This document shows positions 1-64,000 of a DNA stretch of 64,000 nt, piece by piece. The stretch lies in assembly GCF_000024065.1 (NCBI RefSeq), contig NC_013174.1:1116001-1180000 (forward strand), in the 5' to 3' direction. Each line of letters starts with the position of its first letter. The stretch's first letter is position 1. The notes beneath the pieces are model-generated. The model saw nothing but the letters and a program-made list of their open reading frames with translations. It was not told the origin of the DNA and did not search any database. Source of the DNA: Jonesia denitrificans DSM 20603. Lineage in GTDB: Bacteria; Actinomycetota; Actinomycetes; Actinomycetales; Cellulomonadaceae. A program made the position numbers and the translations under genes.

Positions 1-1
1 G

Positions 2-910
2 GTTGCCGTTGCACATGCGTTGGGCGGGCCTGATCGGGTTGAGATCGTGTCGGGTGACGCGTACCAGTTGTACCGCGGCATGAGTATTGGGACCGCCGCG
101 ATGACGATGCACGAGCGGCAGGGGATTGTGCACCACCTTGTTGGTGTGGTTGACCCCCAGGTGGATTTGTCTGTTGCGCAGTATCAGCGTGATGCACGCG
201 CTGCAATTCAGGATGTTGAAATGCGCGGTAAACGGGCAATTTTGGTGGGTGGGTCGGGTTTGTATATTCGCGCCGTTGTGGACGATATGCAGTTCCCTGG
301 TACTGATGATGCGGTGCGGGGTGAGCTGGAGAAGCGGGCAGCTGAACATGGCAGTCAGGCGTTGTTTGAGGAGTTGGTTGCGCGTGATCCACAAGCAGCG
401 CACCGGATGGGGGCGTCCAATGAGCGTCGTATCATTCGGGCGTTGGAAGTCATCACGATCACGGGTCGTCCGTTTACTGCTTTTTTGCCGCAAGCAACAT
501 ATGTGCGCCCTACTGTGACGATCGGGGTGGATTGTGATCGGAGTGTGCTGGATCAACGGGTCGAAAGTCGTGTGCACACGATGATCTCTCAAGGTCTTGA
601 GGACGAAGTGCGCAGTGTTCTCCAGCAGGGGATGGGGCGGACTGCGTCGCGAGCCGTTGGTTATGCGGAATTTCTCCGCTATTTTGATGGGGAAATTTCC
701 CGGGACCAAGCAGTTGCTGACATCATCACTCACACCCGCCGCCTGACACGCAAACAGATGGGCTGGTTTGGTAGAGATTCACGCACGCAGTGGATCGATG
801 CGCTATCCCCATCTGTCCTGCACGATGCGTTGGTGTGCATTGATCGTGCCGATCACGGTGAGATCTTTTTGTCCGACACCACGCCCACACGTCGTAGGCT
901 GGGTACATGA
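2..910 (+). CDS. miaA: tRNA dimethylallyltransferase MiaA, 5' end cut by window edge
   Basis: MiaA transfers a dimethylallyl group to N6 of A37 in tRNAs that read UNN codons. The frame is open to the left edge, so the P-loop and true start lie outside the window; an in-frame TTG at 20 is not the start. What remains begins just before the conserved SGDAYQLYRGMSIGTA segment (family: NADSxQxYRGMDIGTAK) and continues through VGGSGLYIRAVVD and the C-terminal part RAVGYAEFLRYFDGE and TRRLTRKQMGWF. About 300 residues are visible, nearly the family's usual 300-320. The stop overlaps the dapF start (ATGA), so the two are translationally coupled, the usual actinobacterial arrangement. Confidence 0.96.
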   Translation, partial: VAVAHALGGPDRVEIVSGDAYQLYRGMSIGTAAMTMHERQGIVHHLVGVVDPQVDLSVAQYQRDARAAIQDVEMRGKRAILVGGSGLYIRAVVDDMQFPGTDDAVRGELEKRAAEHGSQALFEELVARDPQAAHRMGASNERRIIRALEVITITGRPFTAFLPQATYVRPTVTIGVDCDRSVLDQRVESRVHTMISQGLEDEVRSVLQQGMGRTASRAVGYAEFLRYFDGEISRDQAVADIITHTRRLTRKQMGWFGRDSRTQWIDALSPSVLHDALVCIDRADHGEIFLSDTTPTRRRLGT

Positions 911-1821
911 CGACTTTGCCCTTCACTAAAGGCCATGGCACCCGCAACGATTTTGTGATCCTTGATGATCCACAGGGCGCTATTGATCTGACCGAGGAGC
1001 TCGTGCGGGCTCTTACTGATCGCCGTTCCGGTGTGGGCGCAGATGGGGTCATCCGGGTGATGCGTGCCCAGTTGAGCGAGGAAGTCCGTGATCTGGTGAC
1101 AAGAGATCCGCGCGTCGAGTGGTTTATGGATTACCGCAATGCTGATGGGTCTATTGCGTCGATGTGCGGAAACGGTGTCCGAGTTTTCGCCCGCTTCCTC
1201 GAAGAACGTAAAGGTGTGACGGCCCTGGGCGCGGCATACCCCATTGCTACCCGGGCTGGCATTCGCACGATACGAAAGATCGGTGACTGGTATGAAGTTG
1301 GAATGGGGCCAGCCCAGTTTCTCGATGACACTGCAGCCCGCACAACCGGTCATGACGCAACAGTAACGATCCCGATGCAACCTCACGAGCCGGCGCGTCC
1401 AGGGATTTCCGTATCAATGGGCAACCCGCACACGGTTGTTGCCCTCCCCGATCATGACACTCTCGCTGAACTAGATCTCACCCGCTCACCGGGAGTAGAC
1501 CCGGTGCCTGTGCACGGAACAAACGTTGAGTTTGTTGTTCCTGACGGCGTGGACACAGCAGCGGATGGAACAGTTGTTGGGCGAGCTTCTATGCGTGTGT
1601 ATGAACGAGGTGTTGGTGAAACTCAATCATGTGGGACTGGCGCGTGTGCAGCAGCTGCAGCGCTCCACCGATGGGCCGGAGAGTCTTCGCCACGGACATG
1701 GACAATCACTGTCCCCGGAGGAAGGGTCCAGGTGACTTTAGGGACTCACGAGGTGTTGCTCGCAGGCCCCGCTGAGCTTGTTGCTGACGGCCACATCACG
1801 ATCACTTCATTGAATGTTTAG
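907..1821 (+). CDS. dapF: Diaminopimelate epimerase DapF
   Basis: DapF interconverts LL- and meso-diaminopimelate, the penultimate step of lysine synthesis. The 304-residue protein has both catalytic cysteines in their usual settings: Cys87 in MCGNGVR and Cys242 in SCGTGACA, with the substrate-binding GHGTRNDF near the N terminus and SMGNPH in the middle. The ATG lies inside the miaA stop (ATGA overlap). The 3' end overlaps the convergent methyltransferase gene by 4 bp. If the organism has lysine-type peptidoglycan, as MurE below suggests, DapF serves lysine synthesis rather than supplying DAP to the wall. Confidence 0.97.
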   Translation: MTTLPFTKGHGTRNDFVILDDPQGAIDLTEELVRALTDRRSGVGADGVIRVMRAQLSEEVRDLVTRDPRVEWFMDYRNADGSIASMCGNGVRVFARFLEERKGVTALGAAYPIATRAGIRTIRKIGDWYEVGMGPAQFLDDTAARTTGHDATVTIPMQPHEPARPGISVSMGNPHTVVALPDHDTLAELDLTRSPGVDPVPVHGTNVEFVVPDGVDTAADGTVVGRASMRVYERGVGETQSCGTGACAAAAALHRWAGESSPRTWTITVPGGRVQVTLGTHEVLLAGPAELVADGHITITSLNV

Positions 1822-2495
1822 TGGTCTGGCCGAGCAACCTGTTCAGCAACGTGCACTGTTTCGAGCACTCGAAACCCCTTCGCGCTGGCCCGCTTGGTTG
1901 TGACATACCGCCCTGGGGTCACCCGATCTTCTCCAGCGAATTGGGCGTTCATCCATCTCATCAACGAATCAGCACCCAAATGGCGTTGGACAACCCATAC
2001 AGCCCGCCCACCTGGGCGCAGCCGCACCAACCATTGCGTAATTAAGGCGTGTAGTGCTTCTTTGCCAATACGGATCGGCGGGTTCGACCACAGCTCATCC
2101 ACCACAAAATCCTCAGGAATATCTGAGGCAAGAACCGCGTTGATGCAGTGAAGATCAAGACGCTGCGCGTTGCGTGCCGTCAAAGCAACGCTTCGCTCAT
2201 TGACGTCCACCGCCCACACCTGAGCATCGGGATTACGCATCGCCATTGTGAGGGCAATAGGACCCCACCCGCACCCCACATCAACCACCGTGCCGCTGGG
2301 TGGGGCACCCACTGTCCGGAGTAAAACAGAGGTGCCTGTGTCGATGTGGCCAGGAGAAAACACTCCCGCTGATGTCATCACCTCGACGTCTCGACCGTCA
2401 AGACGAACCGGGATCACCCGGGTGTCATCCTTTGACGTGGGGGAAACGTCAAAATACTGGTTGGTCCCCTGTGGGGCTTGCGCATCACTCACCAT
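1818..2495 (-). CDS. RsmC-like class I SAM-dependent methyltransferase
   Basis: A 225-residue class I methyltransferase. Motif I is VDVGCGWGPIAL (about residues 71-82), the acidic loop AVDVNERS follows, and SNPPIRIGK (N138-P139-P140) is the NPP motif of enzymes that methylate an exocyclic or ring nitrogen of a base. It resembles the catalytic half of RsmC/RlmG 16S/23S rRNA guanine-N2 methyltransferases; the N-terminal pseudo-domain of the E. coli enzymes is absent, as is common in Gram-positives. The first ATG is followed directly by GTG at 2490-2492. A TAGGCT hexamer (complement of 2499-2504) is 6 bases from that GTG, so a leaderless start one codon later is plausible. Exact target is not visible. 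Confidence 0.85.
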   Translation of the reverse strand: MVSDAQAPQGTNQYFDVSPTSKDDTRVIPVRLDGRDVEVMTSAGVFSPGHIDTGTSVLLRTVGAPPSGTVVDVGCGWGPIALTMAMRNPDAQVWAVDVNERSVALTARNAQRLDLHCINAVLASDIPEDFVVDELWSNPPIRIGKEALHALITQWLVRLRPGGRAVWVVQRHLGADSLMRWMNAQFAGEDRVTPGRYVTTKRASAKGFRVLETVHVAEQVARPDH

Positions 2496-2498
2496 CCA

Positions 2499-2504
2499 AG
2501 CCTA
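2499..2504 (-). promoter_or_regulatory. Putative -10 (TAGGCT) of leaderless promoter
   Basis: On the minus strand TAGGCT lies 6 bases before the GTG codon (3 before the ATG) of the RsmC-like gene. The spacing matches several other genes in this window (see the leaderless promoter finding). No -35 element was identified. Confidence 0.4.
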
Positions 2505-2606
2505 CCGCCACACACACCAGCCAACAGAGAACCACAACCGAAAAAGCCGTGCTCGCGTCTCCACGCCATGGCACGATAGCGACAGCAACGCCCAGCACAA
2601 GAGCAC

Positions 2607-2612
2607 TACACT
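2607..2612 (+). promoter_or_regulatory. Putative -10 (TACACT) upstream of hflX
   Basis: TACACT, a close match to the primary-sigma -10 hexamer, stands 27 bases before the hflX ATG, leaving a short leader that carries the ribosome binding site GAGAGG. No convincing -35 was identified. Confidence 0.4.
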
Positions 2613-2639
2613 AGAAACACCCATTGACGAGAGGCATGC

Positions 2640-4169
2640 ATGCACGACGATAATTCTCCCCGTTTGCCCACAGAACACACACAACCCGGGGAGACTCGCG
2701 CCGAAAGGGACGTGGCAACAGACGTTGTCCAACGCATCCTCGCGCGCGCAGGAACAGCCGTCCAGGACGGCGATACCACGCACTCCCGCTTTGACGGTGA
2801 CCAGCTCGATCTTGCCGAGCGCAGCGCGCTGCGACGAGTCCAAGGTTTATCCACTGAACTCGATGACGTCACTGAGGTGGAATACCGCCAACTGCGCCTC
2901 GAGCGCGTGGTGCTGGTTGGGCTGTATACCCGCGGAAGCGCTCAAGAAGCCGAAGTGTCGTTGCGTGAGCTGGCTGCGCTCGCCGAAACCGCCGGATCTC
3001 AAGTTCTTGATGGGTTGCTTCAACGCCGTGCAACACCGGACCCTGGAACATACCTGGGATCAGGAAAGGCAAGTGAACTGGCCGACATCGTGCAACAGGT
3101 CGGTGCGGACACGGTCATTGTTGATGGTGAACTTGGTCCCTCACAGCGGCGCGCGTTGGAAGACATCATCAAGATTAAGGTGATTGACCGCACTGCTCTC
3201 ATCCTCGACATCTTCGCTCAACACGCGAAATCACGGGAGGGCAAAGCCCAGGTTGAGCTCGCCCAACTGGAATACCTCCTGCCACGGCTTCGAGGATGGG
3301 GCGAATCCATGTCTCGCCAAGCTGGTGGCCAAGTGGGTTCGGCGGGCGCGGGGATGGGAAGCCGTGGTCCTGGTGAAACGAAGATTGAACTTGATCGTCG
3401 CCGTATTCGCACACGAATGGCGAAACTACGCCGTGAAATCGCCGCAATGAAACCGGCGCGAGAGGCGAAACGTTCCTCGCGTCGAAAAAACGCAGTGCCA
3501 GCGGTTGCGATCGTGGGGTACACAAACGCCGGGAAATCCTCGCTTCTCAACGCGCTCACGGGGGCTGGTGTCCTGGTGCAAAACGCACTGTTTGCCACCC
3601 TCGACCCGACTGTTCGCCGGACGAAAACTCCCGATGGACGGGTCTATACTCTCGCGGACACTGTCGGGTTTGTGCGTCACCTTCCCCATCAATTGGTCGA
3701 AGCTTTCCGATCTACCCTTGAGGAAACAGCTGACGCCGACATCATCGTCCATGTTGTGGATGGAGCTCATCCAGATCCAGCCGGACAAATCGCCGCGGTG
3801 CGCACAGTCCTTGCCGATATTGACGGGGTGAGCGACATCCCTGAGATCATCGTTGTGAATAAAGCTGACATTGCGCCGCCAGAGGCAATTGCGCAGATCC
3901 GCTCCATGGAACGTGACGTGTGGGCGGTATCAGCGCACACCGGGGCGGGTATCGAGGAACTGTTAGGGCACATCGCTGATATCCTTCCTGCTCCGGGAGT
4001 CGAGATCCATCTCACGGTTCCGTACCACAGAGGAGATTTGCTCTCACGGATGCACGCTGAGGGCGAGATTGATGAGTTACGCCACACTGAGCAGGGAACA
4101 TTTGTAGCGGGTAGGGTGCCCGAAGACCTTGCTGCTGACCTTCACCGAGTAGCGATTGACGGAGAATAG
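2640..4169 (+). CDS. hflX: GTPase HflX
   Basis: HflX is a ribosome-associated GTPase that splits or rescues stalled 70S ribosomes under stress. The 509-residue protein has an N-terminal extension of about 85 residues typical of actinobacteria, the HflX N-terminal domain with TPDPGTYLGSGKASEL (132-147), a glycine-rich linker and the family signature GSRGPGETKIELDRR (about 240-254), then the G domain: G1 GYTNAGKS (293-300), G3 DTVGF (340-344) and G4 NKAD. The start is set by GAGAGG five bases before the ATG; another ATG four bases upstream is out of frame and closes at once. The miaA-dapF-(methyltransferase)-hflX-dinG-lexA order is conserved in actinobacteria. Confidence 0.96.
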   Translation: MHDDNSPRLPTEHTQPGETRAERDVATDVVQRILARAGTAVQDGDTTHSRFDGDQLDLAERSALRRVQGLSTELDDVTEVEYRQLRLERVVLVGLYTRGSAQEAEVSLRELAALAETAGSQVLDGLLQRRATPDPGTYLGSGKASELADIVQQVGADTVIVDGELGPSQRRALEDIIKIKVIDRTALILDIFAQHAKSREGKAQVELAQLEYLLPRLRGWGESMSRQAGGQVGSAGAGMGSRGPGETKIELDRRRIRTRMAKLRREIAAMKPAREAKRSSRRKNAVPAVAIVGYTNAGKSSLLNALTGAGVLVQNALFATLDPTVRRTKTPDGRVYTLADTVGFVRHLPHQLVEAFRSTLEETADADIIVHVVDGAHPDPAGQIAAVRTVLADIDGVSDIPEIIVVNKADIAPPEAIAQIRSMERDVWAVSAHTGAGIEELLGHIADILPAPGVEIHLTVPYHRGDLLSRMHAEGEIDELRHTEQGTFVAGRVPEDLAADLHRVAIDGE

Positions 4170-4242
4170 CAAACCAGGTGCCGCGAGCGTGTTTCACAGG
4201 TGTGAGTGTGTGGACGCTGCGAGTCTTTCGGGTGACACCCAC

Positions 4243-4248
4243 TAGCAT
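4243..4248 (+). promoter_or_regulatory. Putative -10 (TAGCAT) of leaderless promoter
   Basis: TAGCAT is followed by exactly 6 bases and then the GTG start of the DinG-like helicase gene. No Shine-Dalgarno sequence fits between them, so a leaderless mRNA is likely. Confidence 0.5.
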
Positions 4249-4254
4249 GGCACT

Positions 4255-6264
4255 GTGACTCCTCCCGCAACCGCTTCCGCTACGGTGAACTCGTTACTTG
4301 ACATTGTTGTGACGAGCCTCGGTGGGGCGCCGCGACGTGGGCAGCAAGACATGACTTCCGCCGTGTTTGATGCAATGGAAGGTCATCATCCGCTGATTGT
4401 GCAAGCGGGTACCGGGACGGGGAAGTCCATGGCTTACCTTGTTCCGGCTGTCGCGCACGCCGTTGCAACTAACGAACGTGTGATTGTTGCGACCGCCACA
4501 CTAGCGTTGCAACGTCAGATCATGACTCGTGACTTGCCTTTGCTTTCTCAGGCGCTCCAACCGCATCTCGATCGGCAACCAGATGTGGCGTTGCTGAAAG
4601 GGTGGAGCAACTATGTGTGCCTCCACAAGGCACAGGGGGGGTACCCGCAGGAGGAGGCCACACTTTTTGCGCCGGACGATCCCGTTCCGGCTGCAGGGAC
4701 AAGCACGGCAGATCACCCCGATACCGCTGAGGTGGAGTCCCTGGCTGACCAGATGCGACGCATTGTCACCTGGGCCCGAGACACCGACACCGGGGATCGC
4801 GACGACTTAGTTCCGGGTGTCTCTGATCGTGCGTGGCGTGCGATGTCCGTGGACAAGCTGGAGTGCATTGGTTCATCGTGCCCGTTGATCCATGAGTGTT
4901 TTCCCGATAACGCCAGGAAAACTGCGTTTGATGCTGACCTTGTCGTCACGAACCACACGATGTTGGGAATTGCCGCCTCTGGTTCAGCGGGTGTGTTGCC
5001 AGAACATGACGTCATTATTGTCGATGAGGCACACGAACTTGCTGATCGTGTGACGTCGGCTGCGACTGTTGATCTTTCTGCGGGGTCCATCGACAAGGCG
5101 GCGCGTCTTGCTCGCCGCCGTGGCGGACGTGTGACAGATGCGCTTGATGACGCCAGCGCCCAGTTAGCGCTCGCCCTGATTAATCAGCCGGACCAGACGT
5201 TCACCGGTGGCTTGCCCGCTGAGCTTCACGATGCGGTCAGTGCTGTGCGTGACGCCTCCCGGCTGTTGGTGTCTGAGTTGAAACCGGAAAAGAAGGACGA
5301 CACCGCTGATGCAGGGTTAAAACAAGCGCAGGCTGCTGTTCTGTCGATCTTTGAGATCGCGGAACGAATGACGGCTGAGGACACATCCGCCGACGTGCTG
5401 TGGTGCGCCAGGCCGCGGATTGGTTCTGATACGGCGCCCCCTCGTCTGTATGCTGCCCCATTGAGTGTGTCGTCGTTGTTGGCTCAAGCGCTGTGGCCGG
5501 AGCATACTGCGATCCTCACCTCAGCAACGTTGGCTATCGGTGGGAACTTTGATTCGGCAGCTCGAACCGTGGGGTTGGCTGGGGTGGACGACCTTGTCAC
5601 CAAGGATGTCGCGTCACCTTTTGACTATCCGCGTCAGGGAATTTTGTATCTTGCTCGCGATTTACCTGTTCCTGGATCAAGCCCAACAACTGATGACCAG
5701 CTCGCCCATATTGAGGAGCTCATCAACGCTGCGCATGGGCGGACATTGGGCCTTTTCTCCTCGCGAAAAGCTGCGCAGCGAGCCGCAGAAGTTCTCAAAG
5801 AACGCGTGAGTTACCCGATTTTGCTCCAAGGAGAGGACCAGTTGCCCACACTTGTGCGGCTGTTCCGTGAAGACCCCCAGACATGTCTTTTTGGGACTTT
5901 GTCGTTGTGGCAGGGTGTTGATGTCCCAGGGGACGCATGTCAGCTTGTTGTGATCGATCGGATTCCGTTTCCTCGACCAGATGACCCCGTTCGTTCGGCG
6001 CGCACGAAAGCAGTGGCACAATCAGGGGGGAATGGTTTCATGACAGTGGCTGCTCATCATGCTGCGCTTCTCCTCGCGCAAGGAGCCGGACGGTTGATTC
6101 GGTCAACTGATGATAAGGGTGTTGTGGCCATCTTGGACCCACGGATTGCCACAGCGCGATACGGCCAGTACCTTCTATCTGCTCTGCCTCCGATGTGGCG
6201 AACCACGCAGAAAGCTACCGCAGTCTCAGCTCTTCACCGTTTAACCTCTCGCAGCGGTGACTAA
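4255..6264 (+). CDS. DinG-family ATP-dependent DNA helicase (XPD-like, Fe-S)
   Basis: A superfamily 2, XPD/DinG-type 5'-3' DNA helicase of 669 residues. Seen: Walker A AGTGTGKS (51-58); four cysteines placed as for a [4Fe-4S] cluster (C122 in NYVCLHK, then C204, C209 and C215 in ECIGSSCPLIHECF); DEAH box at 257-260; LTSATL; and a C-terminal QGAGRLIRS box. Family role: unwinding of damaged or structured DNA (G-quadruplex, R-loops). It sits between hflX and ldh, near lexA, but I see no LexA box in front of it, so SOS control is not supported here. The GTG start has a TAGCAT hexamer 6 bases upstream and no ribosome binding site. Confidence 0.93.
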   Translation: MTPPATASATVNSLLDIVVTSLGGAPRRGQQDMTSAVFDAMEGHHPLIVQAGTGTGKSMAYLVPAVAHAVATNERVIVATATLALQRQIMTRDLPLLSQALQPHLDRQPDVALLKGWSNYVCLHKAQGGYPQEEATLFAPDDPVPAAGTSTADHPDTAEVESLADQMRRIVTWARDTDTGDRDDLVPGVSDRAWRAMSVDKLECIGSSCPLIHECFPDNARKTAFDADLVVTNHTMLGIAASGSAGVLPEHDVIIVDEAHELADRVTSAATVDLSAGSIDKAARLARRRGGRVTDALDDASAQLALALINQPDQTFTGGLPAELHDAVSAVRDASRLLVSELKPEKKDDTADAGLKQAQAAVLSIFEIAERMTAEDTSADVLWCARPRIGSDTAPPRLYAAPLSVSSLLAQALWPEHTAILTSATLAIGGNFDSAARTVGLAGVDDLVTKDVASPFDYPRQGILYLARDLPVPGSSPTTDDQLAHIEELINAAHGRTLGLFSSRKAAQRAAEVLKERVSYPILLQGEDQLPTLVRLFREDPQTCLFGTLSLWQGVDVPGDACQLVVIDRIPFPRPDDPVRSARTKAVAQSGGNGFMTVAAHHAALLLAQGAGRLIRSTDDKGVVAILDPRIATARYGQYLLSALPPMWRTTQKATAVSALHRLTSRSGD

Positions 6265-6307
6265 CCCGGTACAGTGTTGACCAGCACCGACTACGCAAGG
6301 AGACACC

Positions 6308-7306
6308 ATGTACTTTGAGCCTCAGCCAAGTGATTCCCTACAAGCTGCACGCCCGGAGCGGCGGACCTCAAAGGTAGCTATTGTGGGCGCAGGTGCGGTG
6401 GGAGCGACCATGGCATACGCAGCATTAATGCGCGGCTCAGCACGAACTGTAGCTCTCTATGACATCAATGCGGCAAAGGTTAAGGCCGAGGTTCTTGATC
6501 TTGCGCATGGGATTCAGTTCATGCCTATGGCTGAGGTTATTGGGTCCGACGATGTTGAGGTATGCCGGGATGCTGACATCATCATGGTGACTGCAGGGGC
6601 CAAGCAGAAGCCTGGGCAAACACGTATCGATCTTGCGGCAGCCACTATTGGATTGATTAAAAAGATCTTGCCGCAATTGCAAGACGTTGCACCCAACGCG
6701 GTGTACGTCATGGTGACTAACCCTGTCGATGTTGTGACTTACGCTGCTCTGAAAGTCTCTGGTCTTCCCCGTGAGCAGCTGTTTGGTTCTGGTACAGTCC
6801 TTGACTCTTCCCGTCTCCGCTATGTTCTGGCGCGTGAGTGTTCGGTTGCCGTCCAAAATGTTCACGCCTACATGGTCGGTGAACACGGTGACTCAGAATT
6901 TCCGTTGTGGAGTTCGGCAACGATTGGTGGTGTCCCACTCCTTGAGTGGCCCGGGATCGATGGTCTTAGCCCCTTGTCGGAGGCACGCCGTGAGCAAATC
7001 GCTGACGAGGTTGTGTCCTCCGCATACCGAATTATTGAGGGAAAAGGCGCCACTAACTATGCCGTAGGCCTTGCGGGGTCACGAATCATTGAGGCGGTCC
7101 TCAATGACGAACACCGGGTGCTACCTGTATCAACCGAACTCCGTGACTACTACGGCGTGTCCGATGTGTGCCTTTCAGTTCCCTCCGTGGTGGGGAGAAA
7201 TGGATGCACAGAACGCCTGTTAGTACCCATGTCTGATAGCGAACAACGGCGTTTGCGTGACTCTGCACAGTCGTTGCGGTCAGTCGCTCAGCAGTTTGGT
7301 TTCTAA
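6308..7306 (+). CDS. ldh: L-lactate dehydrogenase
   Basis: NAD-dependent L-lactate dehydrogenase, 332 residues, reducing pyruvate to L-lactate during fermentation. Seen: Rossmann motif VGAGAVGA (26-33), Asp in ALYDIN selecting NAD, the active-site loop QKPGQTR with Arg106 (the Gln three residues after the KQ pair fits lactate rather than malate specificity), MVTNPVDV, and the catalytic His193 in GEHGDSEFPLWS. The start is supported by AAGGAG seven bases upstream. A TACAGT -10-like hexamer occurs about 35 bases before the start. The gene converges on lexA with a gap of only 16 bp and no visible terminator between them. Confidence 0.95.
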   Translation: MYFEPQPSDSLQAARPERRTSKVAIVGAGAVGATMAYAALMRGSARTVALYDINAAKVKAEVLDLAHGIQFMPMAEVIGSDDVEVCRDADIIMVTAGAKQKPGQTRIDLAAATIGLIKKILPQLQDVAPNAVYVMVTNPVDVVTYAALKVSGLPREQLFGSGTVLDSSRLRYVLARECSVAVQNVHAYMVGEHGDSEFPLWSSATIGGVPLLEWPGIDGLSPLSEARREQIADEVVSSAYRIIEGKGATNYAVGLAGSRIIEAVLNDEHRVLPVSTELRDYYGVSDVCLSVPSVVGRNGCTERLLVPMSDSEQRRLRDSAQSLRSVAQQFGF

Positions 7307-7322
7307 CATGTGGTGGCGCGCC

Positions 7323-8048
7323 CTACATGGCACGAATCACTGAAACAACTTTTCCAAGGATCTCGGCGTCATCACCAAGGATGGGGTCGTAAAGCGGGTT
7401 GTGAGGCATGAGCCACCGGTGCCCATCTTTGAGTTTAAGCGTTTTCACTGTGGCTTCACCATCGATCATGGCTGCGACGATCTCACCGTTTTCGGCAACA
7501 CCTTGTCGACGCACGACAACGAAGTCTCCGTCACAGATGGCTGCATCAACCATGGATTCTCCCGACACCCGAAGCATGTATAGTTCGCCATCGCCAACAA
7601 GTTGGCGGGGCAGAGTGAACACATCTTCAATGTCTTGGTCAGCCAAAATAGGTGCACCCGCGGCAATGCGTCCCACAAGGGGAACCGGGCGGAGATCGGA
7701 TGTTCGTGAACCGTGGGGGATCATGACCACGTTCTCAGTGTTCCTCGAGGAATGATGCAGGCCAGGATCCGGTGAAGGAGAGGACGTGTCCTTCTCTCGA
7801 GGAGTGGGAATAACCTCAATCGCGCGTGGTCGGTTGGGGTCGCGCCGGACAAAACCGCGTTCTTCGAGCACCTTGAGTTGGTGTTTCACGCTGGAGGGGC
7901 TAGTGAGGCCGACCTCTCGGCCGATCTCCCGCATGCTCGGCGGATAGCCTCGATCTTTCAGAGATTGAGTGATGCAGGCCAACACTGCACGTTGACGCGA
8001 TGTCAGTGGTGCGTCAGACAGGTGCTGTGGTGTGGATTGCTCGGTCAT
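7323..8048 (-). CDS. lexA: LexA repressor, SOS regulator
   Basis: LexA represses the DNA-damage regulon and cuts itself when bound to RecA filaments. With the chosen start it has 241 residues: winged-helix domain (about 14-80, with [12 protein letters not shown] as recognition region), a variable linker, the cleavage site Ala130-Gly131 in RIAAGAPI, and catalytic Ser165 (SGESM) and Lys202 (EATVKT). The start at 8048 is preferred because AGGAG stands five bases before it; the frame stays open to an ATG at 8141, adding 31 residues, but that codon has no ribosome binding site. It is divergent from a LysM-protein gene and the gap holds several LexA boxes, so lexA is autoregulated. Confidence 0.96.
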
Positions 8049-8215
8049 GCGATCTCCTGTCGTGCACGCAGTAGGCGTCAGCAGCGAGACAGGGAGGTGC
8101 TGAGAGGTCTCGCTTAACGCTTTCGCGCTGATGGTAGCCATGCTCTGTCTTTGTCAGTGGTGCGTGATGAACTGACACTCGTGTGTTCTTACTCTATGTG
8201 AAATCAGGTGATTTT

Positions 8216-8229
8216 CAAACACCTGTTCG
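8216..8229. promoter_or_regulatory. LexA (SOS) box 1
   Basis: CAAACACCTGTTCG differs from the actinobacterial SOS consensus CGAACRNRYGTTYG at position 2 and in the central bases. It lies in the lexA / LysM-protein divergent region. Confidence 0.65.
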
Positions 8230-8238
8230 ACTATTTCT

Positions 8239-8252
8239 CGAACAGGTGTTCA
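8239..8252. promoter_or_regulatory. LexA (SOS) box 2
   Basis: CGAACAGGTGTTCA matches the SOS consensus except for the final base. Its centre is 23 bp from box 1, about two helical turns. Confidence 0.85.
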
Positions 8253-8269
8253 CAAAACCCATATCCGTT

Positions 8270-8283
8270 CGTACACTTGTTCT
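8270..8283. promoter_or_regulatory. Degenerate LexA-like box
   Basis: CGTACACTTGTTCT keeps the CG, AC and GTTC parts of the SOS palindrome but has mismatches in both half-sites. It sits between boxes 2 and 3 and may be a weak site or chance. Confidence 0.35.
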
Positions 8284-8284
8284 A

Positions 8285-8298
8285 CGAACGTATGTTCG
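8285..8298. promoter_or_regulatory. LexA (SOS) box 3, perfect palindrome arms
   Basis: CGAACGTATGTTCG matches the actinobacterial SOS consensus at every defined position. It lies 39 bp before the chosen start of the LysM-protein gene, so it probably represses that gene directly. Confidence 0.92.
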
Positions 8299-8336
8299 AT
8301 CATCTGTCGGTGGCCTCAACCCCCAAGGAGACCGTA

Positions 8337-8774
8337 GTGAGTCAGTCAGTGATGAACGCCCAACTCATCGAGTTCCCCCGTGAACGCGTATACCCTGGCG
8401 CTTCGCAGCAATCTCAAGCATCACAAGGTGTGCCTGTGCCAGCACGTACACCTCGCGAAGCGTATGGATTTTTGGGGTTAGGGGGGATGCGACTCACTCG
8501 ACGGGGGCGGGTGCTGGTGTGGTCCCTCTCGTTGACGTTCGCTGTGGGTGTAGGAGTTTTGTTGGGTCAAACTGCTATGGCTGACACACCGCACGATCCC
8601 CAAGCCGTCACTGAGTACGTGGTGAGTGGGGGAGAGACTCTATGGTCTATCGCGGTCGCCCATGCGCCCACAAAGGACCCTCGAGACACCATCGACGCCA
8701 TCAAGGATCTGAATCAACGACTCTCAGGGGCGTTAGATGTCGGAGAGGTGTTGTATTTACCTACGTCTTCGTGA
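8337..8774 (+). CDS. LysM membrane protein, probable SOS cell-division suppressor
   Basis: A 145-residue protein: cytoplasmic N-terminal 58 residues, one transmembrane helix (about 59-78), then an extracellular LysM domain (about 92-142, [20 protein letters not shown] at its start) for binding peptidoglycan. The GTG start is chosen because AAGGAG stands six bases upstream; the open frame extends back to 8208 but would run through the LexA boxes. Position between lexA and nrdR, small size and LysM domain match M. tuberculosis Rv2719c and parallel YneA of Bacillus and DivS of Corynebacterium, SOS-induced proteins that delay septation. The role is inferred from this context. Confidence 0.85.
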
Positions 8775-8842
8775 GTGTGCTCTTGGGTGCGCGCGGTCTT
8801 ATTGCGTACAGTGGACTGAAGAACTTTCCCGGAGGAGTCTCA

Positions 8843-9304
8843 GTGCACTGTCCTTTTTGTCGACACCCAGATTCACGCGTTGTCGATTCGCGTACCTCTG
8901 ATGACGGTGCCACTATCCGCCGTCGTCGCCAGTGCCCCCAATGTCAGAAACGATTTACCACCATCGAAACCGCGAGCCTGTCAGTAACAAAAAGGTCAGG
9001 GGTTACGGAGCCGTTTTCACGCCAAAAGGTCATCAATGGTGTGAGAAAGGCCTGTCAAGGGCGGCCGGTCAATGACGATGACCTCGCCAAGCTTGCACAA
9101 ACCGTAGAAGAAACAATCCGGGCTCAGGGGAGTGCCGAGGTTGGTGCCAACGACGTTGGATTGGCAATTTTGGGGCCGCTGCGCGAGCTTGACCAGGTGG
9201 CATACTTGCGTTTTGCCAGTGTGTACCAGAATTTTGATTCGCTCGACGATTTCGCTCAAGCTGTCGAAGATCTACGCCATAGTCACAAAGACGACGAACG
9301 CTGA
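8843..9304 (+). CDS. nrdR: Transcriptional repressor NrdR
   Basis: NrdR is the zinc-finger/ATP-cone repressor of ribonucleotide reductase genes. The 153-residue protein has the zinc ribbon MHCPFC...CPQC (Cys3, Cys6, Cys31, Cys34) followed by the ATP-cone domain (about 46-136). The GTG start is fixed by GGAGGAG five bases upstream and by homology, since MHCPFC is the family N terminus; the longer open frame from 8642 is overlap with the LysM gene. The 3' end overlaps the convergent aldo/keto reductase gene by 22 bp. I did not see an NrdR box in the window. Confidence 0.96.
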
Positions 9305-10320
9305 GCCCACAAATTGATTCCAGCATCGGTTGCCCACTGATCAATACGAATCAGCACATCGGGAGTCAATACGGGTGCCTCAGTCGCGTGAAGGAGTTCA
9401 CGGAACTGTGCCGGTGTTCTAGCGCCCACGAGTACTGAGCTCACCCTCGGATCACGGAGAATCCACGCCACCGCCATCTGTGCAAGTGAGAGACCCAGTT
9501 CTTGGGCAATGGAATCTAGTTCTCGCACTCGACGTAGATTCTCTTCGCTGAGATATTCCGGACGAAACGACGACGATAGCGCTGCGCGTGAGTCACTCGG
9601 TACGTGATTGAGGTACTTGTCAGTCAGTAGACCTTGCGCAAGTGGAGAAAAAGCGACAACGCCAAAGTCATGGTCATTCGACAAAGACAGGACACTATCA
9701 CCCTGGGCGTCAGGTTCTTCAATCCATCTGTTCACCAGCGAATAGGACGACTGATGGACAGATAAAGGGATCCCGTAGTCACGAGCGATCGCGAGAGCTT
9801 CACGGGTACGTTGCGGCGAGTACGACGAAATGCCAACGTAGTGTGCTTTTCCTTGTGCAAGCGCTGTCGCAAGCGCCCCGATAGTTTCTTCAAGCGGTGT
9901 GGTGGGGTCATAACGATGGGAGTAAAAAATATCGACCACGTCAGTGCCTAGCCGTGACAAACTCGCGTCCAGAGACGAAAGGAGATACTTGCGTGAGCCA
10001 CCCTCACCGTAAGGCCCAGGCCACATCCGGTATCCGGCTTTCGTTGCAAGGAGCATTTCATCTCGATGGGCGCGTAGCGAGCCGCGGAGCAGCGTTCCCA
10101 CAAAAGATTCTGCGGCACCCGGTGGGGGGCCGTAATTATTGGCAAGGTCTAAGTGAAAGACCCCGAGGTCCAAGGCGGTTGTGATGAGAGCCGTTGCGTC
10201 CTCGCTCGCTGCAGAAGCACCAAAGTTTTGCCACAGGCCCAAACTGATTGCGGGGAAGCGCAGACCAGAATGTGGGACCGAACGGATGGGCTGCTGTGAA
10301 AGTACCGGCTCTGTGGTCAT
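9283..10320 (-). CDS. Aldo/keto reductase, YghZ/Kv-beta type
   Basis: An NADPH-dependent aldo/keto reductase of 345 residues. The catalytic tetrad can be placed: Asp58 (HLDLANNYG), Tyr63, Lys94 (ATKAGY) and His135 (YSHRYDP). The [20 protein letters not shown] and [13 protein letters not shown] segments match the YghZ/L-glyceraldehyde 3-phosphate reductase branch (AKR14), which detoxifies methylglyoxal. The start codon is preceded by TACCTT with a 6-base gap and no ribosome binding site, so the mRNA may be leaderless. The gene lies downstream of serA but is separated from it by a strong hairpin, so it is probably transcribed on its own. Confidence 0.92.
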
Positions 10321-10326
10321 ACCACA

Positions 10327-10332
10327 AAGGTA
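10327..10332 (-). promoter_or_regulatory. Putative -10 (TACCTT) of leaderless promoter
   Basis: On the minus strand TACCTT is followed by 6 bases and then the ATG of the aldo/keto reductase gene. Confidence 0.45.
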
Positions 10333-10337
10333 CGGGA

Positions 10338-10373
10338 CTGGGTGGAAGTCAGCAACGACTGACTCCCACCCAG
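10338..10373 (-). terminator. Stem-loop terminator after serA
   Basis: Read on the minus strand, a 15-bp stem (one G-U pair) with a 6-base loop lies 30 bases past the serA stop. There is no clear U-run after it, so termination may be of the U-poor type common in actinobacteria. Confidence 0.65.
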
Positions 10374-10402
10374 TAAGAGGGGCGTGCGAGCGCCCGACGT
10401 TC

Positions 10403-11656
10403 TCACCGCAAGTGAGATGGGGGCATCACACGGATGCGAATGTACTGGTCAATATCTTTCAATGCGTTCAGAACTTCAGGGTCAACTGAGGAACCAGCGT
10501 CAGTGACGACATACCCAAACTCACCGCGTGTCGCCAACAACTGGCCGTCGATGTTGACGTTGTGCGTTGCGAGCGCATTGTTGACGGCAGCAAGCACCCC
10601 AGGGGTGTTGCGGTGGAGGAATGCGATGCGGGTGATCGAGCCAGTCGTTTCAAGTGCCAGGTTCGGAAGATTCACAGACAGAGTCGTCGAACCGGTGCGG
10701 ACATAGTCACGTAGCTTGTTGGCGACGAACTCACCAATAGATTCCTGAGCCTCAAGGGTGGAACCACCAATGTGAGGAGTGAGGATCACGTTCGCCAACC
10801 CACGCAGTTCAGAGTCAAACGCGTCCCCACGTTTTTTCGGTTCGGTGGGGAACACATCGACTGCCGCTCCTGCGACATGACCTGACATGATGGCGTCACG
10901 GAGTGCCTCGTTGTCCATGACAAAACCCCGCGAGAGGTTGAGGAAAATAGCGCCTCGTTTCATGGCAGCGAACTGTTCTGCACCGAAAAGGCCAGCGTTA
11001 CCAGGCCTGCCATCGACGTGGATTGTCACCACGTCTGCGGCGCCCAACAACTCTTCCAAGGTGGTAGCCCGTCGTGCGTTCCCCAGGGCGAGTTTTTCAG
11101 CCGTGTCATAGAAAATGACCGACATTCCAAGGTTCTCAGCAAGGACTGATAACTGAGTACCAATGTTTCCGTACCCAATGATGCCCAGGGTCTTCCCGCG
11201 GATCTCGTGAGATCCATCGGCGGTTTTGTCCCACACACCGTCGTGCATGGCCTTATTACGTTCTGGTAGCCGGCGTGTCAGCGAGATCATTTCAGAGATC
11301 GCCATCTCGACAACTGAACGAGTATTTGAGAACGGAGCATTGAAAACACCGACTCCACGTTCCGCTGCTGCGCCTAAGTCGATCTGGTTGGTGCCGATAC
11401 AAAATGCGCCGATCGCGATGAGGTCAGGGGCGTGATCAATGACCTGACGCGTTACCTGCGTCTTTGATCGGATGCCGAGTAGATGGACGCCTTGGAGAGC
11501 TTCGATGAGTTCCGCCTCATCGAGTGCCCCAGATCGTGTAATGACCTCGTATCCATGAGAGGAGAGGATTTCTACGGCGGTGGGATGGACGTTTTCCAGA
11601 AGCAGCGCTTTCAACACGCCTCCATTTTCTTCCTGAGTGGGTTTGGTCACCACCAA
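10403..11656 (-). CDS. serA: D-3-phosphoglycerate dehydrogenase SerA, short (E. coli-like) type
   Basis: SerA oxidises 3-phosphoglycerate in the first step of serine synthesis. It has 417 residues: substrate domain, NAD domain with GYGNIG (161-166), catalytic Arg243 (NLSRG), Glu272 (FPTEP) and His295 (TPHIGGST), and a C-terminal ACT domain (about 344-417) for serine feedback. Length and the GAFCIGTNQIDL and DKTADGSHEIRGKTLGIIGYG-type segments match the E. coli form, not the roughly 525-residue mycobacterial form with an extra intervening domain. The TTG at 11656 is followed by GTG GTG; which codon starts translation is uncertain. Confidence 0.93.
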   Translation of the reverse strand: MVVTKPTQEENGGVLKALLLENVHPTAVEILSSHGYEVITRSGALDEAELIEALQGVHLLGIRSKTQVTRQVIDHAPDLIAIGAFCIGTNQIDLGAAAERGVGVFNAPFSNTRSVVEMAISEMISLTRRLPERNKAMHDGVWDKTADGSHEIRGKTLGIIGYGNIGTQLSVLAENLGMSVIFYDTAEKLALGNARRATTLEELLGAADVVTIHVDGRPGNAGLFGAEQFAAMKRGAIFLNLSRGFVMDNEALRDAIMSGHVAGAAVDVFPTEPKKRGDAFDSELRGLANVILTPHIGGSTLEAQESIGEFVANKLRDYVRTGSTTLSVNLPNLALETTGSITRIAFLHRNTPGVLAAVNNALATHNVNIDGQLLATRGEFGYVVTDAGSSVDPEVLNALKDIDQYIRIRVMPPSHLR

Positions 11657-11715
11657 GTCTTTAGTGGTGAACCGACGTTACGCACGGTGTCACGACGAAC
11701 ATGGGTCTGTTGTGT

Positions 11716-13932
11716 TCACTGGGCGGAGAACCACGGTGCACGAGATGGTGTCAGGACACAAAGGTGCTGGGTTGGTCTCGTTAAAGCAACGAACAGATCC
11801 GAAGCCCCAACTTCATCCTCGATCTCCTGAGGGTCAACAAGAATGACTGCATCGAATTCTAGACCTTTCACCGCGCGTGGTGTCAGGGTGTCCACGGATC
11901 CACGCCGAACATCACCGTGACGAGCAACGCACGTGTCGACCAGTGACGTGATGCGAGACAACTGTCGTGAACTTGTGATGACGGCGACTTGCCCTCGGTC
12001 GGCCGAGATAAACCGGCTGATCGCCTCGTTGACAGCGGTCACAAGAGTGTTGTCCCAGCCATCATCAGGAACCCGAATCACATCGAGTGCTCCTGCGACA
12101 TCACGAGCCGAGGTGAGAGGAGACGTGGTCAGTCCTGCATGATGCGCATAACGCATTGCCGTGTCAGCGATCGCAGCTGGAGTACGGTAGTTAATAGTCA
12201 ACGTATGCTGGGTCCAGTGCTCGCGAAACACGGGTGTGAACATACCCTCCCAGGTCCGTGCACCACCAGCTCGCGAAGTTTGGGCTGTATCACCCACGAT
12301 GGTGAAGGACCGTGTTGGGCAGCGGCGTATCAGCATTCGCCAGTCCATCGGAGACAATTCTTGTGCTTCGTCCACGATGACGTGACCATATGTCCATTGC
12401 CGGTCACTGCCAGCTCGTTCAGCCAAGGACATGACCGGACCGTGGGCTCGAAATCGTGCTTCCAAATCGTGGGCGCTTACTAAACCCGCAACACCAGTTT
12501 CGTTGATCACCGCTTGGGCGTATTCGTGGTCGACACTGGGGGAGGGCGCTTGGTGGTTGCGCCCTGGCAACGGGCCGAGGAGTTCCTCAGCTTCATCCAG
12601 TAATGGGATGTCCGAGGTTGTCCATGCGGAGCCAGGAGGTCGAAGAAGAGCTGATCGTTCAGCGTCGGTTAGGTCTGGAGCTGCCTGGAGGAGGCGATGT
12701 GGGCGCGACAGGAGCGCATCAACGAGTTGCGGGGCGCTGATGGGGAACCACGCAAGGTTGATCAGGCGGCGTACCTCGCGATGTGAGCGCAACTCAGCAA
12801 TGATGTCTGCGCGGTCTTCTGCTGCAACGTGGTATGGCATGTCTTGGGCGTACTGCGCGGCCAACTTATTGAGCATGTCACGAGCGAAGATGTCCCATCC
12901 TTCGTTGTGCGGTTTGTTGGCCCGTCGTGCACGGGTCATCGATTCTTTAACGTCACGGGGGGTGACCACAAGCAGATGACCGTCGATGCGCAGTGTTGTG
13001 TTTTGCGACGGCACCTGTTGGCGGGCTTTGACAGCGGCACGCACATAGCGCGCAAAGCGCACGTCACCCTTTAAGGCTGCGGCCTCAGGGGAGTCTTCTG
13101 CTTCCGCAACAACACCGGGCATCAATGAGGCTAGTGTTGTGGACACTACACCTGTCTCGCCAAGTGAGGGAAGAACTTGGTCGATATAGCGAAGAAACGC
13201 TGACGAAGGCCCAATCAAAAGAACCCCGGAGCGTTCCAATACTCGGCGGTGTGCGTACAACAAATATGCTGCACGGTGTAAAGCAACAGCAGTTTTTCCG
13301 GTTCCTGGCCCGCCTTGAACAACGTGGGCCCCGTGGAGAGGAGCGCGGATTATCTCGTCTTGTTCGCGCTGAATTGTTGCGACAATGTCGCCCATCTTTC
13401 CGGTCCGGCCCCGGGCCATTGCAGAAAGCAGTGCCCCCTCCCCCTGCAGGGGTGGAAGTTCCTCATCTGAGTCACTCAACGTGAGTAACTCATCTTCGAC
13501 AGCAGTGACCTGACGCCCCGAGGTGGTTAAGTGCCTGCGCCGGATTACCCCCTGTGGATGCGCTAATGTCGCACGGTAAAACGGTTCCGCAGCCGGAGCG
13601 CGCCAGTCCGTCAAAATAGACTGATGCTGCGCATCAGTTAACCCCACCCGCCCAATATGGCGGGTTGAATCATCAGTCAGTGACAAGTGACCAAAGACAA
13701 GACGCTCTTCCACCGCGTGGAGCAACGCGAGCCGATCCTCATAATGGGTTGCAAATGAATCCCGTTCAGAACGGTTTTGCGGCGAGCCAGTTGGTCCCTG
13801 TTTACGAACGGCAGCGAGCCGAGCAGCAGTCGCGTCACGCAACTCATCCAACCGTGCGTAAAGCGCATCGACGATACGCTGTTCCTGTGCGAGGGTGTCG
13901 CGGTGTTCGGCCACAGGCTTCCCCTGATTCAC
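11716..13932 (-). CDS. HelD-like superfamily 1 helicase (RNA polymerase recycling factor family)
   Basis: A 738-residue UvrD/Rep-like superfamily 1 protein. Seen: N-terminal coiled-coil arm (about 10-80), DWRAP segment, Walker A GGPGTGKT (207-214), VIVDEAQELSPMDWRML (Walker B), IVGDTAQTSRAGG, and a C-terminal VKGLEFDAVILVDP helicase motif. This arrangement matches actinobacterial HelD, an ATP-driven factor that prises stalled RNA polymerase from DNA and can lower rifampicin sensitivity. The GTG at 13932 has a poor ribosome binding site; the next in-frame GTG (13914) is preceded by AGGGGAAG and may be the true start. Monocistronic, divergent from the PAC2 gene. Confidence 0.88.
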   Translation of the reverse strand: MNQGKPVAEHRDTLAQEQRIVDALYARLDELRDATAARLAAVRKQGPTGSPQNRSERDSFATHYEDRLALLHAVEERLVFGHLSLTDDSTRHIGRVGLTDAQHQSILTDWRAPAAEPFYRATLAHPQGVIRRRHLTTSGRQVTAVEDELLTLSDSDEELPPLQGEGALLSAMARGRTGKMGDIVATIQREQDEIIRAPLHGAHVVQGGPGTGKTAVALHRAAYLLYAHRRVLERSGVLLIGPSSAFLRYIDQVLPSLGETGVVSTTLASLMPGVVAEAEDSPEAAALKGDVRFARYVRAAVKARQQVPSQNTTLRIDGHLLVVTPRDVKESMTRARRANKPHNEGWDIFARDMLNKLAAQYAQDMPYHVAAEDRADIIAELRSHREVRRLINLAWFPISAPQLVDALLSRPHRLLQAAPDLTDAERSALLRPPGSAWTTSDIPLLDEAEELLGPLPGRNHQAPSPSVDHEYAQAVINETGVAGLVSAHDLEARFRAHGPVMSLAERAGSDRQWTYGHVIVDEAQELSPMDWRMLIRRCPTRSFTIVGDTAQTSRAGGARTWEGMFTPVFREHWTQHTLTINYRTPAAIADTAMRYAHHAGLTTSPLTSARDVAGALDVIRVPDDGWDNTLVTAVNEAISRFISADRGQVAVITSSRQLSRITSLVDTCVARHGDVRRGSVDTLTPRAVKGLEFDAVILVDPQEIEDEVGASDLFVALTRPTQHLCVLTPSRAPWFSAQ

Positions 13933-14161
13933 GTGATCTTTGGCAGTAGGTCAGTTCCCCTCAACACGACATCACGCGATGCACGAGTCAGTATCAGGCG
14001 ACCGTCTATTATCCACCAAATCAGGTGTGATAGCGACACCAGGATGCACCCAATGAACCTCACGGGATAAGGTCACCACACCTCACCGTTCCTGTTCGGG
14101 AACAACACGTGGACCAACGACGTTGGAGATCGTGACACAAGGACCAGTGAAAGGACCTGCC

Positions 14162-15094
14162 ATGAGTTCGGATCTTTATGACTTCCACAAAGACACCTAT
14201 GACGAACTACGGACCCGGACCGAGACGTCAGCGGTAGGACCTGTGCTTGTGCTTGCACTACGTCCACTTGTCGACGCCGGCCATGTCACAGAGATCATCG
14301 CCGAACACCTCACCGCTCATGGAAACCCGCGTCCCTTTGCCACCTTCGACCACGACCAATTGATTGACTACCACGCCAGGCGTCCCACCATGGTATTCGA
14401 CGTCCACCATTGGACTGAATACCGGCAACCCCATATTTCCCTTGACCTGCTCCACGACGCCGAAGGCACCGACTACCTTCTCCTTCATGGCTTGGAACCT
14501 GACCGGCGCTGGGACGGCTTTACCCAGGCGGTCCTTGACCTCATTGAGGACTTCAACGTGTCGTTAGTCGTGAGCGCGTATGGACTTCCCATGGGCATAC
14601 CCCACACGAGAGAACACGGAGCGATTCTCCACGCCACTCGGGAAACCTTATTGACAGCCCAACCCAAATGGGTCGGGAAAGTGGAAGTACCCGCGACAGT
14701 GAGTAACCGCATCGAGTTTGAACTAGGCCTTCGTCACCGTGACGCAGTAGGAATCGCGGCCCACGTCCCGCATTACCTCATCCAGTCGCAGTACTACCCT
14801 TCAGCGCTCACTGCCGTCACTCGAGTCGAAGACGTGACAGGGCTGGACCTCGCATCAGCGGACATCGCGCAAGCAGCTGTGGAAGCACGAATCGAAGTGG
14901 ACCGGCAAGTAGCACAATCGCCCGACATCCACGAGGTAGTCACCGGACTGGAGAACCAGTACGACGCCTTCATGGCAGCAAAAGACCGTGAATCGTTACT
15001 TGCAGATGATCCGCTTCTTCCCAGCGCCGATGAACTTGGTGCGGAGTTTGAGGCGTTCCTCCAGCGTGAATGGCGCAAAGGTCAATCCCACTGA
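14162..15094 (+). CDS. PAC2-family protein (proteasome assembly chaperone-like)
   Basis: A 310-residue PAC2-fold protein of the actinobacterial type. The N-terminal part, with PVLVLALRPLVDAGHVTEII and FDVHHWTEYRQPHISLDLL, and the later VSAYGLPMGIPHTR are characteristic of the family. PAC2 proteins in archaea and eukaryotes chaperone proteasome assembly; the role in bacteria is unknown. The frame is open from 14123, but AAAGGA seven bases before ATG 14162 sets the start. The C-terminal 90 residues are acidic and probably helical. The 229-bp gap upstream, shared with helD, holds no gene; a TGTTC-GG-GAACA dyad at 14093-14104 is the only feature noted. Confidence 0.85.
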   Translation: MSSDLYDFHKDTYDELRTRTETSAVGPVLVLALRPLVDAGHVTEIIAEHLTAHGNPRPFATFDHDQLIDYHARRPTMVFDVHHWTEYRQPHISLDLLHDAEGTDYLLLHGLEPDRRWDGFTQAVLDLIEDFNVSLVVSAYGLPMGIPHTREHGAILHATRETLLTAQPKWVGKVEVPATVSNRIEFELGLRHRDAVGIAAHVPHYLIQSQYYPSALTAVTRVEDVTGLDLASADIAQAAVEARIEVDRQVAQSPDIHEVVTGLENQYDAFMAAKDRESLLADDPLLPSADELGAEFEAFLQREWRKGQSH

Positions 15095-15103
15095 GTGTCG
15101 CGG

Positions 15104-16009
15104 TCAACTAGGCCCAAAAGGTTGTGCATCAGCAACAAAGTGCTGAATCTGTTCCCCGTGCAAGATACTCGCCGGGACTGCCATGGACCTCAACGACCGG
15201 TACAGCGTCTCGCTGGTCTCAAAAGGGCTCATGGGGTTCTCGGCGTCTGGTCGAACTGCACACAGAACAACATTGCCGTAACGCTTCTTTTTCACTATTG
15301 AGGGTTCGGCAATGAGCGCGAGATAATCCCAGGGATCCCACGAGGAACTGACCTCAGATGCGTTGAGCTGGTGTGTCTGGGCAATACTGTGCGCCAATGT
15401 CGCCAACTCGCGTTTGACCAGCGTTAATGGTTGTCGGTCGGCACTATTGACGAGATACAAGCCGCCAGGTCGAAGAACTCTCATCACCTCGCCAGCCATC
15501 GTCGAGGACACCACATGCTCGGGAATCACCCCGGCCGTGAAAATATCGCGCGTCAGTACATCGATACTCCCGGAACGCAACGACACCACCTGCTCCAGCG
15601 CATCACCCGGCCTTAACTTCAGCGCAGGAGAACGGGGCAGATCGAACCATCTGCGCACTAACTCCAACAACTCACCATCAATGTCAATCCCGATTTGCTC
15701 AACAGCTGGAATAGAAGCAGCGCATGCGCGCGCAAGACTCGCACCCGCGACACCGAGATGTGCAATCTTCCGTGAAGTTGGCGCAAGGTCAACAATGACC
15801 CGATGCATGATATCGAGATACTCAAACCCCACATGGAGCGGATCGTCTAGGTCAATAAATGAACTAGGTGTGTCATCAAGGAAAAGCGTCAGGCGCCGGT
15901 CATGGTCTCGATCTGCTGCTACGCGAACGGTCTGATATGCAGTGCGGATCGGATCGGTGGGCAGCGCCACCTGAGGACGGCGAGACGGACGAGAACGACG
16001 AGAGGCCAT
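15104..16009 (-). CDS. Spermidine synthase-like methyltransferase-fold protein
   Basis: A 301-residue class I Rossmann protein of the spermidine/spermine synthase superfamily. HLGVAGASLARAC is the nucleotide-binding glycine loop, QIGIDIDGELLELVRRWF the ribose-binding acidic segment, and GDALEQV the adenine-binding motif; PGGLYLVN follows. Whether it makes polyamines is uncertain: actinobacteria carry many such proteins without known aminopropyl transfer. The ATG at 16009 begins a basic stretch MASRRSRPSRRP; the frame remains open to 16195 but that would cross the LexA box and the neighbouring gene start. It diverges from the HEPN-dinB pair with a perfect LexA box between them. Confidence 0.8.
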   Translation of the reverse strand: MASRRSRPSRRPQVALPTDPIRTAYQTVRVAADRDHDRRLTLFLDDTPSSFIDLDDPLHVGFEYLDIMHRVIVDLAPTSRKIAHLGVAGASLARACAASIPAVEQIGIDIDGELLELVRRWFDLPRSPALKLRPGDALEQVVSLRSGSIDVLTRDIFTAGVIPEHVVSSTMAGEVMRVLRPGGLYLVNSADRQPLTLVKRELATLAHSIAQTHQLNASEVSSSWDPWDYLALIAEPSIVKKKRYGNVVLCAVRPDAENPMSPFETSETLYRSLRSMAVPASILHGEQIQHFVADAQPFGPS

Positions 16010-16052
16010 GACCCAAGCAAACCACACAACGTAGCACGGCACTTGCCAAAAT

Positions 16053-16066
16053 CGAACAGGTGTTCG
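16053..16066. promoter_or_regulatory. LexA (SOS) box before HEPN-dinB
   Basis: CGAACAGGTGTTCG matches the actinobacterial SOS consensus at every defined position. It is 24 bp before the HEPN-protein start and 44 bp from the divergent spermidine synthase-like gene, so it could control either or both. Confidence 0.9.
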
Positions 16067-16089
16067 ATGATAGTGATGAGGTGATCTCG

Positions 16090-16596
16090 ATGACGACGCG
16101 CAGGAATCGCCACACGCGACAACAAGCACCATCGCTGGGGAAGGGCGCACTACGCCGCCGCGACATGTCGACCCTCGTCTACAAGGCGCTCGCACTGATG
16201 GACGATGGCAACAGGTTGCTTCACGCTGCGCGACGCCATCGTGATCCCGAGGATGCCTTTCGGTTCATTCACTACGCTGCGCTGCGGTATGCAGGCGCAG
16301 TGACGGTACACCAGGCTTCTCGTCGTCCTCAGCGTCCTGTGTGGGATGCGCTCGTTCAGGACAATCCTCAGTGTGGTCGCTGGGTGACGGTATGGGAAGC
16401 GAGTGCGCAGGTGAGGTCGAGGCTGGATCGCGGAGATAGAGGTGTCATCACAGCCGCAGATATCAACCAGTGGCACGAGACATGCCTCGCGTTCCGCGAA
16501 GAGATGTGGACCATCCTGGTCCATCAGTACCCAGAACTTACCCATCGTGCGCACGAAAACCGCAGTCGCGCGAGGGCGGGCACGGGAGTGATCTGA
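16090..16596 (+). CDS. SAV_6107-type HEPN-domain protein
   Basis: A 168-residue basic protein resembling the actinobacterial SAV_6107 family of HEPN domains, which is commonly encoded next to dinB. After a basic disordered N terminus, helices from about residue 28 to 145 carry FRFIHYAALRYAGAVTVHQA and VWEASAQVRSRLDRGDRGV. I do not see the Rx4-6H catalytic motif of HEPN ribonucleases in its usual late helix, although HQYPELTHRAH is nearby, so RNase activity is not claimed. The ATG at 16090 is chosen: the longer frame from GTG 16060 would start inside the LexA box. The stop is one base from the dinB start, so the two are coupled and SOS-controlled. Confidence 0.7.
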   Translation: MTTRRNRHTRQQAPSLGKGALRRRDMSTLVYKALALMDDGNRLLHAARRHRDPEDAFRFIHYAALRYAGAVTVHQASRRPQRPVWDALVQDNPQCGRWVTVWEASAQVRSRLDRGDRGVITAADINQWHETCLAFREEMWTILVHQYPELTHRAHENRSRARAGTGVI

Positions 16597-16597
16597 G

Positions 16598-17839
16598 GTG
16601 AGTAATGCTGTACGAGTGACCCAAGCGCGCCGGGACTGGGGCAGCGATGATACCGGGCTGAACGTCATGCATGTGGACATGGATGCTTTCTATGCGTCGG
16701 TTGAGATTGCGCAACGGCCAGAGCTGCGGGGGCAACCAGTCATCGTGGCTGGAGGCGAACGCTCGGTCGTCTTAGCCGCCTCTTACGAAGCTCGAGAGCT
16801 AGGCGTGCGATCTGCAATGCCCACCCAACGTGCCCGGCTGCTTGCGCCGCACGCTGTCTGGGTGGCGCCTAGACATCACGAATATGCGCGGATATCTCGT
16901 TCGGTGATGGACTACCTCGACACCATCACTCCATGGGTAGAACAAGTTTCGATTGACGAGGCGTACCTTGACGTATCTGGAATACGTGGACCACAAGGAA
17001 CCCTCTCTGCCCGTGCGCAAGAATTGAGAGCTCAGGTTAAAGCCCACCACGGGGTCACCTGCTCGGTTGGTGTCGCCGCCAATAAGTTTCTGGCTAAGCT
17101 CTGTTCCACACAAGCAAAACCGGATGGACTACTTGTCCTGCCTCGTGGACAGGAACAAGAATTCCTCAACCTATTGCCCATCGGGGCGCTGATGGGTATC
17201 GGTGACAAGAGCGAGCGTCGATTGAAACAACACGGACTCCATACCATCCGGGACGTCGCTGCGCTGGAGCCAAGCTATGTCGTCGCGCTCCTCGGTGCGA
17301 CGCTGGGAAACCGCCTTATCCATCTTGCCCGAGGGATTGACGACAGGCCTGTTACCCCAACGCGCGTGGAAAAGAGCGTCGGTGCAGAACACACATTTGC
17401 TCAGGACGAAGGAAGCAGAGAAGTATTGCGTGCCACCGTTCGCTCTTTGGCGGACACCGTGACATCGCGGCTGCGAAGTCGGGGCCTGCTTGCCCGCACC
17501 ATATCGGTCAAGATCCGCGATGTGAACTTCCACACGATCACCCGGCACGTGACTCTTCATTCACCTAGCCAGTCACTTCACGTGGTCTTTAGTCAGGCGT
17601 GGACTTTGGTCGACCGTCAACTTTTGCCGGGTCAACGCGCACGTTTGCTAGGCGTAAGAGCGGAACAGCTTGTCCCAGAAGAAGGCCAGCCATTGACGTT
17701 GACGCTCGAGGAATCTCTCACGGACCACCATGACACGACAAGAAAAACTGAGGAGACAATCGACGCGATTCGGGCGAAATTTGGGTCACGGGCTATCTCA
17801 CTTGGAGTACAATCAGGTCTTCAACTACCCAAGAGTTGA
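16598..17839 (+). CDS. dinB: DNA polymerase IV (Y-family, DinB)
   Basis: An error-prone translesion DNA polymerase of 413 residues. Seen: metal-ligand motif MHVDMDAFYASVE with Asp27 and Asp29, the second catalytic pair Asp120-Glu121 in SIDEAYLDVS, the VGVAANKFLAKLCS motif, a helix-hairpin-helix thumb (LMGIGDKSERRLKQHGL), and the little-finger domain. The GTG start gives a 23-residue leader before the conserved domain. It follows the HEPN gene with a single-base gap and shares its LexA-controlled promoter. The 3' end overlaps a frame that continues into the DUF3040 region, but the DUF3040 gene itself starts at 17896. Confidence 0.95.
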   Translation: MSNAVRVTQARRDWGSDDTGLNVMHVDMDAFYASVEIAQRPELRGQPVIVAGGERSVVLAASYEARELGVRSAMPTQRARLLAPHAVWVAPRHHEYARISRSVMDYLDTITPWVEQVSIDEAYLDVSGIRGPQGTLSARAQELRAQVKAHHGVTCSVGVAANKFLAKLCSTQAKPDGLLVLPRGQEQEFLNLLPIGALMGIGDKSERRLKQHGLHTIRDVAALEPSYVVALLGATLGNRLIHLARGIDDRPVTPTRVEKSVGAEHTFAQDEGSREVLRATVRSLADTVTSRLRSRGLLARTISVKIRDVNFHTITRHVTLHSPSQSLHVVFSQAWTLVDRQLLPGQRARLLGVRAEQLVPEEGQPLTLTLEESLTDHHDTTRKTEETIDAIRAKFGSRAISLGVQSGLQLPKS

Positions 17840-17895
17840 TGGCCTCCACTATCCTGGAACCAGGGCATCGACGGAGACGAGAATCGGGGGTTGCC

Positions 17896-18291
17896 ATGCC
17901 TCTGTCAGAACACGAGCAACGCATACTTGAACAGCTCGAAAAAGAATTGCGGTCCGAGGACCCGCGGCTCGCCTCGACGATGAGTGGACGCCAAGGAACA
18001 ACGACCGCACGGTTTATCACTGCAGTTATTGCAGTCGCGGCAGGCCTTGGTCTGCTCATCGTTGCGGTGACAACTGCGCTGACGTGGATCGGTGTGATCG
18101 GTTTTGTGGTGATGTTCCTCGGTGTGACGTATGCACTGTCGCGGCCAAAAAAAGAGCCTACGCTTCGTGTTGTCGATGGCCAGGGAGTTCGTCACTCATC
18201 GGCGAAAAAACGGTCGACTGCACGCGGAGGGCAGAAAACCTTCATGCAGCGGATGGAAGAGAGATGGGACCGCAGGCAACGGGGAGAATGA
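17896..18291 (+). CDS. DUF3040 membrane protein
   Basis: A 131-residue protein with the actinobacterial DUF3040 pattern: N-terminal MPLSEHEQRILEQLEKEL, then two adjacent transmembrane helices (about 40-63 and 66-84), then a basic cytoplasmic tail rich in Lys and Arg. Function unknown; it is commonly found just before mraZ in actinobacteria, as here. The ATG at 17896 is chosen because MPLSEHEQ is the family N terminus, though no strong ribosome binding site is present; the frame is open back to 17836. It is probably the last gene of the dinB transcript, ahead of a perfect stem-loop. Confidence 0.88.
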   Translation: MPLSEHEQRILEQLEKELRSEDPRLASTMSGRQGTTTARFITAVIAVAAGLGLLIVAVTTALTWIGVIGFVVMFLGVTYALSRPKKEPTLRVVDGQGVRHSSAKKRSTARGGQKTFMQRMEERWDRRQRGE

Positions 18292-18351
18292 CGTAGCTCA
18301 CCGACACGGACGATCAAGTGTGAGACTGAGTCTCACTGCATGACGAGATAG

Positions 18352-18393
18352 GCACAGGGCTGGAAGCAGGATGACCTGCTTCCAGCCCTGTGC
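18352..18393. terminator. Perfect 19-bp stem-loop after DUF3040
   Basis: A 19-bp perfect stem with a 4-base loop (ATGA), 60 bases past the DUF3040 stop. No U-run follows on either strand. It probably ends the dinB-DUF3040 transcript and insulates the dcw promoter. Confidence 0.75.
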
Positions 18394-18407
18394 GTTGCCA
18401 CAAACAA

Positions 18408-18422
18408 CCTCCACTTCGCTCC
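18408..18422 (-). repeat. Inverted MraZ-like repeat, copy 1
   Basis: CCTCCACTTCGCTCC; the reverse strand reads two TGGAG units whose starts are 10 bp apart, the same spacing as the array directly before mraZ but in opposite orientation. An exact second copy lies 155 bp downstream. Confidence 0.55.
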
Positions 18423-18562
18423 ACAGTCAACGGCATGCTGGTTTGACAAGTCCACTCGCGGATTGCGCCGCGCTGAGTGTGCTGGTCGCGGCGTTATATG
18501 ACGAGCAATTGGCATAACTGTTGCCATTGCGTGTGGCATGCGGCCCGCGGCGCGGCAAAAAC

Positions 18563-18577
18563 CCTCCACTTCGCTCC
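18563..18577 (-). repeat. Inverted MraZ-like repeat, copy 2
   Basis: Exact copy of the 15-mer at 18408-18422. The unit nearest mraZ reads GGGAG rather than TGGAG on the reverse strand because the base after the 15-mer differs. Confidence 0.55.
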
Positions 18578-18640
18578 CCAAGATCTCACCAGCACTTTCA
18601 CTTAACTCGAGGTGAAAAATGCCGACATTATGAGAGACTG

Positions 18641-18675
18641 TGGAGGGAAATGGAGTAACGTGGAGTTGAGCGGAG
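18641..18675 (+). promoter_or_regulatory. MraZ operator: four 10-bp-spaced TGGAG repeats
   Basis: TGGAG occurs at 18641, 18651 and 18661 and CGGAG at 18671, an exact 10-bp phase on one face of the helix. Known MraZ operators are direct TGGGN-type repeats with 5-base spacers just before mraZ, so this is very probably the autoregulatory site. It begins about 10 bp after the -10-like CATTAT, so bound MraZ would cover the transcription start. Confidence 0.85.
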
Positions 18676-18759
18676 GGTAGAGGATGAACGGCGTTTCGGC
18701 GATGAGCACTTCTCCCCATAGCGAAACCCGCAATGTCACGAGTGGAGAGGGGACGCACG

Positions 18760-19224
18760 ATGCACGACATCATGGGTGCCATCCCACACCTGTTTTTGGG
18801 GACTTACACCCCAAAACTCGACGACAAAGGCCGATTGATCCTTCCATCGAAGTTTCGTGGTCAGTTTTCTTCTGGCTTGGTCATGACGCGAGGACAAGAG
18901 CGCTGCCTCTTCCTTCTCCCCATGGAAGAGTTTCGGCGCATGTATGAACACCTACGTCAAGCACCAGTGACCTCGCGACAGGCGCGTGACTATATGCGTG
19001 TTTTTCTGTCGGGAGCAAGCGACGAAATGCCAGACAAGCAAGGGAGGGTATCTATTCCCACTCCATTGCGAACATATGCCGGGTTGGATCGCGAGGTCGC
19101 CGTCATTGGTGCGGGATCCCGGGTCGAGATCTGGGACGCAAGGACATGGGAGGACTACCTCGAAGAAAAGGAAGAAGGATACTCGCAAACAGCTGAACAA
19201 ATATTCCCTGACCTCCAGTTTTGA
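18760..19224 (+). CDS. mraZ: Transcriptional regulator MraZ
   Basis: MraZ is the AbrB-fold, ring-forming DNA-binding protein that controls the dcw cluster. The 154-residue protein has the double SpoVT/AbrB repeat: [20 protein letters not shown] and, about 60 residues later, [18 protein letters not shown]. The usual N terminus is MFLGT; here the equivalent codon is CTG, and the ATG at 18760 with the ribosome binding site GAGAGGGGA six bases upstream gives an 11-residue extension. First gene of the dcw cluster, followed after 119 bp by rsmH; the TGGAG repeats upstream are its probable target. Confidence 0.93.
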
Positions 19225-19343
19225 TCTGCTCTATGAGGTCTCCTACCGTCATCTGACGCCACTTCCCCGGTGCCAGATGGCGACGGTGGGAGCCCTGGTG
19301 GAGTAGGTAACTACCAACAACATCGCCGACAGTTAAGGTTCCC

Positions 19344-20348
19344 ATGAACGAGTTCCAGGATGAATCACCGGCCTCGCGTCGGCACATACCCGTGCTGCGT
19401 GACCGTTGCCTTGAACTAATGGCTCCCGCGCTGAACTCCCCTCAGGCGCTGTATGTTGATGCCACATTGGGTATGGGGGGCCATACACGTGCTGTACTTG
19501 AAGCGTTTCCGAATGTCATAGCGATTGGCATCGACCGTGATGCTCAAGCTTTGGCGCTTGCCAGTGAACGGCTTGAGTCGTTTGGTCAACGGTTTCGCGC
19601 AGTGCACACCACCTACGACAACATCTACCGTGTGATCCATGAGGCTGGGTTTGATGGTGCACAGGCAATACTCATGGACCTGGGCGTATCCTCACTTCAG
19701 ATTGACGAGCGGGAACGCGGTTTTGCTTACGCACACGATGCCCCACTTGATATGCGTATGGATTCATCAGCACCGTTGACCGCAGCAGACATCCTGAACA
19801 CTTACGACGAAAAGCGACTAGCCACGATCCTCAAAACCTATGGCGAGGAACGGTTCGCTCCGCGTATCGCACGGGCCATTGTCCGCCGCCGAGAGGAGCG
19901 TCCCTGGGAGCGATCAGGGGAACTTGTTGATCTCATTCGCGAATCAATACCAGCAGCAGCGCGCGCTACGGGAGGCAATCCCGCGAAACGCACCTTTCAG
20001 GCCTTGCGTATTGAAGTCAACGAAGAGCTTGATGTTCTGGCGCATGCGCTCCCGGCAGCAATTGAAAGCCTTGTTATTGGTGGCCGTCTTCTCGTGGAGT
20101 CATACCACTCCCTAGAAGACCGGATGACCAAAGTCGAATTCACACGAGGTCTTCAATCCAGTGCTCCGCCTGATCTTCCCATCGAACCAGAGACTCATCG
20201 CCCCTACCTACGTGCCCTCACAAGGGGAGCGGAAAAGGCGGATGAGAACGAACTGCAGTCAAACCCGCGGTCCGCATCGGTTCGACTTCGAGCAATTGAA
20301 CGAGTACGACCAACCCCGGCACACCTGAGAAATGGAGAGTACACGTGA
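19344..20348 (+). CDS. rsmH: 16S rRNA (cytosine1402-N4)-methyltransferase RsmH
   Basis: RsmH (MraW) methylates N4 of C1402 in the decoding centre of 16S rRNA using SAM. The 334-residue protein has the N-terminal HIPVLRDRCLELM, motif I DATLGMGGHTRAVLEAF, motif II IGIDRDAQAL, LMDLGVSSLQIDERERGFAY, and the C-terminal SYHSLEDRMTKVEF and NPRSASVRLRAIER. These are all the features of the family at its usual length. The gene overlaps ftsL by 4 bp (GTGA). Confidence 0.97.
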   Translation: MNEFQDESPASRRHIPVLRDRCLELMAPALNSPQALYVDATLGMGGHTRAVLEAFPNVIAIGIDRDAQALALASERLESFGQRFRAVHTTYDNIYRVIHEAGFDGAQAILMDLGVSSLQIDERERGFAYAHDAPLDMRMDSSAPLTAADILNTYDEKRLATILKTYGEERFAPRIARAIVRRREERPWERSGELVDLIRESIPAAARATGGNPAKRTFQALRIEVNEELDVLAHALPAAIESLVIGGRLLVESYHSLEDRMTKVEFTRGLQSSAPPDLPIEPETHRPYLRALTRGAEKADENELQSNPRSASVRLRAIERVRPTPAHLRNGEYT

Positions 20349-20767
20349 GTGCATCGCCAACAGCTACAGCACGTGCAGTGTCTTCATGGTCAACCTCGGC
20401 ACCACACGCCGCACCCGTCACATCTACTCCACGAAAACCTGCTCTTGAAGTCGTCACGGCACCAGAACCGCGCGCATCGTTGGGAGTGTTTCTCGCAGGG
20501 TGTGTTGCGCTACTGGGCCTGACGATCGCTGCGATCCTCATCTTGAACGTGGAGATGGCACACGGCGCCTACAAGCAGACAGACATGAAGGCACAACTCT
20601 CACACGAGGTGCTCGTTACTGAACAGCTGTCAAGTGACCTTGATGATGTGTCAACAGCGGAGAACCTTGCGCAACGCGCACGCGACCTGGGAATGGTGCA
20701 AGAACTGACGCCTGGTGTGATTCGATTGGAAGACAAGACGATTCTTGTGGAGCCCGACGGAAAGTAG
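20345..20767 (+). CDS. ftsL: Cell division protein FtsL-like
   Basis: A 140-residue bitopic protein: disordered proline/alanine-rich cytoplasmic N terminus (1-50), one transmembrane helix (about 55-76, LGVFLAGCVALLGLTIAAIL), then a short extracytoplasmic leucine-zipper-like coiled coil (LSHEVLVTEQLSSDLDDVSTAE) ending in ENLAQRARDLGMVQELTPGVIRL. Sequence identity in this family is low; the call rests on topology and on its place between rsmH and ftsI. It acts with FtsQ and FtsB in activating FtsWI at the septum. Confidence 0.85.
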   Translation: MSASPTATARAVSSWSTSAPHAAPVTSTPRKPALEVVTAPEPRASLGVFLAGCVALLGLTIAAILILNVEMAHGAYKQTDMKAQLSHEVLVTEQLSSDLDDVSTAENLAQRARDLGMVQELTPGVIRLEDKTILVEPDGK

Positions 20768-20773
20768 TGGCTA

Positions 20774-22921
20774 GTGAGCGAAAAGACACCACGAGCGAGG
20801 CGTGGAGGTCAGGAGCGACGGGGGCAACAATCACCACAAAGCGCAAGGGCCTCCTCACGTTCACGAGCACAGAATGGTTCAGAACGAAAATCCGGATCGA
20901 CCCCGTCATCGCAATCATCGAAGAGGGGTCCTCGTCCCTCTGAACGGGACGGGGTGCGCAGCGCACCACAGCGCGGTACGCAGGCGGCGCGAGCATCGCG
21001 CACCGCAGGTCCACGAAGTGATTTAGGTACCCAACGCAGGTCTTACGCATCAGCGCGACCAGTTGGCTCCCCACGAGGGCGCGCGAAACTGACTGAGAAA
21101 CAGCGGAGAGCTCAGGAGGAACGAGTTCGCTCCCGAGCGCGCCGGGCACAACAGCGTGCACGTGGGCCGCTGGGGTACCGAATGCCGACGAGGCGCTTGA
21201 GGTTTGTTTCTTTCCTTGTCACCGTTCTTCTTTGCGCCTTCGCACTACGTCTGGGACAAGTCCAACTCGTTTATGGTGATGAACTGCGCGAAAAAGCACA
21301 GGCCATGCGCACCAAAACTATGCCTCTCAAAGCGGAGCGCGGCCAAATCACAGACCGTCACGGAGTTGCGATCGCCAAATCCGTCACGAGATACAAGGTC
21401 TTTGCCGACCAAGAGCTGATCGAAAAATGGAGTCAACTCACACCTGATGGTGAGAAAAAAGGTGGCCCGCGTTACGCTGCTGAACTTCTTGCGCCATTGC
21501 TTGATCTGAATGCGCAAGAGCTGGCTGCCGAACTCACAAAATCACCAGAAACCGATAGGTACAATAAATACCTTACGATCGCGACAGACATTCCCCCTGA
21601 AACGTGGGATGCCATCCGCGCATTGCGGATCTCGGGGATATTCCCTGAATCAACGTCAAAGCGAATGTACCCTGCGGGGGAAACCGCAAAGTCGATTATT
21701 GGCGCAATGGGAACAGATGAAGGTTTGTCCGGTCTCGAATACTCCCAAAATTCTCTCCTCACAGGGACAGACGGTTCGATGACCTACGAACAGTCTCGTA
21801 ATGGCCATATTCTTCCCTCAGCGCCTGTGACAGAAGTGCCTGCCAATAGTGGACACACTGTGGTGTCTACTCTTGACATGGACATTCAGTGGCACGTGGA
21901 AAACGCGCTTGATGAACAATTGAAAAAGACAGGTGCTCGAGGTGGTTATGTCATTGTCCAAGACGTGAAGACATGCGAGGTGATTGCGCTTGCCGATCGA
22001 TCAGCGACATCGGACGACACAACGAGCATTACTGGACGCCTGGGATCTGTTCAAGACATTTTTGAACCAGGATCCACAGCCAAGGTCGTCACCATGGCTG
22101 CCGCTCTCGAAACGGGGGTAGCAACGCCCACAAGCAAGTTTCGAGTACCAGATCAGTACACAACAAGCAACGGACAAACATTCCGTGACGCCCATGAACA
22201 CGCCACCCATAATCGAACACTAACTGGCATCCTCGCTGATTCATCGAACACAGGCACCGTGCAAATTGCTGAACTCCTCACTAAACAGGTGAGATACGAC
22301 TATCTCAGTAAATTTGGGTTCGGCCAGCGGACCGGAATCGAACTCGGGGGAGAGTCACGTGGTTTGCTCGCAGAACCAGATCAATGGGATGGACGAACCC
22401 AGTACTCGGTCATGTTTGGCCAGGGGATGGCAGGCAACGCCCTTCAATCCACCAACGTGTTCGCCACGATAGCCAACGGTGGACAACAATGTACCCCCCA
22501 CTTAGTTGCAGGAACCACGGACCAAGACGGTACCTACACTCCATCCCCGAAAGCCGAGACACGTCAAATCGTCTCGAAGGAGACGGCCGATGCGGTGCTT
22601 TCCATGATGGAGTCGGTAGTCGTAGAAGGAAGCGGCGCGGCAGGGAAAGTCAGCGGCTATCGGGTTGCGGGGAAGACGGGTACCGCACAAGCGGCAGATG
22701 AGAACGGACAACTCACATCGTTTGTGTCATCGTTCATTGGGGTCGCGCCGGTCGACGATCCGGCAATTGTGGTGTCAGTCATTCTTCGTGATCCCAAAAC
22801 CTCCGTTTATGGTGGCGAAGTGGCAGCACCAGTTTTTGCCGATGTGATGGCCTATTCCCTGCAACGGCTTGAAGTCGAACCCACAGGATCACGTCCCTCC
22901 CTGTACCCCATTGATTGGTGA
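20774..22921 (+). CDS. ftsI: Septal peptidoglycan transpeptidase FtsI (PBP3)
   Basis: Class B penicillin-binding protein that cross-links septal peptidoglycan with FtsW. It has 715 residues: a very long, basic, low-complexity cytoplasmic region (1-140), transmembrane helix (about 142-166), PBP dimerisation domain from about 180, and the transpeptidase domain with active-site Ser434 (FEPGSTAK), SSN (490-492) and KTG (634-636). The cytoplasmic tail is much longer than in E. coli FtsI; similar Arg/Ser/Gly-rich tails occur in other actinobacteria. GTG start 6 bp after the ftsL stop. Confidence 0.97.
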   Translation: MSEKTPRARRGGQERRGQQSPQSARASSRSRAQNGSERKSGSTPSSQSSKRGPRPSERDGVRSAPQRGTQAARASRTAGPRSDLGTQRRSYASARPVGSPRGRAKLTEKQRRAQEERVRSRARRAQQRARGPLGYRMPTRRLRFVSFLVTVLLCAFALRLGQVQLVYGDELREKAQAMRTKTMPLKAERGQITDRHGVAIAKSVTRYKVFADQELIEKWSQLTPDGEKKGGPRYAAELLAPLLDLNAQELAAELTKSPETDRYNKYLTIATDIPPETWDAIRALRISGIFPESTSKRMYPAGETAKSIIGAMGTDEGLSGLEYSQNSLLTGTDGSMTYEQSRNGHILPSAPVTEVPANSGHTVVSTLDMDIQWHVENALDEQLKKTGARGGYVIVQDVKTCEVIALADRSATSDDTTSITGRLGSVQDIFEPGSTAKVVTMAAALETGVATPTSKFRVPDQYTTSNGQTFRDAHEHATHNRTLTGILADSSNTGTVQIAELLTKQVRYDYLSKFGFGQRTGIELGGESRGLLAEPDQWDGRTQYSVMFGQGMAGNALQSTNVFATIANGGQQCTPHLVAGTTDQDGTYTPSPKAETRQIVSKETADAVLSMMESVVVEGSGAAGKVSGYRVAGKTGTAQAADENGQLTSFVSSFIGVAPVDDPAIVVSVILRDPKTSVYGGEVAAPVFADVMAYSLQRLEVEPTGSRPSLYPIDW

Positions 22922-23065
22922 TGCGCTAGCCGCTTGAAGCCAGTGGGGACGTCCACCGTTAAAATCAGGGGTACGCACTCACCCAGAAGTATGAACTGCC
23001 GTTGCCAGGGGAGTGCTCCACCCCTTACCGCATCGGTTCGCGCCGATTTTCACCCGCAGAAACGA

Positions 23066-23071
23066 TAGATT
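23066..23071 (+). promoter_or_regulatory. Putative -10 (TAGATT) of leaderless murE promoter
   Basis: TAGATT is followed by 6 bases and the murE ATG. The 156-bp gap between ftsI and murE is the longest inside the mur section, which fits an internal promoter of the dcw cluster. Confidence 0.5.
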
Positions 23072-23077
23072 GGGACT

Positions 23078-24706
23078 ATGCAGCCAACCGCTGACGATCT
23101 CATGCGTCCGCACCGCCCACCATCGGTGCCCCTTCAGTCTCTTGTTCATACCGTGCCGGTCCAGGTGCACGCAATGGCAGATGCCCAGGTATCGGGTCTC
23201 GCCATACAAACAGCCCGTGTGCGTCCAGGTGATCTCTTCGTGGCCGTGGCCGGACAACGCAGCCACGGTGCCCAGTACATTGAACAAGCAATTCACGCTG
23301 GCGCCCGCGGTGTGCTCACAGACGAAGCCGGGTACCGCATCGCCCGTGAGTTAGACGCATCCGTTGGTCACGAATTACCAGTTCTCGTTGTTGACGACGG
23401 ACACGATGTACGAGAAATTGCAGGGCAGGTGGCAGCAACAATATATGGTCAGCCGGCTGCGCGGCTGACCACTGCCGGGATCACCGGAACAAACGGAAAA
23501 ACAACAACCACCTTTTTCCTCGACGCGATTCTTCGGACCGCCGGCCATCACACCGGACTCATGGGGACTGTGGAAACCAGACTCGGCGACCACACAGTAT
23601 CTTCCACTCGAACAACAGTTGAAGCTCCAGAGCTTCAAGGCTTTCTTGCACGATGCCTTGAAGAAGAGGTCACGGCGGTCAGCATGGAAGTGTCATCACA
23701 TGCTCTGGCGCTACACCGGATCACCGGCACACAGTTCGATGTTGTTGGTTTCACCAACCTCCAACGTGACCATCTTGACTTCCACGGATCGATGGCAGAG
23801 TACTTTGCCGCCAAAGCTCAGCTTTTTCACAGTGACTATGCGCGGGCGGGTGTCATCAACGTTGATGATGACTGGGGTGTGCAATTGCACCACCAAGCGA
23901 CGATTGACACCTGGAGTGTCGCAACGACTCCCGAGCGTGCTGCACACGTGCACGCCGACTGGACGGTCGTTGAGGTCGGTGATTATCAACCCAATTATGG
24001 GACGCAGTTCGTACTTCAGGGCCCGCATGGGCAGAGGCTGCGCTGCCATAGCGCCCTCCCCGGCACAGTCAACGTGGCCAACGCCGCACTTGCTGCACTC
24101 ATGGCCCGGTTAGCAGGTGTCAGCGACAACAACATCACAGAAGGTCTGCGTTCCCTGCATTCAATCCCCGGTCGAATGGAAGTCGTGTCGAAGCCTGCAC
24201 AACCACTGACCATCGTGGACTATGCCCACACAGCGGAAGCTTTGGATTTTGCGTTGTCCTCCCTACGCCAAGACCTCGCCGCTCGTGCGCACGAATCTGG
24301 TACACATGGTGTCTTACGTGTGGTTTGTGGTGCGGCCGGCGACCGTGACCCGTCAAAGCGCCCAGAAATGGGGGCAGTAGCAGCCCGCCTGGCAGACGTC
24401 GTCTACATTGCTGATGATGATCCACACGGCGAGGACCGTGCAACGATCCGTCAAGACCTCCTTAAGGGAGCGCAGTCAGAAGCCCAACGACAGGCCGCGC
24501 ATGGGCGCATCATTGACGTGAAAGAATATGATCAGCGGGAATCTGCAATCGACGATGTGATCGCTGCAGCAAGTGATGGGGATATCATCTTGATCGCAGG
24601 GCGCGGGCACGAAACAGTTCAAGACATGGCTGGTGTTCCTCACGAACTCGATGATCGTCGTCATGCTCGTCGAGCTCTTACGCGCTGGAGTAATCAGCAT
24701 CACTAG
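23078..24706 (+). CDS. murE: UDP-MurNAc-tripeptide synthetase MurE
   Basis: MurE adds the third, diamino, residue to UDP-MurNAc-L-Ala-D-Glu. The 542-residue protein has the Mur-ligase P-loop GITGTNGKTTTT (135-145), the EVSSHAL motif with the region of the carbamylated lysine after it, and the C-terminal VVDYAHTAEAL. In the substrate loop, where DAP-adding enzymes read DNPR, this one reads DDPH (447-450, within DDDPHGED). The Arg that binds the second carboxylate of DAP is therefore missing, pointing to L-lysine (or another non-DAP diamino acid) as substrate. Start supported by a -10-like TAGATT 6 bases upstream. Confidence 0.95.
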   Translation: MQPTADDLMRPHRPPSVPLQSLVHTVPVQVHAMADAQVSGLAIQTARVRPGDLFVAVAGQRSHGAQYIEQAIHAGARGVLTDEAGYRIARELDASVGHELPVLVVDDGHDVREIAGQVAATIYGQPAARLTTAGITGTNGKTTTTFFLDAILRTAGHHTGLMGTVETRLGDHTVSSTRTTVEAPELQGFLARCLEEEVTAVSMEVSSHALALHRITGTQFDVVGFTNLQRDHLDFHGSMAEYFAAKAQLFHSDYARAGVINVDDDWGVQLHHQATIDTWSVATTPERAAHVHADWTVVEVGDYQPNYGTQFVLQGPHGQRLRCHSALPGTVNVANAALAALMARLAGVSDNNITEGLRSLHSIPGRMEVVSKPAQPLTIVDYAHTAEALDFALSSLRQDLAARAHESGTHGVLRVVCGAAGDRDPSKRPEMGAVAARLADVVYIADDDPHGEDRATIRQDLLKGAQSEAQRQAAHGRIIDVKEYDQRESAIDDVIAAASDGDIILIAGRGHETVQDMAGVPHELDDRRHARRALTRWSNQHH

Positions 24707-24713
24707 TGCGCCT

Positions 24714-24735
24714 CGGTGCGGCTGCAGCCGCACCG
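24714..24735. other. Perfect palindrome between murE and murF
   Basis: A 22-bp perfect palindrome (CGGTGCGGCTGCAGCCGCACCG) beginning 7 bases after the murE stop and ending 23 bases before the murF ATG. RNA would form a strong GC-rich hairpin inside the operon. No U-run follows. It could attenuate transcription, stabilise upstream mRNA or affect murF translation. Confidence 0.6.
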
Positions 24736-24758
24736 AAGTCACGAATCCCAATGAGCCT

Positions 24759-26180
24759 ATGGCAGTAAGGACGTATAGCAACGTGTTCACAGCGCAGGAG
24801 ATCGCTTCCATCACCGGCGGTGAGTTATCTTGTCCGTCAGATGTCACAGTGACAGGACAGGTCACGATCGATTCGCGAACAGTGTCGACTGGGGACTTAT
24901 TTGTTGCCGTGGTCGGGGAACGCTCTGACGGCCACGACTATGCTTGCGTGGCCCACTCGCAAGGTGCAGTGCTCGTGCTCTCCCAGAAAAACATCAAGGG
25001 GGTTCCCTGTGTGGTTGTCGCTGACACCCAACGCGCCCTCGGTGATCTGGCACGAGCACACCTTGCCAGACTGCGGGAGAAGGGGCATATCCGCGTCATC
25101 GGAGTAACCGGATCTGCGGGAAAAACCACAACAAAAGATCTTATGGGGCAGATGCTCGCAACTTATGGGAACGTTGTGGTTCCCGCTGGGTCACTCAACA
25201 ATGAACTGGGCTTGCCACTGACAGTACTGAAAGCGGACGAAACAACGGATTTCCTCGTCACAGAAATGGGCGCATCGGCAGTTGGGGATCTTCACTACCT
25301 CACATCTATCGCCCCCCTCGATATTGCAGTGGTGTTGATCGTTGGCCTCGCACACCTTGGTGGCTTCGGATCTGCGGAACTGGTCGCACAAGCGAAAAGC
25401 GAACTTGTCACAGGTCTCCTCCCGCAAGGAATCGCAGTTCTCAACGCAGATGACCACCGAGTCATCGCGATGAAGGAGCTTGCACACGGCCAAGTACGCA
25501 CCTTCGGGTCGGTCCGTGGAGCAGATATGCGAGCCATCAATGCCCGCACAGACGCCGCAGGGCGCGCCCACTTTGACGTCGAAACAACAGCAGGGGACAC
25601 AGCGTCGGTGACTTTGACTCTTGTGGGCGAACATCATGTCACCAACGCGCTCGCGGCACTGACAGCAGTGACCGCACTGGGAATGCCACTTGACCAAGCT
25701 GCTGTTGCTCTGAGTGCTGCACGAGCAACCAGTCCGCACCGTATGGATGTTGTGGACCGTCCAGATGGTGTCACCATTATTGACGACTCCTACAACGCCA
25801 ACCCAGATTCCATGCGTGCCGCTCTGCGAGCTTTGGCCACTGTTGCTGGCCGTCAACGCCGGACTGTGGCAGTGCTCGGGGAAATGCGTGAGCTTGGCCC
25901 CCAATCACGTACCTACCACGATGACATCGGGCGCCTAGTCGTGCGGCTCAATATCTCGCGGCTTATTGTCGTAGGACAGGGAGCGCAGGGAATTGCTGAC
26001 GGCGCCCTGCAAGAAGGGTCGTGGGGAGACGAGGTCGTGGAAGTCGCTGACCTCAATGCAGCGCATGCTGCCCTCAACGACTACCTTCAGCCTAACGATG
26101 TGGTGTTAATCAAAGCGTCTCACGGTTCTGGCCTGTGGCAACTCGCCGATGAACTGACTGGAAAGGCAGCAAACTCGTGA
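24759..26180 (+). CDS. murF: UDP-MurNAc-pentapeptide synthetase MurF
   Basis: MurF adds D-Ala-D-Ala to the muramyl tripeptide. The 473-residue protein has N-terminal FTAQEIASITGGEL and TIDSRTVSTGDLFVAVVGER, P-loop VTGSAGKTTTKDL, NNELGLPLTVL, and the C-terminal DDSYNANPDSMRAAL. The ATG at 24759 is the best start given family length but lacks a ribosome binding site; an in-frame GTG at 24783 is possible, and the frame stays open back into murE. A strong palindrome stands just upstream. The stop overlaps the mraY GTG. Confidence 0.95.
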   Translation: MAVRTYSNVFTAQEIASITGGELSCPSDVTVTGQVTIDSRTVSTGDLFVAVVGERSDGHDYACVAHSQGAVLVLSQKNIKGVPCVVVADTQRALGDLARAHLARLREKGHIRVIGVTGSAGKTTTKDLMGQMLATYGNVVVPAGSLNNELGLPLTVLKADETTDFLVTEMGASAVGDLHYLTSIAPLDIAVVLIVGLAHLGGFGSAELVAQAKSELVTGLLPQGIAVLNADDHRVIAMKELAHGQVRTFGSVRGADMRAINARTDAAGRAHFDVETTAGDTASVTLTLVGEHHVTNALAALTAVTALGMPLDQAAVALSAARATSPHRMDVVDRPDGVTIIDDSYNANPDSMRAALRALATVAGRQRRTVAVLGEMRELGPQSRTYHDDIGRLVVRLNISRLIVVGQGAQGIADGALQEGSWGDEVVEVADLNAAHAALNDYLQPNDVVLIKASHGSGLWQLADELTGKAANS

Positions 26181-27259
26181 AAGTTGTCCTCGTTTCAGGT
26201 GCTGTTGCACTCCTTGTGTCGCTCCTAGGCACCCCCATGTTTATCCGTTTACTCGTTCGTCGCAATTACGGCCAGTTCATTCGGCAAGACGGTCCAACAG
26301 CGCACTTCACGAAGCGCGGCACACCCACAATGGGTGGGGTAGTCATCATTGCCGCGACAGTACTTGGATGGTTGGCAACCATCCCCGTCACTGGACGAAT
26401 TCCCACCGCATCTGAGTTCCTCCTCATTTTCCTCATGGTGGGTATGGGATTAGTCGGTTTTCTCGACGATTTCATTAAGATCTCCAGACAACGAAGCCTG
26501 GGATTGTCTCCGATGGGCAAGATCATCGGGCAAGGCGTTGTGGGCATCGTGTTTTCTGTCCTGGTATTGCAGTTTGAAAACTCGCGAGGGGTCACCCCGG
26601 CGTCGACTGCAATTTCTTTCACTCGTGACACGAATTTTGACCTCGCCTTCGCAGGGGCTGGGATTGGAATAGCGCTGTTCGTGGTGTGGGCAAACTTCCT
26701 GATCACTGCCTGGACAAATGCTGTTAACCTGACCGATGGTCTTGACGGCCTCGCCACAGGAGTGTCACTGTTTGTTTTCGGCGCTTACCTCTTTGTCTCC
26801 ATCTGGCAGTACAACCAGAACTGTGCCTGGCGACCAATTGCTGAAAGCGCCTGCTACGAAACCAGAGACCCCCTTGGTCTTGCCATCATCGCAGCCGCAA
26901 TCGTTGGTGCGTGCTTTGGGTTCTTGTGGTGGAATGGTTCGCCGGCACAGATTTTTATGGGGGACACTGGGTCTCTCGCGCTGGGTGGAGCGCTTGCTGG
27001 TATCTCCATTTTGACCCGGACAGAAATACTTGCCGCGATCATCGGTGGCTTGTTTGTCCTCATTGTTGTTTCAGATGTCATCCAAATTGGGTTTTTCAAG
27101 ATGACAGGAAAACGAGTCTTTAAGATGGCCCCCCTGCACCACCACTTTGAACTGTCAGGTTGGGGGGAAGTGACAATCGTCATCCGGTTCTGGATCATCG
27201 CTGGTCTTTTCGTTGCAGCAGGGCTCGGCCTGTTCTACGGTGAGTGGATCGTCAGTTGA
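26177..27259 (+). CDS. mraY: Phospho-MurNAc-pentapeptide transferase MraY
   Basis: MraY makes lipid I by moving phospho-MurNAc-pentapeptide to undecaprenyl phosphate. The 360-residue polytopic protein (about ten helices) has the conserved GTPTMGGVVI, LVGFLDDFIK (catalytic Asp pair), ANFLITAWTNAVNLTDGLDG, FMGDTGSLALGG and the HHHFEL motif. GTG start inside the murF stop codon; the 3' end overlaps murD by 16 bp if murD starts at its first GTG. Confidence 0.97.
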   Translation: MKVVLVSGAVALLVSLLGTPMFIRLLVRRNYGQFIRQDGPTAHFTKRGTPTMGGVVIIAATVLGWLATIPVTGRIPTASEFLLIFLMVGMGLVGFLDDFIKISRQRSLGLSPMGKIIGQGVVGIVFSVLVLQFENSRGVTPASTAISFTRDTNFDLAFAGAGIGIALFVVWANFLITAWTNAVNLTDGLDGLATGVSLFVFGAYLFVSIWQYNQNCAWRPIAESACYETRDPLGLAIIAAAIVGACFGFLWWNGSPAQIFMGDTGSLALGGALAGISILTRTEILAAIIGGLFVLIVVSDVIQIGFFKMTGKRVFKMAPLHHHFELSGWGEVTIVIRFWIIAGLFVAAGLGLFYGEWIVS

Positions 27260-28752
27260 ACCGTCATAGTGAACTCGCGAAATCTCTTGCTGATAGTCAC
27301 GTGCTTGTTGCTGGGCTGGGAGTGTCAGGTCAGGCTGTTGTTGACGTGCTCACTGAGCTACCCAATGGCCGACACCCAGCCTCCGTCAGTTCACTTGACG
27401 CCCAGGCAGAGGGCGCTCACTATTCATCCTCTTCGCAGGTGCCGTGGGACAGCATTGACCTTGTCATTGCGTCTCCCGGCTGGCCACCACACCACGAGGC
27501 GCTGACTGCCGCCGCTGACCACGCAGTGCCTGTGTGGAGTGAGATCGAGCTTGCGTGGCAACTGCGAGTGAACAACGAACACACAAACAAACCAGCACCG
27601 TGGCTCGCTGTCACTGGAACCAATGGGAAAACCACCACCGTTGAACTCTTAGCAACAATTCTTCACGCTGACGGCCTTCGTGTGGCAACGGTTGGCAATG
27701 TGGGTGCACCTGTCATCCGGCAGATCCAGAACCCCACAATCGATGTCTTTGTCCTTGAACTCTCCAGCTTCCAACTCCACTTCACCTACTCGATGGAACC
27801 GCTTGCCTCCGCGATCCTCAACATTGCTGAAGACCACGTTGATTGGCACGGATCATTTGACCAGTACGCTTCTGACAAAGCGCGGATCTTCACTCACACC
27901 CACCGCGCCTGTGTATATAGCGAAGGTGATGACCGTGTCGTTAGGTTGCTTCACGAAGCTGACGTTCACCCTGGTGCTCGAGCAATCTCAGTGAGCGCTG
28001 AAAGCCCAACTCCTAGCTCGCTGGGGATTGTGGATGGTGTTCTGTGTGATCGAGCATTTACGGAGCCACTGACCGGCCCTCAGCGATACCGCCATGCGGC
28101 GGAACTTGCCCAACTGTCAGACCTGGCGCACCTCGCTGGCCCAGATGGTGTCGTCGGTTCGCACACCATCACTAATACGCTGTTCGCTGCGGCTCTCGCC
28201 CGCGCCTATGGGGTGGCCCCTCGTGCAGTCCGGGATGGGGTCAAGAGCTTCCAACCTGGACGCCACCGCATCGAGCATGTCGCAACGGTGGCGAAGAATG
28301 ATGCCCCGCAATCTGGGGTCACATTCATTAACGATTCGAAAGCTACGAACGCTCACGCAGCCCGCGCATCGCTTCTCTCGCTCCCGTTATCGTCCACTGT
28401 GTGGATTGTTGGGGGGGTTACTAAAGGAGCGAACCTAGATTCTCTCATCGCCGAAATTGGCCCCCAACTGCGAAGTGCAGTCGTCATTGGTGTGGAGCAT
28501 CAGGAGATTGTGCGCGCATTTGCTCGACACGCCCCACACATCCCGGTCCACGTCGCCTCTGCAGACGACACTGGGGGAGTGATGCGCCATGCAGTGAACA
28601 CGGCATGGAAAGCAGCAGAACCCGGGGATGTTGTCATCCTCGCGCCCGCGTGCGCTTCGATGGATCAGTTTGATTCCTACGCGCACCGTGGAGATGAGTT
28701 CGTGCGGTGGGTCACAGAGTTGATCCCACCTGGCCAACAACGCAAGGAGTAG
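27244..28752 (+). CDS. murD: UDP-MurNAc-L-alanine:D-glutamate ligase MurD
   Basis: MurD adds D-glutamate to UDP-MurNAc-L-Ala. The 502-residue protein has HVLVAGLGVSGQA in the UDP-binding domain, P-loop AVTGTNGKTTTVEL, VLELSSFQL, NIAEDHVDWHGS, and C-terminal FINDSKATNAHAA and WIVGGVTKGAN. The start is ambiguous: the GTG at 27244 lies inside mraY, and TTG at 27256 would lie across the mraY stop. The gene is followed after 3 bp by ftsW. Confidence 0.95.
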   Translation: MDRQLNRHSELAKSLADSHVLVAGLGVSGQAVVDVLTELPNGRHPASVSSLDAQAEGAHYSSSSQVPWDSIDLVIASPGWPPHHEALTAAADHAVPVWSEIELAWQLRVNNEHTNKPAPWLAVTGTNGKTTTVELLATILHADGLRVATVGNVGAPVIRQIQNPTIDVFVLELSSFQLHFTYSMEPLASAILNIAEDHVDWHGSFDQYASDKARIFTHTHRACVYSEGDDRVVRLLHEADVHPGARAISVSAESPTPSSLGIVDGVLCDRAFTEPLTGPQRYRHAAELAQLSDLAHLAGPDGVVGSHTITNTLFAAALARAYGVAPRAVRDGVKSFQPGRHRIEHVATVAKNDAPQSGVTFINDSKATNAHAARASLLSLPLSSTVWIVGGVTKGANLDSLIAEIGPQLRSAVVIGVEHQEIVRAFARHAPHIPVHVASADDTGGVMRHAVNTAWKAAEPGDVVILAPACASMDQFDSYAHRGDEFVRWVTELIPPGQQRKE

Positions 28753-28755
28753 AAG

Positions 28756-30006
28756 GTGGGGGTACGGTCCACATCAGGAGCGGACGCAACGCGTAGCGGG
28801 CGTTGGCTAGGTGTGTGGAACTCGGCTACCACAAGCTACTACCTTCTGCTGATCTCCTCGATCTCGCTTGTGATCCTCGGGCTCATCATGGTTCTTTCCG
28901 CATCGTCAGTTGAGTCGCTCAACTCTGGCGGGTCTGCGTATGGGATCTTTCAACGCCAAGCGATGTTTGCCGTGCTCGGTGGTGTGATCATGGTGATTGC
29001 TGCTCGCGTGCCTACGACGTGGGTGAAGAAGAATGCTGCGTTGGGATTGGTCCTGGGTATTGCCATGCAATCTCTTGTCCTCACCCCATTGGGAGTATCA
29101 CGGTTGGGAAATACCAACTGGATTCAGATCCCAGGCACAACTGTCACTCTCCAGCCGTCAGAGTTTATGAAAGTCGCGTTGTGCGTGTTTCTCGGAACTG
29201 CTATTTCTCGGAAACTGATGACGTCAAAGGAGTGGATACACGTCCTCCTCCCGTCCCTGACAATGTCAGCGTTCGCTGTAGGTTTCGTCATTCTTGGCAA
29301 CGACCTGGGAACGGCGATGGTCTACATCCTCATGATCGCTGGTGCACTGCTTGTCGCCAACATCCCCATGAAATGGTTTGCCTCTGCTGGCGTGATTGCT
29401 GCGATTGTGGTCGCTATTCTTGCGTTAGTGAGTGACAACCGGATGGGTCGCATCATGGCGACATACGACTCGCAGTGTGATTCTTCGGACCTGTGTTATC
29501 AGGTGACACGAGGACTTGAAGCGCTTGGTTCCGGTGGTCTCACTGGAGTGGGCTTGGGCGCTTCTAGCGAAAAATGGGCGTATCTCCCCGAAGCGCAGAA
29601 CGACTTTATCTTTGCGATCATCGGTGAAGAACTTGGCTTCCTCGGGGCGCTCCTTGTCATTGTGCTGTTTGCGGCGTTAGGGATAGGGATGATGCGAGTG
29701 GTCATCCGCCATGAGGATCCCATGGTGAAGATCTCCACGGCAGCGATTGCTGCCTGGATTTTGGGACAGGCGATTTTTAACATCGGCGTTGTCACGCGTA
29801 TATTTCCTGTCATCGGCGTTCCCCTCCCCTTTGTGTCCGCCGGTGGTTCAGCACTCATCGCGACGATGCTGGCCATCGGACTTGTTCTTGGTTTCGCGCG
29901 TACAGAGCCAGGTGCTCACGATGCGTTTGCTCGCAAACCGTCTGTCGTACGAAAAACAGCGGCAATTGTCGCGCGATCTACCCGCTCGATTTCTCGACGG
30001 TCCTGA
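28756..30006 (+). CDS. ftsW: Septal glycan polymerase FtsW (SEDS family)
   Basis: FtsW polymerises glycan strands from lipid II at the septum, with FtsI as partner. The 416-residue protein has about ten transmembrane helices, the NTNWIQIPGTTVTLQPSEFMKVAL segment family signature (shown here in part), DLGTAMVYILM, the catalytic Asp region after PEAQNDFIFAIIGEELGFLG, and GVPLPFVSAGGSALIATM. GTG start with AGGAG eight bases upstream at the murD end. Confidence 0.95.
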   Translation: MGVRSTSGADATRSGRWLGVWNSATTSYYLLLISSISLVILGLIMVLSASSVESLNSGGSAYGIFQRQAMFAVLGGVIMVIAARVPTTWVKKNAALGLVLGIAMQSLVLTPLGVSRLGNTNWIQIPGTTVTLQPSEFMKVALCVFLGTAISRKLMTSKEWIHVLLPSLTMSAFAVGFVILGNDLGTAMVYILMIAGALLVANIPMKWFASAGVIAAIVVAILALVSDNRMGRIMATYDSQCDSSDLCYQVTRGLEALGSGGLTGVGLGASSEKWAYLPEAQNDFIFAIIGEELGFLGALLVIVLFAALGIGMMRVVIRHEDPMVKISTAAIAAWILGQAIFNIGVVTRIFPVIGVPLPFVSAGGSALIATMLAIGLVLGFARTEPGAHDAFARKPSVVRKTAAIVARSTRSISRRS

Positions 30007-30012
30007 TGGAAA

Positions 30013-31149
30013 GTGGTTGCTGTGGTTGCTTCAATTTTGTTGGCTGGCGGAGGAACCGCTGGTCACGTCAATCCGCTACTTGCGATTGCCGGTGAAGTGC
30101 GGCATCGGTACCCCGATGCGTCAGTTCGTGTCCTTGGAACAAAAGAGGGACTCGAAGCGCGCTTAGTGCCGCAAGCAGGGTTCACGCTCGACTTTGTACC
30201 CAAGGTTCCGTTGCCGCGGCGCCCGAGTTCGCAGTGGATGTCATTACCCGGCAACTTGCGACGAGCCGTACAGGCGGCCCACGACGTGATGAGTGACCAG
30301 AAACCAGACATCGTCATGGGATTTGGTGGGTACGTCTCCACTCCGGCCTACTTAGCGGCACGACAACTGGGAATCCCCGTTGTCATTCACGAGCAAAATG
30401 CGAGACCTGGACTCGCGAATAAACTAGGGGCCCGGTTTGCTGCGCAAGTCCTTGTGACCTTTGAGAGCACGCAACTGCCCGGGGCTGTTCCGGTGGGGCT
30501 TCCCTTACGCGCCGACCTTGGGGCACTTGCCGTTGCCTCACCACAAGCGTTAGCTCACACTCGACTCGAAGCTGCTGAACGTTTCGGGTTGTCGCCTCAC
30601 GTACCAACCCTCCTTGTGACCGGGGGATCGTTGGGGGCAGTGTCCCTCAACCGAGCGGTGTCAGGAGCAGCAAAAGCACTACTTGCAGCCGGTGCCCAAG
30701 TCCTCCACGTCACGGGAAAAGACAAATCGCAGGCAGTGATCGAGCAACTTGATGGAATCGATGACAAGGACCGAGGGCGTTACGTCGTCGTTGAGTACAT
30801 GGATCGAATGGACCTTGCATATGCGGCAAGTGACTTGGTGATGTGCCGTGCTGGAGCAGGAACAGTGTGTGAATTGGCGGCACTAGGAATCCCCGCTGTG
30901 TTTGTTCCACTTCCGATCGGAAACGGAGAACAACGGCTCAACGCCCAACCGCTCGTGCATGCAGGGGGCGCATTGCTGGTCGCAGACGAAGATGTGTCCT
31001 CAGATTGGGTAGAAGCATCGCTTCCTGGCCTCCTGCGTGATGCTGCACGACTCGCCCGGATGCGAGATGCGGCAAAGAGTGTGGGACACCCCGGTGCGAC
31101 AGCACACATCGTTGATCGTCTGGAATCCTTAGCAGGGTGGAGACAATGA
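30013..31149 (+). CDS. murG: UDP-GlcNAc transferase MurG
   Basis: MurG makes lipid II by adding GlcNAc to lipid I at the inner membrane face. It has 378 residues: N-terminal glycine loop LLAGGGTAGHVNPLLA, GFGGYVSTPA, IHEQNARPGLANK, the second-domain VTGGSLGAVSLN and MCRAGAGTVCELAALGIPAVFVPLP. The start may be the GTG at 30013 or the in-frame GTG at 30022; GGAAAG lies just before the first. The stop overlaps the murC ATG (ATGA). Confidence 0.96.
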   Translation: MVAVVASILLAGGGTAGHVNPLLAIAGEVRHRYPDASVRVLGTKEGLEARLVPQAGFTLDFVPKVPLPRRPSSQWMSLPGNLRRAVQAAHDVMSDQKPDIVMGFGGYVSTPAYLAARQLGIPVVIHEQNARPGLANKLGARFAAQVLVTFESTQLPGAVPVGLPLRADLGALAVASPQALAHTRLEAAERFGLSPHVPTLLVTGGSLGAVSLNRAVSGAAKALLAAGAQVLHVTGKDKSQAVIEQLDGIDDKDRGRYVVVEYMDRMDLAYAASDLVMCRAGAGTVCELAALGIPAVFVPLPIGNGEQRLNAQPLVHAGGALLVADEDVSSDWVEASLPGLLRDAARLARMRDAAKSVGHPGATAHIVDRLESLAGWRQ

Positions 31150-32624
31150 CAGATCAACACCGCCAAAACGTCGCTTCGCTGCACCTGCACTTTATCGGTG
31201 TCGGTGGCGCGGGAATGTCTGTGATCGCACATATGTGTCACGCCGCAGGTGCGCGTGTGTCAGGATCTGACATGCGCGCTAGCGCCACAGTGACCGCGCT
31301 ACAAGACGCTGGAGTTACGGTCAATATTCCCCATGACGCATCACGAGTCAGCAATGAACACACCGTCGTTGTGTCCTCAGCGATCCGAGACGACAACGTC
31401 GAACTTGTTCGTGCTCGAGAGATGGGCCTGACTGTTCTTCATCGATCACAAGCGCTGGCCATGCTCATGAATGACCACGATGGTATTGCGGTCGCAGGGG
31501 CCCACGGGAAAACCACAACCTCTGGGATGATCGCGGTTGCCGCGCAAGCGCTAGGAATGGATCCCTCATTCGCAGTAGGGTCAACAATGCGCACTCCCAA
31601 CGGTGCCATTCCAGGCGGACATCTTGGACACGGAAAGATCCTTATCGCCGAAGCAGACGAATCGGATGGGTCATTCCTCAACTATCGCCCCACCATTTCC
31701 GTTGTCACAAATATCGAACCTGATCACCTCGATCACTACGGCAGCGAAGATGCCTTTTACCGTGCTTTCGATGAATTCGCGGACCAAGTCGTGCCACACG
31801 GCTGGTTGATTGCCTGCGCCGATGACGCCGGGGCATACGCGCTGGCACATCGTCAAGAACAACACGGCCGCCAAGTCCTCACTTACGGCCGGCACCCTTC
31901 TGCTGATATTCGAGTCCTCGAGTCACACCCTCAACATCCTGGAATCAGTCAAGTCATGACTGTGACGGTTCCACGAAACCTCCCTCGTACTGGTACGCGA
32001 AATACCACGAACCCAGAAAACGCCACCACAACACTCACCATTCAACTCGCAGTACCGGGTGAGCACAACGCACTCAACGCAGCAGCTGCTCTGGCCACAG
32101 TGATGGTCTTAGGAGCGTCACCCCAAGAGGCCGCACACGCACTAAGCGCGTTCATGGGAACGGGACGCCGATTCGAGTTACGAGCCGTGGTCGGGGACGT
32201 CACCGTCGTCGACGATTACGCACACCACCCAACGGAAGTAGCCGCATTCTTGTCTGCAGCATCGAACGTTGCTGGTACTGGCCGTGTCCTGGCTTTGTTT
32301 CAACCGCATCTGTACTCACGCACACGCACGTTCGCGAACGAATTCGCTACTGCACTCCAGGGTGCTGATGTTGCCATCGTGACGGACATTTACGGTGCTC
32401 GAGAGCAACCTGCTGCTGGGGTGACCTCACAACTCATCACTGACAATCTTGCCCCCCAACAAGGCGCGTACATTGGTGACCGCATCCAAGCGGCGAAGCA
32501 CCTGGCACGAATCGCTCAACCAGGTGACCTCATCGCGACCATTGGGGCTGGAGACGTGACCGAGTTAGCCGACGTCATTGCAGATGAGTTACGGCACAAA
32601 TTCCTTAGTGGGCAATCCACATGA
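31146..32624 (+). CDS. murC: UDP-MurNAc:L-alanine ligase MurC
   Basis: MurC adds L-alanine to UDP-MurNAc. The 492-residue protein has HFIGVGGAGMSVIAHM, P-loop GAHGKTTTSGM, EADESDGSF, NIEPDHLDHY, and C-terminal VDDYAHHPTEVAAF and LFQPHLYSRT. The ATG at 31146 has the binding site GGTGGAG five bases upstream; the frame also offers a GTG at 31137. Compared with typical MurC there is a Thr/Asn/Arg-rich insertion near residues 280-295 (around GTRNTTNPENATTT). Overlaps ftsQ by ATGA. Confidence 0.96.
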   Translation: MTDQHRQNVASLHLHFIGVGGAGMSVIAHMCHAAGARVSGSDMRASATVTALQDAGVTVNIPHDASRVSNEHTVVVSSAIRDDNVELVRAREMGLTVLHRSQALAMLMNDHDGIAVAGAHGKTTTSGMIAVAAQALGMDPSFAVGSTMRTPNGAIPGGHLGHGKILIAEADESDGSFLNYRPTISVVTNIEPDHLDHYGSEDAFYRAFDEFADQVVPHGWLIACADDAGAYALAHRQEQHGRQVLTYGRHPSADIRVLESHPQHPGISQVMTVTVPRNLPRTGTRNTTNPENATTTLTIQLAVPGEHNALNAAAALATVMVLGASPQEAAHALSAFMGTGRRFELRAVVGDVTVVDDYAHHPTEVAAFLSAASNVAGTGRVLALFQPHLYSRTRTFANEFATALQGADVAIVTDIYGAREQPAAGVTSQLITDNLAPQQGAYIGDRIQAAKHLARIAQPGDLIATIGAGDVTELADVIADELRHKFLSGQST

Positions 32625-33631
32625 AGCCGCCGACTCCACCGCGCCGCCAGCAGCGTGGTACGAGTGGGCGCGTTCGTCAGCGTGCCGCGCAAGCCGACCA
32701 CACCGCGCAAGCCGACGTCGAAGGGCCTGCCTCTGCTGATGCGACCGGTAACGCTGATACGAACGGTGATCGTTCACCCAGCACGAAAAAGGTCAGTTCA
32801 CGTCCAGTGGGTGGCTCCTTCGCGTCCACACACGAGGAGGAGTTGAGCCCTGCACGGGCTACCACTCGGATCGGAACATCGCGAGTGCCCGTGCTGTCGA
32901 CGGGCATGTTGGACCGGTTGCAGGAAAAGGAAGCGGCACGTGACAGCGACCGGCGAAGAAAAATCCTGTTGACGGTGGTTTTTATTCTTGTGTTGGCAGC
33001 GTTGGGGTGGGTGATGTTCTTCTCGCCCATTTTTGCGTTGACGATGTCTGAGGTGCGAGTCAATGGGGCAAAGGCATTTGTTTCTGAAGATGATATTCGC
33101 GCTGTTATTACTCCTCACGAAGGCACCCCACTAGCACGCCTGAATATGTCGGAGTTGGGTGAAGATATCGCTCAGATCCCTAACGTTGCGGAATACGTGC
33201 ACACACGTAGGTGGCCTCGAGGACTGACTGTCAGCATTACCGAGCGAGTGCCCGTGGCTGCGATTCCTCGGGGTGATTCTTTTTCGCTTGTCGATCGAGA
33301 AGCTATTGAAGTTGATGTGGTCGAGGAACTTCCAGACACAATCCCGCTGATCAATATTCCTGGTGAGGATCTTGATGAACGAGTCTTGACAACAGCGCTG
33401 GCGATTCTTGAGATTTTGCCTGAGACCGTTCATGAGGACATTGCGAAGCTCACCGCGTCAACCCAAGACAATGTGGTGCTGACACTGCGCGACGGAGTGC
33501 GGGTGAAGTGGGGGAGTGCTCAAGATTCTGAGGTCAAAGTCAATGTGCTCGAGGTGTTGCGGCCAAAAGCACAAGAACTGGGAAAGAAGACGATTGATCT
33601 TTCTGCACCGAATCTCCCGATCATCAAGTGA
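32621..33631 (+). CDS. ftsQ: Cell division protein FtsQ/DivIB
   Basis: Bitopic division protein linking the Z-ring to septal wall synthesis. The 336-residue protein has a long disordered, charged N terminus (1-112), one transmembrane helix (about 115-136), a POTRA domain beginning with MSEVRVNGAKAFVSEDDIRAVI and VAEYVHTRRWPRGLTVSITERVPVA, and the beta domain (VRVKWGSAQDSEVKVNVLEVL). Starts within the murC stop. The cytoplasmic extension is longer than in E. coli, as in other actinobacterial FtsQ. Confidence 0.92.
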   Translation: MKPPTPPRRQQRGTSGRVRQRAAQADHTAQADVEGPASADATGNADTNGDRSPSTKKVSSRPVGGSFASTHEEELSPARATTRIGTSRVPVLSTGMLDRLQEKEAARDSDRRRKILLTVVFILVLAALGWVMFFSPIFALTMSEVRVNGAKAFVSEDDIRAVITPHEGTPLARLNMSELGEDIAQIPNVAEYVHTRRWPRGLTVSITERVPVAAIPRGDSFSLVDREAIEVDVVEELPDTIPLINIPGEDLDERVLTTALAILEILPETVHEDIAKLTASTQDNVVLTLRDGVRVKWGSAQDSEVKVNVLEVLRPKAQELGKKTIDLSAPNLPIIK

Positions 33632-33820
33632 CCGGCCCAGAGAAAACTCAGCGGGAGCGGGTGAGTCGGTGTGTTTTCTGCCGACACACGATGGATAGTG
33701 TTGCTAGTGCCGGACGGACCACATAACGTTTCGGTAGCAGATCTTGGCGAAAATCTCACTCTCATGTAGAGGTTGAGGGTTTGCCAAGACATAAGGTTGA
33801 CGGTCTACAGATCGAGAGGC

Positions 33821-35149
33821 ATGGGCGTGACAACTCCCCAGAACTACCTAGCAGTGATCAAGGTGGTCGGTATCGGTGGTGGTGGTGTAAACGCCGTCAA
33901 CCGGATGATCGAAGTTGGTCTCAAAGGCGTTGAGTTCATCGCCATTAACACTGACGCTCAGGCTTTGCTCATGTCCGATGCCGACGTCAAACTCGACGTC
34001 GGTCGTGAACTCACTCGTGGTCTGGGAGCAGGCGCAGATCCAGAAGTGGGCCGTAAAGCAGCTGAGGATCACGAAGATGAAATTGAGGATGTTCTTCGCG
34101 GCGCGGACATGGTTTTTGTCACCGCCGGTGAAGGGGGCGGAACCGGAACCGGTGGTGCCCCGGTCGTCGCGCGAATTGCTCGGTCGCTAGGAGCGTTGAC
34201 CGTCGGAGTTGTGACAAGACCATTCTCCTTCGAGGGACGTCGCCGCGCGCTCCAGGCGGACTCGGGGATTGAAGCGCTACGTCAAGAGGTTGACACCCTT
34301 ATCGTCATCCCCAACGACCGCTTGCTGTCCATGGCAGACAGGTCAGTCTCTGCCCTCGATGCATTCCACTCAGCAGACCAGGTTCTTCTTTCCGGTGTGC
34401 AAGGAATCACGGATCTCATCACCACCCCTGGACTCATTAACCTTGACTTCGCTGACGTGAAGTCGGTGATGCAAGGCGCCGGATCCGCTCTGATGGGGAT
34501 CGGTTCAGCGCGTGGTGAAGACAGAGCAGTGCAAGCAGCAGAGTTGGCGATTTCCTCGCCGCTGCTGGAAGCCTCAATTGATGGGGCACATGGTGTGCTG
34601 ATCTCCATTCAAGGTGGTTCTGACCTTGGACTTCAAGAAATCAACGAGGCTGCTCGCCTTGTGCAAGAGGCCGCGCATACCGAGGCGAACATCATCTTTG
34701 GTACTGTCATTGACGATGCGCTGGGTGATGAAGTACGTGTCACAGTCATTGCAGCTGGTTTTGATGGTGGCTCTCCTCAACCACGCAAGGAGAGCGCACA
34801 CCTAGGAAGCTCGTCAGCCGCCCCGCAGGCACCGCACCGTGAAGTTCCAACACGTCGCGAAGAGCCGCCAGCAATGACTGGAGGACTCCGCGCTTTGCAC
34901 CGTCCAGTTGTTCCCTTGGATGAACCTCAGGAACCATTGCCGTCGGCAGCTCCAACTGGTGAACGTCACTATGGGATGGCAGCATCTGAGCAGCCACAAC
35001 CTCGTTTCATCCGTTCACCACAAGGTGCTTCAGCATCGTCGCCACACGATTCAACCCCTCCTGCACTCGAGGTACCTCGAATTTTTGATGAAGAACCAGT
35101 GCGCACACGGCGTGTCGATGACCTCGACGTTCCAGATTTCCTTAAATAG
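33821..35149 (+). CDS. ftsZ: Cell division GTPase FtsZ
   Basis: FtsZ is the tubulin-like GTPase that forms the division ring. The 442-residue protein has [20 protein letters not shown], the tubulin signature [32 protein letters not shown], a roughly 120-residue variable linker rich in Pro/Ser/Gln, and the C-terminal peptide [10 protein letters not shown], which binds SepF in actinobacteria. ATG 33821 has GAGAGG just upstream; GTG two codons later would also fit. A 189-bp gap after ftsQ probably contains an ftsZ promoter, as in related genomes, but I could not fix its elements. Confidence 0.97.
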
Positions 35150-35160
35150 GGTGGTACTGG

Positions 35161-35916
35161 GTGATTCAATTCACGCACACTGACCACGGGCATCGAGTCT
35201 TTACGACCGATGCCCGTGGCGGTTTCTCGACGGGTCACTTTGGTGGGTTCAATCTGTCAGTAACAGTCGGTGAAGCCCGTGAGGTTGTGGAGCGAAACTT
35301 TTCTCTCCTCGATGACACGGTAGGCGCACGACTCCTGCTTGCTCGTCAGGTTCACGGAAACCAGGTCCATGTTGTTCAGTGCGACGGTGTCGTTTGTGCG
35401 ACGCGACCACGGTTCCTTGGTGAAGGGGACGCGATTGTCACAGATTGCGTACATCGCGCGATCGCGGTTTATGTCGCTGATTGTGTCCCTATCGTGATTG
35501 AGACAGATTCTGCGTGGGTTGCTGTGGTGCATGCCGGACGCAGGGGTATTGAACTTGGGGTCATCCAACACGCGGCTGACCTGCTTCGAAAGATGTCAGG
35601 ACAGGTTGCTCTCTTCGCGTCTGTGGGCCCTTCTATTTGCGTCACATGCTATGAGGTGTCACCACAGGTTGCTACCCAATTCCAGGATGATACGGATGAG
35701 GTTGGAGTCGTTGTGAGACCACCTGGCTCCACACGCCCTCACCTTGATTTGCGAATGACAGTGCGCGCGCAACTTGCTTACTGCGGGATTGAACACGCAC
35801 TATTCGACGAGCGCTGTACGTATGAATCCGATACGTTGTACTCACATCGTCGCGCTACCCACGATGGCGTTGTGACCGGGCGTTATGTCATGGGTGTCGT
35901 GTCGCGAGATAGGTGA
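35161..35916 (+). CDS. pgeF: PgeF/YfiH-type peptidoglycan editing factor (laccase-domain)
   Basis: A 251-residue laccase-fold (DUF152, YfiH/LACC1) protein. The Cu/Zn-site histidines and cysteine are visible: ARQVHGNQV, VADCVPIVI, VVHAGRRGIELGV, and SVGPSICVTCYEVS; DLRMTVRAQL and CTYESDTLYSHRR follow. E. coli YfiH prevents misuse of serine in place of alanine in muropeptides; others in the family have purine nucleoside phosphorylase or adenosine deaminase activity. The ftsZ-yfiH-(yggS)-sepF order is typical; here yggS, the PLP-binding protein, is absent. GTG start 11 bp after ftsZ. Confidence 0.9.
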   Translation: MIQFTHTDHGHRVFTTDARGGFSTGHFGGFNLSVTVGEAREVVERNFSLLDDTVGARLLLARQVHGNQVHVVQCDGVVCATRPRFLGEGDAIVTDCVHRAIAVYVADCVPIVIETDSAWVAVVHAGRRGIELGVIQHAADLLRKMSGQVALFASVGPSICVTCYEVSPQVATQFQDDTDEVGVVVRPPGSTRPHLDLRMTVRAQLAYCGIEHALFDERCTYESDTLYSHRRATHDGVVTGRYVMGVVSRDR

Positions 35917-36131
35917 TTGTGGACAACTTTCCACTGGAAACGTCTCGCACCAGGGCACCACGAGTTGACGGGAAAGTTGTGGGCGAACCTCATGGCTCTT
36001 CGGGCGTGTCGCACTGATGGTGGGCAGCGGCTGGGTTAGCGTAAATCAACACTGACCGCGATGTAGTACCAGTCCCCATGGGCTAAATCGCTCAACGGGT
36101 GTATCGGTTTTTGTCAGATAGGAGTGAAGCG

Positions 36132-36614
36132 ATGGCGGGAGCGCTACGCAAGACGATGGAGTACCTAGGCATCGCGGAACAAAACCACGACCTCGAAGCC
36201 GAGTACGATGAGTACGAAGACGAGTATGACGAGGTTGAGGAATCCGTGATGGACACCTTTGACGCACAGGTCACTCCGATTCGCCGGGCAGTGACTGAAC
36301 GTGAGGAGGACGCGGTCATGCACCACTCCTTGCCGCGCATTACGACCGTGCATCCACGGTCCTACAACGATGCTCGTGTGATTGGGGAGGCCTTCCGGTC
36401 TGGTACGCCGGTGATCATTAACCTTTCTGATATGGATGAATCAGACGCGAAGCGGCTCGTGGACTTCTCATCGGGGTTAATCTTCGGTCTGAACGGATCA
36501 ATCGAGCGGGTCACCGCGAAGGTTTTCCTTCTTTCCCCACAGAACGTTGAAATTGCCGCCAATGGTTCGGACGCCCGTGATGGGTCCCGACAGAGTTTCT
36601 ACAATCAGAGCTGA
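36132..36614 (+). CDS. sepF: Cell division protein SepF
   Basis: SepF tethers FtsZ to the membrane and bundles its filaments; in actinobacteria lacking FtsA and ZipA it is the main membrane anchor. The 160-residue protein has the N-terminal amphipathic helix MAGALRKTMEYLGIAE, an acidic linker (about 20-40, rich in Glu/Asp/Tyr), and the core ITTVHPRSYNDARVIGEAFR...VIINLSDMDESDAKRLVDFSSGL...KVFLLSP. The ATG has GGAGTG five to six bases upstream. The 215-bp gap before it contains no gene I can support. Confidence 0.95.
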   Translation: MAGALRKTMEYLGIAEQNHDLEAEYDEYEDEYDEVEESVMDTFDAQVTPIRRAVTEREEDAVMHHSLPRITTVHPRSYNDARVIGEAFRSGTPVIINLSDMDESDAKRLVDFSSGLIFGLNGSIERVTAKVFLLSPQNVEIAANGSDARDGSRQSFYNQS

Positions 36615-36619
36615 GACGC

Positions 36620-36916
36620 GTGAGCCTCATCTTTTCCTTCATAGCCATGGTCCTATGGGTTTATCTCATCGCTCTCATCGGGCGCGCAGTGTTCGGCTGG
36701 GTTCAAGTGTTCGCCAGGGACTGGCGTCCACGCGGATTTTTGCTCGTTGTTGCAGAGAGTATCTATACGATCACTGATCCGCCGCTTCGTGCGCTGTCGC
36801 GGATCATCCCGCCGATCCGTATTGGGAGCATAGCTCTTGATGTAGGTTTCATGTTGTTGTTTATTGCGGTTGCATTCCTCATGCAGCTCTTTTGGGTACT
36901 TGCGGCAACAGCATGA
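36620..36916 (+). CDS. YggT-family membrane protein
   Basis: A 98-residue protein with two hydrophobic segments (about 3-25 and 66-92) and the YggT motif TDPPLRALSRIIPPIRIGSIALD between them. YggT proteins lie next to sepF and divIVA in Gram-positives and are linked to division or osmotic tolerance; the exact role is unknown. GTG start 5 bp after sepF, so they are cotranscribed. Confidence 0.92.
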   Translation: MSLIFSFIAMVLWVYLIALIGRAVFGWVQVFARDWRPRGFLLVVAESIYTITDPPLRALSRIIPPIRIGSIALDVGFMLLFIAVAFLMQLFWVLAATA

Positions 36917-36940
36917 CAGCGCTACAGCGGCGAACGCGGA

Positions 36941-36960
36941 GTGCGGGTGGAATTCCGCAC
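36941..36960. terminator. Weak hairpin after yggT
   Basis: A 6-bp GTGCGG/CCGCAC stem with an 8-base loop, 24 bases past the yggT stop, no U-run. May end or pause the sepF-yggT transcript. Confidence 0.25.
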
Positions 36961-37000
36961 ACCATGCGGGTCTGTCGGAACGAAACGTCAGGCAAGCAAC

Positions 37001-37006
37001 TACACT
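37001..37006 (+). promoter_or_regulatory. Putative -10 (TACACT) upstream of divIVA
   Basis: TACACT stands 74 bases before the divIVA start, in the 164-bp gap after yggT. This suggests that divIVA has its own promoter. Confidence 0.4.
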
Positions 37007-37080
37007 AAGATGTCGAGCTGGTCGTACTGATCGCCAGGCGAGAGTTTCAACACCAGCGCACCAAAGAGATGGAGACTACG

Positions 37081-37698
37081 GTGGCACTGCTTACACCAGA
37101 CGAAGTGCTGAACAAGAAATTCCAGGTAACGAAGTTCCGCGAGGGTTACGACATGGTGGAGGTCGATGACTTCCTCGACCTCGTTCTTGGGACCCTGCGT
37201 GCTGTGTACGTGGAAAACGACGAGCTCAAGGCAAAGGCTGAAGAAGCCGAATCTCGAGTCGCAGAGTTGAGCCGCGAACTTGCTGAGGTGAAATCTCAGC
37301 CAGCAGCGACACAGCCAGCTGCTGCACCAGAGCCGCGTAACGATGAAGTTGCCAGCGATGGTCGTGAAACTCCACATGAGCCTGAAATGGCGACAGGCAT
37401 TATTCAGATGGCCCAAAAACTGCATGATGACCACGTCCGTGCTGGCCAAGAAGAAGCAGAACGCCTTGTTGGCGAGGCGCGCGAAGAAAGTTCACGGATT
37501 GTGGGCGAAGCTGAGGAAGTATCGCGACGCACTCTTAACCAATTGGAACAGGAACGATCGACTCTCGAGGGCAAGATCGACGAGTTGCGCACGTTTGAGC
37601 GGGATTACCGTCTTCGTTTGAAGTCCTACCTGCAGAACCTGTTGGGCGACCTTGACCAACGGGCAAGTGGCGTCAGTTCTAGTTCAACCGCAATCTAG
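37081..37698 (+). CDS. divIVA: Polar growth/division scaffold DivIVA (Wag31)
   Basis: DivIVA (Wag31, antigen 84) is a coiled-coil protein that binds curved membrane at poles and septa and directs wall synthesis. The 205-residue protein has the N-terminal membrane-binding motif ALLTPDEVLNKKFQVTKFRE and GYDMVEVDDFLDLV, an Ala/Pro linker (about 75-105), and a long coiled coil (about 105-185). The GTG start is set by GGAGA five bases upstream. It is the last gene of the dcw-associated block and is followed by a strong terminator. Confidence 0.95.
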   Translation: MALLTPDEVLNKKFQVTKFREGYDMVEVDDFLDLVLGTLRAVYVENDELKAKAEEAESRVAELSRELAEVKSQPAATQPAAAPEPRNDEVASDGRETPHEPEMATGIIQMAQKLHDDHVRAGQEEAERLVGEAREESSRIVGEAEEVSRRTLNQLEQERSTLEGKIDELRTFERDYRLRLKSYLQNLLGDLDQRASGVSSSSTAI

Positions 37699-37717
37699 CG
37701 GCCGTACGTCTTTTCCG

Positions 37718-37775
37718 GCCGACGCGCATTTCACCCGCTGTTGTGACCTTGGCGGGGAAGTGCGCGTCGGCTTTT
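37718..37775 (+). terminator. Rho-independent terminator after divIVA
   Basis: A 15-bp stem (GCCGACGCGCA... with one G-U pair), a short inner CCGC/GCGG stem in the loop, and TTTT directly after. It is 20 bases past the divIVA stop and marks the end of the dcw region. Confidence 0.85.
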
Positions 37776-37815
37776 GTGGTTGAATTCCGCTATTGCTTCA
37801 TGTGAAAGGCAGATT

Positions 37816-38268
37816 ATGGCGACAAGTGAACAAGCCGCAGTGCAAGCCACTGAACGGTTTTCCCACCTCGACGCACCAACGATCCCAGTGCGCGATGGTG
37901 AAGAGCAGTGGACGGCTCAGGAAATTTTTGCGGTGGCCCAGGCGCTCCTTGACGAAGACGTGCGGCTGCGGCAAGAAATTGATGAAGCCCACGCTGACCT
38001 CAGCGAGTACTTGCGCAACTCTGGCGAGGGGTCGGGTGATGACCAAGCTGATTATGGTTCATCTGCCTTGGAGCGTGAGCAGGAACTGACTTTGGTGAAC
38101 AACACCCGAGATCTTCTGGAGCAAAATCAACGTGCCATTGCGCGACTCGATGAAGGAACCTATGGGGTCTGCGAGAACTGTGGTGGCCCCGTCGGTAAAG
38201 CACGTCTAGAAGCCTTTCCCCGGGCTACTTTATGTGTAACCTGCAAGCAGCGCGAAGAGCGCCGGTGA
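37816..38268 (+). CDS. TraR/DksA-type zinc-finger protein
   Basis: A 150-residue protein with a helical coiled-coil N-terminal part (about 45-112) and a C-terminal four-cysteine zinc finger, Cys119-Cys122 and Cys140-Cys143 (YGVCENCGGPVGKARLEAF). Proteins of this type bind RNA polymerase's secondary channel in proteobacteria; the actinobacterial versions next to lspA are less studied. The coiled-coil tip lacks an obvious paired Asp motif (the DKxxDxA motif of E. coli DksA), so stringent-response function is not assumed. ATG supported by GAAAGG seven bases upstream. Confidence 0.88.
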   Translation: MATSEQAAVQATERFSHLDAPTIPVRDGEEQWTAQEIFAVAQALLDEDVRLRQEIDEAHADLSEYLRNSGEGSGDDQADYGSSALEREQELTLVNNTRDLLEQNQRAIARLDEGTYGVCENCGGPVGKARLEAFPRATLCVTCKQREERR

Positions 38269-38326
38269 CGCTCATCAATCGGTGCATCGTTGAGTTGCGT
38301 GACTCGGACGTGCGACGATAGAGACG

Positions 38327-38917
38327 ATGACTGAGACTTCTTCAGCACCTCATCCGTTAGGGGTGGGACGTGCGCTTCGTTTATTGTTGCCTTTGGCGAT
38401 CCTTGTGACAGGTGCTGATCAACTGACAAAACAGTGGGCCCTCAACGAGCTGTCCTTAGGTCATGCTGCGACCCCATTGATTGGTGACTGGATTGGGTTA
38501 CGGCTTGTCTTTAACCCCGGGGCTGCTTTCTCGTTTGGAAGCGGTTCAACATGGATCTTGACCATCGTTTCGTGTGCGGTTGTCGTCTACATTGTGGTGG
38601 TTGCCAGGAAGCTGACATCGCGGGTGTGGTTGGTGACCCTCGCGCTGCTTCTCGGTGGCGCACTGGGTAACCTCCTTGATCGCCTGTTCCGCGATCCTGG
38701 TTTCCCGACAGGTCACGTTGTTGACTTCATCGATTACGGGCCTTTTGTTGGAAATGTGGCTGACATCTTCATCGTAGGTGCAGCAGGTGCATTGGCTGCA
38801 TTGAGCCTTTTCAGGGTGCCTGCTTTCGCTACATCCCAAGGGCCGCAGCCAGCAGCTGAATCGCTCGAAAACGGGCGCGAAGGACCGCTAGAGAACGATG
38901 AAGTAGGGCGGTCATGA
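38327..38917 (+). CDS. lspA: Lipoprotein signal peptidase LspA
   Basis: LspA cleaves signal peptides of diacylated prolipoproteins. The 196-residue protein has four transmembrane helices, the conserved [17 protein letters not shown] and [11 protein letters not shown] motifs, and the catalytic aspartates Asp133 (VVDFID) and Asp146 (NVADIF). A short acidic C-terminal tail is disordered. The stop overlaps the next gene's ATG. The lipoprotein protease at 53992 is one probable substrate in this window. Confidence 0.95.
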
Positions 38918-39855
38918 GCCGGGATCACCGTTCCTTTCCTGTTCCAGATGGGCTTGTTGGACAACGTGTTGACGCGGCCTTAGCACGGATGTTGGGACTG
39001 TCACGTAGTGCAATTCTCGCGGCGTTCGACGCAGGAGATGTTTATGTTGACGGTCGCCCTGCAGCAAAGGGCGACCGGATCGTACAGGGGGCAGTGATTG
39101 ACGTTGTCCTTCCCGACCCACGGGAGGTCGATGCCACAGAGGATGAGCCGCAGCCGGTCCCCGGAATGCGCATCGTTCACGATGATGAACACATTGTTGT
39201 GGTGGACAAACCAGTAGGAGTTGCCGCCCACTCGGCGGTTGGCTGGTCTGGGCCGACAGTCGTTGGCGCGCTCGCGGCCGCTGGCTACCGTATTTCAACG
39301 TCCGGCGCAGCAGAACGGCAAGGTATTGTTCACCGCCTAGACGTTGGCACCTCAGGTCTTATGGTGGTGGCGAAGTCCGAGCTTGCGTACACTCGGCTGA
39401 AACGAGCTTTCCGAGAACGAACCGTTGACAAGGTGTATCACACCGTTGTCCAAGGTCACCCAGAACCGACAAAGGGTACGATAGACGCTCCGATCGGACG
39501 GCATCCGAAAGCGGAGTTTAAGTTCGCTGTGATGGCTGATGGTAAACGCTCAATCACTCACTACGAAGTGATGGAAATGCTCCCATCCGCGTCACTAGTA
39601 ACTGTTCACTTGGAAACAGGTCGTACCCACCAAATACGAGTCCATTTCTCGGCGATGCGACACCCCTGTGTCGGTGACTCGATGTATGGGGCCGATCCGA
39701 CACTCGCTCGCCGCACCGGGCTTGACCGGCAGTGGCTGCATGCCGTTGAGCTGTCCTTCGAGCATCCGGCAAGTGGTGAACGGTTCACGGTGGCATCTGA
39801 GTATCCACAGGACTTGCAGCAAGCGCTTGATGTGCTGCGCGGGGACTACGGTTAA
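38914..39855 (+). CDS. RluA/RluD-family 23S rRNA pseudouridine synthase
   Basis: A 313-residue pseudouridine synthase: N-terminal S4 RNA-binding domain (about 14-65), then the catalytic RluA domain with active-site Asp143 in [16 protein letters not shown] and [19 protein letters not shown]. RluD-type enzymes modify helix 69 or nearby uridines of 23S rRNA; the exact target is not visible. The lspA-rluD pairing (ATGA overlap) is common in bacteria. Confidence 0.93.
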
Positions 39856-40361
39856 TGGTGAGTCGCGTGTCTCCTGCTTGTATAGAGGTTTTTGCGGTGG
39901 TCGATCAGCGCCATCTGCAGTGGGCGTTTGATGTCCGGCAGGAGGTCTTTGTCGTCGAGCAAGGGGTACCACTCAGTGAAGAACTGGATGACCTTGACCA
40001 CGCGCAGACGACTACACATGTTGTTGCGGTGACGGCGCAGTCCCTTGAACTTGGTCGAGCGCTCGGAACCGCCCGCCTATTAGTCGATGCGCCTGGCAGC
40101 GTCCATATTGGTCGTGTCGCAGTCCGCAAAGAAGCGCGTGGCCAAGGGATAGGCGCGTTGCTGATGACAGCTTTAGAGCGAGTCGCACTGCGTAATCACC
40201 ATGATGAACGTGGTGTCACCGTTGCTCTCTCAGCCCAGGAAACTGCCTTACCATTTTATGAGTCTTTGGGTTACACGCTTGTTGATGAACGACGGTACTT
40301 AGATTGTGATATTTGGCACCGTGACATGGCTCATGACCTGTTCCTTGATGAGTCGCGGTGA
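39855..40361 (+). CDS. GNAT-family N-acetyltransferase
   Basis: A 168-residue acetyltransferase. The acetyl-CoA loop is IGRVAVRKEARGQGIGALLM (V-R-K-x-x-R-G-x-G-x-G), followed by LSAQETALPFYESLGYTLV, the family C terminus. The N-terminal DVRQEVFVVEQGVPLSEELDDLDH resembles the ElaA-like branch. Substrate unknown. The ATG shares its A with the previous stop codon. Confidence 0.88.
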   Translation: MVSRVSPACIEVFAVVDQRHLQWAFDVRQEVFVVEQGVPLSEELDDLDHAQTTTHVVAVTAQSLELGRALGTARLLVDAPGSVHIGRVAVRKEARGQGIGALLMTALERVALRNHHDERGVTVALSAQETALPFYESLGYTLVDERRYLDCDIWHRDMAHDLFLDESR

Positions 40362-40410
40362 TGTGAGATAGTTGGTCGGCGCGCACCGTGGTGAACGCAA
40401 TGGAGGCCGC

Positions 40411-40416
40411 TAGACT
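40411..40416 (+). promoter_or_regulatory. Putative -10 (TAGACT) of leaderless dnaE promoter
   Basis: TAGACT is followed by 6 bases and the dnaE ATG, with no ribosome binding site between them. Confidence 0.5.
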
Positions 40417-40422
40417 GCTGAC

Positions 40423-43400
40423 ATGGCTTCCTCGAACGCGGATTTTGTGCATCTTCATGTCCACACCGAATACTCCATGCTTGATGGGGCAGCGCGGCTG
40501 GATGACTTGTTCCAAGAGACAGCACGACTTGGGCAGCACACGATTGCGACAACGGACCACGGGTACATTTTTGGGGCCTACGAGTTCTGGTCCAAAGCCC
40601 GTGCAGCAGGTGTCAAGCCCATCATCGGAGTAGAAGCGTATTTGACACCCGGGACAAGCCGCTTTGACCAAACACGCCGCCTGTGGGGAGAGCAGTCACA
40701 GCGAGAAGACGACGTGTCAGCACGTGGTGCCTATACTCACTTCACCTTGTGGGCACGGAACAATGAGGGTCTTCACAATCTCTTTCGAATGAGTTCTTTG
40801 GCTTCGCTTGAAGGACAAATGGGGAAGTGGCCGCGAATGGATCGCGAACTGCTCCAAACATATTCTGAGGGTTTAATTGCCTCTAGCGGTTGTCCTTCGA
40901 GCGAAGTGCAAACTCGGCTACGACTTGGCCAGTTTGACGAAGCTCTCCGCGCCGCAGGGGAGATGCAAGAGATCTTTGGTAAAGAGAATTTCTACGTTGA
41001 ACTGATGGATCACGGGCTATCTATCGAGAATCGCGTTCGCTCTGAACTGCTTGAGGTGGCTCGTAAGATTAACGCTCCGCTCGTGGCAACAAATGATTCT
41101 CACTATGTGCGTAGAGATGATGCTGCGTCACAAGAGGCACTGCTGTGCATTAACTCGGGATCAACGCTTCTTGATCCTGACCGTTTTAAGTTTGATGGAG
41201 ACGGGTATTACATCAAGTCGGCGCAAGAGATGCGTGATTTGTGGCGTGATATCCCGGAAGCGTGTGACAACACGTTGCTCATCGCTGAGCAGTGTGATGT
41301 GTCATTCAATACCTCAGCCAACTACATGCCGAAGTTTCCATGCCCGCCGGGTGAAGACGAAACATCGTGGTTCATCAAAGAGGTGGAACGTGGGTTGCAT
41401 GCGCGTTACCCGCAAGGGATCCCCGATGATGTCCGTGCGCAGGCCAAGTTCGAGATCAATGTCATCACACAGATGGGGTTCCCCGGGTACTTCCTTGTTG
41501 TGGCTGACTTCATTAACTGGGCGAAGAACAACGGTATTCGGGTGGGGCCAGGGCGTGGTTCAGGTGCTGGATCGATGGCAGCATACGCCATGCGGATCAC
41601 GGACCTAGATCCGCTGAAACATGGGCTCATCTTTGAGCGCTTTTTGAACCCAGACCGGGTGTCCATGCCGGACTTCGATGTTGACTTTGACGAGCGCCGC
41701 CGTGGGGAAGTGATTCGTTACGTCTCGGAAAAATATGGCGAGGACCGTGTTGCGCAGATCGTGACGTATGGAACGATTAAAGCGAAACAAGCATTGAAGG
41801 ATTCGTCGCGACTGCTTGGTTTTCCCTTCGCGATGGGTGAGAAGCTAACAAAGGCGATGCCTCCAGCGATCATGGGGAAAGATATTTCTTTGACAGGGAT
41901 ATTTGACCCACAAGACAAGAGGTACCACGAAGCCGAGGAATTCCGTCAACTTCATGCGGGAGATCCTGATGCGCAGCGTGTTGTGGAACTCGCAAAAGGC
42001 ATTGAAGGGCTGAAGCGGCAGTGGGGCGTGCATGCTGCTGGTGTCATCATGTCCTCAGATCCACTGATCGACATCATCCCCATCATGCGTAGACCACAAG
42101 ATGGTGCAGTGATCACTCAGTTTGATTACCCAACGTGTGAAACTCTTGGGTTGATCAAGATGGATTTCCTCGGATTGAGGAACCTTACGATTCTCGATGA
42201 TGCACTGGATAATATTGTCCAAAACAACAAAGAGCCAGTCATTCTTGAGGATCTTTTGCTGGATGACCGCAAAACATATGAACTTCTTGCACGGGGGGAG
42301 ACCCTTGGTGTGTTCCAGCTTGATGGCAATGGTATGCGTTCGCTTCTGCGCCTCATGCGCCCGGATAACTTTGAGGACATTTCGGCTGTTGGTGCGTTGT
42401 ACCGCCCCGGCCCTATGGGTGCGAATTCGCACACGAATTATGCGCTGCGTAAGAATGGCCAGCAAGCGGTCACTCCTATCCATCCTGAGCTCGAGGAGCC
42501 CCTCGCTGAGATTCTTGGGAATACCTATGGTCTTATTGTTTATCAAGAGCAGGTGATGGCAATTGCGCAGAAACTTGCGGGGTACTCACTGGGCCAGGCA
42601 GACATTCTTCGCCGCGCAATGGGGAAGAAGAAGAAATCTGAACTTGACAAGCAATTTGAGATGTTTTCTCAGGGGATGATAGACCGCGGCTATTCTATGC
42701 AGGCAGTAAAAACGCTGTGGGATATTCTTGTTCCGTTTTCGGATTACGCGTTCAACAAAGCTCACTCGGCCGCCTATGGTGTGGTGTCCTATTGGACGGC
42801 ATACCTGAAGGCGAACTATCCCACAGAGTATATGGCGGCTTTGTTGACTTCTGTGAAAGACGACAAGGATAAGTCAGCGCTGTACCTCAACGAGTGCCGG
42901 CGTATGGGGATCACAGTTCTCCCGCCGGATGTGAACTCGTCGTTAGCGAACTTTGCTGCTGTTGATCGGGACATACGTTTTGGGTTGACTGCCGTGAGGA
43001 ACGTGGGGGGAAATGTTGTTGATGCCATTATTGCGACACGTGAAGATAAGGGAGAGTTCAGCTCGTTCACGGATTTCCTCGATAAGGTTCCTGCTGTTGT
43101 GTGCAACAAACGCACGATTGAATCCCTGATCAAGGCTGGCGCTTTCGATTCCCTTGGTCATCCACGGAAGGCGCTTCACATCATCCACGAACAGGCAGTG
43201 GATTCGGTTATTTCGGTGAAACGCAAAGAGGCTGAGGGGCAGTTTGATTTATTTGCAGAATTTGGTAGTGAACCTGAAGAGGGGATGTCCTTTTCCGTTG
43301 ATGTTCCTATGCTTGATGACTGGGATAAAAAGCAGCTTCTCGCTTTTGAGCGTGAAATGCTTGGTTTATATGTCTCGGATCACCCTTTGTCAGGGATCGA

Positions 43401-43968
43401 ACATGTTCTCACCCAAGCGTCGGATCTTGCCATCGCCAAACTGTTGGCTGATGAAGGGCGCCCCGATGGGTCAACTGTGACAATCGCGGGTCTGGTCACA
43501 ACTGTGCAACGGAAGATGTCGAAGCAAGGTAACCCTTGGGCGTCGGCCACAGTTGAGGATCTTGATGGGTCCATCGACGTGATGTTCTTTGGGGAAGCGT
43601 ATCTCGCTTACTCAGCTGTGTTAGCAGAAGACCAGGTCGTTGTGGTCAAGGGACGGATTCGCCGACGTGATGATTCCATGTCGCTGCAAGCGATGGAAGT
43701 GACGTTGCCTGATCTTTCGGTGAGTGATGAAGCGCCCTTGTTCGTCACGATTGCTGCCTCTCGATGTACTGAGCCGATTGTCGAGAAAATCGCAGAGATT
43801 TTGGGGACTCATCCCGGGAAGTCTGAGGTGCGTATCCGGGTGACGATGCCTGGACGCACCACTGTGGTGCGCTTGGCTGACGAATTTCGGGTCGAACGTA
43901 ATCCTGCGTTGTCTGCGGAGTTGAAGGCTCTTTTGGGGGCAGCGAGCTTGACGCAAGGAGGAGTGTAA
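40423..43968 (+). CDS. dnaE: DNA polymerase III alpha subunit DnaE (replicative)
   Basis: The 1181-residue replicative DNA polymerase. Seen: PHP domain with HLHVHTEYSMLDGA at the N terminus and TTDHG; palm-domain catalytic aspartates in PDFDVDFDE (416-424); GAGSMAAYA; the VYQEQVM and LRRAMGKKK fingers segments; DYAFNKAHSAAYG; the tandem helix-hairpin-helix; and a C-terminal OB fold (VTIAGLVTTVQRKMSKQGN). Length and the DnaE1-type PHP domain fit the main polymerase rather than the mutagenic DnaE2. No LexA box precedes it, consistent with that. Confidence 0.97.
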   Translation: MASSNADFVHLHVHTEYSMLDGAARLDDLFQETARLGQHTIATTDHGYIFGAYEFWSKARAAGVKPIIGVEAYLTPGTSRFDQTRRLWGEQSQREDDVSARGAYTHFTLWARNNEGLHNLFRMSSLASLEGQMGKWPRMDRELLQTYSEGLIASSGCPSSEVQTRLRLGQFDEALRAAGEMQEIFGKENFYVELMDHGLSIENRVRSELLEVARKINAPLVATNDSHYVRRDDAASQEALLCINSGSTLLDPDRFKFDGDGYYIKSAQEMRDLWRDIPEACDNTLLIAEQCDVSFNTSANYMPKFPCPPGEDETSWFIKEVERGLHARYPQGIPDDVRAQAKFEINVITQMGFPGYFLVVADFINWAKNNGIRVGPGRGSGAGSMAAYAMRITDLDPLKHGLIFERFLNPDRVSMPDFDVDFDERRRGEVIRYVSEKYGEDRVAQIVTYGTIKAKQALKDSSRLLGFPFAMGEKLTKAMPPAIMGKDISLTGIFDPQDKRYHEAEEFRQLHAGDPDAQRVVELAKGIEGLKRQWGVHAAGVIMSSDPLIDIIPIMRRPQDGAVITQFDYPTCETLGLIKMDFLGLRNLTILDDALDNIVQNNKEPVILEDLLLDDRKTYELLARGETLGVFQLDGNGMRSLLRLMRPDNFEDISAVGALYRPGPMGANSHTNYALRKNGQQAVTPIHPELEEPLAEILGNTYGLIVYQEQVMAIAQKLAGYSLGQADILRRAMGKKKKSELDKQFEMFSQGMIDRGYSMQAVKTLWDILVPFSDYAFNKAHSAAYGVVSYWTAYLKANYPTEYMAALLTSVKDDKDKSALYLNECRRMGITVLPPDVNSSLANFAAVDRDIRFGLTAVRNVGGNVVDAIIATREDKGEFSSFTDFLDKVPAVVCNKRTIESLIKAGAFDSLGHPRKALHIIHEQAVDSVISVKRKEAEGQFDLFAEFGSEPEEGMSFSVDVPMLDDWDKKQLLAFEREMLGLYVSDHPLSGIEHVLTQASDLAIAKLLADEGRPDGSTVTIAGLVTTVQRKMSKQGNPWASATVEDLDGSIDVMFFGEAYLAYSAVLAEDQVVVVKGRIRRRDDSMSLQAMEVTLPDLSVSDEAPLFVTIAASRCTEPIVEKIAEILGTHPGKSEVRIRVTMPGRTTVVRLADEFRVERNPALSAELKALLGAASLTQGGV

Positions 43969-44379
43969 GTGGCTGGCGTGTTGTTAACCCCCGAGCAGCA
44001 TATTTTTGTCACCGAACGACATTTGGCGACCTTGACGACGCTCCGTGCTGATGGGCGCCCCCATGTGGTTCCGGTCGCTTTCACTTGGGACGCAGATGCC
44101 GGTCTAGCCCGTGTGACTTCAAAGCGTACGTCGATGAAGGTGCGACACATTGAACGTGCTGGTGAGCAAGGAGCTCGGGTCGCTTTGTGTCAAGTTGACG
44201 GGGGACGGTGGCTCACACTCGAAGGGGTTGCCCGGGTGCGTGACGATCACAATAGTATTGCCGATGCGCGGGCGCGTTATGCACGCAGGTACCGTGAGTT
44301 AAGCGATGATCCAGAGCGCGTTGTTGTGGTGATCTCGGTGGACAAGGTGATGTCGTCGAGTTACATGTCCCGTGGTTAG
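43969..44379 (+). CDS. PPOX-class (split-barrel) F420-dependent oxidoreductase-like protein
   Basis: A 136-residue split beta-barrel protein. The FATLTTLRADGRPHVVPVAF-like N terminus (here LATLTTLRADGRPHVVPVAFT), the RVTSKRTSMKVRHIER segment and GRWLTLEGVARV match the actinobacterial PPOX-class F420-dependent family. The substrate is unknown. GTG start directly after the dnaE stop, with GGAGG seven bases upstream inside dnaE, so it is probably coupled. Its 3' end overlaps the convergent S4-protein gene by 4 bp. Confidence 0.85.
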   Translation: MAGVLLTPEQHIFVTERHLATLTTLRADGRPHVVPVAFTWDADAGLARVTSKRTSMKVRHIERAGEQGARVALCQVDGGRWLTLEGVARVRDDHNSIADARARYARRYRELSDDPERVVVVISVDKVMSSSYMSRG

Positions 44380-44630
44380 TGTGGGCCAGCAGGTGTTATG
44401 ACCTGCGCTGATAATGACGTTTGTGGGGTGGTCACTGTGACGATGTCCCCGTGGATGAGTTGGCGTCCCCGGCGTTTTTCCAGTTCTCCATTGACGTAGA
44501 CGTTGTCGTCCTCAATGAGGTCTCGGGCGTGTGCTCCTGATTCCGCTAGTGATGCGAGTTTGAGGAACTGGCCGAGTCGAATCATGGTGTCTCGGATAGT
44601 GACGAGGTGAGGCGGTGGGCTGCTGTGCAT
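44376..44630 (-). CDS. Small S4-domain RNA-binding protein
   Basis: An 84-residue protein consisting almost only of an S4 RNA-binding domain: IRLGQFLKLASLAESGAHARDLI followed by VYVNGELEKRRGRQLIHGDIV (an extended YbcJ/YaaA-like S4 domain). Likely ribosome or tRNA binding; target unknown. The ATG at 44630 is supported by AAGGA five bases upstream; an internal ATG 15 codons later (MIRLGQF) is the homology-based minimum. Confidence 0.85.
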   Translation of the reverse strand: MHSSPPPHLVTIRDTMIRLGQFLKLASLAESGAHARDLIEDDNVYVNGELEKRRGRQLIHGDIVTVTTPQTSLSAQVITPAGPH

Positions 44631-44665
44631 TGTTGTCCTTGTGGGGTGTTGGTGATCGGTGCTGT

Positions 44666-44711
44666 GATGACACTAACGTGTTTGTCGGGATGACACTAAC
44701 GTGTTTGTCGG
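44666..44711 (+). repeat. Two tandem copies of a 23-bp repeat upstream of hisD
   Basis: The 23-mer GATGACACTAACGTGTTTGTCGG occurs twice, head to tail and identical (44666-44688 and 44689-44711). Each copy contains a small dyad, ACAC-TAAC-GTGT. It lies between the divergent S4 gene and hisD, 50 bp before the hisD start, a position that suits a regulator binding two sites two helical turns apart. Confidence 0.85.
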
Positions 44712-44749
44712 GTGGTGAGAAAGTCGTTGGTGCGCGTGGTTGTCAGTCG

Positions 44750-44755
44750 TAGGAT
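44750..44755 (+). promoter_or_regulatory. Putative -10 (TAGGAT) of leaderless hisD promoter
   Basis: TAGGAT is followed by 6 bases and the GTG at 44762, directly followed by ATG. No ribosome binding site is present. The tandem repeat ends 38 bp upstream, overlapping or just ahead of the -35 position. Confidence 0.5.
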
Positions 44756-44761
44756 GGTGGT

Positions 44762-46090
44762 GTGATGAAACGATGCGATTTCAGAGGTCAGACTTTTACC
44801 CAGCGTGAGTTGATTGACGCTTTGCCGCGTGCTGAGGTGTCCGTTGATGACGCCGCGCACATCGTTGAACCCATGTTGGCCGGGGTTCGAGAACGAGGCG
44901 CTGCGTATCTGCGCGAGTTGTCTGAGAAGTTTGACTCTGTGCGTCCTCATCATCTTCGTGTTCCAGCCAACGCGTTGACATCCGCGCTGAAGACGTTGGA
45001 CCCAATGGTTCGCGCTGGTCTTGAAGAGGCGATCACTCGGGTGCGTGCGGTACACAAAGCGCAACGTCCTCACGATTTTACTGTGGAGGTTGCCGCAGGG
45101 GCATCCGTTCGACAGCGGTGGATTCCTGTGGCGCGTGTAGGGCTCTACGTGCCCGGTGGGTTGGCTGTTTACCCCTCGTCTGTGATCATGAACGTTGTTG
45201 CGGCGCAGGAGGCAGGAGTGCAGTCTTTGGCGGTGGCTTCACCACCTCAGGCACGCCACGGTGGACTACCGCACCCCACGATTCTTGCGGCCTGTGAGCT
45301 TTTGGGCGTGTCAGAGGTGTACGCGGTCGGTGGTGCCGGTGCGATTGGGATGTTTGCGTACGGGGCTGCGGGCAGTGAACCCCAAGATGGTGAGTGGTTG
45401 TGTGAACCTGTCAATGTCATCACTGGTCCGGGCAATGTTTTTGTTGCGGCTGCGAAACGGCTCGTGCGTGGTCATGTCGGTATTGATGCTGAAGCAGGCC
45501 CCACAGAAATTGCCATTCTCGCTGATGACACTGCGAGTGTTGAACACGTCGTAGCTGATTTGATTAGTCAAGCCGAGCACGATCCACAGGCTGGGTCTGT
45601 GTTGGTGACGATGAGTGAGTCGCTTGCGGATCAGGTGGCGCAAAGCATTGGTGACGTTGCTGGCCGCACGAAGCATGCTGAGCGTGTTGTTGAGGCTTTG
45701 TCTGGCCCTCAGTCTGCCATTGTGCTAGTGGATGACCTGGACCAGGGAGTTGCTGTTGTTGATGCTTATGGGGCTGAGCACCTTGAGATCCAGACAGCGG
45801 ATGCATCACGTGTTGCCGACAGGATCACGAACGCTGGTGCGATTTTTGTTGGTCCGTATTCTCCCGTGTCTTTGGGGGACTACATGGCAGGGTCGAACCA
45901 CGTGTTGCCTACTGGGGGGTGTGCAGCCTTTACGTCAGGGTTGGGTGTTCACTCATTTGTTCGTGCGGTGCAAGTGATCGAGTACACGCGTGACGCGCTG
46001 GCTGAACTTGAGGGCAGGATCGTCGCTCTTGCCGATGCAGAGGACCTTCCCGCGCACGGTGAAGCTGTGACAGCGCGTTTCGATCAGTGA
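44762..46090 (+). CDS. hisD: Histidinol dehydrogenase HisD
   Basis: HisD oxidises histidinol to histidine in two NAD-dependent steps. The 442-residue protein has [47 protein letters not shown], the catalytic Glu/His in [13 protein letters not shown], and [14 protein letters not shown]...VHSFVR. Starts with GTG ATG; the first codon suits the leaderless promoter. It is separated from hisC by the lacI-like and recQ-like genes, so the his genes are in at least two transcription units here. Confidence 0.96.
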
Positions 46091-46119
46091 GCCGTCACCT
46101 GCGGGTGAGACGGGCGTAC

Positions 46120-46125
46120 TAGCAT
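46120..46125 (+). promoter_or_regulatory. Putative -10 (TAGCAT) of leaderless promoter for lacI-like gene
   Basis: TAGCAT is followed by 6 bases and the ATG at 46132. Confidence 0.45.
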
Positions 46126-46131
46126 GTCCCT

Positions 46132-46914
46132 ATGACTGGAGATTATGTGAGGCACCAAGCAGGCACGAGGGTCACAGCAACGCAGGTTGCTCGACATGCT
46201 GGCGTGTCGGTGGCGACGGTGTCGTTGGTCGTCAACGGTAAACATCGTGGGCGTGTCTCTCCAGCAAATGTGGACAAGGTTCGCCGATCCATTGCGGAGC
46301 TAGGTTATGTGGTGGATCGTGTTGCGAGTTCCTTGTCGAAAGGTTCTTCTGATCTGGTGATTCTTATTGCACCCGATATTTCGAATCCCTTTTTCGCGGG
46401 TGTGATTGCCGGTATTAAACAGGTGTTGGGGGATCGGTACCAGTTATTGGTTTCTGTGACGGATGACGGTAATTTGCCCCGGGCGCAGGAGATTCGGGCT
46501 TCGTTGGAGTTTCGTCCTGCCGCTCTTTTGGTGTTTGCTCCTGCACAATCGTTTGTCGATGAGGTGCGTGGGGCAGCCCCGATGGTGCTCATTGATGCTC
46601 CGGGCATGGAACATATTGGTCCAACAATCAACATTGATATTCAGGCATACGGCGTGATTGGTGCGGCTCGCGCGCTGGGGTTACGTATCCCTGATGATCT
46701 GTCAGTGGCGTCGTTTGACAACTTGTCGTACTCGGCGATTTCGTCACCCTCCCTCACGTCTGTGGAGTTACCATCTGGGGAACTTGGACAGGCTGCTGCC
46801 CGGGTCGCGTTATCGCTCATTCAGGGCGAGGCAGTCCCAGTTACCCATGAAGTGTTTGCTGGACAACTGCATGTACGCGAATCGACCGCTGCGTATCACG
46901 GCCAGGGTGCTTGA
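46132..46914 (+). CDS. LacI-family regulator with shortened effector domain
   Basis: The HTH domain is intact (about 14-60, VTATQVARHAGVSVATVSLV and the hinge-helix region VDRVASSLSKG), followed by LVILIAPDISNPFFAGVIAGI, the first part of the periplasmic-binding-like fold. After INIDIQ (about residue 171) the sequence jumps directly to AYGVIGAARALGLRIPDDLSVASFDN, which in normal family members lies some 75-80 residues later. The protein is 260 residues instead of about 335-340. The frame is maintained, so this looks like an internal in-frame deletion. DNA binding may persist but sugar sensing is probably lost. Effector and targets unknown. Confidence 0.8.
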   Translation: MTGDYVRHQAGTRVTATQVARHAGVSVATVSLVVNGKHRGRVSPANVDKVRRSIAELGYVVDRVASSLSKGSSDLVILIAPDISNPFFAGVIAGIKQVLGDRYQLLVSVTDDGNLPRAQEIRASLEFRPAALLVFAPAQSFVDEVRGAAPMVLIDAPGMEHIGPTINIDIQAYGVIGAARALGLRIPDDLSVASFDNLSYSAISSPSLTSVELPSGELGQAAARVALSLIQGEAVPVTHEVFAGQLHVRESTAAYHGQGA

Positions 46915-46966
46915 TCGTTGTTGTGACGTACAGGGGTAGCTCGCGCTTGTGCTTTGTACGCGTCCA

Positions 46967-49450
46967 CTAAGCCTGCTGGGCGAGAACAAAAGGGTGCACT
47001 GTTGATGCACCGAGTAGTTTGAGTGTGCGTGCAGCAACTGTCAGTGTCCACCCAGATTGGGTGTAGTCGTCAATGAGAAGCACCTGTTTTCCAGGTAGGC
47101 CGCGCTGTGCACCATCACTGAGTTCTGGCACGAGGCGTTCGGTCACAGCGATGAGTCGTGTTGCTGAGTTGACATCATGGCGGCTGGGCGTAGGGGTTTT
47201 ATACCCGAAGGTGCCAACGAGCGGTACGCCCAACCAAGAAGCGAGGCCAGTGGCCAGATGATGTGTCAAACGGGGCCGGGTCGCTGATTTAATGGCAATA
47301 ACGCCGTCGATGTGCTTGCTGATGTCCCAGCGCTGCAGTACCTCAACACTTGCGTGCCGTAGCGGGACGGGAAGTTCGCCGTCAGTGTCAGCAAGAACTT
47401 CACGCAGAACCCGTGCCCACAAAACAGAGTCGGTGCGCGCAATGGCGCGTCCTTCATCTGCTTGTTCATGAGCCGGGATGCGGCCAGAAAGCGCAAGTGT
47501 GTGGTCACGTAGACCACTTGGCCACATTTTTCGTGGTTCAATCTGGAGCCCCTGATCGCCGGTGCGTTCGGACAAATGTGCGACAGCGCCTGGCGTGGGT
47601 TGAGTAGGAAGTGATAGTGCGCCGCAGTTATCGCATCGGCCGCATCGAGTGTCTGCGGTGATGTGGGGGTCATCGAGTCGCATCCGCAGGAAAGTTGATC
47701 GGCACTGCGTGGTCGTCACGTAGTTGATCATGTCTTGCTGTTCCCGGGCGCGTGCCTGTGCGATTCGTTGATATCGGGCGGTATCGTAATGCCACGGCTG
47801 CCCTGTTCCCCGCCATCCGCCGCGGACCTTGCGGACTGCACCATCGACACTGAGTACTTTGAGCATCAGTTCAAGCCGGGCTCGTTTCACCTCCACTTGT
47901 GTTTCGAGGGCAGGAACTGACAACGCGGAATCCTGTGCATCTGCCTGGTTGAGAAGGTCAAGGACGGTATGGACTGTGTCGGGGTCAGGAAAAGACAGCG
48001 AGGAAAAATACTCCCAGATTTTACGGTCTTCTGGTGCAGCAAGCAGGACAGCGGTCGCTGCGTCAACTGAACGCCCTGCCCGACCGACTTGTTGGTAATA
48101 GGACACTGGGGAGTCAGGGCTGCCAAAGTGGATGACAAACCTCAAGTCTGGTTTATCAAATCCCATACCTAGAGCGGAGGTGGCAACTAACGCTTTAATG
48201 CGGTTGTCACGAAGCGCTGCTTCCCGTTCGACACGTTCTTCGTCAGGTGTTTGCCCGGTGTAACTCGCCACATCATGGCCAGCAGACCTCAGGGCTTGGG
48301 CTACTTCCTCCGCTTGTGCGACCGTGAGGGTGTAAATGATGCCAGAGCCACGAAAATTATTCATTGCGTCGATTACCCACGCGAGTCGGTCAACCGCTGT
48401 CGGTAACGTGACGACTGCTAAATGCAGCGATGTCCGTTCGAGATTGCCCCGTATGACAGTGACAGATGTGGCGTCACTGCCGTCAGGTGCGGCCGATGCT
48501 TCCGCTAATTGTGCGGCAACATCCACAGTGACTCGCTCGTTAGCGGTTGCAGTCGTCGCGAGGACTGGGCAGCCAGGAGGCAGAGAAGCCAAAACATCGC
48601 GGATGCGACGGTAATCGGGACGGAAATCGTGGCCCCAATCTGACACGCAATGCGCTTCGTCGACGACAACAAGACCAGCTGACTGTGCCAACGAGGGGAG
48701 GACGTCATGAACAAACTGAGGATTATTCAGTCGTTCAGGTGAGATGAGGAGCAGATCAACGCCTCCTGAGGCGATCTGTTCCTGGATGTCGTCCCACTCG
48801 TGAACGTTGGAGGAGTTCACTGTCACGGCATGCAGACCAGCACGGCTTGCAGCACGGATCTGATCGCGCATCAATGCAAGAAGAGGAGAAATAATGACAG
48901 TTGGTCCCTGCCCTTGCTCGCGCAATAGTGCAGTTGCCACGAAATAGACCGCTGACTTGCCCCAGCCAGTTCGTTGGACAACAAGAACACGCTCTGAGTG
49001 GACAACTAGCCGCTCAATAGCGTGCCATTGATCGTCGCGAAAGCGTGCATCCTCGTGTCCTGTGAGTGCCCGAAGCAGAGACGTGGCGTGCTCCTGCAGG
49101 TCCTCAGCTGTAACTGGCATACCGCTGTTAGTAGCGTGAGCAACAACATCGTGATCACCCACATCAGCTGTGACACTGGGAAGCGCTGCAGGAGCACTGC
49201 TGTGCGATGAATCCTGGGCTGCCATGCCGTCGCGTGCATCAGTGGAAGACACACCCCAGGCCATCCCATCACCGTGTGGTTTCGGGGTGCGCCGCTGTTG
49301 CGCTAACCGAGCAAGCTTGTCCATATCCGGCATTGCATCAAAAATCTTTGGGCCTTTGGCCGCAACTGGGCCAAGGACCGGCTGTGACGTTGCCTCCCCC
49401 TCACTTTCAGCTGGGGATCCGGAAGGCGATGCAGAGGAAAACGAAGGCAT
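46967..49450 (-). CDS. RecQ-family DNA helicase with C-terminal phosphoribosyltransferase-like domain
   Basis: An 827-residue protein. The N-terminal 115 residues are disordered; the helicase core has FRDDQWHAIERLV, Walker A QRTGWGKS (159-166), VVDEAHCVSDWGHDFRPDYRR, ATTATANERV, QVGRAGRS, and the RecQ zinc-binding cysteines (CRSTFLRMRLDD...CGRCDNCG). The last roughly 100 residues contain VLLIDDYTQSGWTLTVAART (790-809), the PRPP-binding signature of type I phosphoribosyltransferases. This fusion is known in actinobacteria; the role of the PRTase-like part is unknown. TAGGCT 6 bases before the ATG suggests a leaderless mRNA. Convergent with the lacI-like gene. Confidence 0.9.
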   Translation of the reverse strand: MPSFSSASPSGSPAESEGEATSQPVLGPVAAKGPKIFDAMPDMDKLARLAQQRRTPKPHGDGMAWGVSSTDARDGMAAQDSSHSSAPAALPSVTADVGDHDVVAHATNSGMPVTAEDLQEHATSLLRALTGHEDARFRDDQWHAIERLVVHSERVLVVQRTGWGKSAVYFVATALLREQGQGPTVIISPLLALMRDQIRAASRAGLHAVTVNSSNVHEWDDIQEQIASGGVDLLLISPERLNNPQFVHDVLPSLAQSAGLVVVDEAHCVSDWGHDFRPDYRRIRDVLASLPPGCPVLATTATANERVTVDVAAQLAEASAAPDGSDATSVTVIRGNLERTSLHLAVVTLPTAVDRLAWVIDAMNNFRGSGIIYTLTVAQAEEVAQALRSAGHDVASYTGQTPDEERVEREAALRDNRIKALVATSALGMGFDKPDLRFVIHFGSPDSPVSYYQQVGRAGRSVDAATAVLLAAPEDRKIWEYFSSLSFPDPDTVHTVLDLLNQADAQDSALSVPALETQVEVKRARLELMLKVLSVDGAVRKVRGGWRGTGQPWHYDTARYQRIAQARAREQQDMINYVTTTQCRSTFLRMRLDDPHITADTRCGRCDNCGALSLPTQPTPGAVAHLSERTGDQGLQIEPRKMWPSGLRDHTLALSGRIPAHEQADEGRAIARTDSVLWARVLREVLADTDGELPVPLRHASVEVLQRWDISKHIDGVIAIKSATRPRLTHHLATGLASWLGVPLVGTFGYKTPTPSRHDVNSATRLIAVTERLVPELSDGAQRGLPGKQVLLIDDYTQSGWTLTVAARTLKLLGASTVHPFVLAQQA

Positions 49451-49456
49451 TGCCCA

Positions 49457-49462
49457 AGCCTA
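49457..49462 (-). promoter_or_regulatory. Putative -10 (TAGGCT) of leaderless recQ-like promoter
   Basis: On the minus strand TAGGCT is followed by 6 bases and the ATG of the RecQ-like gene. The same hexamer and a similar spacer occur at the RsmC-like gene. Confidence 0.45.
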
Positions 49463-49597
49463 ACGAACCTCACCGGTTCCAGTGAACGATCCACAGACAA
49501 CCAGGCGTCCGCCCATCAGACTGGTACCGCGCATCGGTAGGCGCACACCCACCCAACCGCCCATCGGACACGGCCAGTAAAGACACCTGTAGACCAC

Positions 49598-49603
49598 TAG
49601 ACT
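49598..49603 (+). promoter_or_regulatory. Putative -10 (TAGACT) of leaderless hisC promoter
   Basis: TAGACT is followed by 7 bases and the hisC GTG. The same hexamer serves dnaE. This is the probable promoter of the hisC-hisB-x-hisH unit. Confidence 0.45.
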
Positions 49604-49610
49604 GACACAC

Positions 49611-50771
49611 GTGACGAACGAGAACCCAGCAACCCAACCCCTCACCCAGCGCCTCGCGCTCCCGCTTCGCGTCCCGCTCCGCGGTGAACACCCTTATGGT
49701 GCTCCCCAACTCGACGTCGCCCATCTTCTCAATACCAACGAAAATCCTTACTCACCCCCCGGTGAGGTTATCGCCGCGATCACTGACCGAGTCGCCCAGG
49801 TGGCGGCAACGCTCAACCGGTATCCTGACCGCGATTTCCACGAACTCCGGCACGCTTTAGCGGCCTACCTATCGAGCGATACGGGTGTCGACGTCGCTGC
49901 GGACAACATCTGGGCGGCAAACGGGTCAAATGAAGTGATGCTTCACATCCTCCAAGCCTTTGGTGGCCCAGGACGCACCGCACTGGCTTTCGCTCCCACC
50001 TACGCCATGTACCGCGAATACGCGCGCAACACCGCCACTAACTACCAAGAAATCCCCCGCAATGCAGACTTCACCATCGGCCTCGAAGACGCCCGTGCAG
50101 CAATCCGCACACACCAGCCGTCGGTGATCTTCCTCACGAGCCCCAATAATCCGACCGGCACCGCTATGCCGCTCTCTGACGTGGAAGCGATTGCTCAAGA
50201 AGCGCAACAACTTCGTATCGACGGAGCTCCCGCGCTCGTCGTCGTCGACGAAGCATACGCAGAGTTCCGGCGTACTGGAACACCCTCGGCAACAGAGCTC
50301 TTGTCTGTCTACCCCCATGTCATCGTTACCCGCACCATGTCAAAAGCGTTCGCGCTCGCCGGAGCACGGGTCGGTTACCTTGCTGCACACCCAGACATTG
50401 TCGATGCGCTGCGCATCGTCCGATTGCCCTACCATCTCTCGAGTGTGACTCAAGCAGTAGCACTCGCCGCCCTCGACACAGCCGACCTGCTCCAGGAGCA
50501 GGTCGACACCATCAGGAAGAACAGAGACCGGTTGGTAGACTGGCTGCGTACCTGCACAACGCAAGGCCGACCACTCACTGTCGCGGATTCGGACTCCAAC
50601 TTTATTTTCTTTGGACTGTTTGAGGACCGAGACGCGCTGTGGGCCCGGCTCCTGCATCACGGTGTCCTCGTCCGCCAATCTGGACCAGCTGGATGGCTAC
50701 GCGTGACCATCGGAACCGACTCAGACATTGACGCATTCACGACCGCACTGACGAAAGAGCTTGACCAGTGA
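49611..50771 (+). CDS. hisC: Histidinol-phosphate aminotransferase HisC
   Basis: PLP-dependent aminotransferase converting imidazole acetol phosphate to histidinol phosphate. The 386-residue protein has [41 protein letters not shown], and the PLP lysine Lys245 in [18 protein letters not shown] start; the TGA overlaps the hisB start. First gene of the second his unit. Confidence 0.95.
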
Positions 50772-51379
50772 CCACCACCGCACCACGGACAGCGCGCGTC
50801 GAACGCGCCACCTCAGAATCCTCTGTCACCGTCGAACTGAACCTCGATGGAACCGGCGCAACCACAATCAACACGACAGTGCCGTTCTTTGACCACATGC
50901 TGACAGCATTAGGAAAGCACTCACTGATCGACCTCACCGTCGAAGCTCACGGTGACACACACATCGACGCACACCACACCGTGGAAGACACCGCCATTGT
51001 GATCGGCGAAGCACTACGCATCGCTTTGGGGGATAAGGCCGGAATCTCACGATTTGGCGACGCGATGGTACCCCTCGATGAAGCCCTCGCACAAGCAGTT
51101 GTTGATGTCTCCGGCCGCCCCTACCTCGTCCACAGCGGTGAACCAGAAGGACAGGAATACCACCTCATCGGCGGACACTTCACGGGCTCCCTCACCCGCC
51201 ATGTTCTGGAATCAATCGCCCACCACGCAGGAATTTGCATTCACATGCGCGTGCTCGCCGGCCGAGACCCCCACCACATCGTCGAAGCACAATTTAAGGC
51301 CCTTGCGCGTGCTCTACGCAGTGCCGTTAGCACCGATGACCGTATCAGCGGCATCCCCTCCACGAAAGGGGCGCTATGA
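50768..51379 (+). CDS. hisB: Imidazoleglycerol-phosphate dehydratase HisB
   Basis: The 203-residue monofunctional dehydratase. The two manganese-binding motifs are present: [18 protein letters not shown] and, in the second half, [35 protein letters not shown], and the central [16 protein letters not shown]. It lacks the phosphatase domain of E. coli HisB, so histidinol phosphatase must be encoded elsewhere. GTG start within the hisC stop; stop overlaps the following ATG. Confidence 0.96.
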
Positions 51380-51819
51380 GCAACACATCACCTGCAGTGA
51401 CAGTGCTCCTCACTCAGGTAGCCACTGCCCAGGCACTCGCGGCCGCCTGCGCAATGTCCGGGGCAAAAGTGTGGTGTGTAGATTCGCCTATTGGTGCGTA
51501 CGCTGTCACTCAGCCCAACCAAAGTGGTGAGCAACTCGCCGCGGCACTCACTGCGCTGGCAAAACAAGCGCCCGCAGTGCTTGTCTCGGCGCATGACGGG
51601 CAGATTCACGCGTCCCAGTGGGAAGAAGGAGCCAAAGTAGGCGACCTCCCACCAGGCCTCGTGCTGGATGGGGCACCTCACGAACTTGAGGACCTCCTGC
51701 TAGGACAAACGAGTATCGACACGCTACCGGACGTGGTTGACGCATCGACCATTTCCCGATTCAAAGCCATGCGGATGCTGGCGAAGAACGCACGTCAGTA
51801 TCGGACGGAAAAGTCATGA
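51376..51819 (+). CDS. Unknown protein encoded within the his operon
   Basis: I do not recognise this 147-residue protein. It starts with an Ala/Val-rich segment (about 6-40, resembling an alpha/beta nucleotide-binding strand-helix but without a P-loop), and has no signal peptide, transmembrane helix or metal motif. The C terminus is helical and basic ([20 protein letters not shown]). It overlaps hisB upstream (ATGA) and hisH downstream (ATGA), so it is certainly translated with the his genes. Genes of this size without assigned function occur at the same place in related genomes, to my recollection. Confidence 0.75.
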
Positions 51820-52463
51820 CCCAGCCACGCGTCTGTGTTCTCGATTATGGGTTTGGAAACGTGCGTTCAGCCGTGCGTGCGCTTGAACATGTCGGCGCCC
51901 AGGTCGAACTGACCGCTGACCCAGACACAGTGAGCAACGCTGATGGCTTGGTTGTGCCGGGTGTGGGAGCGTTCGCCGCCGTGATGGAAGGGTTACGGCA
52001 GGTGCGCGGAGATATGCTCATTGAGCGTCGACTCGCTGGTGGGCGTCCTGTACTTGGCATTTGCGTGGGCCTGCAAATCATGTTCGACCAAGGTGTGGAA
52101 CATGGTGTCACAACACAAGGGCTTGGCCAATGGCCAGGTGTCGTTGAACGGCTCCAAGCCCCCGTTGTTCCGCACATGGGATGGAACACAGTTGATGCTC
52201 CCGCCGGATCGAGGCTCTTTCAGGGTATTGAGCAGGAACGATTCTATTTTGTCCATTCCTATGGGGTGCAACACTTCACCCTTGGTGTTGACGAGCCTGA
52301 AGACACAGTTTTTGTGCCACCACTGGTGACGTGGGCAACCCACGGCAGACCGTTTGTTGCAGCTGTAGAAAATGGGCCGCTCAGCGCCACCCAATTCCAC
52401 CCAGAAAAGTCCGCGGATGCCGGAGCGCAACTCCTTACTAACTGGCTCACCACCCTGACCTGA
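51816..52463 (+). CDS. hisH: Imidazole glycerol phosphate synthase glutaminase subunit HisH
   Basis: HisH supplies ammonia to HisF. The 215-residue class I glutamine amidotransferase has [24 protein letters not shown], the catalytic Cys83 in [10 protein letters not shown] and the His-Glu pair in [12 protein letters not shown]. HisF is not in this window. ATG overlaps the unknown gene; a 60-bp gap follows before priA. Confidence 0.96.
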
Positions 52464-52483
52464 CCTTTGTGTTGTGGCCGAGT

Positions 52484-52489
52484 TATCCT
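52484..52489 (+). promoter_or_regulatory. Putative -10 (TATCCT) upstream of priA
   Basis: TATCCT lies in the 60-bp gap between hisH and priA, 34 bases before the priA ATG. The hexamer is near consensus; a -35 was not clear. It suggests an extra internal promoter. Confidence 0.35.
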
Positions 52490-52523
52490 CGACTGTGACA
52501 CCGTGTTGTGAAGAAAGAATGAG

Positions 52524-53255
52524 ATGACCACGAGACTTGAACTCCTTCCTGCCGTTGATGTTGTGGATGGGCAAGCTGTCCGCTTAGTGCAGGGAGAAGC
52601 CGGCTCCGAAACGCCATATGGGGATCCACTGACTGCAGCGCAGGAATGGCGTGACCATGGTGCGGAATGGCTCCATCTCGTGGATCTCGACGCAGCGTTT
52701 GGGCGAGGAAGCAACGCGGACCTCCTCAAGGAGGTGATTGCTTCAGTGGATATACGCACAGAGTTATCCGGGGGGATCCGTGACGATGAGTCACTTCGGC
52801 GAGCGTTAGACACTGGTTGTACGCGCATTAACCTTGGTACTGCAGCAATCGAAAATCCCCAGTGGACGGCTCGCGTCATTGCTGAGCATGGTGACCGGAT
52901 TGCAGTAGGTCTCGATGTTCGAGGGTCCACACTTGCCACACGAGGATGGACCCGCGATGGTGGTGACCTCTGGGAGATGATTGACCGTCTGAACGCTGCC
53001 GGTTGTACTCGTTATGTGGTGACAGATGTGACCAAGGATGGCACACTCACTGGCCCCAACGTTGATCTACTCGCTCGTGTATGTGCAGCTACAGATGCGG
53101 CTGTTGTCGCATCCGGCGGTATTTCCACGCTCGAAGATCTGACGGTGCTCCGGGGCCTTGTGCCACAAGGGATCGAAGGAGCAATCGTTGGCAAGGCGCT
53201 GTACACGGGCGCGTTCACTCTCCCAGAAGCGCTTGATGTTGCAGGTCGCCCATGA
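52524..53255 (+). CDS. priA: Phosphoribosyl isomerase PriA/HisA
   Basis: A (beta/alpha)8-barrel isomerase of the ProFAR (HisA) family, 243 residues. Seen: [20 protein letters not shown] with the N-terminal catalytic Asp, [19 protein letters not shown], and the second catalytic Asp in [16 protein letters not shown]. In most actinobacteria this protein is bifunctional (PriA), serving both histidine and tryptophan synthesis in place of TrpF. Whether trpF exists elsewhere cannot be seen. The stop overlaps the SseB-like gene. Confidence 0.93.
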
Positions 53256-53995
53256 CCGGTAAAGAACTCCCACCAGGTTCGCCGTTTGCGGGTGATGACG
53301 GTCGCGCTGACCCCGCGCTACTTGATGCGTTAGACAAGGCCACCCACTCAGACGTGTCAGTGGAAGAGGTGGTTGCGGCGTTAGGCAAAGCTCGCGTTCT
53401 CGTTCCGATCTTGGCTCAGCTTGATCAGGACGACTACACCCAGGACGGCCACCGTTACGACAAAGAAGCCTCGGCAGGTGTCGTGGCTTTGGAGTCGCCA
53501 GATGGTCGACGCGCACTGCCTGTGTTTACCTCGGTTGATGCGATGGCGACGTGGCGAACTGATGCCCGTCCCGTGCCCGTTGATGCACGGCGAGCCGCCT
53601 TGTCAGCGGTGTCAGAAGACTGGGCGTTGCTTGTCGTTGATCCAGGCTCACCGCACCAATGCCAGATACCACGTACCGCAGTGTGGGCACTGGCGCAGGG
53701 GAACCCATGGCGGCCGGCTGTTGTGGGTGGAGTAGTGACCGCAGATATTGACAACGAAATCCAACGGCTTGTTGCCCCTATCGACCATGTCCTGGCGGCA
53801 CGAGCTCTTCCTGGTCGCAGTGCAGAGGTTGCGGTGTCACTGGTGATCGATCAGGCGTTGGCTCAAGCAGGCTTGCGTTATGTCCTTGGTCAAGTGCACC
53901 AGGCATTGGGGCAAAGCGACATTATTGCCGCTCGAGTTGATTCATTAGAACTGCGTGTTTCAGCTGGTCACACTCGTGAAGGGGCAGGCCATTAG
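53252..53995 (+). CDS. SseB-family protein
   Basis: A 247-residue protein of the SseB family: [36 protein letters not shown], and [24 protein letters not shown] mark the N-terminal SseB domain (about 30-165). In actinobacteria it follows hisA regularly; its function is unknown. The ATG overlaps the priA stop. Its 3' end overlaps the convergent protease gene by 4 bp. Confidence 0.88.
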
Positions 53996-54729
53996 TCACA
54001 GGTTGGTTCCTCAGCTTGGGTGAAGTCTGCAGGAGTGTCAAGCAGCGTCGTCAACGTCGATACCGGGATGAAGAACGTCTTTCCTGAACTCGATTTTGCA
54101 TACACAACACCCACGACTTGACCCGACTCATTGAGGACTGCTGAACCTGAGCTACCGGGCTCGACTTCAGCATCAGCCACCGCCACTTGACCAAGGTTCT
54201 CATTGAGTGGGTCGTCCGTGTAATCAAGGACTGTGCCTGAAGTGAGAGTGAGTTGACCCCCATTGGGGTAACCGATGATGGATACCACGTCACCAATTTG
54301 GGGGTCCGCTGACGCAAGTACTGGTGATGCGTCAAGTTGTTGCGTCGTACGGACGATCGCCAAGTCTGCGAGGTTTGCAGATTGTGCACCAGTCACCTCG
54401 ATGTCACGGCCGTCAGAGGTAGAAAGTTGCAGCTCGTTGGTTCCCTCAACAACGTGTTTATTGGTGACAAGAGTCTGCTGGTCGATAGCAAAGCCAGTAC
54501 CACGAGTAACAGCGCTGCAGCCGACATTTCGCACCCGCACGGTCATGCGTTGTGCTTCAGAGAAACCATATGTCGTGATCCCACCTTCTGACTCTGGAAT
54601 GAAGGTCATGTTGGGGACATAGGTGTCAGGGACTTCTGGTGGTTCTGGTGGGAGTGCCCCGCACCCCGTCACGAGCATAAGAGCGAGTGTGCTGGTCACA
54701 CCAAAATGAGCCTTGCGGGTGTGCCTCAC
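53992..54729 (-). CDS. Secreted lipoprotein serine protease, trypsin-like (S1/HtrA fold)
   Basis: A 245-residue exported protease. Lipoprotein signal peptide with lipobox LVTGC (Cys23), then a short Pro-rich tether. The trypsin-like domain has His92 (VTNKHVVEG), Asp122 (NLADLAIVR) and Ser194 (EPGSSGSAV). No PDZ domain follows, unlike HtrA. Two extra cysteines (Cys71 and the C-terminal Cys245) could form a disulphide. It overlaps the upstream coiled-coil gene by ATGA-type coupling, suggesting the two act together outside the membrane. Substrate unknown. Confidence 0.85.
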   Translation of the reverse strand: MRHTRKAHFGVTSTLALMLVTGCGALPPEPPEVPDTYVPNMTFIPESEGGITTYGFSEAQRMTVRVRNVGCSAVTRGTGFAIDQQTLVTNKHVVEGTNELQLSTSDGRDIEVTGAQSANLADLAIVRTTQQLDASPVLASADPQIGDVVSIIGYPNGGQLTLTSGTVLDYTDDPLNENLGQVAVADAEVEPGSSGSAVLNESGQVVGVVYAKSSSGKTFFIPVSTLTTLLDTPADFTQAEEPTCD

Positions 54730-55442
54730 GACTCAAGTTCCTTCACCAGTGCGTTGTATCGTTCCGTGGCACCTTCGCAGGTTTCCGTGGCAGTTTGTGA
54801 GACGTCCGTTAGCTTTGTACGCGTTTCACCCAGGGTCTCTTCCAGCGATGAAATGATGTCGGTGTCTTGATCGCGGGCAGGTTTCGTACGTTCCGTCAGG
54901 AGATCTGATTGGTTGGATTGCAAAGTGACGAGGGTGTCAAGGACGCGTGTTTGTCGGGTAACGCATGATGCGAGGTCTGAAGAAACCCCGAGTGCTTCGG
55001 TCGCAATTTGAGCGGTGTCTTCTGCAAGGAGACGCTGTGTTTCACGATCATCACCCACCAATGCTTTCTCTGACGCAAGTTCAGTGATGCGAGATTGGGC
55101 GGTGCTCAATTGTTCTTGGGTCGTTGACAGTTGGGATTCAACATTGGCGAGTTCAGATTCCAACTGGGCAAGTTCGACACCCATCGTGTGTGCGTGTGCG
55201 TTGACTTCACGTCCATAATCTGACCACTGGCCAGCAAGACGAATCACGTAGACCAAGGCGATGACAAGCGCGACGATAAGGATCGCAGCGGTGAGGAGAA
55301 AGGGTAGCGCGCGTCGTTGCGCCCCGCCAGATGGGGATCGCTGGGCACCTGAGGGCGAATGTCGCTGCGTGCGATGCGAAGAACTATGAGGTGTTGACTG
55401 CGAATCGTTGGGGGGAAAGGAGGGTGGCGGAACGGTGCTCAA
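54726..55442 (-). CDS. Single-pass membrane protein with extracellular coiled coil, unknown
   Basis: I recognise no family. The 238-residue protein has a Ser/Pro/His-rich cytoplasmic N terminus (1-43), a transmembrane helix (about 46-68), then a long extracellular helical region: coiled coil (about 80-140, VELAQLESELANVESQLSTT as an example) and a second helical segment (about 160-235). Two Cys (in SDLASCVTRQT and TETCEGATERY) may be disulphide-bonded. It is translationally coupled to the lipoprotein protease downstream and to DUF1844 upstream by overlaps. A role as partner or substrate of the protease is an inference. Confidence 0.75.
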   Translation of the reverse strand: MSTVPPPSFPPNDSQSTPHSSSHRTQRHSPSGAQRSPSGGAQRRALPFLLTAAILIVALVIALVYVIRLAGQWSDYGREVNAHAHTMGVELAQLESELANVESQLSTTQEQLSTAQSRITELASEKALVGDDRETQRLLAEDTAQIATEALGVSSDLASCVTRQTRVLDTLVTLQSNQSDLLTERTKPARDQDTDIISSLEETLGETRTKLTDVSQTATETCEGATERYNALVKELES

Positions 55443-55810
55443 CTGACATACCCCGTGTGCTTTTCCCCGGGGCCTTCTCCGGGTTCGTCTGGAATGATAG
55501 AAGCTTCACGAAACGCCAACTGCAGTGAGCGTAAACCGTCACGCAATGAACGGGCGTGGTGCGAACCAATGTCAGGTGCGGAAGCTGTGATGAGTGCGGC
55601 GAGTGCATTGATGAGCTTGCGTGCTTCGTCGAGATCCTTGAGGTCGTCACCTTCTGGTGCGAGGCCACACTTCACCGCTGCTGCGCTCATCAGATGGACC
55701 GCTGCAGTGGTAATAACTTCAACTGCTTGCACGTCAGCAATGTCCCGTGCTGCGTCGTGTGAAGTTGTGGGGGAGGAAGGCTCTGATGACGTCATAGGTC
55801 TATTGTCCAT
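55439..55810 (-). CDS. DUF1844 protein
   Basis: A 123-residue DUF1844 protein: DAARDIADVQAVEVITTAAVHLMSAAAVKCGLAPE and LDEARKLINALAALITASAPDIGSHHARSLRDGLRSLQLAFREAS are the family core (shown here only in part as motifs), with a GPGEK tail. Function unknown. It is normally found directly upstream of infC in actinobacteria; here catalase and fur stand between them, and DUF1844 is on the opposite strand. The start at 55810 (MDNRPMTSS) is likely; ATG at 55795 is an alternative, and the frame opens back to 55834. Confidence 0.88.
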   Translation of the reverse strand: MDNRPMTSSEPSSPTTSHDAARDIADVQAVEVITTAAVHLMSAAAVKCGLAPEGDDLKDLDEARKLINALAALITASAPDIGSHHARSLRDGLRSLQLAFREASIIPDEPGEGPGEKHTGYVS

Positions 55811-55915
55811 GACACACCCGTCTGAGAACACCAATCGTCGCCTGTGATCCGAACCTGTTGACGGATCTTTGCACGATGTTCACAGTCGTTTGCGGCGCAT
55901 CGGCTACCATGCACA

Positions 55916-55950
55916 ATGCCTGTGGGCAGCAGTGAACTGCCCACAGGCAT
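55916..55950. terminator. Perfect 14-bp stem-loop after katA
   Basis: ATGCCTGTGGGCAG pairs with its perfect complement across a 7-base loop. On the minus strand it lies 34 bases past the catalase stop; no U-run follows. Probable catalase terminator. Confidence 0.7.
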
Positions 55951-55983
55951 CATGGTAGGTTGCGTGTCGTCAGCGAAACAGTG

Positions 55984-57429
55984 TCACTGTCCTACGCGTT
56001 CGCGCAGTGTTTGACCAAGTTGGCTGTCGACACTGCCCCAATATCCAAAGAATCGCTCCCGAACTTCTGGGCGGCTGATGGACTTGCCTTGGCCGGTGAG
56101 GGTGTCGATAAACCTCGAGCGTTGGTCATCAGTGAAGACCTCACGATAGAGGGTGCCCGCCTGACCGAAGTCGTCATCGTGCGTACGAAGCGTGTAGGCA
56201 GCGCGCAGCAGCGGCCCATCTGTTTCCCAGTTCACTTCGCCTGCGGCTGCTTCATTGGCTTCGGGGTATCCCAATGAGTTGGTGTTGTGGACTGGAACTT
56301 CATAGTCATTTGACACATATCGCATGTTGCCTTCGTGCTGGTAGTTCACAACCTCTGCAGCGTGCGGTTGGTTGACCGGCAACTGGTTGTAGTTTGTCCC
56401 GATGCGGTAGCGCTGTGCGTCAGGGTAGGCAAACATGCGTCCCATGAGCATTTTGTCAGGGGAAATGCCGGTGCCAGGAACCAGGTTGGACGGTGAGAAG
56501 GCCGCTTGCTCGATGTCTTGGAAGAAGTTGCGGGGGTTGCGGTTCAACGTCAATTCGCCCACTTTGATGCGAGGGTAGTCACTAAAGGACCAGATCTTTG
56601 TCAAGTCAAACGGGTTGAAGTGGTATGTTTTCGCGTCCTCATACGGCATGACCTGGACGTACATGTCCCACACGGGGTTGTCGCCGCGATCGATGGCGTC
56701 AAAGAGGTCACGACGGTAGAAGTCGGCGTCGGTTCCTGCGAGCCGTTCTGCTTCGTCGTTCGTCATGGATTCCACACCTTGTCGGGAGACAAAGTGGTAT
56801 TTGACCCAGAACTGCTCGCCAGCCTCGTTTGCCCACGAGTAGGTGTGCGAGCCGTACCCGTTCATGTGGCGCCAGGTCTTTGGCAAGCCACGGTCGCCCA
56901 TGAGGTAAGTCACTTGGTGTGCGGATTCTGGTGACAGCGTCCAGAAGTCCCACTGCATGTTGGAGTCGCGCAGCCCCTTGCCGTTGCGCTTTTGCGAGTG
57001 AATGAAGTCAGGGAACTTGATGGCGTCGCGGATGAAGAAGATGGGGGTGTTATTTCCGACAATATCGAAATTGCCTTCTGTGGTGTAGTACCGCAGTGCA
57101 AATCCGCGGACGTCACGCCAGGTATCGGGGGAACCTTGTTCACCGGCGACTGAGGAGAAACGCAGGAGTGTTTCGGTTGTGGCGCCTGGCTGGAAGACCG
57201 CCGCCTTGGTGTAGCGGGTGACATCTTCAGTGACGACGAATTCACCAAATGCACCGCCACCTTTTGCGTGGGGGTTGCGCTCTGGAACGCGTTCCCGGTT
57301 AAAGGACGCGAGTTTCTCCACGAGGAAGCGATCGTGGAGCGCGGTGACGCCATCGGGTCCGGTGGTCAGGGAGTGCTGGGAACTGGCAATGGGGGAACCA
57401 TTTTGGGCAGTGGTGGGCTGTTCGGTCAT
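55984..57429 (-). CDS. katA: Monofunctional haem catalase
   Basis: A 481-residue clade 3-type small-subunit catalase. Seen: [22 protein letters not shown] with the distal His, [50 protein letters not shown], and the proximal haem ligand Tyr in [14 protein letters not shown]. It degrades hydrogen peroxide. ATG 57429 begins MTEQPTT; the open frame reaches 57462. Directly downstream of fur (75-bp gap) on the same strand, the classic katA-fur peroxide-response pair. Confidence 0.96.
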
Positions 57430-57504
57430 AACCTGCTGTCCTTTTCTGTGTGGGTGGTGCAATGGGAAAGAGTGACGATGTGTAGGCGCGGTGCCTGTAC
57501 GTCG

Positions 57505-57927
57505 TCACGTTGTGCGTGTTTGGCACTGGGGGCATCGCCCCCAGAACGTCACTTCCGCTTCGTCCACGGTGTAGCCGTGGTTGGTGTGGGGGATGAGGCA
57601 GGGGGCTTGTCCGATGGTGCAGTCGATGTCTTGGACATCGCCGCAGGCTCGGCACACCATGTGGTGGTGGTTGTCTCCTACCCGTAGTTCGAAGCGTGCG
57701 GGGTGGCCGGCTGGTTCGATGCGGTTCATCAAACCATGGGCGGCAAAGGTATTGAGGGCGTCGTAGATGGTCTGCACCGATGCTGTGCCCAGGGCCTGGC
57801 GGACTGCGGTTAAGACGGTGTCAGAGTCTGCGTGGGGGTGATGGGAGACGGCGTCGAGGACGGCGAGGCGTGTCGCGGTGACGCGTAGGCCTGCAGACCT
57901 GAGGAGTTCCTCAAATGACGTGTCCAT
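57505..57927 (-). CDS. Fur-family regulator (FurA/CatR-like)
   Basis: A 140-residue Fur-family repressor. Winged-helix domain (about 1-80, LRSAGLRVTATRLAVLDAV and VQTIYDALNTFAAHGL), then the metal-binding dimer domain with DNHHHMVCRACGDVQDID and the zinc-binding CPQC at the C terminus. The adjacent catalase indicates a peroxide- or iron-sensing role like FurA of mycobacteria or CatR of Streptomyces. The promoter has a TACCGT hexamer at 57942-57947 (minus) and a palindrome just upstream, consistent with autoregulation. Confidence 0.92.
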   Translation of the reverse strand: MDTSFEELLRSAGLRVTATRLAVLDAVSHHPHADSDTVLTAVRQALGTASVQTIYDALNTFAAHGLMNRIEPAGHPARFELRVGDNHHHMVCRACGDVQDIDCTIGQAPCLIPHTNHGYTVDEAEVTFWGRCPQCQTRTT

Positions 57928-57948
57928 GACTCAAGTGAAACACGGTAA

Positions 57949-57963
57949 CTGGAATAATTCAAG
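57949..57963. promoter_or_regulatory. Putative Fur-family operator before fur
   Basis: The 15-mer CTTGAATTATTCCAG (minus strand) is a palindrome with one mismatched pair, AT-rich against a GC-rich background, placed immediately upstream of the TACCGT -10 and 22 bases before the fur ATG. It resembles actinobacterial FurA/CatR sites in position and base composition. Confidence 0.55.
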
Positions 57964-58064
57964 AAAACGAATGGTTCAGAAAAGTGACGAAAGTGTGACG
58001 AAGAACTGACGCCAAGAAGGCGTTCACGCACGGTGGCTGGGTGTTAGCGGTGAGGGAGGCGTGC

Positions 58065-58070
58065 TACAGT
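58065..58070 (+). promoter_or_regulatory. Putative -10 (TACAGT) of the infC operon
   Basis: TACAGT at the left end of the 390-bp gap before infC; the first leader hairpin starts 12 bases later. The -35 is unclear. Confidence 0.4.
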
Positions 58071-58081
58071 GGGGGAAACCG

Positions 58082-58273
58082 ACCTTGGAGTCCATGCTCC
58101 AAGGTTCACAAGTGGTTCGCCCACCCGAGTTTCGCCATCTCCATGAGCTGAGGCCGGGTCAACAGGTTTCACGGTTGGGCTTTGCCCAACGTTATGAGTG
58201 TACGCACGCACCTTGCGTGCTGAGTATGCGCTTGCGTGAAAAATGGGCCTCCACATGTGACCGATGTGGAGGC
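58082..58273 (+). promoter_or_regulatory. Structured infC leader ending in an intrinsic terminator (attenuator)
   Basis: Four stem-loops in order: 58082-58105 (9-bp stem), 58174-58190 (GTTGGGC/GCCCAAC), 58204-58220 (GCACGCA/TGCGTGC) and 58247-58273, a 10-bp stem GCCTCCACAT/ATGTGGAGGC with 7-base loop directly followed by TTTCTTC. The last is a good rho-independent terminator 44 bases before the infC start. IF3-L35-L20 operons are commonly controlled by such attenuators (for example the L20 leader in Bacillus). The antiterminator pairing is not resolved. A tiny ORF (58194-58223) covers hairpin 3. Confidence 0.75.
58194..58223 (+). CDS. Possible 9-codon leader peptide in the infC leader
   Basis: ATG AGT GTA CGC ACG CAC CTT GCG TGC TGA would give MSVRTHLAC. 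No ribosome binding site is visible. Its last codons lie in hairpin 3, ahead of the terminator, where ribosome stalling could alter folding. Speculative. Confidence 0.2.
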   Translation: MSVRTHLAC

Positions 58274-58317
58274 TTTCTTCATGTCGACGGCCACGTCATC
58301 AACGCAAGGAGCATCAC

Positions 58318-58965
58318 ATCAACGAGCCGCGCATCAACGATCGAATCCGTGTCCCCGAGGTTCGACTCGTCGGCCCAGGAGGGGAACAGGTCGGTGTTGT
58401 CCGCCTTGAGGTCGCTCTCAATCTTGCCCAAGAAGCAGACCTCGACCTTGTTGAGGTCGCCCCAGACTCCCGCCCACCTGTGTGCAAACTGATGGACTAC
58501 GGCAAATTCAAGTACGAGTCCGCGATGAAGGCACGCGAAGCGCGCCGCAACCAAGCGAACACCGTCTTGAAGGAAATCCGGTTCCGTCTGAAAATCGATG
58601 ACCACGACTACGGCACAAAAAAAGGCCATGTCGAACGATTCCTCTCAGCCGGTGACAAGGTCAAAGTGATGATCATGTTCCGCGGACGTGAACAGTCACG
58701 ACCAGAGATGGGAATCCGACTCCTGCAGCGACTCGCGGATGACGTTGCCGAACTTGGTTATGTCGAGAGTTCACCGAAACAGGATGGACGCAACATGATC
58801 ATGGTTCTTGGGCCCACCAAGAAGAAAACAGAAGCAAAAAGTGAGCAACGGCGTCGGCGTGAATCGGGTCGTCCACAGCGAGGGGACAAACCCGCGCAGA
58901 ACACGGACGCCACTGACAGCGCTGAAACCGTCACCCAGGACGACGCATCAACCTCATCCCCATGA
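58318..58965 (+). CDS. infC: Translation initiation factor IF-3 (non-canonical ATC start)
   Basis: IF3 checks the start codon and keeps 30S subunits free. The family N terminus [20 protein letters not shown] begins exactly at ATC 58318, with AAGGAG six bases upstream; no ATG or GTG is near. Use of AUC/AUU/AUA is a known autoregulatory feature of infC. The 215-residue protein has the N domain (1-80), linker [20 protein letters not shown] domain ([22 protein letters not shown] and [11 protein letters not shown]), and a disordered charged tail of about 40 residues beyond the bacterial norm of 180. First gene of infC-rpmI-rplT. Confidence 0.95.
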
Positions 58966-59085
58966 CCTCGCCACTGCACCCGCAGTGAGTAGCCCGATGG
59001 GTTTACCCATCAGCTGGCGTCTTTCTCGGCGTCAGCCCGAACACGTCACGTCCCCGCGTGGCCGACAGCAAGGAGAACGGCAGCC

Positions 59086-59280
59086 ATGCCGAAGAACAAG
59101 ACGCACTCCGGCGCCAAGAAGCGCTTCCGTGTCACTGGTAGCGGAAAGATCATGCGCGAGCAGGCCAACAAGCGTCACCTTCTCGAGCACAAGTCTTCAA
59201 CTCGCACCCGTCGTCTGTCATCCGACCAGGTCGTGAGCGACGCAGACGTCAAGAAGATCAAGAAGCTTCTCGGTAAGTGA
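59086..59280 (+). CDS. rpmI: 50S ribosomal protein L35
   Basis: A 64-residue basic protein with the L35 pattern [20 protein letters not shown] and [19 protein letters not shown] with AAGGAG eleven bases upstream. Between infC and rplT as usual. Confidence 0.97.
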
Positions 59281-59337
59281 CCTTCACGGCACTCGCCATC
59301 TCTTAACCCATAGTTTTTCTCATCGAAGGAGCATCAC

Positions 59338-59724
59338 GTGGCACGCGTGAAGCGGGCGGTTAACGCCCACAAAAAGCGTCGGACAGTACTCGAGCGCGCA
59401 AGCGGTTACCGTGGGCAGCGCTCACGCCTCTACCGCAAGGCAAAAGAGCAAGTTACCCACTCACTGGTCTACAACTACCGCGACCGTAAGCGTCGTAAAG
59501 GGGACTTCCGTCGCCTGTGGATCCAGCGCATCAATGCTGCAGCCCGCGCCCAGGGTATGACCTATAACCGTTTTATCCAAGGGCTCAAGGCTGCAGGTGT
59601 TGAGGTTGACCGTCGAGTTCTTGCCGAACTTGCCGTCAGTGACATCAACGCGTTCAACGCTCTTGTCACCGTCGCAAAGGCAGCCCTGCCCGAGGACGTC
59701 AACGCTCCTCGCCAGGCTGCGTAA
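59338..59724 (+). CDS. rplT: 50S ribosomal protein L20
   Basis: A 128-residue protein with the L20 signature: [19 protein letters not shown], the [20 protein letters not shown] segment and [26 protein letters not shown] start with AAGGAG seven bases upstream. L20 is needed early in 50S assembly and in some bacteria represses its own operon through the leader. Confidence 0.97.
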
Positions 59725-59738
59725 CGCAGACCGTCACG

Positions 59739-60599
59739 GTGCCCAACGCACCTGTTCCCGAACGCCCAGACATGCCCGACCTGACGAACCCGCGAAGTGA
59801 CCGGGTCAAAATGGTTCGACGCTTGTCTGGGCGTTCGTCGCGTACCAAACATGGCCAATTCCTTGTTGAAGGGCCTCAAAGCGTCCGTGAACTCGTTGCC
59901 TGCCGGGCTGAACTGGTCCGAGACCTCTATGTCAGTTCGGACCGTGTGGACCGCTACCGAGACATTTACGACGAGGCGCACAGACAATCTCTTTACCTAC
60001 ACACCACCACGCCAGAGGTCCTGTCAGCCATGAGCGAGGACGCACAGGGCATTGTCGCGGTTGCGCGTACTTTAGACACGCGCCTCTCGTCACTTGGCCC
60101 CGTCCTGAGCAAAGCCTGTCTTGTCGCAGTTCTCACTGACGTACGGGACCCCGGTAACGCGGGAACCGTGATCCGGGCAGCTGATGCAGCTGGAGCTGAT
60201 GTGGTGATCCTTGCAGGTGACAGTGTGGACTTAATGAACCCCAAGGTTGTGCGATCCAGTGCTGGGTCACTGTTTCACATGCCGGTGATCACCAATGCAT
60301 CATTGGTTGATGTGCACGGTGCACTCAAGATGGCCGGAATCCCGCTTTTCGGGACCACGCCATATGCTGACCTCACACTCGATGACCTCGTGGAGCCACA
60401 AGGTCCTACCAGTGTGGGAGCACCACATGCGTGGGTGTTTGGAAACGAAGCACAAGGACTCAGCGTTGAGGACCAGTCCATGTGCGATTCGCTGGTACGG
60501 ATTCCCATGTACGGACGTGCGGAATCGTTGAACCTGGCAATGGCTGCCACTATTTGCTTGTACACATCCGCTCGCGCATTGCGCACGACGACAAGGTGA
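59739..60599 (+). CDS. SpoU/TrmH-family RNA 2'-O-methyltransferase
   Basis: A 286-residue SPOUT methyltransferase. N-terminal substrate-binding domain (about 25-110, RTKHGQFLVEGPQSVREL), then the knotted SPOUT domain with motif 1 LTDVRDPGNAGTVIRAADAAGAD, motif 2 WVFGNEAQGLS and motif 3 RIPMYGRAESLNLAMAATI. Likely rRNA (RlmB or TsnR-like) target. GTG 59739 is the first start; an ATG at 59772 would shorten it by 11 residues. Follows rplT, as in many actinobacteria. Confidence 0.93.
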   Translation: MPNAPVPERPDMPDLTNPRSDRVKMVRRLSGRSSRTKHGQFLVEGPQSVRELVACRAELVRDLYVSSDRVDRYRDIYDEAHRQSLYLHTTTPEVLSAMSEDAQGIVAVARTLDTRLSSLGPVLSKACLVAVLTDVRDPGNAGTVIRAADAAGADVVILAGDSVDLMNPKVVRSSAGSLFHMPVITNASLVDVHGALKMAGIPLFGTTPYADLTLDDLVEPQGPTSVGAPHAWVFGNEAQGLSVEDQSMCDSLVRIPMYGRAESLNLAMAATICLYTSARALRTTTR

Positions 60600-60602
60600 C
60601 TC

Positions 60603-61964
60603 ATGTCTGACCAGAGCCTACGACATGGTTTGAAAGTCCGGCACCTCACCATGATGGGTCTGGGTTCTGCAATCGGAGCAGGCCTTTTTGTGGGGTCCGG
60701 GAACGCAATTCAATCTGCGGGCCCCGCAGTCCTTGTGTCATATATTGTCGCGGGAGTCGTTGTTGTCATTATTATGAGTTTGCTTGGTGAGCTTGCTAGC
60801 GCACGACCTTCGTCGGGGGCTTTTTCTACGTACGCGGAACAAGGGATCGGACGGTGGGCGGGATACGCGGTGGGATGGGCGTATTGGTTCATGCTCATCA
60901 TGGTGCTCGGCGTCGAAATTCTTGCAGCGACCACGATCATGGCGGGGTGGATTAACATCCCGCAGTGGCTGATCGCCGGGGTGCTGATCGCACTGTTTGC
61001 TGCTGTCAATCTTGTTGGGGTACGACAGTTTGGGGAGCTGGAGTTCTGGTTCGCTGCGATCAAAGTTGCGGCCATTATTGGGTTCCTTGTTGTGGGTGTC
61101 CTCATTGTGACTGGCGTGATTTCCGCTGGTCCCAACGTCGGTGTGGGGCAACTTGTTGCAGGAGATGGGGGCTTTGCGCCACGTGGAGCTGCCGGAGTAG
61201 CAGCGGGTCTCCTCGCTGTGATGTTTGCTTTTGGTGGCATTGAGATCATTACGATTGCCGCGGCTGAGGCGACAAATCCGCAGTCAGCTATTCGCCGTGC
61301 CACGATCTCTATCATGTGGCGGATTTTGTTCTTCTACATTGGGTCAGTTGTTGTCATGCTGGCGGTTGTGCCGTGGAACGATCCGCAGTTCGAGCAGGGT
61401 GGCTTTGTTGCCGTGTTGAACCGCGCGAACATTCCCTATGCTTCGGGCCTGATGGAAGCCGTGATTGTTGTGGCGCTTCTTTCGGCGTTTAACGCCCAGC
61501 TCTATGCGACCTCCAGGATGGCTTTTTCCTTGGCACAACGTGGCGAGGGGCCTGCAGTGTTGTTGCGACTCTCAGGGCGTGATGTTCCGTGGATCGCAGT
61601 CATGGTGTCTATTGTCTTCTCCGTGCTTGCGGTGACAGCTCATGCGCTTGACACCCAGGGTCGGGTCATGGGCACTCTTCTTGACGCGGTCGGGGCGTTC
61701 CTCCTCATCATTTGGGTGTTCATTGCTGTGTCGCAGATCCGGTTGCGCCCCCAGTTAGAGCGTGAGGGGTCGCTCAAGATGCGCACCTGGGCGCATCCGT
61801 GGCTCGCGATTGGGGCACTTGTCTCCATCACTGCTTTCATCGTGCTCATGCTTTTTGATGCGAACGGGCGCCAGAACCTGTCCTTTTCTCTGGTGATGTT
61901 CGCCATGATCTGTGGCACCTACGTTATTCATTCGCGCCGAGGTGCGCAGCGATCCCTACAATAG
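60603..61964 (+). CDS. Amino acid permease (APC superfamily)
   Basis: A 453-residue transporter of the amino acid-polyamine-organocation superfamily with about 12 transmembrane helices. The conserved MMGLGSAIGAGLFVGSG in helix 1 (substrate-binding unwound segment), SYIVAGVVVVIIMSLLGELA, SGAFSTYAEQGIGRWAGYAVGWAYW, and FGGIEIITIAAAEATNP in helix 6 are those of the GabP/ProY/AroP (amino acid:proton symporter) group. Substrate not predictable. ATG with AAGGTG five bases upstream, in the 3-bp gap after the methyltransferase. Confidence 0.93.
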   Translation: MSDQSLRHGLKVRHLTMMGLGSAIGAGLFVGSGNAIQSAGPAVLVSYIVAGVVVVIIMSLLGELASARPSSGAFSTYAEQGIGRWAGYAVGWAYWFMLIMVLGVEILAATTIMAGWINIPQWLIAGVLIALFAAVNLVGVRQFGELEFWFAAIKVAAIIGFLVVGVLIVTGVISAGPNVGVGQLVAGDGGFAPRGAAGVAAGLLAVMFAFGGIEIITIAAAEATNPQSAIRRATISIMWRILFFYIGSVVVMLAVVPWNDPQFEQGGFVAVLNRANIPYASGLMEAVIVVALLSAFNAQLYATSRMAFSLAQRGEGPAVLLRLSGRDVPWIAVMVSIVFSVLAVTAHALDTQGRVMGTLLDAVGAFLLIIWVFIAVSQIRLRPQLEREGSLKMRTWAHPWLAIGALVSITAFIVLMLFDANGRQNLSFSLVMFAMICGTYVIHSRRGAQRSLQ

Positions 61965-61990
61965 GGTGTTATTCCCAGTTGTCTGCCTGA

Positions 61991-63063
<1,073 letters not shown>

Positions 63064-63064
<1 letters not shown>

Positions 63065-64000
63065 TGCCCAGGATTTCGTTGCCGTGGTTGGCTGACCACG
63101 TGGAGGTTCCCCAAGGACTGACTGCGTCGCAGTTGGCTGCAGACCTTGTGCGGGTGGGTTTGGAAGAAGAAGCAATTCACTCCTCAGGTGTCACAGGACC
63201 AGTGGTTGTGGGTCGGGTTGTCTCCTTAGAAGCCGAGCCGCAGAAAAATGGAAAGACCATTAACTGGTGTCAGGTGGATGTGGGGGAGCACGGTGTTCCT
63301 GGAGCGGATGGTTCCTTTGCTCCACGTGGCATTGTGTGTGGTGCGCACAACTTTGGGGTCGGTGACTTCGTGGTTGTTGCGCTTCCAGGTGCAGTGCTGC
63401 CGGGTCCCTTCGCTATTTCGTCCCGCAAGACGTACGGGCACATCTCCGATGGAATGATTTGTTCCCAACGCGAGTTGGGCTTGGGCGATGATCACGCAGG
63501 CATCATTGTTCTTACTACTCTCGGTTTTGACGAGCGAGACCTCTGTGTTGGTGACGATGCGCTCGCTGTGCTCGGGCTGGATGATGAGATCCTTGAGATC
63601 AACGTGACTCCTGACCGTGGTTACTGCTTTTCGATGCGTGGGATTGCTCGCGAGTATGCTCATGCAACTCGTAAGGTTTTTGAGGATCGAGTTGTTGCGG
63701 GGCGCACACCGCCAGCGACGGCTGATGGCTTTTCTGTTGTGGTACGTGACGATGCGCCCATTCATGGGGTGGTCGGGTGTGATCGTTTTGTGACGCGTTT
63801 GGTGCGGGGGATCGACCCGGCAGCAGCGACTCCGCGGTGGATGGTTCGCCGTTTGGAGCAGGCGGGGATGCGTTCTATTTCGTTGACAGTGGATGTCACG
63901 AACTATGTCATGTTGGACATGGGGCAGCCGTTGCATGCTTATGATCTCTCCACTGTGGTGGAGCCGATTGTTGTTCGTCGTGCAATCTCAGGCGAGTTAT
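63064..64000 (+). CDS. pheT: Phenylalanine-tRNA ligase beta subunit PheT, cut by window edge
   Basis: About 312 residues are visible and the frame is open to the right edge. Seen: N-terminal MPRISLPWLADHVEVP, tRNA-binding EMAP-II-like OB fold with GRVVSLEAEPQKNGKTINWC and IVCGAHNFGVGDFVVVALPG, MICSQRELGLGDD, and the B3/4 editing-domain start ITVDVTNYVMLDMGQPLHAYD-like segment (here SLTVDVTNYVMLDMGQPLHA). The rest, including the B5 and anticodon-binding domains, lies beyond the window. Confidence 0.96.

Follow-up and report, generated by a model that had tools for sequence, protein, structure and literature searches.

A conserved attenuator-type leader RNA upstream of infC-rpmI-rplT in Jonesia denitrificans and its class, likely sensing ribosomal protein L20

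The window analysed here, to which all coordinates refer, is a stretch of 64,000 nucleotides covering positions 1116001-1180000 of the single-contig 2.75-Mb genome of Jonesia denitrificans DSM 20603. It carries the infC-rpmI-rplT operon preceded by a structured leader. The infC frame was placed by open reading frame (ORF), homology and start-codon count, rpmI and rplT were read from the ORF list and named by eye from their translations, and the leader was annotated as follows.

58062-58070, forward strand: probable extended -10 promoter element TG-n-TACAGT, read from the sequence
58076-58080, forward strand: 5′ strand of closing helix P0, AAACC, pairing with 58165-58169
58082-58105, forward strand: hairpin P1, nine pairs in Jonesia, a covarying helix
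58107-58115, forward strand: likely antiterminator strand CACAAGUGG, composed of the linker with the AA dimer and the 5′ strand of P2 (coevolution, minimum free energy fold)
58112-58122, forward strand: hairpin P2, G-(U)-GG-UUCG-CC-C, a consensus helix
58123-58159, forward strand: hairpin P3, ACCCG...CGGGU, a consensus helix with covariation at the fourth pair
58165-58169, forward strand: 3′ strand of P0, GGTTT, pairing with 58076-58080
58247-58279, forward strand: intrinsic terminator, a hairpin at 58247-58273 followed by TTTCTT (folding, leader comparison)
58251-58259, forward strand: likely antiterminator partner CCACAUGUG in the 5′ arm of the terminator (coevolution, folding)
58306-58311, forward strand: Shine-Dalgarno sequence AAGGAG of infC (sequence, IF3 homology search)
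58318-58965, forward strand: infC (IF3), start codon ATC at 58318-58320
59086-59280, forward strand: rpmI (L35)
59338-59724, forward strand: rplT (L20), the proposed source of the ligand

Divergently oriented upstream of infC, a catalase-like gene and a Fur-family-like regulator occupy 55984-57927 on the minus strand. Downstream, an amino-acid-permease-like gene (60603-61964) lies between an RNA-methyltransferase-like gene following rplT and pheS; all these names were given by eye.

The ORF list had placed the start of the infC frame at ATG 58264, as ATC was absent from its start codons. Homology to IF3 begins at the ATC codon, separated from AAGGAG by a gap of 6 nt, and the reading of ATC as a start at the proper distance, made in the earlier note, was therefore correct. 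Of 59 genomes of the order, 57 yielded an infC gene (Jonesia's own, a second from its genus, 34 more from the family and 21 from elsewhere in the order), and 55 of these 57 loci, own genome counted, start with ATC. With 76 of 77 further class loci, this brings ATC to 131 of 134 infC loci overall, the remainder being two ATT and one GTC. An ATC start is ordinary and near-universal in the class, and no peculiarity of the Jonesia genome. E. coli IF3 limits its own synthesis via a non-AUG start codon. By analogy, self-limitation of IF3 through the ATC start is a reasonable inference; such control would act separately from the leader, on translation.

Transcription of the leader presumably starts at about 58072-58077, downstream of the -10 element, and a TAnnnT box was seen at about the same position in many relatives. 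P0 is AAACC:GGTTT in Jonesia versus GACC:GGTC in most relatives, a compensated change, while P2 is reduced to a G-C pair plus two G-C pairs around a UUCG loop. The leader (58074-58283) folded at -90.8 kcal/mol (z -4.9), and none of 200 shuffles did as well. For the full-length RNA (58072-58283), the minimum free energy (MFE) fold, with terminator, reached -97.1 and that combining P0-P3 with the terminator -90.5. P0 and the consensus P2 are absent from this MFE fold, and P0-P3 is predicted not to be the unaided optimum of the full RNA. The leader had been described beforehand as four hairpins ending in a rho-independent terminator; the last hairpin is indeed that terminator, and the number of hairpins was roughly right, the actual set consisting of P1, P2, P3, variable hairpins and the terminator. 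The 3′ side of P0 (58165-58173) can also pair with 58235-58241 before the terminator (GUUUCACG with CGUGAAA); pairings of this kind (GGUCCGA:UCGGAC) were visible by eye in the leaders of several relatives. This pairing could form a further layer of the switch.

All 57 own-order leaders share the arrangement GACC...GCAAGYGGAG..CUCCCACC...GGGU..GGUC. A structure-blind MAFFT alignment (A1) of the 27 leaders whose ends could be placed was analysed with RNAalifold, giving the closing helix P0 and the hairpins P1, P2 and P3; both bases had changed at least once in 14 of the 25 pairs. The covariance model made from A1 (R1) matched 53 of the 57 own-order loci at E≤1 and 48 at E≤0.001, the 27 training leaders included. 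A class search located infC in 87 of 88 genomes; 77 of these loci were new, five belonged to the order set, four had been retrieved earlier and one was truncated. Those retrieved earlier (L075, L077-L079) all matched R1 with 29.8-42.5 bits, the lowest order-level value being 26.9 bits. R1 matched 65 of the 77 new loci at E≤1, and 52 of these passed E≤0.001.

For a wider count, cmsearch was run on 100 of the 134 loci, namely 53 of the 57 order loci (excluding the four with no R1 match) and 47 of those 52 class loci that R1 had matched at E≤0.001; 95 of the 100 passed E≤0.001. In the resulting alignment, which was fitted to R1 and hence leans towards the R1 structure, 94.8% of cells pair versus 78.7% in shuffles, 387 cells carry double changes versus 140, and the covariation score is 0.389 versus 0.121 for shuffles and at most 0.070 for slid structures. 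Neither the AA dimer (58110-58111 in Jonesia) nor, within P3, the A-U pair and two of the C-G pairs varied in any of the 95 leaders. Covariation, which the earlier note proposed to check across Micrococcales, was thus found across the order and class for the four-helix P0-P3 element, a conserved RNA that is widespread in the class Actinomycetes. Small class genomes of 1.3-1.4 Mb (L174-L178) have a shortened or altered core (AAGAGGAG..) that gave no match to R1, and may carry a reduced form of the leader.

A terminator-like hairpin below -15 kcal/mol, located 30-95 nt upstream of infC, was present in 101 of 134 leaders and in 20 of 134 after one shuffle of the last 140 nt of each. Antiterminators were sought by pairing the 5′ arm of the terminator with six segments of its own leader versus those of the leaders of other species. 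The segment AAGYGG..CUCC was the sole one that paired clearly better natively, with z -6.9 for 50 order leaders, -5.7 for 43 class leaders and -9.4 for all 93. A stricter anchor left 96 of the 134 leaders for analysis and removed 38 that lacked an anchor, a terminator or suitable spacing. Native pairing was then stronger than swapped pairing within families (-12.01 versus -11.08 kcal/mol, 0/5000), in the own family (n=35, -12.05 versus -10.08) and in a set reduced to a single leader from each family (n=37, -11.52 versus -10.20). At least seven of eight antiterminator pairs were formed in 63 of the 96 leaders versus 43% of swapped pairs, and all eight in 27 of 96 versus 10%. In Jonesia, CACA-A-GUGG pairs with CCAC-A-UGUG. 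This helix is within the MFE fold (-84.1) of an RNA ending at 58260, while in the full-length RNA the best antiterminator fold reaches -89.8 versus the MFE of -97.1 given above. As to the other segments, the 3′ strand of P3 (GAGGCC with GGCCUC of the terminator) was attractive in Jonesia alone and was rejected as it did not coevolve; the 5′ side of P3, the 3′ side of P0 and the stretch just before the terminator were discarded on the same ground (93 leaders), and the 3′ side of P1 was borderline (z -1.6, p 0.05, 93 leaders).

By sequence and folding only, an intrinsic terminator and a mutually exclusive antiterminator were thus both found. Combined with the covariation of the leader and the coevolution of the two strands, they bear out the earlier note in its reading of the region as a terminator-type attenuator, and the infC leader is assigned with high confidence as a transcription attenuator, in which the CACAAGUGG/CCACAUGUG pairing is the likely switch. 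What operates this switch need not be a ribosomal protein. Transcription speed, NusA/NusG, growth state or a small molecule could do so, and a kinetic switch is conceivable since the RNA ending at 58260 folds the antiterminator unaided. A general signal of this kind is nonetheless considered unlikely, because the near or complete invariance of the AA dimer, of the G-C pairs in P2 and of the first three P3 pairs suggests a bound partner, and because the core is common to L20 leaders.

This common core became apparent from the comparison with RF00558, the Rfam model of the B. subtilis infC-rpmI-rplT leader. Its consensus reads AAGa[AGAAGC ACCC GCUUCU]C gCC U...A GGc and that of the class leader AAGY[GGAG..CUCC]C ACC Y...R GGU, both having the form AAG-n-hairpin-C-NCC...GGN'. 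The Jonesia leader fits the core as AAG-U-[GG UUCG CC]-C-ACC...GGU, although the core descriptor, which requires a stem of 4 bp or more, misses it since its P2 is too short. The descriptor was found in 104 of 134 class leaders versus 49 of 2680 shuffles, the background in actinobacterial genomic segments being 48 of 2244. In other classes of the phylum, it matched 47 of 80 infC leaders (82 genomes minus one split gene and one not fetched, some matches being close relatives) versus 22 of 1600 shuffles (1.4%). RF00558 itself was applied to 20 of these 47; 14 matched at E≤1 and 8 at E≤0.01, the best with 42.3 bits, all 14 being below the cut-off of 58.7 bits. No match was obtained at E≤1, and hence none at the gathering value of 58.7 bits, in Jonesia 56000-61000, nor did any of 60 class genomes reach the cut-off. 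R1 gave a single match among 22 other-class leaders (E 0.55), so the link to the other classes rests on the descriptor together with the sub-threshold RF00558 matches. Leaders near the Firmicutes L20 consensus, e.g., AAGCAGAAGCACCCGCTTCTCACCTG, were seen upstream of infC in other classes (L095, L321, L322, L323 and L368); where scanned, these were below the Rfam cut-off.

The invariant residues of the class leader include a known signature. L20 leaders share an AA dimer and two consecutive G-C pairs (Eckert 2020, PMC7247131, as far as available), and both were invariant in the 95 model-fitted leaders. The leader sits before an L20-encoding operon, as expected of L20 ribosomal-protein leaders. 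A profile scan of Jonesia 23S rRNA, run to see whether the leader mimics the L20 site there, did not point to that site alone: AAGUGG occurred once, at what we take to be the L20 site, and AAGCGG at four other places. Of 85 loci examined for gene order, 83 have infC-rpmI-rplT, and contig ends interrupt the other two. As the operon is conserved as a whole, context alone cannot separate L20 from L35 or IF3, and sensing of either of the latter would fit the three linked genes equally well. We regard this as quite unlikely, given that the leader has the core of its Firmicutes L20 counterpart, which is reported to have L20 as its ligand (PMC6097659, in the part available). The common core and its recurrence in other classes make feedback attenuation by L20 the best explanation. 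Of the ligands suggested beforehand, L20, IF3 and ribosome stalling, the first is favoured by the Firmicutes core and the last found no support; judged from these sequence comparisons, L20 appears a good but unproven candidate.

The position of the element was examined with the core pattern AAGYGGAGN(2-10)CTCCCACC, which occurred in 60 of 88 class genomes, in single copy in each, versus nine occurrences in total for the reversed control pattern. All 60 shared the strand of infC and preceded the infC match by about 145-291 nt. With GG-UUCG-CC as its P2, Jonesia falls outside the pattern and is not among the 60 genomes. A scan of named genomes with the pattern returned at least 120 stretches; among the 80 loci listed, 76 had IF3 within 700 nt downstream, and of the other four L221 and L224 contained too little sequence, L231 was a Myxococcales MAG and L249 an Arthrobacter. 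Whole-genome scans with R1 gave no second leader copy in Jonesia at E≤10, these scans being insensitive: in one, 9 of 246 phylum genomes matched, and another missed the infC leaders of G095 and G127 found before. Therefore, the distribution given here is based on infC-anchored loci and the core pattern. Weak R1 matches away from infC (L070, L071 and L306) were taken as chance, the ORF list of L070 and the sequence of L306 having been inspected.

In the Streptomyces-like loci L121 and L112, the infC leader was matched by RF02830 (Scr1601) with 184.2 and 170 bits (cut-off 100), spanning L121:1202-1408 and L112:2122-2332. In L121, the match extends from just before P0 to the U-tract of the terminator, and Streptomyces Scr1601 is, on sequence grounds, identified as the infC leader RNA over this extent. 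Two further class loci gave weak RF02830 matches of 26.3 and 22.5 bits; the Jonesia leader gave none at E≤1, and so none at the gathering value of 100 bits. The RNA might be mainly a trans-acting small RNA, its place before infC being secondary, since the Rfam entry of the Streptomyces copy is of type 'Gene; sRNA' and scr1601 is among the S. coelicolor RNAs with confirmed expression (PMC8388888, in the part available). This seems very unlikely, as all 60 pattern matches are just upstream of infC, the antiterminator coevolves with the terminator, and the same source assigns the S. ambofaciens copy to a UTR; the RNA may have a trans role beside attenuation. Twelve reported Streptomyces sRNAs were stated to look like highly expressed 5′ UTRs, Scr1601 not being named in the available part of that paper (PMC3765725). 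As for the nine-codon leader peptide ending in Cys suggested earlier, the frame MSVRTHLAC is open at 58194-58223, but control of the terminator by ribosome stalling on it was rejected as most improbable, because the frame lacks a Shine-Dalgarno sequence, the sister species lacks the peptide and, among 101 leaders, short frames preceded by a Shine-Dalgarno sequence occur in 17 but never end in Cys. The sole such frame in the Jonesia leader starts at about the presumed RNA start.

Taken together, the infC leader is probably an attenuator of the ribosomal-protein-leader type that senses L20. Computation supports the conserved structure and the terminator, the antiterminator that excludes the terminator and coevolves with it, and the core in common with RF00558, whereas L20 as ligand and binding favouring termination are what we infer. 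When L20 is scarce, CACAAGUGG (58107-58115) would pair with the 5′ arm of the terminator (58251-58259), resulting in read-through into infC-rpmI-rplT. L20 in excess of its rRNA sites would bind the P0-P3 element, which has the same core as known L20 leaders (AA dimer, P2 and C-G pairs of P3); P2 would then be locked and the antiterminator blocked, so that the terminator would release an RNA of about 200 nt. If this is true, Streptomyces, Rhodococcus, mycobacteria and relatives gain feedback control of IF3, L35 and L20, and Scr1601 is explained as the terminated leader. More tentatively, and with somewhat more doubt than belief, one L20 leader may predate the split of Firmicutes and Actinomycetota, being located before infC in both. 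In the class Actinomycetes, a closing helix and one further hairpin would then have been added, and the strand contacted by L20 would have been reused as antiterminator, so that L20 binding and terminator opening compete for the same nine nucleotides.

A literature search, which left subscription papers mostly uncovered, returned no published description of the P0-P3 structure. For M. tuberculosis, a 5′ UTR of 326 nt was reported for infC (Arnvig 2011, PMC3207917), with a UTR/CDS read ratio of 2.6 during exponential growth and of 4.9 in stationary phase, and the analogy with the B. subtilis L20 system was already suggested by its authors. That account stresses homology with the infA leader and, in the part available, gives no structure, antiterminator or class-wide conservation. 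The infA/infC leader homology described there stands beside a core pattern occurring only before infC in the class genomes scanned here. Scr1601 (RF02830) is the same element at the same place before infC, but filed as a small RNA gene. The Deltaproteobacteria L20 leader candidate (Eckert 2020, PMC7247131) and the E. coli leader are alike in the AA dimer and the two consecutive G-C pairs; both differ in scaffold, and the E. coli leader also in acting by translational control (PMC10931766, in part). In the part examined, the L20-leader table of Eckert 2020 has no Actinobacteria entry. The B. subtilis L20 RNA was called narrowly distributed to Firmicutes (PMC6097659, in part), whereas its core was found here in over half of the other-class genomes (47/80) and most class leaders (104/134). 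The leader of RF00558 is alike in operon, terminator control and core, and the class leader differs in having a four-helix junction closed by P0 and P1, and the Jonesia leader gives no match to the RF00558 model. Judged from the sequences compared, the class leader is most likely the Actinomycetes variant of the L20 leader.
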